Positions 1-35,462 of a DNA stretch of 35,462 bases are shown piece after piece. A model generated the notes under the pieces. That model saw only the letters and a program-made list of their open reading frames with translations, made no database searches and was not told the origin of the DNA. How positions within the stretch are numbered: the stretch's first letter is position 1; the number at the start of each line of letters is the position of its first letter. Origin of the DNA: Cytophagales bacterium. Lineage in GTDB: Bacteria; Bacteroidota; Bacteroidia; Cytophagales; Thermoflexibacteraceae. The stretch lies in the NCBI GenBank assembly GCA_947457925.1, contig CANGYA010000017.1:1-35462 (forward strand), in the 5' to 3' direction. The translations under genes and the position numbers were made by a program.

Positions 1-155
1 AGTTATTTAAAGGAACACAGATGACACGAATAACACAGATATTCACTGTTTTTGTTTTAGGCTTGAATATTCGTCCAAACTTCGTATTTCTTTTTTCGTA
101 AAGCATTGATAATTAAGTATTTAATTATCATACATTTTTTACCACAACCTAATTA
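1..155 (+). repeat. Dispersed intergenic repeat, copy A
   Basis: About 155 bases that recur in reverse complement at about 9783-9947. Shared blocks, in the same order, are GGAACACAGATGACAC, CAGATATTCACTGTTTT and, near the end, TTTAATTATCATACAT followed by TTTTACCACAAC. The middle (about 60-105) is diverged. The copy may extend left of the window. No reading frame is apparent. It is probably a non-coding dispersed element; its mobility mechanism cannot be seen here. Confidence 0.8.
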
Positions 156-250
156 CATTCTATAAAGGGTAAACCTTAATAGAATGTAGTTATATAAAAT
201 TAACAAATACAACCTTTTTTGTTAATTCTCGTTAATAAAATGTATTTGTT
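154..250. other. Intergenic stretch with two AT-rich inverted repeats
   Basis: This is the rest of the gap upstream of the first gene. A perfect 10-bp inverted repeat (TACATTCTAT at 154-163, ATAGAATGTA at 179-188) is followed by a second one (AACAAATACA at 202-211, TGTATTTGTT at 241-250). Neither is followed by a clear T-run, so they may be regulatory hairpins or repeat remnants rather than terminators. I see nothing recognisable between 251 and 364 apart from the presumed leader of the gene at 365. Confidence 0.45.
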
Positions 251-364
251 CTGTTAATTGCCAAAACCTTACTTCCTAATGTTACTTTTCTCGATAAAAG
301 CCATTATTAAATAGCTACCCAAAGAGTATAATATCTTACACATTTTTCATTTAATCCCAATAGT

Positions 365-3300
365 ATGTTTAAAATTAGACTAAAGCAGTGGTTCTTTCAT
401 TGCTTTTTATTAGCAGCCATGCTTTGTTATTTGCCCACAGCACAAGCCGATGAATATGACGATGCTTGGGAGGCTATCAACAGTAATGACAGAAAAAAAG
501 CTGTAGAGTTATTGCTCAAAGCTACCAAAAACCCAAAGAGAGCCGTAGATGCCTACATGACTTTAATAGCTCTCAATTATTTTGACGGAAAGGAAGTAGA
601 AAGTACCCCCTATTTTGAAAAGGTGCTTGAAACAGCCGAAAACCCTTATACTTATGCGTATGCCATTTGGTTCAACGAGGCAGTATCTGGAGAATATGGC
701 AAAAAAAGTAAAGTACAACAAAAATTTTTAGAAAAATGCTTGTCAGATGCCAAAGCTGACGGTACGATAAAAGCTGCTGCCCATTATGGTTTGGCATCAC
801 ATAACCTTACTTCTAACAAACTTTCTGAAGCCATTAAAGAGTGGAAGAAAATGGGTGCAATAGATAAATGGCAATTAGTAGGAGCATTTGACAATGTGTC
901 GAGCAGTGGTTTTGACAAAGACTATCCACCTATTTCGCAGCCAGAGCCTACCGCCAAGTTTACCTCTGCCAACAACGCCACTGTCGAGTGGTTTACGCCA
1001 CAAACTTTGGGCTTTGATAGTTGGGTGTTCCCAAGTAATTATATCAAAGAGAGTGATATGGTAACTTATTCGCAGTCTTTTGTAAATTTCCCTGCCGATA
1101 CCGAAGGCGTAGTATGTGTAGGTTTTGGGGGCAATATCAAAGTGTGGGTAAATGACAAGTTAGTAATTGCAGAATTAGAAGAATTGAACACAGAGTTAGA
1201 TGCGTACAAAGCCGTTTGTAACTTTAAGAAAGGCTACAACCGAATTTTGGTACAAGTAGGCAGCACTCGTAGCTCGTCGAACTTTATCGTAAGACTTACA
1301 GACAAACAATACAATCCTTTGCCAAATTTGACGTTCAGAGACAGTTATCAAGCCTATACAAAGGAAACTGTAACGACTTATGATGCGTCTAAAGTAATTG
1401 CCTTGTCGCCAGAAACTTATTTTTTAGATAAAATTAAGGCAGAACCCAATAATTTAATCAACTATTATTTGTTGTGCAAAACGTATTTGCGTAACAAAAA
1501 AATGTACCAAGCCCAGCAAATTATTGCAGATGCGTTGGTAAAAGCTCCTAAAAACAGTGTTTTGTTGTTTGAACAGTTACAGTGTTTCTCTAAAACTCGC
1601 AACCGTACAGACCTCGTTACTTTGATGGAGGCAATGAAAGAACAAGACCCTAATAGTTTGTTTTCATTAGCTTTGCAAATGGAGCAGTATGTAAACGAAG
1701 AAAAATATGAAGAAGCAAGTGAACTATTGGATAAACGTATCAGTTTGTTTGGTCAAAGTGAAGAAACATTGAAAAGCAAAATAGACATTGCTATCAAACA
1801 AAACCAAATAGAACCTGCTTTAGCGATGATAAAAGAAGGCTACGAAAAGTATCCTGAAAACTTGGCTTATGTAAGAATGACGTACAACATTCAGAAGCAA
1901 GTATTTAAAGACACGAAAGAAGCCTTGAAAGTGTATGAAAAATACTGTGATGGCACTTTCAGTGTATCTTTGAAAGAAGAATTATCGGGAGAATATTTGG
2001 AATTGGGTATGAATGAAAAAGCACTAAAAATTTATGAAGAATTGGCAGAGGCTTTTCCGAATGATGCAGACTACTATAACAAATTAGCACAGTATTATTA
2101 TGGCAAGAAAAATTCTGAAAAAGCTATAGAATATGTGCAAAAGCAGTTGAAATTAGCTCCTTATCATTCAAGCTATTGGGAGTCTTTGGGTGTGGTGTAC
2201 GAACAGCAAAACAATACGGCAGAGGCTATTAAGGCTTTTAAACAAGGGCTTTATTACAACCCCAACGCATACGATTTGAGAAAGAAGTTGCAAGTATTAG
2301 AAAAACAAGTGGACATTGCCAAATTAGTTCCTAATACGAGTGGCTATGAGGTCATTCGCAATACTAAAGTAGCAGACAAAGAACAAAAATACGATTGGTA
2401 CTACATTTTGGACGAAAAAACTAAAATTGTGTACCCCGAAGGCACGTCTGAAGAATACTTCAACATGGCTATCAAAGTCTTGACAGACAAAGGCATAGAA
2501 ACATGGAAAGAAACTTCTATTCCTTATAGCTATTCACAAAGATTGGTGATAGAAAAAGCCGAAGTAGTGAAGAAAAACGGTAAGAAAACGGCTGCCGAAA
2601 GAAACGGTAATGATATTGTATTTACCAACTTAGAAAAAGGTGATGCCGTTTACTTCAAGTACAAGCTGGAGTCTTACAAAAGAGGCAAATTAGCCAAAGA
2701 GTTTTGGGACAAATACACTTTCAATGCCTTTGTGCCTACCGAAACGGTGAGATATACTTTGATAGTGGCTTCAAAACTGAAATTCAATTACAAGTTTCAC
2801 AATGCCAAAGTAGAACCCAACGTAGAAGAAAAAGGAGATTTCAAGGTGTACACTTGGGAACTGAAAGACGAGGCAGCCATGAAAGACGAAACGCATATTT
2901 CGGCTGCGGTAGATATTGGTAAGGTTTTACACATTTCTTCTTTGCAAACTTGGCAAGACGTGGCGAATTGGTACAGTGATTTGTCTTCGCCACAAGCCAA
3001 AGCAGATTTTGACGTGAAAAAATTGTATAAAACTTTGTTCCCAGAAGGTAAAACTTTTACGAATGAAGAAAAAGCAAGAATAATTTATGAATATGTAGTG
3101 AAAAACATTACCTATAGTTCAGTTTCTTTCCGCCAAAGTTCTCACGTACCGCAACAAGCAGCGAAAACTATCAACACCCGTTTAGGCGACTGTAAAGATT
3201 TGGCTACTTTGTACGCCACCTTAGCCAGAGAAGCAGGTTTGGAGGCAAACTTAGTCTTAATCAACACACGGGACAACGGCAGCAATGATATGTTATTGCC

Positions 3301-4141
3301 GTCTATTGACTTTAACCATTGTATCGTGAAGGTAAAAGTAGATAAGAAAACCTACTATTTGGAGCTTACAGATGCGAATTTACCTTTTGCTTCTTTGCCA
3401 AATACAGATGTAGAGGGTTTGGTATTGGAAATTCCGTATAACAAAACAGCCACTACCGAAACTCTGTTCCCATTGACCAGCAGCACAAGAATAACAGATG
3501 AAGTGAAACGTAGCACACAAGTAAACATCAATAAAAACGATATACTCATCAAATGTGCCTCTGTGAAAAAGGGCAGTTTGTCCACTTACAGCCGTTATAC
3601 TTACGCCTCGTTGAGCAAAGAAAAACAAATGGAGGAGTTGCGTAAAGGCATTAGCAATGACTACAAAAATCCTGTGGTTATCAATGACGCTAATTTTTAT
3701 GATTTGGATAAATTGGCGGACTCTATAAAGTATGATTATGCTTATACGGTGAAAAATGAAGTAATAGAAATTGGTCAAATGAAAACTTTTAAAGTGCCTT
3801 TTGCAGATTTCTTTGTGCGAATAGACCATTTTATAGAAGAAACTCGTGAGTTTCCTTTGTGCTATTGGCGTTATGAAAATACGGATAGGTATGTAGAGGA
3901 GATGACCATGCAATTAACTGCCCCATCGCAGTTTGTTGAAATTCCGAAAGACCTTGTTACCAGTTTCAACGATATTCATTACAAACTTACTTTCAAAAAA
4001 GTAAACCCAACGACATTGAAAGTAATACGTGAAGTGCAGATTAAGAGTAAAAAAAATATTCTACCCGAAGAATATACGAAGTTTAGGGAGTTTGTAAATA
4101 CCATTACAACTGCAGAAGCTAAGTATGTGGCTTTCAAATAA
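365..4141 (+). CDS. Secreted TPR/DUF3857/transglutaminase-like protein
   Basis: A 1258-residue protein. An N-terminal signal peptide (hydrophobic residues about 9-22, probable cleavage after TAQA at 28) predicts export. Residues about 30-640 are helical TPR-type repeats, for example two units around 545-640. A DUF3857-like beta region spans about 650-830. A transglutaminase-like core follows, with a plausible Cys-His-Asp triad: C943 in GDCKDL, H985 in FNHC and D1003 in LTDANL. The C-terminal 230 residues resemble the DUF3858-type tail usually found in this family. In Bacteroidota such proteins are periplasmic or surface-associated, and their substrates are generally unknown. The gene stands alone and is followed by a strong terminator. 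The start fits because the signal peptide begins immediately. Confidence 0.85.
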   Translation: MFKIRLKQWFFHCFLLAAMLCYLPTAQADEYDDAWEAINSNDRKKAVELLLKATKNPKRAVDAYMTLIALNYFDGKEVESTPYFEKVLETAENPYTYAYAIWFNEAVSGEYGKKSKVQQKFLEKCLSDAKADGTIKAAAHYGLASHNLTSNKLSEAIKEWKKMGAIDKWQLVGAFDNVSSSGFDKDYPPISQPEPTAKFTSANNATVEWFTPQTLGFDSWVFPSNYIKESDMVTYSQSFVNFPADTEGVVCVGFGGNIKVWVNDKLVIAELEELNTELDAYKAVCNFKKGYNRILVQVGSTRSSSNFIVRLTDKQYNPLPNLTFRDSYQAYTKETVTTYDASKVIALSPETYFLDKIKAEPNNLINYYLLCKTYLRNKKMYQAQQIIADALVKAPKNSVLLFEQLQCFSKTRNRTDLVTLMEAMKEQDPNSLFSLALQMEQYVNEEKYEEASELLDKRISLFGQSEETLKSKIDIAIKQNQIEPALAMIKEGYEKYPENLAYVRMTYNIQKQVFKDTKEALKVYEKYCDGTFSVSLKEELSGEYLELGMNEKALKIYEELAEAFPNDADYYNKLAQYYYGKKNSEKAIEYVQKQLKLAPYHSSYWESLGVVYEQQNNTAEAIKAFKQGLYYNPNAYDLRKKLQVLEKQVDIAKLVPNTSGYEVIRNTKVADKEQKYDWYYILDEKTKIVYPEGTSEEYFNMAIKVLTDKGIETWKETSIPYSYSQRLVIEKAEVVKKNGKKTAAERNGNDIVFTNLEKGDAVYFKYKLESYKRGKLAKEFWDKYTFNAFVPTETVRYTLIVASKLKFNYKFHNAKVEPNVEEKGDFKVYTWELKDEAAMKDETHISAAVDIGKVLHISSLQTWQDVANWYSDLSSPQAKADFDVKKLYKTLFPEGKTFTNEEKARIIYEYVVKNITYSSVSFRQSSHVPQQAAKTINTRLGDCKDLATLYATLAREAGLEANLVLINTRDNGSNDMLLPSIDFNHCIVKVKVDKKTYYLELTDANLPFASLPNTDVEGLVLEIPYNKTATTETLFPLTSSTRITDEVKRSTQVNINKNDILIKCASVKKGSLSTYSRYTYASLSKEKQMEELRKGISNDYKNPVVINDANFYDLDKLADSIKYDYAYTVKNEVIEIGQMKTFKVPFADFFVRIDHFIEETREFPLCYWRYENTDRYVEEMTMQLTAPSQFVEIPKDLVTSFNDIHYKLTFKKVNPTTLKVIREVQIKSKKNILPEEYTKFREFVNTITTAEAKYVAFK

Positions 4142-4154
4142 TTGAGCTTACTAC

Positions 4155-4188
4155 AAGCCCCTTTCCATTTGGAGAGGGGCTTTTTTTA
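4155..4188 (+). terminator. Rho-independent terminator of the transglutaminase-like gene
   Basis: A stem AGCCCCTTTCC / GGAGAGGGGCT with one G-T wobble and a short loop is followed by seven T, 13 bases after the stop codon. Confidence 0.88.
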
Positions 4189-4256
4189 TTGTTTTAAAGT
4201 CAAAAACCAATCCCTAAAAAAACAGTCCTTAGCCTTTATTTTTAGAATTAACCTGC

Positions 4257-4264
4257 TAATTTTG
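4257..4264 (+). promoter_or_regulatory. Bacteroidota-type -7 box upstream of glyA
   Basis: TAATTTTG matches the TAnnTTTG -7 consensus of the Bacteroidota primary sigma factor and lies 26 bases before the glyA start. The expected -33 TTTG is only weakly represented (TTTA near 4235), so the call rests mainly on the -7 box. Confidence 0.5.
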
Positions 4265-4290
4265 GCAAACCATAATCCAATACCCCTATC

Positions 4291-5571
4291 ATGCAAAAAG
4301 ACGTAGTTTTCGAACTTATCGAAAAAGAAAAACACAGACAATTATCGGGCATAGAATTGATTGCCTCAGAAAACTTTGTTTCACCAGAAGTCATGCAGGC
4401 AGCAGGTTCTGTGCTTACCAACAAGTACGCCGAAGGTTTACCCGGTAAGAGATACTATGGTGGTTGCGAGTTTGTAGATGAAATAGAGAAAATAGCTATT
4501 GAAAGAGCCAAAGAACTATTCAGGGCAGAATGGGCAAACGTGCAGCCTCACTCTGGGGCACAAGCTAATGCGGCGGTAATGTTGGCTATTTTGCAGCCCG
4601 GTGATAAAATTTTGGGCTTCGATTTGGCACATGGCGGACACCTTACGCATGGTTCTCCTGCCAATTTTTCGGGCAAACTCTACAAACCTTCTTTCTACGG
4701 TGTCAATCGTGAAACAGGCTTAGTGGATTATGATGTGTTGAAGAAAAAAGCCTTAGAAGAAAGACCCAAACTAATTATTTGCGGTGCTTCTGCCTATTCT
4801 CGTGATTGGGATTATGCTAAAATCCGTAGCATAGCCGATGAAATTGGTGCATTGGTATTGGCAGATATTTCGCACCCTGCGGGCTTGATAGCACATGGTT
4901 TATTGACAGACCCTATCAAACATTGTCATATCGTAACAACTACGACCCACAAAACTTTGCGGGGTACTCGTGGCGGTTTGATTATGATTGGCGAAGATTT
5001 TGAAAACCCATTCGGTATCAAAAACGCAAAAGGCAACTTACGTTTATTGTCTGAATTGTTGGACTCTGCCGTATTCCCCGGTACACAAGGAGGTCCTTTG
5101 GAGCATATCATTGCAGCTAAAGCCATAGCTTTTGGTGAGGCATTGGAGCAAGATTTTGTGCGTTATGTGGTACAAGTACAACAAAATGCAGACGTATTGG
5201 CAGATGCTTTTACAGATTTGGGTTATCAAATTATTTCTGGTGGCACAGATAACCACCTCATGCTCATAGACTTACGCAACAAAGGCATTACAGGTAAACA
5301 AGCCGAAGCTGCATTAGGTTTGGCAGATATTACGGTAAATAAAAACATGGTGCCTTTTGACGACAAGTCGCCAATGGTTACTTCGGGTATTCGTATTGGT
5401 GTGCCAGCCGTTACGACAAGAGGTTTGGTAAAAGCAGATATGCCGAAGATAGCACAATTAATAGACAAGGTTTTGACTAACCACGACAAACCTGCGGTAA
5501 TTTCTGAAGTAAAACACGAAATTAACAAATGGATGACGAATTATCCTTTGTTCCAATGGGCTAAGAAATAA
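4291..5571 (+). CDS. glyA: Serine hydroxymethyltransferase
   Basis: A 426-residue cytosolic PLP enzyme that interconverts serine and glycine with tetrahydrofolate and supplies one-carbon units. The sequence is full length and collinear with bacterial GlyA. It has the N-terminal ELIASENF segment, the [15 protein letters not shown] region, the PLP-binding lysine K221 within [10 protein letters not shown], and the ISGGTDNHL segment near the C-terminus. It is about the usual family length (about 417-435). It is a single gene flanked by terminators on both sides, with a likely promoter at 4257-4264. Nothing looks altered. Confidence 0.98.
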
Positions 5572-5609
5572 GCTACTTAATGTAAGCACAATTTTGTAGG
5601 ATTACCTAA

Positions 5610-5648
5610 AAAGGTTACACTTTTGAACAAAAGGTGTAATCTTTTTTG
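5610..5648 (+). terminator. Rho-independent terminator of glyA
   Basis: AAGGTTACAC pairs with GGTGTAATCTT (one wobble) across a TTTTGAACAAAA loop and is followed by a run of T. It lies 40 bases after the glyA stop. Confidence 0.8.
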
Positions 5649-5671
5649 TTAGTAGCTTGTTTTACTGGAGT

Positions 5672-6002
5672 GTGGGCTTCGTCCCACGCAATACGATAGA
5701 CGGTAAAAGTAATACTATCTTTCTACGGACTACAGCCCAATGCTATTAAGCTAAGAAATTATTTTTTAGTGCCGTTAGGCACGAAATATTTATAGTAATG
5801 CCATTTTCCATTTTTCAAAGTGCCGTAGGCACGAAATATGTCGTGCCTACGGCACTTTGAAGGAGTCTGTACTATTTTTCACTATAAATATGTCGTGCCT
5901 ACGGCACTTTTTGAAAATAACTAATTGATAATCAAATAATTATTTGTATTCTTGTTTTACTTTCTTAGCTTAATAGCATTAGACTAAAGTCCGTAGCTAC
6001 AG
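5672..6002. repeat. Nested REP-like palindrome cluster
   Basis: The glyA-tlpA gap is filled by nested inverted repeats. An outer pair of about 40 bases (5717-5757 and 5961-6001) shares AATGCTATTAAGCTAAGAAA in opposite orientations. Inside are four copies of a GTGCCGTAGGCACGA-type unit: a variant at 5769-5796, a head-to-head pair at 5817-5834 and 5841-5858, and an inverted copy at 5881-5912 whose ACTATAAATA flank mirrors the TATTTATAGT flank of the first copy. A small GTGGG/CCCAC hairpin at 5672-5687 precedes the cluster. No reading frame is supported. It resembles repetitive extragenic palindromes mobilised in trans by RAYT-type transposases, but none is present here. Confidence 0.8.
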
Positions 6003-6082
6003 TTTGATAATCAATGACTTAAAATAATTTTCAATTTAAAATTTACTAATTAATAACTGTGCATTAGCACTTAACTATTTGT

Positions 6083-6580
6083 ATGACTACAAAAAATACA
6101 TTCCTGTTATTGGCTTTGTTGTGGGCTTTTTGGAGCTGCAAACCTTCGGTAGAGGGGATTCCAGAGGGCGAAACAGTGCCAGATTTTCAGACTACAGACA
6201 CCAAAGGTAATGTGGTGAACATCAAAGACCTAAGAGGCAAAGTGGTGATGCTGTACTTTTGGGCAGATTTCTGTCCTACGTGCAAAAAGGAGTTTCCAGA
6301 AACACAAGCCTATTATGAAAAACTACAGGGCAAGGACTTTGAACTCTTGGCGATTAATGTGGGGCAGCCTGCGGTGGCTTCTAAGAAATTTCAGGAAAAA
6401 TACGGGGCTACTTTTCCTATGTTGTTAGATACGGCAGGGCAAATTTCCAGAGATTTTGGGGTAAAAGAACTGCCTACCAACTATTTCATTAGCCCAGACG
6501 GTAAGATTCAACGCCGAATTATTGGCTTTGTAGGCGAAAATCAGGTGCAAGTGATGATAAACCAGCATAAGCAACAGTAA
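6083..6580 (+). CDS. TlpA-like thiol-disulfide oxidoreductase, probable lipoprotein
   Basis: A 165-residue protein of the AhpC-TSA/TlpA thioredoxin family, expected to act on disulfides outside the cytoplasm. A short hydrophobic leader ends at C19 (AFWSC), a non-classical but plausible lipobox for Bacteroidota. The mature domain has the redox motif WADFCPTCKK (C64, C67) and the cis-proline loop at ELPTNYF (P131). Length and fold order are normal for TlpA/ResA-type proteins. It stands alone on the plus strand and converges with the regulator at 6648-7055. The substrate cannot be deduced. The leader could also be a non-cleaved anchor. Confidence 0.88.
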   Translation: MTTKNTFLLLALLWAFWSCKPSVEGIPEGETVPDFQTTDTKGNVVNIKDLRGKVVMLYFWADFCPTCKKEFPETQAYYEKLQGKDFELLAINVGQPAVASKKFQEKYGATFPMLLDTAGQISRDFGVKELPTNYFISPDGKIQRRIIGFVGENQVQVMINQHKQQ

Positions 6581-6647
6581 AATAGGAGCAAGCCCTGTGA
6601 AGTTGGGGACTTTGTGGGGCTTGTGGGGTATGTTGGTATGCACAAAC

Positions 6648-7055
6648 TTAGACTTTCTTTTTATCTCTTTGTTCTATATTTTCTACCCTCTTTACTAATC
6701 TTTGAACAGCCATATCTAACATTTCTATCTGTTTGTGCAAGCCTTGTAAATCTGTTTGAGGAGGGAAATGTACTGTCCCTTGATTATTAGCAACTACACC
6801 ATAAGCTACTGTTTGTGTAGAAAAATTTTGATATGTTTTATCAGCTACAAATTCAGCTATTTCTACCCCAAATACTTTGGCTATTTCTTGTAGCCTTTTA
6901 ATGGTCATATCTATTTCTCCTCGTTCTATTTTTGCATAATTAGAAGTCGACATATTTAATAATTCAGACATTCCTTCTTGAGTAATATTGTGTATTTGTC
7001 GGAGGTTTTTAATCTTAAAACCAATATTTTCTAAAATATTATCTTGCTTTGTCAT
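6648..7055 (-). CDS. XRE-family helix-turn-helix regulator
   Basis: A 135-residue protein with an N-terminal Cro/CI-type HTH (about residues 10-66), including the typical ITQEGMSELLNMSTSNYAKIE recognition region and the NYAKIERGEI motif. A linker of about 35 residues leads to a short C-terminal helix (about 103-128, with leucine and hydrophobic spacing typical of a coiled coil) that may dimerise. It diverges from the DarT-like gene across 118 bases containing two inverted repeats, so it may regulate that operon and itself. The coding strand looks as AT-rich as the neighbouring toxin gene. XRE proteins of this shape are common in Bacteroidota, so the link to the toxin operon is inference. Confidence 0.88.
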   Translation of the reverse strand: MTKQDNILENIGFKIKNLRQIHNITQEGMSELLNMSTSNYAKIERGEIDMTIKRLQEIAKVFGVEIAEFVADKTYQNFSTQTVAYGVVANNQGTVHFPPQTDLQGLHKQIEMLDMAVQRLVKRVENIEQRDKKKV

Positions 7056-7082
7056 AAAAAGGTGTTTTTAGATTTTTTAAAG

Positions 7083-7139
7083 GCGTAAATACGCTATTAT
7101 TTAGCAAATTACCAAACTATAATAGCAATATTTTTATAG
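7083..7139. promoter_or_regulatory. Candidate operators between the XRE gene and the toxin operon
   Basis: The divergent intergenic region holds two perfect inverted repeats. GCGTA-AA-TACGC (7083-7094) lies 28 bases upstream of the XRE start. CTATAA-N11-TTATAG (7117-7139) lies 35 bases upstream of the toxin start. Either could bind the dimeric XRE regulator. No clear TAnnTTTG box is seen for the toxin gene. The function is inferred from position and symmetry only. Confidence 0.4.
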
Positions 7140-7173
7140 ATTAGATACTAAAATTAATTTTACTCTTTTATCT

Positions 7174-8112
7174 ATGGAAATAATTATCTTTTTATTATCC
7201 GTTGTGTTTTTCTATTGGCTAATTAATGCTATGGAAGCAACGACAAGCAATAACAAAGTAACAAATAATCAAACAAAAACTTTATCAAATAATCAGCAAC
7301 AAAATGAGGCTAATTTAAAAATTCAAGCCGAAAAAGCTGAAAGAGAAAGAGTTGAAAGAGAAAGAGTTGAAAGAGAAAGAGTTGAAAGAGAAAGAGTTGA
7401 AAGAGAAAGAGTTGAAAGAGAAAGAGTTGAAAGAGAAAGAGTTGCGAAAGAAGAAGCAAAGAAAAAAGAATTAGAAGCGAAGTTATTAAGGGAAAAGCAA
7501 GAAAGACAACAAAAAGAGAGAGAACTACAGGAAAAATTAGCCAAAGAGCAAAAAGAAAGAGAAGAAAAATCTTTAAATTGGAAAGCTAATTGGCAAGAGT
7601 TTCAAAGGTTATTGCACCAAGAAAATATTACAAGTCTTTATCATTTTACAGACCAAGAAAATATTAACTCTATTAAACGTAATGGAGGTTTATATAGTTG
7701 GTGGTACTGTGAGCAAAATAATATTGCAATCCCCAAAGCTGGAGGAGGAGATTTATCTAAAAACTTAGATATGCGATACAGTTTACAAGATTATGTTCGG
7801 TTGTCTTTTACTCGTAATCACCCTATGATGTACGTTGCCAAAAAAGAAGGTAGAATTAATAACCCTATAATTTTAGAAATAAATCCAGAGGTTATTTATT
7901 GGAAACAGACAAGATTTTCAAATATGAATGCCACTCGTACAGGACATTCACAAGGAAGTGAGATTGACGACTTTAAAAAAATCCGTTTTGATATTGTTTC
8001 ACAAACAACACACTTTGATTTAGAAAAAGATGAAAGACCTTATTACCAAGCCGAAGTTTTAGTAAAAACTTTCATTCCTTTAGAGTACATCACCAATATA
8101 CATAGATTTTAA
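7174..8112 (+). CDS. Membrane-anchored DarT-like ADP-ribosyltransferase (candidate toxin)
   Basis: A 312-residue protein. Residues 4-19 form a single hydrophobic segment with an acidic N-terminus and a Lys soon after it, suggesting N-out/C-in topology. Residues about 45-135 are a very highly charged coiled coil containing seven ERERV repeats (56-90). Residues about 145-312 match DarT (DUF4433), which transfers ADP-ribose from NAD+ to DNA bases. Landmarks are LYHFTDQENINSI-NGGL (155-173), an Arg before a DYV-SF-PMMY segment (R201, 206-220) and, near the C-terminus, YQAEVLV-IPLEYI with the presumed catalytic E294. The DarT order R...DYVPFYF...RYQAE is preserved. The usual DarT is about 200 residues and soluble, so the anchor and coiled coil are unusual. 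The gene is followed 4 bp later by a NADAR-like gene. The target base and activity are unknown. Confidence 0.72.
   Translation: MEIIIFLLSVVFFYWLINAMEATTSNNKVTNNQTKTLSNNQQQNEANLKIQAEKAERERVERERVERERVERERVERERVERERVERERVAKEEAKKKELEAKLLREKQERQQKERELQEKLAKEQKEREEKSLNWKANWQEFQRLLHQENITSLYHFTDQENINSIKRNGGLYSWWYCEQNNIAIPKAGGGDLSKNLDMRYSLQDYVRLSFTRNHPMMYVAKKEGRINNPIILEINPEVIYWKQTRFSNMNATRTGHSQGSEIDDFKKIRFDIVSQTTHFDLEKDERPYYQAEVLVKTFIPLEYITNIHRF
7339..7443 (+). repeat. Seven perfect 15-bp tandem repeats inside the toxin gene
   Basis: GAAAGAGAAAGAGTT is repeated seven times without a mismatch. It encodes ERERV x7 (residues 56-90) in frame. Because the unit is 15 bp, copy-number changes by slippage would lengthen or shorten the coiled coil by five residues without a frameshift. 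Confidence 0.97.
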
Positions 8113-8116
8113 AGCC

Positions 8117-8887
8117 ATGATTTACATAGAAAACCGCCAAAAATCCGAAGAGAAACTCAAAAAACTGTACCCCAATGCCATTATTGCAGATGTAACTTCT
8201 AAGGCTACAGACAGTTTGGTGAAACTCAGTCCGTTTTATCCACATGGCGACATTCCCGTACCGTTTTCCGCAGGTGTTACGGCAAAATCCGTAGAGGGCA
8301 TTTGGCAAGGGCTAAAAGTCTTTGAAACGGCAGACATAGACCCAAAGTCTTTTGAAAACGACACCATGAAAAACATCAAACGGACTACTAAAAAATTTGG
8401 CAAGACATTAGGACACCGCAAAGGCATCAACGGCACAGAACTACTCGACTACCTAACGGCTCGGTTAGAAATTTATTTGCCTGCGTATCGGTGGGTGTTA
8501 GACAATAAAGTGCAGCACATCATCACAAAACTACGCACCAAAAGCCAAGAAACAGACATTGTACTGTTAGATTATGACACCAATGCCGATATTTTGAACC
8601 TCGAAAAGCCTCTTTCTCATGCTTCTTTGGTGAAAAGTTATGTAGAAAACTCTTATCCTACCAAAGAAAGTGTGTTGGCTTTGTTGGCAGCAGGACATCA
8701 ACCTAACACAACAAGCACCCAAAAACAAACGAAGAAAAAAGCTACCAAAATACACGCAGCCGTCATAGCCGTAGTGCAAAGAATGATAATAGGCGGGGAA
8801 AATGACGAGAAAATTATGCAGTACACACAGATTAGCCCAGAACAGTTGGCAGTTATGAAAAACGAACAGCCAAATTTGTTTGCCTAA
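8117..8887 (+). CDS. NADAR-like protein, candidate antitoxin of the DarT-like enzyme
   Basis: A 256-residue protein starting 4 bp after the toxin stop, so the two genes are probably co-transcribed and translationally coupled. Two segments resemble the NADAR (YbiA) glycohydrolase core: LSPFYPHGDIPVPF (37-50; NADAR usually LSNFYP...) and SVEGIWQGLKVFE (58-70; NADAR usually S/T-x-E-H-x-Y/F-QA-KF). E60 sits where NADAR places its catalytic glutamate. A basic KRTTKKFGKTLGHRKG region (88-103) follows. The common NADAR end motif (WGDG, GxGxN) is not visible; LDYDTN and PLSHASLVKSY occupy the region. I believe a DUF6939-type family has this pattern, but this is from memory. The C-terminal 45 residues (212-256) look like a small helical DNA-binding-type segment. 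NADAR proteins can reverse DarT-type guanine ADP-ribosylation; that role here is inference. Confidence 0.62.
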   Translation: MIYIENRQKSEEKLKKLYPNAIIADVTSKATDSLVKLSPFYPHGDIPVPFSAGVTAKSVEGIWQGLKVFETADIDPKSFENDTMKNIKRTTKKFGKTLGHRKGINGTELLDYLTARLEIYLPAYRWVLDNKVQHIITKLRTKSQETDIVLLDYDTNADILNLEKPLSHASLVKSYVENSYPTKESVLALLAAGHQPNTTSTQKQTKKKATKIHAAVIAVVQRMIIGGENDEKIMQYTQISPEQLAVMKNEQPNLFA

Positions 8888-8923
8888 TCTTCCCTATCTA
8901 AATAACTATAGGCAGGGTCTATC

Positions 8924-8971
8924 GACCACTGCCAAAGTTATTTTTGACTGACCACTGCCAAAGTTGTTTTT
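8924..8971. repeat. Short tandem duplication after the NADAR-like gene
   Basis: GACCACTGCCAAAGTT followed by a T-rich tail occurs twice (8924-8945 and 8950-8971) with a 26-base period, just before the convergent CpcT-like gene. The T-runs might help end transcription, but no hairpin is evident. Confidence 0.75.
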
Positions 8972-9607
8972 TTACTGTTTCTTAAAAATATAACCGCCTT
9001 TCACTGCCCCCCAAACTTGCTTGCCGTTGGCATCAAAACCTCTGTCCCAACTCAACAAAGTTTTCTTGCTAATTTCTACAGCAGAAGTCGCAAAAGCAGC
9101 CCCTCGCAAATCACTTGGACAAGACTGTTCGCCTGTGCTGCCCTTAAAAACTTTGCCTTCTTTCTGCAAAATAATTTCGCAGCCTGTCCTCGCACTCAAC
9201 GAATCTGGCGTAAGTTGCTCCAAAGGTTTGGCTTGTTTAAAAGCCCCCGCAAAACGCAAAGGGTTGTTTGGCAAGGTGTAAACGGCACTTACCAACCTGC
9301 CCTTGTTGTCCCTATAGACATGGTACACCCGTTGGCGGTACGGCTTCGTAAGGGCTGTCGACATGGCTTGCTCCACATACAACCAATAGCCTATGTTGCG
9401 GTCTTGCCAAATGGGAGTCATGGTCAAATGCACTTTGAAAAAGCTACTATCTTGGGCAGCTTGTTCGCCACTGTGAAAAGAACCTGTCATAAACTTAACC
9501 AATTTACGGAGTTCTTTGTCTTTTTTGGGAGTTTGTGGGTTTTGAGCCACCAAAAATGTAGAGATGAATAAGAGTGTAAAACTCAATAACAAAGACTTTT
9601 TTTGCAT
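8972..9607 (-). CDS. CpcT/CpeT-like secreted protein
   Basis: A 211-residue protein. The start at 9607 is chosen because it begins an MQKKSLLLSF signal peptide ending near VAQ (residue 22); the longer frame upstream lacks any secretory logic. The mature part follows the CpcT/CpeT pattern: a K-L-V-K-FMTGSFHSGEQA start, PIWQDRNIGYWLYVEQA, PYRQRVYHVY, an FAGAF segment, a GCE-ILQ segment, CPSDLRGAAFATSAV and SWDRGFDANGKQVWG at the end. In cyanobacteria and algae this fold attaches phycobilins. Here there is no phycobiliprotein context and a signal peptide is present, so the ligand and role are unknown. The gene converges with the NADAR-like gene. Confidence 0.82.
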   Translation of the reverse strand: MQKKSLLLSFTLLFISTFLVAQNPQTPKKDKELRKLVKFMTGSFHSGEQAAQDSSFFKVHLTMTPIWQDRNIGYWLYVEQAMSTALTKPYRQRVYHVYRDNKGRLVSAVYTLPNNPLRFAGAFKQAKPLEQLTPDSLSARTGCEIILQKEGKVFKGSTGEQSCPSDLRGAAFATSAVEISKKTLLSWDRGFDANGKQVWGAVKGGYIFKKQ

Positions 9608-9782
9608 TTTGTTATTATCAAAGTAAAAAGTGAGAGGTGGGTAGTTGTATAATTGATAAACTCTTTGTGTGTTTGCCCTATACAAAAGTAGGCTACTTGT
9701 TACTTACCTATTTTTTAGCAAAAATAAGTAAATGCAAGTAACCTGAACTAATAATTTGCTTTATGTAATAGAGTTATTAAAA

Positions 9783-9947
9783 TTTTGGGTTGTGGTAAAA
9801 ATGTATGATAATTAAACATTTGATTATCAATATTTTATAGCAAATGAATAAGGAAAATTTGGCAAATATTCATAGATAAACAAAAAACAGTGAATATCTG
9901 CGTAATCTGTGTCATCTGTGTTCCCTTAAATAATTCATTATCAATAA
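9783..9947 (-). repeat. Dispersed intergenic repeat, copy B (inverted)
   Basis: This is the reverse complement of the element at 1-155. Read on the plus strand it contains GTTGTGGTAAAAATGTATGA, AAACAGTGAATATCTG and GTGTCATCTGTGTTCC. It lies in the 410-base gap between the CpcT-like gene and the amylase gene. I see nothing else recognisable in that gap (9608-10019) beyond AT-rich sequence. Confidence 0.8.
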
Positions 9948-10019
9948 ATTAGAAATCATACATTCTTGACCACAAGCAAATTTTTTAACATAGACCTTAA
10001 TAAACCCTGAATAACAATT

Positions 10020-12899
10020 TTATTGTTTCAAAATCCGTTTCACAGCTTTGCGGTTGCCGTCTTCTATTTCTACTAAGTACAAGCCTTGTGTAAGGTTTTG
10101 TAAGTCCAAAGTGTGTTTTTCTACCCCATGTTCTACCCATTCTTCTTTGAGTAGTCTGCCTGTTACATCTCTTACAATGACGTTGAGGCGTTTGGTAGGT
10201 GTGTTAAACTGCAATTCGTACCTGCCTGTTTGCGAAGGATTTGGATAAACCGTAATAGATTGGTTAAACTGTTCGTCTAAGGTGCTTAATGGCGGTTCTT
10301 TGACAAATCTCTGCAACTTAAACGGCGATAAACCTTCTATACTTGGTTTAGGCAACTGTACCGAAGTAAGCAGGTAAAAAGAACCCGCAGGCAAGGTAAA
10401 TCTTTCGGCAAAACTTGGCAAATCAACAGATTCACCTGTAAAATAGTCGTACCATGTGCCTGTAGTCGGAACATTGAGGTCTATGTCTGCACTATTTGTT
10501 CCAAAATTACCAATCATAAACACACGCATTGTACTATGATTAATCGTCAAGGTTTTGATACTTCCGCCCAAATTTTGCACCACTTGGCTCACGTCTGTAG
10601 TGCGGAAGGCTGGTTGTGTCAATTTGAGGCGTGTCATTGTTTTGTAAAAATCATACAGAGATTTACGGCGTGCGTCATTGAAGTAATCCCAACGAACAGG
10701 CTTGCGACCTACTCTACAGTCATTTTTAATAGTTCCGTCTTGGCAATAGTTGATAGAAAAATCATAGCCTAATTCCCCAAATTGCCAAATCATTTTAGCT
10801 CCCGGGATAGCAAAGAAAAACGCAGCAGCTTGTTTCATGCGTGTAAGTGCCGTAGCCAAATCTCTTGTGTTGTAACTATTTGCACCATCTAAACCAAAAT
10901 TGAGGTTGTTATACATCAATCTTTCTTCGTCATGGCTTTCCATGTATGCCAAGACACCCGCCTGATTCCAACCTCTTGCACCGTAATAAGTCCAAGCCAA
11001 ATCGGAATTACTCCTGCCTGTGGTAGCATTTTTGAAATTGCCGTTGATGTTGCCCCAGAAAATCATACCTGTTTTGTACTCTCCCAACTCTTTTTCTTCG
11101 TTATTTTCGCCCAAATGCTCCAAAATCACATAAATAGAGTTGTTGATAGCCCATATTTCATCGGCAATGCGTTTCCATGTAGCCACACGCACAGCATCAT
11201 ATTTAGACCACTCCCCTACTTCATTGGGCAAACCAACAGTTTTCTTTTGGGTAAAACCTTTTGACAAGTCGAAACGGTAGCCGTCTATATTGTACTCTTT
11301 TATCCAATATTCATTTACTCTTTTTACAAAATACTTGGTTGCGTCAGACTCGTGGTTAAAGTCAAAAAACACATTGAATGGGTGGGTTGCCTCTACATTG
11401 TGATACGGACTATTGGCAGCAGGTCGGCTGCGTTGTCTGTCCCAATACATACGCACCAACGGACATTCATAGTCGGCTTGGTTCAACACCATATCCAACA
11501 CAACAGCAATACCCAATTCATGGCAACGGTCAATGAAATTTTTGAGGTCTGTATCCGTACCATAAGCCTTATCGGGGGCAAAGTAGAAAATAGGATTGTA
11601 ACCCCAACTGTCATTGCCACTGAACTCATTGACAGGCATTAGTTCTATGACATTTACGCCTAATTCTTTCAAATAATCCAATCTATCCATTGCAGCCTTG
11701 ATAGTGCCTTCGGTAGTAAAGTCCCTGAAAAGTAGTTCGTACACGACCATATCTCTTTTTTCTGGGCGTTGAAAATCCTTTACTTTCCAATTATAAGGTG
11801 CTTTGGCAGTTTGCAAAATACCTACCATGCCATTGGCATTATTACGTGGGTAGGCTTTCAAATTTGGGTAAGTGGTCGCAGGAATAAAGGCATCATTGTT
11901 AGGGTCAAGCACTTTTTCTGTATAAGGGTCAGTAGTCCACACTTCGCCATCTACTACATACTGAAAGGCGTACTCTTGTCTTGGAGTTAAATTATTGATT
12001 TGCAGCCAATAACGGTTGCCATCGGGTGTTCTTCGCATCAAAGAATTGCTATTGAAAGTCCAATTATTGAACTCTCCAACGGCATAAACAAAAGATTTTT
12101 GCGGGGCAAACAAAACCAAAACAGCCGAATTATCATTCAAATAATTGATACCGTCTTGCACACCTGCGGGCAGTGCAGCCTGTTGTGGCGTTTCCGTTAC
12201 AACATAAGTAAATCTATTGGTACGAATTTCTGTGCCAGCAGTTGCCGTAACTGTTACCACAGCTTGCCCTGTGCCTTGTGGTGTAATATTGTGGGTGAAC
12301 GTAGTAACATTGTTAAAATTAGCTACTTGTGTGCCGTTTAACTGCACTGTAACCGTAGCAGCCAATGTAGTTGTACCTGTTACGGTAATAGCCTGATTAG
12401 CAGGGACAAACAAATAATTATTGGCAAGATTTGGTGAGCTAAGGTTCATAGCAAAGCCCAAATCCAAGAAAATATCGCCACCTGTGGCACTTTTCCCTTC
12501 CTTAGAACCGTCTGCATTGCGGAACACCATGCCAATACGGTAAATTTTTTGGGCAGTTGTGGCTTTGAAATAAGTACGTGGCGAAATTTTGATTTGCCAA
12601 CGGTTATTACCCAAAGAAGTCATAGCTCCAAGACCGTCATCTCTTCCCCAGTTGCCTACTACGTTTTCCCATTTGGCAGAAGTTTGGCTTTCAAAAACAG
12701 CCCCTGCGTGCATATACACTTTGGTAGCTCCTACCAAGCCCGTAGTGCCTTGTGTGGCATCATAAGTAATGGTAATCTCGTCATTTTCTGTAGGTACAGT
12801 GGGTTGTGTCGTGATGATTTGGGCATACAAACCTGTGGTAAATCCCAAAACGGTTAAAATTAACCCCCAAAGACGTTTAACATACATTTTCAATTTCAT
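10020..12899 (-). CDS. Secreted GH13 alpha-amylase family enzyme with T9SS-type tail
   Basis: A 959-residue protein. A signal peptide ends near GLYAQ (residue 27). Beta-sandwich regions occupy about 28-235, then a CBM48/E-set-like domain about 245-345 with VGEFNNW at 274-280. The GH13 catalytic barrel spans about 380-720. Conserved regions are: I, VVLDMVLNQA (D469, N473, with Q474 where most enzymes have His); II, DGYRFDLSKG (nucleophile D544); III, VILEHLGE (acid/base E594); IV, MESHDEE (H656, D657). A C-terminal YPNPSQTGRYEL-type module (about 885-959) is a Por/T9SS type A sorting signal, so the enzyme should be secreted or surface-attached and act on alpha-glucans. Exact specificity is not clear. 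The start could also be M5 (position 12887). Confidence 0.93.
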   Translation of the reverse strand: MKLKMYVKRLWGLILTVLGFTTGLYAQIITTQPTVPTENDEITITYDATQGTTGLVGATKVYMHAGAVFESQTSAKWENVVGNWGRDDGLGAMTSLGNNRWQIKISPRTYFKATTAQKIYRIGMVFRNADGSKEGKSATGGDIFLDLGFAMNLSSPNLANNYLFVPANQAITVTGTTTLAATVTVQLNGTQVANFNNVTTFTHNITPQGTGQAVVTVTATAGTEIRTNRFTYVVTETPQQAALPAGVQDGINYLNDNSAVLVLFAPQKSFVYAVGEFNNWTFNSNSLMRRTPDGNRYWLQINNLTPRQEYAFQYVVDGEVWTTDPYTEKVLDPNNDAFIPATTYPNLKAYPRNNANGMVGILQTAKAPYNWKVKDFQRPEKRDMVVYELLFRDFTTEGTIKAAMDRLDYLKELGVNVIELMPVNEFSGNDSWGYNPIFYFAPDKAYGTDTDLKNFIDRCHELGIAVVLDMVLNQADYECPLVRMYWDRQRSRPAANSPYHNVEATHPFNVFFDFNHESDATKYFVKRVNEYWIKEYNIDGYRFDLSKGFTQKKTVGLPNEVGEWSKYDAVRVATWKRIADEIWAINNSIYVILEHLGENNEEKELGEYKTGMIFWGNINGNFKNATTGRSNSDLAWTYYGARGWNQAGVLAYMESHDEERLMYNNLNFGLDGANSYNTRDLATALTRMKQAAAFFFAIPGAKMIWQFGELGYDFSINYCQDGTIKNDCRVGRKPVRWDYFNDARRKSLYDFYKTMTRLKLTQPAFRTTDVSQVVQNLGGSIKTLTINHSTMRVFMIGNFGTNSADIDLNVPTTGTWYDYFTGESVDLPSFAERFTLPAGSFYLLTSVQLPKPSIEGLSPFKLQRFVKEPPLSTLDEQFNQSITVYPNPSQTGRYELQFNTPTKRLNVIVRDVTGRLLKEEWVEHGVEKHTLDLQNLTQGLYLVEIEDGNRKAVKRILKQ

Positions 12900-13108
12900 A
12901 TTTGCTCGATAAATGGTTGGTAATTGGTTAATAAAGTAGTTGGATAGAAGTTCTCTATCATTTTGAACTTTTCGTGTGTAATATAAAGTTTGTCAAGAAA
13001 CCTACTACAAATTACATAGAAATATGATAGAGAACAAAACAAAGTTGGTTTTCTGTTTTTTTTAACATTTTTTGCGTTGAAAATAAATAAACATAAATAA
13101 TAGAATTG

Positions 13109-13138
13109 TTGTAAGATGCTTAGAAGGCTGTAAATTTG
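13109..13138 (+). promoter_or_regulatory. Bacteroidota promoter for the GWxTD gene
   Basis: TTG (13109-13111), 19 bases of spacing and TAAATTTG (13131-13138) fit the TTTG / TAnnTTTG consensus. It lies about 60 bases before the chosen start at 13199. The rest of the divergent gap 12900-13108 shows AT-rich sequence only. Confidence 0.6.
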
Positions 13139-13198
13139 ATTAAAAGTTTTCCATATGTGTTTATGAAGCATCATAACCTACTTTCAAAAAATACTTCC

Positions 13199-14377
13199 AT
13201 GAAAAAACTATTGCACATTCTTTTCTTTACCCTCTGTTTGGGCGTGTGTCAAAGTACCTACGCACTACCGCCTACGCCTATTTATATTAGGGCGCAGGTA
13301 GTGGACAAAATGACTACACAACAAATTTTCTTGAATATTACCGTACCACGCCTCGAAAAAGCCAGCAATTTCGACAATATTTTAGTTACATATTGGATAA
13401 AAGCTGCACCGAATAGTAACGAAATCTTGAAAAGAGATACTATTTCTTTGGCAAATGCCCAAAAAGATGGGGCTGCCCTCAATGTTTCCGTAGAAATCCC
13501 CGCCACAGGCACAAAAACTGCCATGATTACGGTAAAAGTAACAGACCAAGAGGTTTTGCAAGAGGCACAAGAAGAATTTTTTTTGGGTGCAGGCAATAAT
13601 TTCCCAGCCTTGTTATTAGCCGATAACAATACGCTGATAGACTATGCTTTGCCCAAAGAAAACCTCAAATTTTTGTCCAATGACCAACAAACGGTATTTG
13701 TGTATCGTATCAAACAAGATTTTTTGCCTGCACAACCACCTATGCAAACAGACGGACTGAATACTACGCCAGAACTGAAAGTCGACTCGTCTTTTCAGAT
13801 AAAAGCAGGTGAGGTATTTCAGGTACAAGGCAAGGGTTTGTATTTTGCCCAATTAGATACTAATTCTGTCTATGGTTTTGGGTTTAGGGTAACGGCAGAC
13901 GACTTTCCGAAGTATAAAACGGTTTACAATCTCATAGAACCATTGGTGTATATTTCTGATTACAGTGAAATTTCGCCCATGCAACGCCTCAAACAAGAAG
14001 ATGCCTACGGCAAAAAATTGGCTCTTGACCAATACTGGCTCAATTTGGCAAAGGACGAAACCAAAGCCAAACGCATGATAAAACTCTACTATCAAAGAGT
14101 AAACGAAGCTAACCGTTATTTCACGACTTACAAAGAAGGTTGGCGAACAGACATGGGCATGGTGTATATTGTCTTTGGGCGACCCGAATCTATTGTCCGT
14201 TTTCAAGGACAAGAACAATGGTTGTACCGTTATTATGGGCAAGACATTCGCCTAACTTTTGTGAAACGCAACAACCAATTTACTCGCCAACACTACGAAT
14301 TGGTACGAGATGCCAAACTCAAAGAAGTGTGGTATGAAATGGTGGAAAGATGGCGGTTGGGCTTGATAGTAAGATAA
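13199..14377 (+). CDS. GWxTD domain-containing secreted protein
   Basis: A 392-residue protein. The start at 13199 is chosen over upstream in-frame codons because it opens a signal peptide (MKKLLHILFF..., cleavage near STYA). The N-terminal two thirds is beta-rich with no domain I can name. The C-terminal part carries the GWxTD signature as GWRTD (residues 314-318), followed by MGMVYIVFGRPESI and a WLYRYYGQ segment, as is standard in GWxTD proteins of Bacteroidota and related phyla. The function of the family is not established. It diverges from the amylase gene and converges with murB. Confidence 0.87.
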   Translation: MKKLLHILFFTLCLGVCQSTYALPPTPIYIRAQVVDKMTTQQIFLNITVPRLEKASNFDNILVTYWIKAAPNSNEILKRDTISLANAQKDGAALNVSVEIPATGTKTAMITVKVTDQEVLQEAQEEFFLGAGNNFPALLLADNNTLIDYALPKENLKFLSNDQQTVFVYRIKQDFLPAQPPMQTDGLNTTPELKVDSSFQIKAGEVFQVQGKGLYFAQLDTNSVYGFGFRVTADDFPKYKTVYNLIEPLVYISDYSEISPMQRLKQEDAYGKKLALDQYWLNLAKDETKAKRMIKLYYQRVNEANRYFTTYKEGWRTDMGMVYIVFGRPESIVRFQGQEQWLYRYYGQDIRLTFVKRNNQFTRQHYELVRDAKLKEVWYEMVERWRLGLIVR

Positions 14378-14397
14378 TAAAAGTAGTTTAAGACAAC

Positions 14398-14430
14398 AAC
14401 ACCGCAAGGGCTTAAAGCCCTTGCGGTGTT
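14398..14430. terminator. Perfect 16-bp palindrome between convergent genes
   Basis: AACACCGCAAGGGCTT pairs perfectly with AAGCCCTTGCGGTGTT around a single central A, between the ends of the GWxTD gene (14377) and murB (14452). It can serve both strands as a terminator, although the T-run is short. Its GGGCTTAAAGCCC centre also resembles the REP-like units elsewhere in the window. Confidence 0.6.
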
Positions 14431-14451
14431 TAAAAGTAATTTATCAGTATA

Positions 14452-15471
14452 TCAAAAACAATTTACCTCTGGGTGCAATACAACACCAAATTTTTCGGCT
14501 ACACTCTGTTGTACTGCCTCTGCCACAGCCCAAATTTCTGCCCCCGTTGCCCCGCCATAATTTACTATGACTAAGGCTTGGTCTTTGTGTACGCCACAGT
14601 TGCCTACTTTTTTTCCCTTCCAACCGCACTGTTCTATCAACCAACCTGCGGGAACTTTGGTGTAGCCTGCTATTTCGGCTGCGTAATTAGGTATTTGTGG
14701 ATATTGGGCTTGTAGTTGCAGGAACTGTTCTGTGGGAATTTCGGGGTTTTTGAAAAAGCTACCTGCATTGCCCAAAACCTCAGGATTAGGCAATTTGCTT
14801 TGGCGAATATGAATGACTGCCTCACTAATATTTTGAATTGAAGGGCTTAAATTTTTTTCGTTCAATACCTGTTGAATAGCCCCATAAGACGTATTAAAAA
14901 CGTGGTTGCGTTTAGTTAATTTAAAAACAACTTGCGTAATAACTACCTGATTTTTAAGACTTTGCTTAAAAATGCTTTGTCTGTACCCAAACTGGCAAGC
15001 CGTTTTGTCAAAGACTTTCTTAGTTTGTGTACTAAGCTCTATTGCTTCCAAATACTCAAACACAGCTTTAATTTCTACGCCATACGCACCAATATTTTGC
15101 ATAGGTGCTGCCCCTACTGTACCATAAATCAACGATAAATTTTCTACGCCACCCCAATTATTTTTTACTGCAAACTGCACAAAGTCATGCCACACTTCGC
15201 CTGCTGCCACCCGCACCCATACAAAATCCTCGTCTTCTTTTTCTACAACCATACCTTTATTGGCTATTTGCACCAGCAAACCCTCTATATTTTTAGTAAA
15301 AAGTACGTTGCTACCACCACCTAACAGCGTAAGGGGCAGATGGTGTTGTTGGGCATACGCAAGGGCTTCCAATAACATTTCGCCATTGGTAACTGTAACA
15401 AAAAAACGGGCTTGTGCAGCAATACCAAAAGTATTGTGGGCTTGTAATGAAAAATTTTCTTGGATAAACAT
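14452..15471 (-). CDS. murB: UDP-N-acetylmuramate dehydrogenase (type I MurB)
   Basis: A 339-residue cytosolic FAD enzyme that reduces UDP-GlcNAc-enolpyruvate to UDP-MurNAc with NADPH in peptidoglycan synthesis. The N-terminal FAD-binding part has NTFGI and PLTLLGGGSNVL (46-57) and AAPMQNIGAYGVE (121-133). Catalytic residues of the family are present: R164 in FGYRQSIFK, S238 in NAGSFFKNP and E335 in HPEVNC. The GYRQSIFK loop and length match type I MurB (E. coli-like). The protein is complete. A long hairpin (15521-15582) separates it from the lipoprotein gene upstream. Confidence 0.97.
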   Translation of the reverse strand: MFIQENFSLQAHNTFGIAAQARFFVTVTNGEMLLEALAYAQQHHLPLTLLGGGSNVLFTKNIEGLLVQIANKGMVVEKEDEDFVWVRVAAGEVWHDFVQFAVKNNWGGVENLSLIYGTVGAAPMQNIGAYGVEIKAVFEYLEAIELSTQTKKVFDKTACQFGYRQSIFKQSLKNQVVITQVVFKLTKRNHVFNTSYGAIQQVLNEKNLSPSIQNISEAVIHIRQSKLPNPEVLGNAGSFFKNPEIPTEQFLQLQAQYPQIPNYAAEIAGYTKVPAGWLIEQCGWKGKKVGNCGVHKDQALVIVNYGGATGAEIWAVAEAVQQSVAEKFGVVLHPEVNCF

Positions 15472-15520
15472 AGTGGCTATTGTCTGGAATAAATGATACT
15501 CAAGTAAAATTACTTTAAAA

Positions 15521-15582
15521 CTGTAGAACGGACTTTAGTCCGTTTAAGATATTTTCTAAACGGACTAAAGTCCGTTCTACAG
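15521..15582. repeat. Paired REP-like palindrome upstream of murB
   Basis: Two perfect 26-base arms (15521-15546 and 15557-15582) face each other across a 10-base loop. Each arm is itself built around the palindrome ACGGACTTTAGTCCGT. It lies between murB and the lipoprotein gene, both on the minus strand. Confidence 0.9.
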
Positions 15583-15586
15583 CATA

Positions 15587-16096
15587 TTAATTTTGTTGCA
15601 GAATGGTTTTGTTTGCTAAGATTTTTAAGTAGGGAATATTATTGTGTTTGCGAATGTAAAATAAAGATTCCTGAGCATATATTTTCGGTGTACGTCTTTG
15701 CATTTGCTCCAATAGATTTTTGCAAACTATACTATTAGAAGAAAAAAGATTATATTGTTGAATTGTATTATTTTGAATAAAAACAAATAAAACATAATTA
15801 TCATTATATCTCACTTCATTAAAATCAATAGGGTAGATAGGAAATGATTTTTTGAGGCTATCCTCTGGAAAATAAGAAGTATAAATGTGCAAAGTATCCC
15901 AATCAAAAGTAGTAATGGTAGCTAATTTTAATACCCTACTACTATCTTTTTGCATCTTTTGGAAATGCGTTTTGAGCAGACTATCTAAATTTTTTTGTTG
16001 ATTATCAACTTGTAAATATGTTTGTTCTGTTGCTTGCCGACAAGCTATAAGAGGCAACAACATTACTAATAACGAAAGATTTTTTAGTTGTTTCAT
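15587..16096 (-). CDS. Predicted lipoprotein of unknown function
   Basis: A 169-residue protein with a lipoprotein leader: hydrophobic residues about 8-17 followed by the lipobox LIAC with the lipidated cysteine at C19. The remainder is mixed charged and aromatic sequence with a repeated KxSF/YxxD feel but no domain I recognise. It is probably anchored in the cell envelope. It lies between two palindrome elements and on the same strand as murB and the phosphatase gene, though the elements on both sides make a tight operon unlikely. The AT-rich composition and lack of family matches suggest a lineage-specific gene. Confidence 0.65.
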   Translation of the reverse strand: MKQLKNLSLLVMLLPLIACRQATEQTYLQVDNQQKNLDSLLKTHFQKMQKDSSRVLKLATITTFDWDTLHIYTSYFPEDSLKKSFPIYPIDFNEVRYNDNYVLFVFIQNNTIQQYNLFSSNSIVCKNLLEQMQRRTPKIYAQESLFYIRKHNNIPYLKILANKTILQQN

Positions 16097-16147
16097 CGAC
16101 TTATAGCTTGTTTTTGCTTTATTTAAATGAATAGTTCAAATAATTAA

Positions 16148-16316
16148 CATGAGTTGAGTCTGTACCGTACCCTTTAGGGTGCAAGGTCAATAATATAATT
16201 TTTTTAAATTTAAAAACATATTTACTAACGTAGTAATACAAAATATATATTAAATTAAAAGCAAACTGACCTTGCACCCTAAAGGGTACGGTACATTTTA
16301 TACTACACAACTCACA
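16148..16316. repeat. Paired REP-like element, family GTACCGTACCC, copy 1
   Basis: Two perfect 28-base arms (16162-16189 and 16267-16294), each containing the palindrome ACCCTTTAGGGT, face each other across a 77-base AT-rich spacer. Outer flanks TGAGTTG and CAACTCA, then TTAA-rich ends, are also roughly complementary, so the whole unit is about 170 bases. The same element recurs at 20771-20905. Confidence 0.9.
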
Positions 16317-16320
16317 TTAA

Positions 16321-17547
16321 TTAATTATTTTTTACCCCACAAGACAACAAAGTAATATCATCTATGTATTCATTTTTGCCCTTGTATTGGTACAACACTT
16401 TAATCAATTCTTTGTGTAGTTCCTGTTGGTCTAAATGTTTGTGTGCCTCTATAAACGCAGCTAATTGGTCAGAGCCAAATTCTTCTCCTTGTTCATTGAC
16501 TGTTTCTGTAAAACCATCTGTAAAACAAAACAAAAAGAAAGATTCTATATGATTTATCTCTGTAATTTGTACAAAAGGCAATTCTTTGAAACTTCCTAAA
16601 ATGGTAGTACCTTCTTTAAGTTCTTGTAACAAATAATTTTGAAACAACAAAGGCGGATTATGCCCTGCATTTACATAAGTCATTTGCTTGGTTTTAAAGT
16701 CGTATTCCATGAAAAACGCCGTAGCAAAACTTTCGCCTTGCGTGTTTAACCAAACCAAATGATTGAGTTCATGGATAATTTTTTTCAATGAAAGATGCTG
16801 GCGTACCAAAATACGCAAAGCAGCCTGAAAATTAGACATTAGCAAGGCAGCAGGAATCCCTTTGCCCGATACGTCTGCAATGCACAATAAAAATTTATGG
16901 TCATTGATAAGAATATAGTCGTAATAATCTCCGCCTACAGTCTGGTGTGGAAGGTAGTCCGCCACAATTTTTAGGGTATTTGTGTAAGGTAGTTTTTTAG
17001 GAAACAATAACTGTTGCACATTCTTCGCCAACATCAGTTGAGCCTTAAACTGTTCTTGTTGTTGTTGTTTTCGTGCTAATTTTTTATTTTCAACAGCTAC
17101 AATAATTACATTGGTAAGAGCTTCAATGAAGTTTTCCAAGTTCATTAAAAAATCTTCATCAAAAGTTTCTATTTTGGCAAAACTTACTAAAATATACGCC
17201 AAAATCACAGATTTATGTTTAACAGGTAATACTTTTTGAAACTCTTTGAATACACCAATATCTTCTAATTGTTCAATATTAGTTTCGGTAGTACACTCCA
17301 AAATACCATTGGGCAATGTAATGCGTGCATACTCATTCCCTTTGTTTGTACCAAAAGAAATTTTATAGTTCCACGCCTCATCAAAGACATACAAAGCCAA
17401 TTTGCTAATGTGTTTGTTGGGGCGTAACGTAAATTTATACATCTTGTAAAGGTCGGCTTCATCGGCATTTTCATTGATAGCCTGCGTAACTTCTAACAAA
17501 GATTGTAGCTCAAGTTCTTTTAGTTGTAATTGTACGTCAATAGACAT
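16321..17547 (-). CDS. SpoIIE/RsbU-type PP2C serine/threonine phosphatase
   Basis: A 408-residue protein. The N-terminal 150 residues look like a GAF-like sensor region and are followed by a helical linker (about 152-180, Q-rich). The PP2C/SpoIIE domain (about 190-405) has the metal-binding aspartates in VGGDYYD (D207), IADVSGKG (D225), FTDGFTE (D344) and the NEYIDDITLL end motif (D396/D397). Such phosphatases usually dephosphorylate anti-anti-sigma factors in partner-switching pathways. No STAS or RsbW-type partner is adjacent, so its target is elsewhere. No signal peptide or membrane segment is evident. Confidence 0.92.
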   Translation of the reverse strand: MSIDVQLQLKELELQSLLEVTQAINENADEADLYKMYKFTLRPNKHISKLALYVFDEAWNYKISFGTNKGNEYARITLPNGILECTTETNIEQLEDIGVFKEFQKVLPVKHKSVILAYILVSFAKIETFDEDFLMNLENFIEALTNVIIVAVENKKLARKQQQQEQFKAQLMLAKNVQQLLFPKKLPYTNTLKIVADYLPHQTVGGDYYDYILINDHKFLLCIADVSGKGIPAALLMSNFQAALRILVRQHLSLKKIIHELNHLVWLNTQGESFATAFFMEYDFKTKQMTYVNAGHNPPLLFQNYLLQELKEGTTILGSFKELPFVQITEINHIESFFLFCFTDGFTETVNEQGEEFGSDQLAAFIEAHKHLDQQELHKELIKVLYQYKGKNEYIDDITLLSCGVKNN

Positions 17548-17692
17548 AAGGGTTGGTATTTGCTAAACGGTAGCAAAAATAGTGTTATTTGTCTAAAACA
17601 CCAATAGTAAAGCCTTGATAGAATTTTTTGTAGATACAATTAAAAATTTCGTAAAAAAACTTGTAAAAACAAGGGAGTGTAGTTATTTTTAC

Positions 17693-17710
17693 ATACCAAT
17701 CGTTTAGTAT
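17693..17710. promoter_or_regulatory. TetR operator abutting the TetR start codon
   Basis: ATACCAA-TCGT-TTAGTAT is a 7-4-7 inverted repeat with one mismatch. It ends on the base before the TetR ATG. The same site occurs upstream of the next gene (18325-18342), which supports autoregulation by TetR. Confidence 0.82.
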
Positions 17711-18274
17711 ATGCCGATAATCAAAACCACTAAAGAAGAAATTATTTGGAAATCTCTGCAAGTATTTAGGAAACAGGGTTACTACCGTACCTCTATGGCA
17801 GATTTAGCTACGGCTACAGGACTTACCAAAGGCGTATTTTACCACCATTTTAGTAGCAAAGAGGAATTGATGAAAACGGTTTTACAAGCTATGATACAGT
17901 GGTTTGATGAAAAAGTATTTAGTGTAGCTTATCAAACTACGTTAAGTCCACAAGAAAGAATAGATAAAATGACCGAAAAAGCCTACAAAGCATTTACCAA
18001 TGAGTTAGGGGGGTGTTTGATAGCTAATACCGTTTTGGAAACGGCTCACGTAGAAGAAACTTTTTTGGAAGAACTCAAGCTGTTTTTTCAGTTGTGGGAA
18101 AAAGCCATTGCCAAAGTCTTTGAGGAAAAATATGCACCACAAGTTTTACCCGAAATAGCCCAACAAATCATAGCAGACATAGAAGGTTCTATAGTTTTGA
18201 TGCAACTACACAAAAATCCTGAATATTTACAAAAGGCATTGCACCGAACAAGAAAGTTGTTAGATAGGATATAA
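17711..18274 (+). CDS. TetR/AcrR-family transcriptional regulator
   Basis: A 187-residue repressor-type protein. The N-terminal HTH (about residues 8-55) is typical: FRKQGYYRTSMADLATATG, then GVFYHHFSSKEEL (41-53). The C-terminal helical ligand-binding domain contains a GGCLIANT segment (about 99-106), resembling the TetR_C group of regulators that respond to electrophiles or small lipophilic molecules. Operator-like palindromes precede both this gene and the downstream hydrolase, so it probably represses both until a ligand binds. The ATG directly follows the operator, leaving almost no leader for a promoter inside this gap. Confidence 0.93.
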   Translation: MPIIKTTKEEIIWKSLQVFRKQGYYRTSMADLATATGLTKGVFYHHFSSKEELMKTVLQAMIQWFDEKVFSVAYQTTLSPQERIDKMTEKAYKAFTNELGGCLIANTVLETAHVEETFLEELKLFFQLWEKAIAKVFEEKYAPQVLPEIAQQIIADIEGSIVLMQLHKNPEYLQKALHRTRKLLDRI

Positions 18275-18324
18275 TTAATTGATTTTCAAATTATTGTATT
18301 AGTTATTTTATTTTTTGTTTTAAC

Positions 18325-18342
18325 ATACTAACCGTTTAGTAT
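18325..18342. promoter_or_regulatory. TetR operator upstream of the hydrolase gene
   Basis: ATACTAA-CCGT-TTAGTAT is a perfect 7-4-7 palindrome 22 bases before the hydrolase start. It matches the site at 17693-17710 at 16 of 18 positions. Confidence 0.85.
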
Positions 18343-18364
18343 AAAATTTAACCTTGCTTTTACT

Positions 18365-19234
18365 ATGCTTAACAAAGAAAATTTTGCCGTACAATGTGCA
18401 GACGGCGTTACCTTAAAAGGTGTACTTTTATTGCCACCACAACCCAAAGCCATAATACAGTTTAATGGTGGCACAGCAGCCAAAAAAGAATTTTACTTGC
18501 CGTTTTTAGAGTTTTTGGCTCAAAACGGTTTTGCGGTAGCTTTGTGGGACTACAGAGGTAGTGGCGAATCTGCACCATACAACCTGAAAGAGTGCAATTT
18601 TAGTTTTTTAGATTATGGCACAAAGGATATGCCGACTATTAAAAAATATTTGCAGCAAAAGTTTCCAGACTTGCCTTTGCTCGTTGTAGGACACAGTGTA
18701 GGCGGGCAACAATTAGGTTTTATGGACAGCTTAGAAGGGGTTAAAGGATTTGTAGGATTTGCCGTTTCTACAGGCTATTTTGGCTATATGCCTTTGGCGT
18801 ATAGGCTACAGGCTACGTATTTCTTTTACTTATTTACTCCGCTAAGTATCTCATTAACAGGCTATTTAAAAGCAAAAAAATTTGGTTACATGGAAGATTT
18901 GCCTCGTAGGGTAGTTACGGAGTGGCGTGATTGGTGCGAAAAACCCAGCTACTTTTTCCACTCTGATTTTTATGGCAAAACCGTACCCAAGGGACATTTT
19001 CAGTCTTATCAATTTCCTGTTCATGTTTTTTGGGCAACAGACGACCCCATTTCTAACGAAAATTCAGTAGCTACTTATTGGCAACATATTAAAAGTATAA
19101 AAGACATTACCCTACAAAAAATACAACCCAAAGAATACCAACAGAAAAAAATAGAACATTTTGGTTTTTTCAAAAAAGGTTTGAAAGAAACACTTTGGCA
19201 GGAAACAGTCGCAAAACTCAATAGTTTTTTGTAA
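18365..19234 (+). CDS. Alpha/beta hydrolase under TetR control
   Basis: A 289-residue cytosolic serine hydrolase of the alpha/beta fold, similar to the COG4757-type group. The oxyanion region FNGGTAAKKEFY (33-44), the WDYRGSGES loop (61-69) and the nucleophile elbow GHSVGG (S111) are clear. Later come WATDDPIS (acidic residue D226/D227) and the C-terminal catalytic histidine H265 in KIEHFGFF. No signal peptide. The substrate is unknown. The gene is separated from the TetR gene by a 90-base gap with its own TetR operator. This points to a detoxification or ligand-inducible hydrolysis role, which is inference from context. Confidence 0.9.
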   Translation: MLNKENFAVQCADGVTLKGVLLLPPQPKAIIQFNGGTAAKKEFYLPFLEFLAQNGFAVALWDYRGSGESAPYNLKECNFSFLDYGTKDMPTIKKYLQQKFPDLPLLVVGHSVGGQQLGFMDSLEGVKGFVGFAVSTGYFGYMPLAYRLQATYFFYLFTPLSISLTGYLKAKKFGYMEDLPRRVVTEWRDWCEKPSYFFHSDFYGKTVPKGHFQSYQFPVHVFWATDDPISNENSVATYWQHIKSIKDITLQKIQPKEYQQKKIEHFGFFKKGLKETLWQETVAKLNSFL

Positions 19235-19242
19235 AGCAATAT

Positions 19243-19279
19243 GTAGGACTTTCTATTTCTTTTTATTAGAAAGTCCTAC
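19243..19279 (+). terminator. Hairpin after the hydrolase gene
   Basis: GTAGGACTTTCTA (19243-19255) pairs perfectly with TAGAAAGTCCTAC (19267-19279) around an 11-base T-rich loop, 9 bases after the stop. No T-run follows, so it may act as an mRNA-stabilising hairpin or a weak terminator. Confidence 0.6.
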
Positions 19280-19378
19280 GCATTTCCTTTGTAATTCTAC
19301 CACAAAATTTTTAGCTTGTAGAAAATAAACAACAAACTTTTTATCACTTCTTTATTTTATACTCTACAAGACACAACC

Positions 19379-20047
19379 ATGCAATTTTTCTTAATTATCT
19401 GCCTTAGTTTTTTGATTTCACCCATTTTTGCCCAAACTATTAATGGTAAATGGCAAGTAATAGGTACAAATCCTTTGAAACAGACCTATAAAGGCACTAT
19501 CAACATTACGAACCAATCTCATGCACAAGTCTATTTATTGGACTGGGATATTACGAATGTAGGCAAATATGGCGGTGTGGGAATCTACCGCAACAATATT
19601 TTATATGCAAGTTGGGTGCTGCAACAAGGCGACTGTGGCATTGTAGTTTATACGATTAACCGCAGCAATGGCAATTTGGACGGTACTTGGACAATGAAAA
19701 ACAGCCCTAATGCCGTAGGCACAGAAACAGCTACACAAAAAACAGGGGACAAAAACAACGTCATAGGCACGTACCAAGTACAAGGAGCTACGGCTACAGG
19801 TGGCGGTTACAGAGGCACATTGAGCATAGAGGCGGGCAGTGGTGTAGGTAACTATCTGGTTAAGTGGAACTTAGTAAATAATCCTGTATATGTAGGTGTG
19901 GGTTTTATAGAAGGTAATAAATTGATTGTGGCTTGGGGTGGTGGTAGTTTTGGGGTGGTGCAATATGTTTTTTCTGGCAATAAGGCTACAGGCAAATGGG
20001 CTATTAAAGCACACAACGGTACTTTAACAGAAAATCTACAACGGTAA
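19379..20047 (+). CDS. Secreted protein with two internal beta repeats, unknown function
   Basis: A 222-residue protein with a signal peptide (MQFFLIICLSFLISPIFAQ, cleavage about 18-19). The mature part consists of two similar halves, about 20-110 and 125-222. Both run G-x-W/Y-Q-V, then YKGTI or YRGTL, then a YLLDW or YLVKW strand, then YGGVGIY or YVGVGFI, then L-x-ASW or L-I-VAW, a G-IVVY or G-VVQY segment and a final G-W. Glycine- and aromatic-rich alternation suggests a beta-barrel or beta-sandwich formed by duplication. I do not recognise the family. It is a single gene with its own hairpin terminator and no obvious partner. Confidence 0.72.
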   Translation: MQFFLIICLSFLISPIFAQTINGKWQVIGTNPLKQTYKGTINITNQSHAQVYLLDWDITNVGKYGGVGIYRNNILYASWVLQQGDCGIVVYTINRSNGNLDGTWTMKNSPNAVGTETATQKTGDKNNVIGTYQVQGATATGGGYRGTLSIEAGSGVGNYLVKWNLVNNPVYVGVGFIEGNKLIVAWGGGSFGVVQYVFSGNKATGKWAIKAHNGTLTENLQR

Positions 20048-20070
20048 AACTGTTTGAGGCTAAAATAAAA

Positions 20071-20101
20071 GAAACTACTATCACAGATAGTAGTTTCTTC
20101 A
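20071..20101 (+). terminator. Terminator of the two-repeat secreted protein
   Basis: GAAACTACTATC pairs perfectly with GATAGTAGTTTC around a 3-base loop, 23 bases after the stop, and is followed by a T-containing tail. The remaining gap to 20279 shows no supported gene. Confidence 0.7.
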
Positions 20102-20279
20102 TTAGCTAATTAAACCAAATAAAAATCATCACGCCTAATAAAAGGCGTAATAAACCTCCCTTTTACTTTGAAACAAAAGTATAAAATAAAATTAAGAACC
20201 CAACATAAATTTCGGTAAATGGTCATTTTTATTCGGTCAATTTGCAAAAAAAGCCGATAAATTGGAGAAAAGCCGATTT

Positions 20280-20726
20280 TTACACTCTTTGGTAGTCGCC
20301 TTGCCAATATTGTATGCGGCGTTTGATAGTATCTGGCGACAGCCTTTCTGCAATAGCCGTTTCTAATAGTTTTACCAATTCATCATCAGAAGCAAAACGC
20401 AGGGCTATGATTTGCCCCATACTCAATGATTTTTCTAATTCTTCAAAGTTTTTTTGTGTCAATCTGTAATAACGATACCGCATCTCAAGGCGTATGATAC
20501 GGTTTTGCAGCACAAAACCATATTGTACACGCAACAGAATACTGATAATCATAATAGACAACCCAACTAAAGTGAGGGCAATCCATATTTTTTGTAACTG
20601 CCCGTCTTTTACACTTACCGCCTCATACGCAAACCAAACCGTAGAGAAAAACGCCAAAGGCATCTGAACAAAATGGTGCAGTGGGGTAAATTTTTTGTGA
20701 TTTTCGTAGTTTTGTAGTGCTTGCAT
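20280..20726 (-). CDS. DUF6526-type membrane protein
   Basis: A 148-residue protein with two hydrophobic segments (about residues 22-37 and 47-66), preceded by a short YENHKKFTPLHHFV stretch that recurs in this family. The cytosolic C-terminal part has RIIRLEMRYRYYRLT, QIIALRFASDDELVKLL and a final YWQGDYQRV, characteristic of DUF6526 as I remember it. The function is unknown. It stands alone between REP-like elements. Confidence 0.78.
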   Translation of the reverse strand: MQALQNYENHKKFTPLHHFVQMPLAFFSTVWFAYEAVSVKDGQLQKIWIALTLVGLSIMIISILLRVQYGFVLQNRIIRLEMRYRYYRLTQKNFEELEKSLSMGQIIALRFASDDELVKLLETAIAERLSPDTIKRRIQYWQGDYQRV

Positions 20727-20770
20727 AGAACAAGTAATTAATTGATAAACAATGATTTAGTTTGATAAAC

Positions 20771-20905
20771 GAGAGTTGTATAGTGTACCGTACCCTTTAG
20801 GGTACAAGGTCAAGATATTTTTTTTTAATTAAAAAATAGAATTTAAAGTAACTAAAATTAACCTTGCACCCTAAAGGGTACGGTACATTTTATATTATAC
20901 AACTT
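20771..20905. repeat. Paired REP-like element, family GTACCGTACCC, copy 2
   Basis: Arms at 20785-20812 and 20861-20886 are complementary with one mismatch and nearly identical to those of copy 1 at 16148-16316. Outer flanks GTTGTATA and TATACAAC are also complementary. The AT-rich spacer differs from copy 1, so the arms are conserved and the middle is not. Confidence 0.9.
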
Positions 20906-20920
20906 ACATTAGTAACACAC

Positions 20921-20990
20921 AGTATATTCGCCTTTAGACGAATAGGACACTTTTTAGCAATAAAATTATTCGTCTAAAGGCGAATATACT
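20921..20990. repeat. Paired REP-like element, family GTATATTCGCC
   Basis: Two perfect 24-base arms (20921-20944 and 20967-20990) around a 22-base spacer. Each arm contains CGCCTTTAGACG. It is placed back to back with the preceding element, upstream of the 3' end of the Ddl-like gene. Confidence 0.9.
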
Positions 20991-21020
20991 TTGATTAATA
21001 ATTGTGCCTTAGCACACTCT

Positions 21021-22730
21021 TTAACTTACTTCTTCTACTGCCAACAGAGGTTTGCCTGCATACTTGACCGTAATAGTTTGGGCAGTTTGTAGATTGTGCA
21101 ACAACATAGGGTGTTTGGGTGTTTGCACTTTGTCCAAAATCTCGGCTATGGTATCTTTCAATAACAAGGCAAATGGCAAAACAAAAGTTCTTTCCTTGCC
21201 AGCTATTTGGGCAGTAAACAGCACACGAATTGCGTGTTTACCTTTGGCAGTAAGTTGTGCGTATGCCTTGCGTAGCTCCAAAATAGCAGCATCTCCTTGT
21301 GTGGCGTTAAGGTGCAAGTCCGTGGGCTTTTTATCCTCATTATCAGCTACTTGCAGGGAGATGGCATCGTCCAGATTACGCAAGTAAGTACGCCACTTTA
21401 CGGTATTTCTGCCTGTTTTTATTCTTTCAAACAAAGAAGCACGAATCAAATACGTAATGGTTTGCGTAACATTTAGCCCTATTTCGGCAGTTTGTTTGAA
21501 GATTAGCGAAGTAGGCGACATACCGGGTATGGTGTTGGGGTCGTGCAAAATTACCCGTTGGTCTGGGGTCAAAAAACCGTCTATTCTTGCACACGCATTG
21601 CAGTCAAAAGCCTCAAAAACCTTGACCACTTCCGCCTGAATAGCCAAAATAGCCTCATTGCTTGCTCGTATCGGAATCACTTTTTGCGAACCTCCTGCTT
21701 TGTATTTTGCTTCAAAATCAAAAGAGGATGCACTAATAATTTCGGTAGGTGGTAGGGCTATAGCTTTGCCGTTTTCGTCTTGAATTACGCCACAAGAAAA
21801 CTCCTGCCCTTCTATAAACTCCTCGAATAATACGCTGTTTTCTGTATGTAGGGCGTACAATTCGGCTACTTCGTGTTTTTCAAAGTAGGTAGGCAAATAA
21901 GCCAATAAAGTTTCGGGGTGGTAAAACAACTGTTCTCCCAAATAAACAGGAAAACCAATGCCTTTGTCCAAATCTACAATTTGTTGTAAAGCCGTAATTT
22001 GTTCTTCTTGTGATAAATACAACCATTCTTTTTGTGCTATTTTATGCACAAAAAAACATTTTTCTACACTATCTATAAATGCACTTACATCATCAGCTTT
22101 TTTCATTACAGCCACTCCAATAGACGACCCTTGATGCGGTGCTTTACAAACAAATGGAAAACCTACGGCTGCGATAACTCGTTGATAAAGAAGTGTTTTT
22201 TCCGTATTTTTCCAAGTTTCCCAAGTAATGTTGGTGTGTCTTTTGTACTCTTGTGTTGCCTTATTGAGCCAAGCCGTATGCAGCCCTTTGTCTATACAAA
22301 TGGCAGAAGATAAAACCCCACAACTTGAATAAGGTATATTGTACCATTCTAATAAACCTTGTAAAGTACCATCTTCGCCTTGTTGTCCGTGCAGGGCTAT
22401 AAGGGCAAAATCAAAGTAATTTTTAAATTCATCGGGCTGTACTTTTTTGCCAATGGCTGCTATCCATTCATCAACTTGCAAAGCCTCTACATGAAAAGAC
22501 TCCACATAAGCCGAAAATTTATATTGTGTAATGGGTGGGTAAAAACTTCTAATGTTTTCTTGCTCCAAAATAGCTGGTTCTACGGCAATAAAATTGCCCA
22601 AACTATCTACAAAAATAAGCACAGGACTAAACAAAGACCTATCTAAATGCTGAAAAGCCGTTTTGCCTCCTGCAAATGAAATTTCCCTTTCTCTGGAAAC
22701 TCCTCCGAAAAATATACCGATACGTAACAT
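21021..22730 (-). CDS. D-alanine--D-alanine ligase-like ATP-grasp enzyme, extended
   Basis: A 569-residue protein, far longer than the usual Ddl of 300-370. The core is recognisable: FFGGVSREREISF at the N-terminus, ALHGQQGEDGTLQG (112-125), CGVLSSAICIDKG (137-149), KAPHQGSSIGV (196-206), ARIDGFL (381-387) and the Mg/ATP motif HDPNTIPGMSPTSL (396-409), where most Ddl enzymes have E-V/I-N instead of D-P-N. An insertion of about 80 residues lies at 215-300, and about 135 extra residues follow the core (435-569) with no domain I can name. The likely role is D-Ala-D-Ala synthesis for peptidoglycan. The insertion and tail mean another ATP-grasp substrate is possible, so no symbol is assigned. Confidence 0.8.
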   Translation of the reverse strand: MLRIGIFFGGVSREREISFAGGKTAFQHLDRSLFSPVLIFVDSLGNFIAVEPAILEQENIRSFYPPITQYKFSAYVESFHVEALQVDEWIAAIGKKVQPDEFKNYFDFALIALHGQQGEDGTLQGLLEWYNIPYSSCGVLSSAICIDKGLHTAWLNKATQEYKRHTNITWETWKNTEKTLLYQRVIAAVGFPFVCKAPHQGSSIGVAVMKKADDVSAFIDSVEKCFFVHKIAQKEWLYLSQEEQITALQQIVDLDKGIGFPVYLGEQLFYHPETLLAYLPTYFEKHEVAELYALHTENSVLFEEFIEGQEFSCGVIQDENGKAIALPPTEIISASSFDFEAKYKAGGSQKVIPIRASNEAILAIQAEVVKVFEAFDCNACARIDGFLTPDQRVILHDPNTIPGMSPTSLIFKQTAEIGLNVTQTITYLIRASLFERIKTGRNTVKWRTYLRNLDDAISLQVADNEDKKPTDLHLNATQGDAAILELRKAYAQLTAKGKHAIRVLFTAQIAGKERTFVLPFALLLKDTIAEILDKVQTPKHPMLLHNLQTAQTITVKYAGKPLLAVEEVS

Positions 22731-23054
22731 GAGCTACTCAATTTTTAGGGTAGCAAGATGCGTATTTTTTCGATAGTTTAGTTAAGAATAAAAGCCTAAA
22801 TTTTAGGGTTGCTCATACAGCCTTTATTCATCATTAATAAGCCATAAGATATTTATTATCCTTGTAAGTAATTGATAAACAATTATTTAATGAAAAAACT
22901 ATTGCCTTTTACAAGGAATTTTTATTGTTATTAGAACTTTAACACCTCGATAACAATAAATTTTTTACCATTAACAGCCCTGAATAAATACGTTTCGTAT
23001 CTTTGTCTAACAATCAATCAAGAAAAAAATAAAATATAAAACCATTCTAATCCC
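22731..23054 (+). promoter_or_regulatory. Intergenic region with -7 box for the DUF1573 gene
   Basis: TATCTTTG (22998-23005) fits TAnnTTTG and lies 50 bases before the DUF1573 start; no convincing -33 element is seen at the right distance. Upstream, TTTATTGTTAT (22921-22931) and ATAACAATAAA (22950-22960) form an AT-rich 11-bp inverted repeat. Nothing else in the gap is recognisable. Confidence 0.45.
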
Positions 23055-23438
23055 ATGAAAAAGTACGTATTATTCACATTATTCATGCTGTTTGGTATCA
23101 TGGCGTATGCTCAAACTGCAAGCACATTCAAATGGAGTGAAACAGCTCACGATTTTGGTAAAATAGAGCAAAACAAGCCTGCTACTCACGAGTTCAAGAT
23201 TACCAACACAGGCAAGACAGCTTTATCTATAGCTGGCGTTACGGCTTCTTGTGGTTGCACAGTACCAGAATACACTAAAGAGCCAATAGCTCCGGGCAAA
23301 TCTGGCGTTGTAAAAGCTACGTTCAATGCTGCTGCGGTAGGTCCTTTCAACAAAAGTATCACAGTGAATATTGTGGGTTCTACTACAGCAGAAGTATTGA
23401 CTATCAAAGGTGAAGTATTGCAAAAAGCTCAAAAGTAA
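23055..23438 (+). CDS. DUF1573 domain secreted protein
   Basis: A 127-residue protein with a signal peptide (MKKYVLFTLFMLFGIMAYAQ). The mature part is one DUF1573 immunoglobulin-like domain, with HDFGKIEQNKPATHEFKITN, VTASCGCTVPEY (paired cysteines) and KEPIAPGKSGVVKATFN, then PFNKSITV. DUF1573 proteins are very common in Bacteroidota and are thought to be periplasmic or exported beta-sandwich proteins of unknown role. It is a single gene with a strong terminator. Confidence 0.93.
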   Translation: MKKYVLFTLFMLFGIMAYAQTASTFKWSETAHDFGKIEQNKPATHEFKITNTGKTALSIAGVTASCGCTVPEYTKEPIAPGKSGVVKATFNAAAVGPFNKSITVNIVGSTTAEVLTIKGEVLQKAQK

Positions 23439-23486
23439 TTGCTAAGCATTAGGTAGTTGATTCAAAATACTCACACATTACTTACA

Positions 23487-23525
23487 AAAAACTCTCTTGG
23501 TGAATGACCGAGAGAGTTTTTGTTT
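23487..23525 (+). terminator. Terminator of the DUF1573 gene
   Basis: AAAACTCTCTTGGT pairs with ACCGAGAGAGTTTT (one T-G wobble) across a 5-base loop and is followed by a T-rich run. Confidence 0.85.
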
Positions 23526-23582
23526 TTTATTGGAAAGTAAAAATCAGTATGAATACCATTTTTCATAAACTATTGATTGTCA

Positions 23583-23615
23583 AGCACTAACATTTCTCTA
23601 AGAAATTTTAGTGCT
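23583..23615. repeat. TAACATTTCT hairpin, copy 1
   Basis: AGCACTAACATTTCT faces AGAAATTTTAGTGCT (one mismatch) across a 3-base loop. A second hairpin with the same TAACATTTCT core is at 32735-32767. It lies in the convergent gap between the DUF1573 gene and greA. Confidence 0.6.
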
Positions 23616-23635
23616 AAAAATTTTACTCCTATTGA

Positions 23636-23674
23636 AAAATAAAACCACTTTCCAAAACAGAGTTGGAAAGTGGT
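23636..23674 (-). terminator. Terminator of greA
   Basis: Read on the minus strand, ACCACTTTCCAA pairs with TTGGAAAGTGGT (arms at 23644-23655 and 23663-23674) and is followed by a T-rich tail, just after the greA stop. Confidence 0.8.
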
Positions 23675-23681
23675 AGATGTT

Positions 23682-24152
23682 TTAACGATTAATTTCTAAA
23701 ACCTGAAGTTTGATTTTGCCCGCAGGTACAACAATTTCTGCCGTTTCACCTACTTTCTTGCCCAATAAGCCCTGACCTATTGGAGATTTCACAGAAATTT
23801 TACCCTCTTTAATATTTGCTTCCTCCTCAGACACCAACATATAATTTAAAGTAGTATTACTTGCCAAATTTTTTATTTTTATTTTGGATAAAATAGAAAC
23901 CTTTGAGGTATCTATCATATTTTCGTCGACAATACGAGCATTAGCTATTAACTCCTCTAACTTAGCTATTTTATGCTCCAAATGCCCTTGTGCGTCTTTG
24001 GCTGCATCATATTCGGCGTTTTCGCTAAGGTCTCCTTTTTCTCTTGCCTCTGCTATTTGGCGAGCTATATCGGCTCTGCCTTTGGTGCGAAGGTCGTGTA
24101 ATTCTTCTTTTAGTTTGTTTAATCCCTCTACGGTGAAATAAGATACTGCCAT
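23682..24152 (-). CDS. greA: Transcription elongation factor GreA
   Basis: A 156-residue protein that enters the RNA polymerase secondary channel and stimulates cleavage of backtracked transcripts. The start at 24152 gives MAVSYFTVEGLNKLKEELHDL, the usual GreA beginning; the longer frame upstream is not homologous. The N-terminal antiparallel coiled coil (about 1-75) carries DLSENAEYDAAKD, with the acidic tip residues needed for cleavage. The C-terminal FKBP-like domain has SPIGQGLLGKKVGE. Length and motifs are normal. It stands alone on the minus strand. Confidence 0.97.
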   Translation of the reverse strand: MAVSYFTVEGLNKLKEELHDLRTKGRADIARQIAEAREKGDLSENAEYDAAKDAQGHLEHKIAKLEELIANARIVDENMIDTSKVSILSKIKIKNLASNTTLNYMLVSEEEANIKEGKISVKSPIGQGLLGKKVGETAEIVVPAGKIKLQVLEINR

Positions 24153-24297
24153 AGTTATAAATGTTTTTTGGGTGAAACCATAAAAAAATAAAAACACCGA
24201 TATAAACACGCCACAGTGCGGTGAATATACCAGTTGGGTTTCGAGTAAGTTGCTGTAACGTGATTGTGGCTACGTACTCTGTTCTCTATAAAGTTAC

Positions 24298-24339
24298 AAA
24301 AGAGATGACACCTTTTCTTAGAAAAAAGCGTCATCTCTT
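24298..24339. terminator. Hairpin in the gap between greA and the Cys-containing gene
   Basis: AAAGAGATGAC (24298-24308) pairs with GTCATCTCTTT (24329-24339) around an A/T-rich loop with further internal pairing. It lies about 100 bases downstream of the 24442-24777 gene (minus strand) and may end that transcript. The remainder of 24153-24441 shows no supported gene. Confidence 0.5.
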
Positions 24340-24441
24340 TGTCTTTGTATATACGAATGTAAAAACAAAATGTTGCGTTTACACTTCGTTTTTTACTTGG
24401 TTACAAAATTACGCAAAAACATAGTGTTTTCCAATAAATCA

Positions 24442-24777
24442 TTACTTTTTCTTTTTTTCATGTTCCAATCTCAACTCTCTGTTAATCAAGTTATTAAGCA
24501 TACTGTTTTTGGCTTCCCTTACATCTACTTCTTTAATTTGGCGAAAAGGTTTAAAAATACGGTATTCTTGGCGAAGGTCTGTGGGTGGCAACCAAAACGC
24601 AATCAACGTCATGACATCTGGGCAACCTTCATCTGCACACCTTAGTTCTTGCACCATCACCACACTGTCTTCAGACAAATTAAATGTAGCTAATGCCCAT
24701 AGTTTAATCTGTTGGGCATAGTTGCGGTGTTGCTCGTTGGTGGCGGGTTGTGGTTGAAAAGAATGGTCGGGTTTCAT
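24442..24777 (-). CDS. Small conserved protein with QELRC-GCPD Cys motif
   Basis: A 111-residue protein with an alpha-beta outline: an NYAQQIKLWALATF helix, a VVMVQELRCADEGCPDVMTLIAFW core with C47 and C52 in a C-x4-C arrangement, EYRIFKPFRQIKEVDV, and a charged Lys-rich tail. Short proteins with a QELxCxExGCPxxxT core occur in several bacterial groups; no function is known to me. It starts 57 bases after the mreC stop on the same strand, so co-transcription is possible. The two cysteines might bind a metal or form a disulfide, but nothing here decides it. Confidence 0.7.
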   Translation of the reverse strand: MKPDHSFQPQPATNEQHRNYAQQIKLWALATFNLSEDSVVMVQELRCADEGCPDVMTLIAFWLPPTDLRQEYRIFKPFRQIKEVDVREAKNSMLNNLINRELRLEHEKKKK

Positions 24778-24834
24778 ACAAAATTATTGAGAGAGTTACA
24801 GAAAAAACTGTGTAAGCACTTGAACAAGAGCAAG

Positions 24835-25662
24835 TTAATCTTCACCTTTTGGCATTGCCACTTTTTGTATAGAATCCAACTCTATTTTCTTTTTATCTTT
24901 CAAGACATATACATACGCCAATTTAGAAAAATCTGTGCTAAGAGCTACCTCTATATCCAAATAAATATTTTCTTCGGTCTTATTCACACGAGTAACTTTG
25001 CCGACCATGTAGTTTTCTGGGTACAAATTGTTGAAACCACTTGTCAAAATCGTATCTCCTACCTGCACAGGTACGTGGCGGGCTACATACAATACTTTGG
25101 CACGGCGAGCATCTTTGCCTTCCCATTTGGTAAAACAAGTGGTTTTGTATTTTTTGATGGTCGAAGACACCATAATATCTGCGTGTAGTACCGAATATAA
25201 TACCGAGAAATTAGGCGAACAGCTTTTTACTTTGCCCACTACGCCGTCTGTTGTAATCACCCCCATATTGGGCTGCACTCCGTCATTACTCCCTTTGTCT
25301 ATGGTAATATAGTTGTGGTTGTAAATAATAGAACTATTAATTACTTTTGCCGTAATAAAATTGTATTGCAAAGATGTATTTGTAGGTATGTTTTGAGGAA
25401 TGTAAATTTTTTGGTTTACTAATAATTCCCTCAAACGGGCATTTTCGGCAGCTAACTCCGCATTTACGTCTTGCAACGTCATGTAATTGGTAGATAAGGT
25501 ATAGAAGTTTTGCAAGCCTCCCGTCATTTCTCTAAATAGCGTAAAGGCAATGGCACTCTGAAAGACGTTGTTCTGTATCACTAACAACAAACTGATAATT
25601 TGTAAGCCTAAAAAAACTAAAAACTTGCGATACCGCAAGATAAGTTCTATTAATTGGTTCAT
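24835..25662 (-). CDS. mreC: Rod shape-determining protein MreC
   Basis: A 275-residue inner-membrane protein of the elongasome scaffold. A single transmembrane helix lies at about 12-31 and is followed by a coiled coil (about 62-80, TLQDVNAELAAENARLREL). The periplasmic beta domain has NYITIDKGSNDGVQPNMGVITTDGVVGKV and GDTILTSGFNNLYPENYMVGKV, both standard MreC signatures. Length is typical. mreD is not found immediately downstream, and mreB is not in the window to the upstream side, because ftsE diverges. It shares a 116-base divergent region with ftsE. Confidence 0.95.
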   Translation of the reverse strand: MNQLIELILRYRKFLVFLGLQIISLLLVIQNNVFQSAIAFTLFREMTGGLQNFYTLSTNYMTLQDVNAELAAENARLRELLVNQKIYIPQNIPTNTSLQYNFITAKVINSSIIYNHNYITIDKGSNDGVQPNMGVITTDGVVGKVKSCSPNFSVLYSVLHADIMVSSTIKKYKTTCFTKWEGKDARRAKVLYVARHVPVQVGDTILTSGFNNLYPENYMVGKVTRVNKTEENIYLDIEVALSTDFSKLAYVYVLKDKKKIELDSIQKVAMPKGED

Positions 25663-25778
25663 TTCCGAAGGTTTTTGCTAAAAGGCGTACAAAATTGCTA
25701 AAAAAATAACAACTTTGTTAGGTTATTCTCTGTAAAATTAGTTGTAAACTATCTAACAGCTTTTTTATCAACCTTTAT

Positions 25779-26492
25779 ATGGACACTGCACAAGATTTAT
25801 ATGTTGTTTCGTTAGAAAATGCCTCTATCATGCAGGCAGATACGGTCATCTTACGCAACATTAGTTTAACGGTGCATAAAGGCGAATTTTTGTACCTTAT
25901 CGGCAAGACAGGTAGTGGAAAATCCTCTTTGTTACGCACTTTGTACGCAGATTTGTCACTCACAAAGGGTAAAGGAAATGTAGTGGGTTTTGAATTAGAA
26001 AATATAAAAAGTAAGCAAGTACCATTTTTACGAAGAAAAATAGGCATTGTTTTTCAAGATTTTCAGTTGTTTACAGACCGAAGCATTGCCGAAAATCTGC
26101 TATTTGTGATGGAGGCAACGGGCTGGCAAGACAAAGAAAAAATGCGGCGGCGAGTAGAATGGGTACTGTCCGAAGTGGGCATGACGAGGTTTATGTCGCA
26201 CTACCCCCACCAACTTTCTGGCGGAGAACAGCAACGCATTGCCATTGCACGTGCTATGATAAACAGCCCCGAAGTCATTTTTGCAGACGAACCTACGGGC
26301 AATTTAGACCCCTTTATTGCCAATGAAATTCACGACTTGTTCATCAAAATTAACCAAAGTGGAACAGCAATAGTGATGGCTACCCACAACCACGCTTTTT
26401 TGAAAAGACATCCCGCCAAAGTCTTGGTTTGCGATAACCACGAGCTAAAAAGTGTGGATAAGGAAGAAGTGGCGAAAAGGTTTAAGGAGTAA
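25779..26492 (+). CDS. ftsE: Cell-division ABC ATPase FtsE
   Basis: A 237-residue ABC ATPase. It has Walker [10 protein letters not shown] (42-50), Q-loop [11 protein letters not shown] (92-102), signature LSGGEQQR (146-153), Walker [14 protein letters not shown] (166-178) and the H-loop histidine in ATHNH (203). The [15 protein letters not shown] and DLDP-like spacing match FtsE, which works with the permease FtsX to activate peptidoglycan hydrolysis at division. ftsX is not adjacent, as is common in Bacteroidota. Alternative LolD-like assignments are less likely because of the FtsE-type FQDF segment. A terminator follows. Confidence 0.88.
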
Positions 26493-26525
26493 ATCCCCCT
26501 CCCCTGCCAATCACACCCCCAAAAA

Positions 26526-26566
26526 CTGCCAAATAACTCTTAAAAAAAGGGTATTTGGCAGTTTTT
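26526..26566 (+). terminator. Terminator of ftsE
   Basis: CTGCCAAATA pairs perfectly with TATTTGGCAG around a 16-base loop and is followed by TTTTT, 33 bases after the stop. Confidence 0.92.
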
Positions 26567-26579
26567 ATTCAAAGCCTAC

Positions 26580-26629
26580 TGTCATTTTGACATAAAAAAA
26601 CCTTAAAAACGGCTTGGCATATCAGTTGT
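26580..26629 (+). promoter_or_regulatory. Palindrome and sigma54-like box upstream of dnaK
   Basis: TGTCA-TTT-TGACA (26580-26592) is a perfect palindrome. At 26615-26629, TGGCATATCAGTTGT resembles the sigma54 -24/-12 consensus TGGCAC-N5-TTGC (G-G at -24 and T-T-G at -12 kept, final C replaced by T). It would leave a leader of about 145 bases. Further down, 26712-26731 (CCACAGACT-TC-AGTCGGTGG) is another palindrome inside that leader. The sigma54 reading is tentative; a sigma-A promoter elsewhere in the gap is possible. Confidence 0.35.
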
Positions 26630-26773
26630 TACTGAAATAGTAAATCACTAATTTTTTAGGGGTTTGGGTTGAGGCTTGTAAGCCCCCAAGCATTAAATTA
26701 ATTAAATTAAACCACAGACTTCAGTCGGTGGCACAATACTATTCAGTAACTAAAACTCAAATTATATACTACA

Positions 26774-28672
26774 ATGAGCAAAATTATCGGCATAGACTTA
26801 GGTACAACTAACTCTTGCGTTTCTGTAATGGAAGGTAGTGAGCCTATCGTAATTGCAAACAGCGAAGGAAGACGTACTACGCCTTCTATAGTGGCTTTCT
26901 TAGAAAATGGTGAACGTAAAGTAGGTGATTCTGCCAAACGTCAGGCTATCACCAACCCGACCAGCACCATTATGTCTATTAAAAGATTCATGGGCAAAAA
27001 GTACCAAGACGTGAGCAAAGAATTAGAAACTGTTTCTTACAAAGTAGAAAAAGGGGCTAATGATACGGCTCGTGTGCGTATTGGCGACAGATTATATACT
27101 CCACAAGAAATTTCTGCCATGGTATTGCAAAAAATGAAGCAAACCGCCGAAGATTTCTTGGGAACAACCGTAACGAAAGCCGTAATTACTGTACCTGCGT
27201 ACTTCAATGACGCAGAACGTCAGGCAACGAAAGAAGCAGGGCAAATTGCAGGTTTAGAAGTAATGCGTATCATCAACGAGCCTACAGCAGCAGCGTTGGC
27301 GTATGGCTTGGACAAGAAAAACCAAGACATGAAAATTGCGGTGTTTGACTTGGGGGGTGGTACTTTTGACGTTTCTATTTTGGAATTAGGTGATGGCGTG
27401 TTTGAAGTAAAAGCTACAGACGGCGATATTCACTTAGGCGGTGATGACTTTGACCAAGTGATTATCAACTGGTTAGCAGACGAGTTCCAAAAAGATGAAG
27501 GTATTGACCTTCGCAAAGACCCAATGGCTTTGCAACGTTTGAAAGAGGCTGCGGAAAAGGCAAAAATCGAATTGTCAAGCTCACAAAGCACAGACATCAA
27601 CTTGCCTTACATCATGCCTGTAAACGGTGTGCCTAAGCACTTAGTTCGTACCTTGACTCGTTCAAAATTTGAGCAGTTGGTAGATGGTTTGGTACAAAGA
27701 ACTCTTGAGCCTTGCCGTAGAGCCTTGAAAAATTCAGGTTTGAAATTAAGTGAAATTGACGAGGTTATCTTGGTAGGTGGTTCTACCCGTATTCCAAGAA
27801 TACAAGAAGAAGTTGAAAAATTCTTTGGTAAGAAACCTTCTAAGGGCGTAAACCCAGACGAAGTAGTGGCGGTAGGTGCAGCTATTCAAGGTGGTGTATT
27901 GACAGGCGAAGTGAAAGATGTTTTGTTATTAGACGTTATTCCTTTGTCATTAGGTATAGAAACTTTGGGCGGTGTATTCACTAAGTTGATTGATGCGAAT
28001 ACGACTATTCCAACCAAAAAATCACAAGTATTCTCTACGGCAGCCGACAACCAACCTTCTGTGGAAATCCACGTATTGCAAGGTGAAAGGTCATTGGCAA
28101 AAGACAACCGTACATTAGGCAGATTCAATTTGGATAACATTCCGCCAGCTCCAAGAGGTGTACCTCAAGTAGAAGTTACGTTTGATATTGACGCAAGTGG
28201 TATTTTGAACGTATCTGCAATGGACAAAGGCACAGGCAAGCAACATAAAATCCGTATTGAGGCTTCTTCTGGTTTAAGTGATGCGGAAATCAACCGTATG
28301 CGTAACGAAGCTAAAATGAACGAAGAAACAGACAAGGCAGAGAAAGAGAAAATTGAAGTCTTGAACCAAGCAGATTCGTTGATTTTCAGCACAGAAAAGC
28401 AGTTGAAAGAATATGGCGACAAATTGTCAGCTACCAACAAAGCAGCAATAGAAGATGCTTTGAAAGAGTTGCACATGGCTCACGCAAGCAAAGACGTACA
28501 AGGCGTGAAAAATGCAATGGACAAATTGAACACAGCTTGGCAGGCAGCTTCGCAAGAAATGTATAGCCAAGCAGGTGGTAATGCAGGTGCAAACACAGAC
28601 AGCGGTGCAGGTAACGGCAACGGCGGTCAGCAGGAGTTCACAGATGTAGATTATGAAGAAGTGAAAAAATAG
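26774..28672 (+). CDS. dnaK: Molecular chaperone DnaK (Hsp70)
   Basis: A 632-residue ATP-dependent chaperone, complete and of normal length. The nucleotide-binding domain has [15 protein letters not shown] (6-20), [29 protein letters not shown] and [12 protein letters not shown]. The substrate-binding domain (about 390-510) has [16 protein letters not shown] and [17 protein letters not shown]. The C-terminal lid ends in the typical DnaK tail [10 protein letters not shown]. dnaJ and grpE are not in the window. A conserved-looking palindrome and a sigma54-like box lie upstream. Confidence 0.99.
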
Positions 28673-28698
28673 TTTTTTGCTTTACTAAATAAATATTT

Positions 28699-28734
28699 AG
28701 CCCTAAATGTTTTACAACATTTAGGGCTTTTTTG
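28699..28734 (+). terminator. Terminator of dnaK
   Basis: AGCCCTAAATGT pairs perfectly with ACATTTAGGGCT across a 6-base loop and is followed by a run of T. Confidence 0.93.
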
Positions 28735-28781
28735 ATGCAATAAAGCCTACTATTAAGCACAAAAACTTGTGCTAATCCCTT

Positions 28782-29078
28782 CTAAATAGCATTGAGCATT
28801 TTGGCTAAAGTCATACCAACTATAACAGTTCCTACAATAGCCAAGATAAGGGCATTACGTAAAGACTGTTTTTGTAGTAAAATTTGGGTGATGCTTACCA
28901 ATAAACTTGTAAACAAAGCAGCTATACCAAAGCAAGCTGTAACGACTTGTTTGGTAGAAAAAATTTGATGGGCATGGTAGTTTTCTTTTAAGAAACTACC
29001 CGCCAAAAAACCCAAACACAAGCCTACTAATAATGTAAGCCCCATGGTTTTGATTATGAAAGAGAGATGTTGTAGCAT
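28782..29078 (-). CDS. Small predicted membrane protein, unknown
   Basis: A 98-residue protein if started at the ATG at 29078; a longer frame reaches a GTG at 29168 but would add 30 residues with no conserved pattern. It has three hydrophobic segments: about residues 12-29 (a Gly-rich GLTLLVGLCLGFLAGSF stretch), 43-63 and 76-93. This suggests a small integral membrane protein. I do not recognise the family. It diverges from the GNAT-nitrilase gene. Confidence 0.6.
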   Translation of the reverse strand: MLQHLSFIIKTMGLTLLVGLCLGFLAGSFLKENYHAHQIFSTKQVVTACFGIAALFTSLLVSITQILLQKQSLRNALILAIVGTVIVGMTLAKMLNAI

Positions 29079-29189
29079 AAAAATAGACTGAAAGATAACT
29101 AAGTCAATGTAGTGTTTTATCTGATTGAAAACAGCTACAAGACTAAAATTATTTAACAGCCTATTCACAGCAAAGCCCTATAAAAACCG

Positions 29190-29197
29190 TAAATTTG
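29190..29197 (+). promoter_or_regulatory. -7 box for the GNAT-nitrilase gene
   Basis: TAAATTTG matches TAnnTTTG and lies 21 bases before the start at 29218. No clear -33 TTTG is found at standard spacing. Confidence 0.5.
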
Positions 29198-29217
29198 CAG
29201 CAAAAACATAGACAATT

Positions 29218-30792
29218 ATGCAAGAAAGAGGCGAAAACGAATTTGATGGTATGCAGCATCTGGAGGACTCTACTCCTCATAAAATTCACATGAGAGTCTT
29301 ACGCACCGAAGACTATGAAGACCTATTGGAAATTATGACAATGGTCTATTCTAATATTGGTGATGCTACTTGGTCTTATGACCAAATCAAAAATTTATTA
29401 GAAATTTTCCCAGAAGGACAAATCTGTATTGAGGACAAAGGCAAGATGGTGGCGTGTGCATTGAGTCTTATTGTAGATTATAGCAAATACGGCGACAACC
29501 ACACTTACGAACAAATTACAGGCAATTACAAATTTAGTACGCATGACGAAAACGGAGATGTGTTGTACGGCATAGATGTTTTCGTTCACCCCGACTATCA
29601 GGGTTTGCGTTTGGGCAGACGTTTGTATGATGCCCGCAAGGAACTTTGCGAAAACCTGAACCTCAAAGGTATTGTTTTGGGTGGACGTATTCCGGGCTAT
29701 AATACTAATTCTCAAAACCTTACGCCAAGAGCTTATATAGATTTGGTAAAACAAAAGGAGATTTATGACCCTATTTTGACTTTCCAACTTAGCAATGATT
29801 TTCACGTAGTCAAGGTATTGATTAATTATTTGCCAGACGACACCGAGTCAAGGGCGTATGCTGTACTGTTAGAATGGAACAATATTTACTACACCGAAAA
29901 AGAAAATACGATAGGCGGAGAAAAAGAAGTGATACGTATAGGTGTAGTACAATGGCAAATGCGAAATTATACTTCTCTAAAATCTTTTTTAGACCATGTT
30001 GAATTTTTCGTAGATGCAGTAAGTAGCTACAAAGCCGATTTTGTGATATTTCCAGAGTTTTTCAATGCCCCACTAATGGCACACTTCAACGAAGACGCAG
30101 CCCCCAAAGCTATTCGTAAGTTGGCTACTTATACCGAAGAACTCCGCAACAAGTTTGTAGAATATGCCTTATCTTACAACATCAACATTATTGCAGGTAG
30201 TATGCCTTTGTATGACGGACACGAATTGTATAATGTATCGTATCTGTGCAGACGTGATGGCACGTATGACATTCAGTACAAACTGCACATTACCCCTGAT
30301 GAAAGAATAGAATGGGGCGTACAAGGCGGTAGAAGATTGCAAGTTTTTCAGACAGATGTGTGTAAAATTGGTATTTTGGTGTGTTATGATGTGGAGTTTC
30401 CCGAACTTTCTCGCCATTTGGCAGACCAAGGAATGCAAATTTTGTTTGTGCCGTTTATGACAGACACACAAAACGGTTTCCAAAGAGTAAAACGTTGCGC
30501 CCAAGCCAGAGCCATAGAAAACGAATGTTATGTGGCTATTGCAGGGAATGTGGGGAATTTGCCAAAGGTGAAAAACATGGACTTGCAGTATGCTCAATCT
30601 GCGGTATTTTCGCCTTCGGATTTTTCCTTCCCGACTAATGCTACTATTGCGGAAGCCACACCAAACACCGAAGCTACGATTATTGCAGACGTAGATTTGA
30701 GTCTATTGAAAGAACTTAAAAGTAAAGGTTCTGTACGAATTATGAATGACAGACGCAAGGATTTGTACCAACTAAAATGGATTGGAAAATAA
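29218..30792 (+). CDS. GNAT acetyltransferase-nitrilase superfamily fusion
   Basis: A 524-residue protein with two domains. Residues about 25-205 are a GNAT fold, with VFVHPDYQGLRLGRRLYDARKEL (121-143) forming the acetyl-CoA-binding P-loop. Residues about 238-520 are a carbon-nitrogen hydrolase with the full catalytic triad: E280 in FPEFFN, K355 in YKLHIT and C389 in VCYDVEF. This GNAT-nitrilase architecture is known from bacteria, but the reaction is not settled. It is likely cytosolic. A TAnnTTTG box precedes it, and it is monocistronic with an AT-rich inverted repeat following. Confidence 0.93.
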   Translation: MQERGENEFDGMQHLEDSTPHKIHMRVLRTEDYEDLLEIMTMVYSNIGDATWSYDQIKNLLEIFPEGQICIEDKGKMVACALSLIVDYSKYGDNHTYEQITGNYKFSTHDENGDVLYGIDVFVHPDYQGLRLGRRLYDARKELCENLNLKGIVLGGRIPGYNTNSQNLTPRAYIDLVKQKEIYDPILTFQLSNDFHVVKVLINYLPDDTESRAYAVLLEWNNIYYTEKENTIGGEKEVIRIGVVQWQMRNYTSLKSFLDHVEFFVDAVSSYKADFVIFPEFFNAPLMAHFNEDAAPKAIRKLATYTEELRNKFVEYALSYNINIIAGSMPLYDGHELYNVSYLCRRDGTYDIQYKLHITPDERIEWGVQGGRRLQVFQTDVCKIGILVCYDVEFPELSRHLADQGMQILFVPFMTDTQNGFQRVKRCAQARAIENECYVAIAGNVGNLPKVKNMDLQYAQSAVFSPSDFSFPTNATIAEATPNTEATIIADVDLSLLKELKSKGSVRIMNDRRKDLYQLKWIGK

Positions 30793-30796
30793 AATA

Positions 30797-30854
30797 AATT
30801 ACGAATTAGAAATTACGAATTAGCTATTAAATCCGTAATTTCTAATTCGTAATT
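30797..30854. repeat. AT-rich inverted repeat after the GNAT-nitrilase gene
   Basis: Two perfect 21-base arms (30797-30817 and 30834-30854), composed of ATTACGAATTAG-type words, lie around a 16-base loop. Within the arms the words are themselves tandem (AATTACGAATTAGAAATTACG), a pattern common in dispersed intergenic repeats. It is not followed by a T-run, so it is a weak terminator at best. Confidence 0.85.
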
Positions 30855-30966
30855 CGTAATTCCACAATAGACTTTGAAAAAATTGTAGGTTTCACGACCT
30901 TTGCCCCACCAAAACACACAGACCATACCTCACGCAATTTACACACATAATAAACACATACTTTTT

Positions 30967-32172
30967 ATGAATATTGGCATTATACGAGAAGGAAAAAATC
31001 CACCAGATAAAAGAGTAGCTTTTTCGCCAAAACAGTGCAGAGAAATCATGGAGAAATACCCCAAAGTGCGGATTTTTGTGCAGCCCAGCCCTTTGCGGTG
31101 TTTCAAAGACGAGGAATATTTGGCACAAGGCTGCGAATTATCCGAAGATTTATCGTATTGCGACCTACTTTTTGGTATCAAAGAAGTGCCTGTAGAAATG
31201 TTACTTCCAAGAAAAACCTACCTATTTTTTTCTCATACTATCAAAAAACAGCCCTATAACCGCAAGTTATTACAAGCCATTTTGAAACATAAAATAACAA
31301 TGGTGGACTATGAAACCCTCAAAAACCCCGCAGGCGAAAGAGTCGTAGCTTTTGGACGTTATGCAGGTTTGGTAGGGGCATACAACGGTATTTTGGCGTA
31401 TGGTAAAAGATTTAATTTGTTTGATTTACGCCCAGCCCACAGCCTTTTTGACCGCAAAGAAATGCAGTTGGAACTCCAAAAAGTAAAACTCCCTCCTATC
31501 AAAATAGCCGTAACGGGCAATGGCAGAGTAACCAAAGGAGCAATGGAAATATTAGATGCCATGAATATTCGCCGCGTAAGTGTAGATGAATACTTAAAAT
31601 CTACGCCTACAGAGCCTATTTATGTGCAGTTGAGGTCGGCAGATTACCACCAACACCACCAACATAAGACCTTCGGCAATGATTTTTATACAAACCCCGA
31701 AAGCTATGAAAGTTCGTTTGATAAATTTTATACTACTACGGACTTATTGATAGCTACGGCATACTGGAATCCGCAAGCCCCTGTTTTATTTACCAAAGAG
31801 GCAATGAGAAGTGCAGATTTTAAAATTAAGGTCATAGCAGATGTAACCTGCGACATCAACGGTTCTATTCCTTCTACCATCAAAGCCTCTACCATAGCAG
31901 AGCCTTTGTATGATTACAATCCGAAAAGTGAAAGTGCAGAAAAGCCTTTGAGCAGTATAGACAACATTACGGTCATGGCAATAGACAATTTACCTTGCGA
32001 AATGCCCAGAGATGCGTCTGTTGATTTTGGGCAAGACCTTATCCAAAAGGTACTACCCAACTTATTAGGCGAAGATACAGACCACCTGATAGAAAAAGCT
32101 ACAATAGCTAAACATGGTCGTTTGACCAGCTATTTTAGTTATTTGGAAGATTATGTGTTACAAGAGGCGTAA
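30967..32172 (+). CDS. Saccharopine/alanine dehydrogenase-like NAD(P) oxidoreductase
   Basis: A 401-residue protein with the alanine dehydrogenase/PNT fold. The start at 30967 (MNIGIIREGKNPPDKRVAF) is typical of the family; the preceding in-frame stretch does not look coding. The N-terminal domain has the ...IREGKNPPDKRVAFSPKQ... segment. The Rossmann part centres on AVTGNGRVTKGAMEIL (about 180-195). It is closest in layout to the LYS1-type saccharopine dehydrogenase (lysine-forming) seen in Bacteroidota rather than alanine dehydrogenase, but the substrate cannot be settled from the sequence. A terminator follows. Confidence 0.82.
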   Translation: MNIGIIREGKNPPDKRVAFSPKQCREIMEKYPKVRIFVQPSPLRCFKDEEYLAQGCELSEDLSYCDLLFGIKEVPVEMLLPRKTYLFFSHTIKKQPYNRKLLQAILKHKITMVDYETLKNPAGERVVAFGRYAGLVGAYNGILAYGKRFNLFDLRPAHSLFDRKEMQLELQKVKLPPIKIAVTGNGRVTKGAMEILDAMNIRRVSVDEYLKSTPTEPIYVQLRSADYHQHHQHKTFGNDFYTNPESYESSFDKFYTTTDLLIATAYWNPQAPVLFTKEAMRSADFKIKVIADVTCDINGSIPSTIKASTIAEPLYDYNPKSESAEKPLSSIDNITVMAIDNLPCEMPRDASVDFGQDLIQKVLPNLLGEDTDHLIEKATIAKHGRLTSYFSYLEDYVLQEA

Positions 32173-32212
32173 GACTTTGTGGTAGTTGCAAAAAAGTGTT
32201 GATGACACTTTA

Positions 32213-32248
32213 GACTTTCCAAGTCTTTAGATTTGGAAAGTCTTTTTT
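32213..32248 (+). terminator. Terminator of the saccharopine dehydrogenase-like gene
   Basis: GACTTTCCAA pairs with TTGGAAAGTC around a 10-base loop and is followed by TTTTTT. Confidence 0.88.
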
Positions 32249-32259
32249 AGTTTGGTGTT

Positions 32260-32619
32260 CTAAACCAGATGATATTTTGCTTGAAACTCCTTTGCCTCTT
32301 CTTGGGATGTAAACGTAACATCTGTTGCTATTGCCCCTGCCTTTTGTAAATCTAACTCATGAATTTGGAAACGAGTGAGGCTGTCGCCATCTATATATGT
32401 ATTGGCTATAGCATCTAATAACTCCAAGGGACTGACACCATTTTTATTCTTGTGCCAATTATACAAACCAGAACGGCGGTTATAGAAAACCTCATAAAAA
32501 TAGTCCCTATTTTCTAAAATATTACGTGCCATTACATATTTATCGGCAGCTTCTATATGCCACAAATGCACTACGCCTTCATCAAGATTTTCAGTTAAGA
32601 TATAGATTTTACGTTCCAT
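32260..32619 (-). CDS. Small hypothetical protein
   Basis: A 119-residue protein starting at MERKIYIL (32619); the nine codons upstream in frame are low in coding character. It has an alternating beta/helix pattern: YILTENLDEGVVHLWHIEAADKYVMARNIL, then YFYEVFYNRRSGLYNWHKN and SPLELLDAIANTYIDGDSLTRFQI. No signal peptide, no membrane segment and no family I recognise. It is on the opposite strand to the upstream oxidoreductase, ends converging. Confidence 0.6.
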   Translation of the reverse strand: MERKIYILTENLDEGVVHLWHIEAADKYVMARNILENRDYFYEVFYNRRSGLYNWHKNKNGVSPLELLDAIANTYIDGDSLTRFQIHELDLQKAGAIATDVTFTSQEEAKEFQAKYHLV

Positions 32620-32676
32620 AGTTGTTGTATTGAATGAATTTGGCAAACAACTTAGTAAAAATTATTGAAAAAACTA

Positions 32677-32697
32677 AAAAAACCTACAAGGTTTTTT
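32677..32697 (-). terminator. Terminator for the PKD-repeat gene (and possibly bidirectional)
   Basis: AAAAAACCT-ACA-AGGTTTTTT is a perfect 9-bp hairpin whose T-run on the minus strand follows the PKD-repeat gene end at 32787. It also lies just upstream of the small gene at 32260-32619. Confidence 0.65.
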
Positions 32698-32734
32698 ACC
32701 TCATAGGTTTTTTATTTTTTAGCTAAAAGTGTTT

Positions 32735-32767
32735 AGAATTAACATTTCTTTGAGAAATGTTAATTCT
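32735..32767. repeat. TAACATTTCT hairpin, copy 2
   Basis: AGAATTAACATTTCT pairs perfectly with AGAAATGTTAATTCT around TTG. The core TAACATTTCT-NNN-AGAAAT is shared with 23583-23615. Confidence 0.65.
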
Positions 32768-32786
32768 TCTACAAGTACCTTGCCTA

Positions 32787-35462
32787 CTAATCTTTCAAAA
32801 CTTGTATCCAACCTTTACAAGTTTTGCCTTCTGGAGAAGTAAGTAAATAGTAATATGTTGCTACGTCCACATCTCCCCAGTCGTTTTGGTAATTCTCTGA
32901 CTTGAATTTGACATTGCCGTAACGGTCATAAATTTCTATTTTCCAACCATCACGTACTTTGTCTATCACAAATCTTTCGTTTTTACTATCACCATTTGGC
33001 GTAATGACGTTAGCCGATTTTAGATTTTCTATTTGTATTTTTTGGGTTTTAGTCTTGCGACAAACACCATTAAATACTTCCAAAATTACTTCGTATTCAC
33101 CTGAAACAGGGTATTCATACGAGCTAATGTTAACTGTTGTAAGTTCCTCACCGTTGCCCAATTTCCATTTGTATTCGCCTGTACCAATGGTTTTATTCAC
33201 AAAACTTACTTTGGCACTGCTACCACATTCAGAGGTAATTTGCACTTCAAAATCTGGTTTTATATCAGGAGCAACCGTTACCAATATAGAAGTATCTCTG
33301 AAACAACCTTTGACATTAAAAATACGCACATTGTATCGGGTGCTTACCATTGGGTTGGCTATTGGATTGGCAATAGTTGGATTACTAAGCCCTGTAATAG
33401 GTGTCCAAACATATTTTACCCCTCCATTAGCAGCTAACTGAATACTTGCATTTTGGCAAATCGTTGGTTTTTCGGGTTTCAAGGTAATGTTTTTGTAAAA
33501 ATTAATGTCGTTTCTCTCAATTTTTACAGTCCGTACCACTTCACGGCTACAAGCCTGATTAATGGCTTTTAGTTTAATGGTAAATAACCCTGCGGTTTCG
33601 TAACGGAAAGCTGGCGGATTTTCGCCTATGTACGTTTGCTCATTGCCCAAATCCCATTGGTACGCCGTACCGTTGAGCAACGTAGGTGTTAATTTGACTA
33701 ATGGATACTCTTGGTCGCAACTTTCCTCTAATAACACACTAAAATCTGCTTGTATTGGCGAGTACACATTGACCAAAACATTGGTATCTCTGTAACAACC
33801 CATTGCATTTGTAATGCGGACAGCATAACGAGTAGTAACGGTTGGCGAAGCTAATGGGTTGCTAATCAAAGGATTATTTAAGCCCGTTGTAGGTGTCCAA
33901 CTATAAGCAATTCCGCCTATGGCTTGTAGTTGTACTTTTTCTCCTGCACAGATGTTTTGCGTAGGCGAAACAGCAATGCGTGAATAAAAATCAAAGTCTG
34001 GGTTTTCTTTGTAAGCCAACTGGTAGGTCTTACTACTTGAGCATACACCGTTATTAACTGTCAAAGTAATCACATAAGTACCTGCTGCATTGTAACTAAA
34101 ACTTGGTGCTTGCACCAAATTACTGCCTTGCCCATTGCCAAAATCCCAACTATACGTAATATTTGTACCAAAGGTAGATACGTTTTGAATAGTTACTTGT
34201 GGGAATCTGCTACATGAATCACGCAAGAAAACTCGGAAGTCTGCCGTAACCGCAGGCACTACGCTTACTGTAATGCTGGTGTCTTTACTACAATTAAATT
34301 GGTTAAAAATCCTTACTCTATAAGTCGTTGTTTGCGAAGGACTTGCAATAGGATTAGCTATAGTAGGATTGTTCAAACCTTCGGAAGGACTCCATTGGTA
34401 TTGTGTGCCTCCGTTGGCTTGTAACTGCACAAATTCACCTTTACAAATAGCTTTTATAGGTTGTAAGGTGGGATAAATGACTGCATTTCTACGGATTTGC
34501 ACAGTTTTTTCTGCACTATTGCGACAAGACTGTCCATTGTACGCATACAAACGAATGCTATAATTGCCTTCGGCATTATATCTTAGCACTGGATTTTTGG
34601 CAGCCGAACCTGTACCGTTGCCAAAATCCCACCAGAAACTTGTTGCATTGACAGATTCATTGTTCAATGTGATTAACGGGAATGTGGAACAAGAGTCTGA
34701 CTGTTGCAACGTAAATCTTGCAACAGGTAAAGTTTCTACGCCTATCGTAACGGGAATTTCTTTGAAACAACCCAAATTATTACTAATTCTTACAGTATAA
34801 GTGGTAGTAGCAGATGGCGAAGCAATAGGATTTGCAATGTTTGGATTGTCCAAACCAATGGCAGGTGTCCAACTATAAATAGTACCCCCTGAGGCAGATA
34901 ACTGCACATTGCCACCCGTACAAATCACTTGACTATCACTCACTTTCGCATTCAAAATAGGATTTGGCTCTATTAGAATACTTTTAGTAATTGTATTTTC
35001 ACAACCATTGGCATTGCGAACTGTTAAACGAATAGTATAAGTGCCTACAGTTGCATAGCGAAAAGGTGCTGGTGTAAGGTCTGTTGAAGTTTGTCCATTG
35101 CCAAAATCCCATAAATATGTAGTGCCTGCTGTTGTACTTGAATGATTGCTTAGTGTTACCAAAGGTATTGTAGCACAAGGCTCTGCAAAAGCATGATTAA
35201 AGGCTGCCGTAGGTCTTTCATTTACTTCTACGGTTACAGTTTCTGTTTTTTGGCAAATACCATTAGAAATCACCACACTATAAGTAGTTGTAACAGAAGG
35301 ATTTGCAATAGGATTAGCTATGTTTGCGTCATTTAAACCTGTAGCTGGTGTCCAAGTGTAAGTTGCACCACCTGTGGCTTGTAGTTGCACACTATTGCCT
35401 GTACAAATGCGTTGTGTAGGCGAAATAGTGGTAGTTAGTGGCGTACCAGCTACTATAGTGAT
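32787..35462 (-). CDS. PKD-repeat surface protein with gliding/T9SS C-terminal domain (5' end missing)
   Basis: The visible part has 891 residues; the frame is open to the window edge, so the start is outside (an in-frame GTG near 35390 is internal to a repeat and not a real start). It contains five repeat units of about 165 residues. Each begins IC-G-x-VQLxAxGG-x-Y-WTP-x-GLxxPxIANPIASP, then a YxVRI-N segment ending with a conserved Cys. A PKD-like half follows, with C-x-FPxxT-N-S, then a W-DFGNG strand, then Y-x-G-x-Y-x-I-x-L. The last about 80 residues (NVITPNGDSKNERF...IYDRYGNV...TCKGWIQVLKD) form the gliding motility-associated/T9SS type B C-terminal domain. It is an outer-surface or secreted adhesin-like protein. 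Confidence 0.92.
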   Translation of the reverse strand: MTIVAGTPLTTTISPTQRICTGNSVQLQATGGATYTWTPATGLNDANIANPIANPSVTTTYSVVISNGICQKTETVTVEVNERPTAAFNHAFAEPCATIPLVTLSNHSSTTAGTTYLWDFGNGQTSTDLTPAPFRYATVGTYTIRLTVRNANGCENTITKSILIEPNPILNAKVSDSQVICTGGNVQLSASGGTIYSWTPAIGLDNPNIANPIASPSATTTYTVRISNNLGCFKEIPVTIGVETLPVARFTLQQSDSCSTFPLITLNNESVNATSFWWDFGNGTGSAAKNPVLRYNAEGNYSIRLYAYNGQSCRNSAEKTVQIRRNAVIYPTLQPIKAICKGEFVQLQANGGTQYQWSPSEGLNNPTIANPIASPSQTTTYRVRIFNQFNCSKDTSITVSVVPAVTADFRVFLRDSCSRFPQVTIQNVSTFGTNITYSWDFGNGQGSNLVQAPSFSYNAAGTYVITLTVNNGVCSSSKTYQLAYKENPDFDFYSRIAVSPTQNICAGEKVQLQAIGGIAYSWTPTTGLNNPLISNPLASPTVTTRYAVRITNAMGCYRDTNVLVNVYSPIQADFSVLLEESCDQEYPLVKLTPTLLNGTAYQWDLGNEQTYIGENPPAFRYETAGLFTIKLKAINQACSREVVRTVKIERNDINFYKNITLKPEKPTICQNASIQLAANGGVKYVWTPITGLSNPTIANPIANPMVSTRYNVRIFNVKGCFRDTSILVTVAPDIKPDFEVQITSECGSSAKVSFVNKTIGTGEYKWKLGNGEELTTVNISSYEYPVSGEYEVILEVFNGVCRKTKTQKIQIENLKSANVITPNGDSKNERFVIDKVRDGWKIEIYDRYGNVKFKSENYQNDWGDVDVATYYYLLTSPEGKTCKGWIQVLKD

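Follow-up and report, generated by a model that had tools for sequence, protein, structure and literature searches.

What guides RAYT (TnpA-REP) single-strand transposases to their REPs, and how many REP families come to coexist in a genome, are questions unsettled in the field. Two of the closest described systems come from Marinomonas, a Gammaproteobacterium, and from Pseudomonas fluorescens SBW25, in which Bertels and Rainey reportedly count GI, too, among the families with a common centre. Passages of the SBW25 study describe coexisting REPIN families with different stems and the common centre GCTTGC (GII and GIII), arranged, as here, in inverted pairs for which RAYTs were proposed as movers; that core differs from the CTTTAG described below, and the passages drawn on contain no discussion of the common centre (Bertels and Rainey 2011, PMC3116915). 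REPtron Mb of Marinomonas sp. MWYL1 (group 3 TnpAREP/REP) has the REP loop TTTA, as do the REPs here (PMC8266576). According to the SELEX sections of Corneloup et al. 2021, T12, T13 and A15 are essential in vitro and N14 is free; a stem swap affects cleavage only moderately, and the tag bases choose the cleavage dinucleotide (PMC8266576). In the parts of that report describing its geometry, the Mb stem has 5 bp and lies 2 nt from GTAG, whereas the stem here begins about 1 nt past GTA; a stem mismatch harms Mb, yet families B, D and F here carry a fixed T.G mismatch (PMC8266576). E. coli REPs differ from those here in being bulged. Their loop sequence is described as unselected, so not all RAYTs read the loop (PMC8266576).

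Two broader classifications provide a further frame. By their motifs, the RAYTs analyzed here fall into subclass 2.7 as defined by Quentin et al. (2018), with 2.4 also considered; as far as the relevant sections describe it, subclass 2.7 shares the NHVH, WQ and Y..QNP motifs, a length of about 213 aa, GT[AG]G-tagged REPs and an occurrence in Cyanobacteria and a few other phyla; unlike in that subclass, the fourth tag base varies here (PMC6006769). The superfamily of GTAG REPs defined by Di Nocera et al. (2013) is portrayed, in the passages concerned, as a tag with a 6–13 bp stem in which head-to-head dimers predominate, as here, but its degeneracy lies at tag positions 2–3, whereas position 4 is free here (GTAG/C/A/T) (PMC3733652). 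The present system is a variant of this known RAYT/REPIN kind.

A search of the window, that is, the whole 35,462-nt stretch analyzed, with GTANNNNNNNCTTTAG returned exactly eight matches, namely both arms of four pairs (15523+/15580-, 16162+/16294-, 20785+/20886- and 20922+/20989-), whereas shuffled windows gave 0.37 on average and never more than 3. The same four pairs were recovered independently as inverted repeats I1–I4 (Table 1). All eight arms read GTA-N-(6-nt stem)-CTTTAG with the tags outward, and GTA lies exactly 10 nt upstream of the core in each, a spacing absent from the first-pass annotation. That annotation had described a CTTTAG or CTAAAG centre in every arm of pairs with unlike outer sequences, and both descriptions hold, the outer stems being AACGGA, CGTACC (twice) and ATTCGC. 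Its proposed fifth member, the palindrome at 14398–14430, was rejected: its centre and missing tag differ from the pattern, its score is terminator-like, and the central 17 nt reappear at three further loci inside a repeat of roughly CCCCRCAAGGGCTTAAAGCCCTTGYGGGG.

Table 1. Coordinates of the palindromic elements in the window.
Feature	Position	Strand	Description
Family A REPIN	15521–15582		Convergent REPs GTAGAACGGACTTTAGTCCGTT at 15523–15544 (+) and 15559–15580 (-); bounded by CT...AG
Family F element 1	16144–16320		REPs GTACCGTACCCTTTAGGGTGCA at 16162–16183 (+) and 16273–16294 (-)
Family F element 2	20766–20912		REPs GTACCGTACCCTTTAGGGTACA at 20785–20806 (+) and GTACCGTACCCTTTAGGGTGCA at 20865–20886 (-); inverted repeats I1, I13
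Family E REPIN	20922–20989		GTATATTCGCCTTTAGACGAAT at 20922–20943 (+) and 20968–20989 (-); inverted repeat I4
Decayed family C-like REP ACCACAGACTTCAGTCGGTGGCAC	26711–26734	+	GTA tag lost; found by stem with the loop left free
Terminator-like palindrome, outside the system	14398–14430		Between convergent genes; centre CTTAAAG; no GTA tag

Genome-wide, the GTA...CTTTAG pattern occurs at 851 sites, compared with 35 for the reversed pattern. A 1.235 Mb sample contained 166 sites in eight named stem families with a common tag and core, some of the families differing from one another by one or two bases; 164 of these sites lie outside long ORFs. Among 65 close pairs, 57 are convergent, forming the dispersed units of inverted REPs with outward tags that define REPINs, and 53 of the 57 are homodimers. 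Short family A units form such REPINs at 11 aligned loci, where the conserved block stops at CTGTAG...CTACAG, apart from a first base that varies at a single end of one copy. Outside this block the loci have unrelated flanks. Since stems differ while tag and loop are common, a stem-only grouping of REPs would miss that these families form one system.

Tag and core were found to be coupled when either was left free. With only the core required, GTA occupied position -10 in 132 of 148 cases; with only the GTA tag and a stem required in fixed register, CTTTAG formed the centre of 74 of 118 hairpins, while four control tags in the same scan gave 16–23 hairpins each and no enriched centre. These tests, together with the window shuffles, led us to reject a chance origin of the motif. 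The first-pass annotation had held that the sharing would be chance if most palindromes lacked the core. Most do lack it (252 of the 306 hairpins with arms of at least 7 in 835 kb), but chance does not follow, as CTTTAG was by far the commonest centre (54, followed by CATTTG with 28 and then 5) and prevailed among the GTA-tagged hairpins; in a Markov control covering about half of the 835 kb, no hairpin centre exceeded 2.

REPs are typically recognized by a GTAG or GTGG tetranucleotide at the hairpin foot. Here, GTA was present at 164 of the 166 sampled sites in a scan that also admitted GCA and GTG, and its following base was G in 97 of the 164; GTAC, GTAA and GTAT tags were also seen beside RAYTs of the lineage. 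A guide rule for this fourth base was followed by GTAG (CT in 80/97) and GTAA (TT in 14/16) but failed for GTAC (GT 3, GA 1 of 43) and GTAT (AT 0, AA 3 of 8), and the Fisher value obtained for this rule exaggerates the evidence, copies inside one family not being independent. Stem pairing is kept while the bases vary, with 199 of 222 cells Watson-Crick against 90 in shuffles (maximum 114). Tag-strand mismatches at pairs 1–5 comprised G.T/T.G 10 times (three from small family H, found by a G.T-admitting scan), T.T once and A.C/C.A never. The third loop base is free and the remaining loop bases are nearly fixed: single departures among 171 free-loop sites numbered 1 at T12, 0 at T13, 8 at T14 and 0 at A15. 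This spectrum matches the Mb loop requirements as given in the SELEX passages (PMC8266576).

Two RAYTs of this lineage were found in the genome, both of family A and both bracketed on either side by GTAG-AACGGA-CTTTAG (GGACTTTAGTCC), a sequence with 193 genomic copies versus 0 for its reversed pattern. The two diverged genes, 75.6% identical and far fewer than the REPs, are not the autonomous multicopy tnpA with subterminal hairpins that characterizes IS200/IS605; they carry the HUH motif and catalytic tyrosine in a Y1 fold that characterize RAYTs. They were detected with NF047646 (REP_Tyr_transpos) at E ≤ 10, whereas PF01797 at E ≤ 0.001 did not list them. Their NF047646 scores were 69.6 and 67 bits and those of relatives 70.3, 79.4 and 89.7 (cut-off 80); Y1_Tnp was above its cut-off in all five RAYTs scored. 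The E. coli REP/TnpAREP structure (PDB 4er8) was the sole significant relative by sequence among solved structures (E 1.1e-05) and the top fold match of a predicted RAYT model with pLDDT 89.7 (E 6.8e-08, TM 0.50 by query). H118, H120, W173, Y194, N198 and P199 are invariant in 22 RAYT rows. For families B–H, no cognate RAYT was found in this draft assembly (96.9% complete, 329 contigs), even at E ≤ 1; one RAYT match begins 273 bases from a contig end. Three IS200-like Y1 genes (PF01797) were rejected as cognate enzymes. The palindromes flanking L001 and L003 are of the CGTAGG or CTAACGG type; those flanking L002 have CCCACGA stems and loops that vary, one of these loops being CTTTAG.

The first-pass annotation had proposed one recognition principle, possibly one transposase lineage, behind the families and had suggested comparing a RAYT phylogeny with them. 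That comparison supports the lineage, and recognition itself would follow by extension. The tree comprised 92 of 99 RAYT loci, after removal of L223 and L263 (duplicates) and L194–L198 (partial or distant). At least one candidate tagged hairpin was present at 93 of the 99 loci in a scan that also admitted GTGG and GTGC tags. From a 42-locus set, L200–L220 (21 loci) were read for hairpins but lie outside the tree, and L182–L184 are copies of loci already included from two other genomes, G002 and G001. G001 also carries RAYTs of other clades.

A CT-T(T/C)-AG core occurred in at least one-third of the adjacent hairpins of 23 of the 92 RAYTs, a rule that counts L105 (7/15) and L226 (1/3) as positive and L251, where CTTCA is enclosed by GC pairs, and L199, whose CTTCAG lies too far from the tag, as non-positive. 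In a quick tree, 19 of the 23 fall into one 30-row clade (SH-aLRT 85), and the core label requires 8 changes versus 20.4 when shuffled, none of 500 shuffles being as low. The adjacent hairpin core thus follows RAYT lineage, though not from a single clean origin: four positive rows lie elsewhere, and inside the clade nine rows have other loops and two none detected. Hairpins with TTTTAA stand beside L105, L226, L230 and L231, so loops do switch within the lineage. Stem types of the window genome recur beside RAYTs elsewhere, CATAGG at L106 and CGTACC at L225 and L229. Among the best 22 RAYT columns, none both separates the loop classes cleanly and includes the four outlying positives; the nearest, I17, has frequencies of 0.63 in the main clade, 0.19 in others and 0.75 in the four, and H180 has 0.95, 0.71 and 1.00, respectively.

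We consider it likely that the window pairs are REPINs, non-autonomous elements of RAYTs that move by the following mechanism. Wherever DNA becomes single-stranded, the strand with GTA...CTTTAG would fold into a hairpin. A RAYT dimer would contact two such hairpins at their GTA foot and C-TT(T/C)A-G loop, the stem serving as a mere rod. The enzyme would cleave next to the tag, guided by the fourth tag base at least in the GTAG and GTAA families, and move the REPIN as one unit. Because the shared loop follows one transposase lineage, it is probably what the RAYT reads. In a phylum other than that of Marinomonas, natural variants among hundreds of REPs and next to 23 RAYTs agree with the Marinomonas SELEX, and the loop class follows the enzyme tree; a loop code thereby becomes testable by loop swaps between RAYT clades (TTTA, TTGT, TCC, GCC and others). 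Many stem families could share a common core because tag and loop would be constrained while the stem is free for compensatory steps. An empty site sought in G001 was not found there, matching genes lying on different contigs with broken synteny.

Other origins of the pattern have to be weighed against this. It is highly improbable that CTTTAG hairpins arise repeatedly as terminators or stable DNA mini-hairpins with no enzyme involved. The hairpins do fold as DNA and two of the eight window arms are terminator-like, but scoring led to the rejection of simple terminators, and neither the GTA tag fixed at 10 nt (its register alone disfavours this origin) nor convergent pairing, RAYT bracketing and lineage tracking would be predicted. 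That the copies of F, the long copies of A and some of those of B and D spread as MITEs, through a transposase acting on outer repeats (TTAACGTAAGTTGCGTAGTA and similar) with the REPs as cargo close to the inner side of these ends, seems to us doubtful for the system, but the outer inverted repeats on these copies mean that another transposase may have moved them. Outer-repeat matches numbered 66 against 10–26 in five shuffled versions, or 9–44 in five when overlapping hits were counted throughout, a weaker contrast; 10 of 16 paired outer repeats enclose A, D or F REPs and 6 enclose none in our scan. In 12 of the 57 convergent pairs the outer flanks resemble each other more closely than 95% of random pairings do, and dispersed G002 units with unlike stems in their two arms sit within another shared outer repeat. 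The short family A copies, by contrast, end sharply at CTGTAG, and in 11 of 12 such pairs the flanks do not exceed that 95% threshold. For the two F units of the window, agreement with the outer repeat is clear at the right end only: in ungapped scans, element 1 has 3/20 mismatches on the right (to 16320) and 11/20 on the left, where a 13-nt partial match, TTAACATGAGTTG, was seen by eye, and element 2 has 5/20 and 10/20, again with a left partial match by eye.

Shared ancestry alone comes close to an even chance in our judgment. Each stem family would have had its own stem-reading RAYT of this lineage, since lost or unassembled, leaving REPINs as relics whose common core is inherited and no longer serves as an active recognition signal. 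Consistent with such a history are RAYTs of other genomes flanked by D- and F-like stems, the TGTGG stems (core CTTCAG or TTTTAA) at RAYT L105, the near-exclusive homodimers and the fragmented draft with its RAYT match near a contig end; passages of a study of E. coli likewise report at least 69 REPINs retained in genomes with or without a RAYT (PMC8049555). Exact modules bear on both sides, families C (12/25) and E (4/15) being less uniform than A (44/53), but B (32/39, two tags) and F (8/9) about as uniform. Ancestry alone does not predict a fixed tag and loop alongside changing stems, and G001 (99% complete, 70 contigs) has 573 sites against one intact clade RAYT and a fragment.

A stronger form of the RAYT-mediated reading, which we put forward only tentatively and hold unlikely, is that recognition is loop-directed and stem-blind, one RAYT serving many REPIN families in trans by reading three tag bases and four loop bases. 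Stems would then be free to diversify, the families of one genome would form one mobilome, and new families could be founded without a new enzyme. Hetero-REPINs, whose two arms have different stems and the same tag, occur in 9 of 20 retrieved regions of G002 and would be direct products of trans reading; seven of these nine have a CT-T(T/C)-AG centre in each arm.

The palindrome pairs between positions 15521 and 20990 are four two-armed units, each arm consisting of a GTA-N tag, a 6-nt stem and a CTTTAG core followed by the partner stem, and the general pattern GTANNNNNNNCTTTAG matches the window 8 times against an expected 0.37. The first-pass annotation had proposed that different palindrome families share this core, and the window does hold three stem families: CGTACC, found in two of the four units, AACGGA and ATTCGC. 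A further palindrome that had been grouped with them, CCCCRCAAGGGCTTAAAGCCCTTGYGGGG (approximate sequence; see table), is of a separate kind and lies outside the system of REPs (small tagged hairpins). It is long, terminator-like and repeated elsewhere.

A genome-wide motif search, suggested as a check at the outset, demonstrated strong enrichment. In the source genome (a 4.86 Mb draft of 329 contigs, completeness 96.9%), GTANNNNNNNCTTTAG occurs 424+427 times versus 18+17 for the reversed pattern, and the corresponding counts are 282+291 versus 19+27 in G001, a genome of the same genus, and 196+185 versus 35+32 in the related genome G002. Among the remaining 36 of 39 genomes, G032 has the largest excess (65+67 versus 27+21), smaller excesses occur in G036, G003 and G013, and many fall under the control level.

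REP families were defined in a 1.235 Mb sample made up of the window plus sixty 20-kb stretches. The 166 sites in it were assigned to A (AACGGA, 54), B (CATAGA, 39), C (CACAGA, 25), E (ATTCGC, 15), D (CATAGG, 14), F (CGTACC, 9), G (TACGGA, 4) and H (TGTGGA, 3), with three unassigned, one of them a chance match in coding sequence. Only one or two stem bases separate B, C and D from each other, and G closely resembles A, so that about five stems are clearly distinct. ORFs of at least 120 aa cover 84% of the sample, and 164 of the 166 sites lie outside them. Neighbouring REPs no more than 250 bp apart are mostly convergent with tags outward (57 of 65 pairs; 5 tail to tail, 3 tandem), forming REPINs, and 53 of the 57 are homodimers. 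Ranking second among hairpin centres, CATTTG occurs 28 times in 835 kb, almost always within ccCTCTCCATTTGGAGAGgg; these hairpins are often preceded by acctcaccccc and lack a GTA tag.

Since tag, stem and core had been found jointly, each was freed separately. When core and five of six pairs were required, GTA lay at -10 in 132/148 hairpins; when tag and five pairs were required, the centre was CTTTAG in 74/118, while four control tags gave 16-23 hairpins with no centre exceeding 2 copies. Allowing any loop beside the tag and known stems (at most one mismatch) yielded 171 sites: 146 CTTTAG, 7 CTTCAG, 4 reversed CTAAAG and 14 others. Single departures affected the closing C in 6, T1 in 1, T2 in none, T3 in 8, the A in none and the closing G in 5. 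The same scan of G001 gave 13 CTTTAG and 4 CTTCAG among 17 sites. Corneloup et al. 2021 (PMC8266576) showed for a Marinomonas RAYT (TnpA-REP transposase) that three bases of the TTTA loop are required, T12, T13 and A15, that any base is accepted at 14 and that the cleavage dinucleotide is set by tag bases; the E. coli REP loop is without selection. The natural loop spectrum observed here matches the loop needs of the Marinomonas enzyme, and the local RAYTs probably read the loop and cleave likewise. The dinucleotide preceding the tag follows the guide rule for GTAG (CT in 80/97) and GTAA (TT in 14/16), but the rule fails at GTAC (GT 3 and GA 1 of 43) and GTAT (AT 0 and AA 3 of 8). In families B and D, C occupies -2 in 25/35 GTAG copies versus 0/16 GTAA copies, these copies being non-independent.

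Stem sequence is free, and pairing is kept: in 37 distinct modules, Watson-Crick cells were retained in 199/222, compared with 90 (maximum 114) when arms were shuffled. Tag-strand mismatches at pairs 1-5 comprise ten G.T or T.G (seven without family H, whose three came from a scan admitting G.T), one T.T and no A.C or C.A, so the strand carrying the tag and T-rich loop folds better. DNA folding energies for the tag versus the opposite strand were -4.6 versus -3.5 kcal/mol (B), -4.0 versus -2.7 (D) and -2.6 versus -2.0 (F); family A, a perfect palindrome, folds alike on both (-6.3 versus -6.2). As the modules have common ancestry, this asymmetry is suggestive only.

A PF01797 search (E<=0.001) of the source genome recovered three IS200-like genes only; NF047646 added one gene each on contigs C31 and C113, 75.6% identical over 221 residues. 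These are RAYTs by sequence (4er8 is the sole significant solved relative, E 1.1e-05), by fold (model pLDDT 89.7; best match 4er8, then IS608) and by the presence of the HUH-Y residue set. Family A REPs stand on either side of both. Up to E<=1, no further member of this lineage was found in the genome, the three other weak matches being those IS200-like genes again. One IS200-like gene has CCCACGA-stem hairpins upstream whose loops vary by copy (TTGAAA, TTAGAA, CTTTAG), the reverse of the REP pattern.

Profile searches (E<=1e-12) identified relatives in 73 of 390 genomes sampled from the order and in 86 of 395 sampled from the phylum, the two samples overlapping, and scanning of genome contigs gave 42 loci. 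At least one candidate tagged hairpin lay within 400 bp of 93/99 RAYT loci examined, with loops varying by clade (CT-TT-AG, CT-TC-AG, CT-TTGT-AG, CT-TTT-AG, TCC, GCC and others). The comparison of RAYT phylogeny with hairpin core, also proposed initially, bore out the association: on a 92-row tree (23 labelled CT-T(T/C)-AG, 64 other, 5 without hairpins) the label requires 8 changes, whereas shuffled labels required 20.4 on average and 0/500 shuffles were as low. One 30-row clade (SH-aLRT 85, quick search) holds 19 of the 23 labelled rows, 9 other-loop and 2 unlabelled rows. For 16 of these 19 labelled RAYTs a scan placed the tag at -10, and for two others, L180 (Larkinella rosea) and L226, at -11; L103, which that scan missed, carries GTAG-CACGCC-CTTTAG, likewise at -10. 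TTTTAA-centred hairpins also adjoin clade RAYTs L105, L226, L230 and L231.

The many families may be served by one RAYT, or may be relics. Stem types of the source genome adjoin RAYTs elsewhere: CATAGG at L106, CGTACC at L225 and L229 and also at L230 and L231, where the centre is TTTTAA, and TGTGG at L105 with CTTCAG and TTTTAA centres. G001 has one intact clade RAYT and one fragment alongside several REP families, the latter among the first 50 sites listed, and it also contains RAYTs from other clades. In nine of 20 G002 regions, chosen for containing listed REP sites (mostly AACGCC), two tagged arms have unlike stems: one is AACGCC or differs from it by a single base, and the other is CGTACC or CATACC. 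The centre CT-T(T/C)-AG is present in both arms of seven, the closing base being altered in two. These nine share an outer repeat other than the TTAACGTAAGTTGCGTAGTA end described below, and such units may have been moved by a RAYT or by another transposase. Inverted repeats extend outward from some long units of families A, B, D and F: flank matching exceeded the 95% level obtained by pairing flanks at random in 12/57 convergent pairs (0/4 for F). One such end, TTAACGTAAGTTGCGTAGTA, gave 66 matches (shuffles 10-26 in one count, 9-44 in another); of 16 paired ends, 10 enclose A, D or F REPs and 6 none. The window F units differ from it by 3 and 5 mismatches in 20 on the right and 11 and 10 on the left, where a 13-nt partial match is visible by eye; the match is clear on the right only.

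The CTTTAG REPs are a real, ordered system of an already known kind, in which the separation of constrained tag and loop from free stem is unusually clean. Its anatomy and enrichment, the presence of RAYTs beside family A and the tracking of RAYT lineage by the core were observed directly; mobility, cleavage and reading of the loop are inferred. A centre common to families with unlike stems has a precedent in Pseudomonas, GCTTGC occurring in two groups (PMC3116915), and loops fitting TY are described as common among GTAG repeats (PMC3733652). In searches of an open-licence library, going by listings and passages (among them PMC2817692, PMC3686654 and PMC8049555), REPs with a CTTTAG core were not described from Cytophagales, nor was any loop said to follow a RAYT tree or GGACTTTAGTCC named as a REP.

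RAYT-like domains also occur in frame inside two defence genes annotated by Pfam and PADLOC (see table). Long frames are also on record for G342, G198, G533, G628, G651, G677, G697 and G735; other matches lie in open frames of >1000 aa (L336 by ORF listing).

Locations of RAYT genes, repeats and associated features (L, fetched loci; C, contigs of the source genome)
Feature	Location	Detail
RAYT gene	C31:273-680	
RAYT gene	C113:8930-9319	
CCCACGA-stem hairpins	L002:1318-1460	source genome, C80
CCCCRCAAGGGCTTAAAGCCCTTGYGGGG palindrome	window 14398-14430; L071:2878; L158:9699; L310:3515	
CATTTG hairpins	L067:7812; L063:12428	examples, L034-L073 sample
MITE-like family, TTAACGTAAGTTGCGTAGTA ends of ~20 bp	L041, L049, L050, L051, L054, L059, L067, L140, L141, L151; window right flanks to 16320, 20912	A, D, F REPs directly within ends, sometimes absent
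Array of ~80-bp repeats, TGTGG-family hairpins	L105:285-1235	G001; directly upstream of intact clade RAYT
Other-clade RAYTs	L114, L108, L122	G001; long perfect palindrome flanks, odd centres, e.g. AAACCTTATAAGGTCTT-A-AAGACC...
Dense CCCTACGT and CAACCTC hairpin arrays	L127	G001; IS200-like gene region
HmaB-type DUF1156 methylase with RAYT-like domain	L334:935-4717	G432; adjoining HmaA
Type I restriction R subunit with RAYT-like domain	L335:1953-5798	G374
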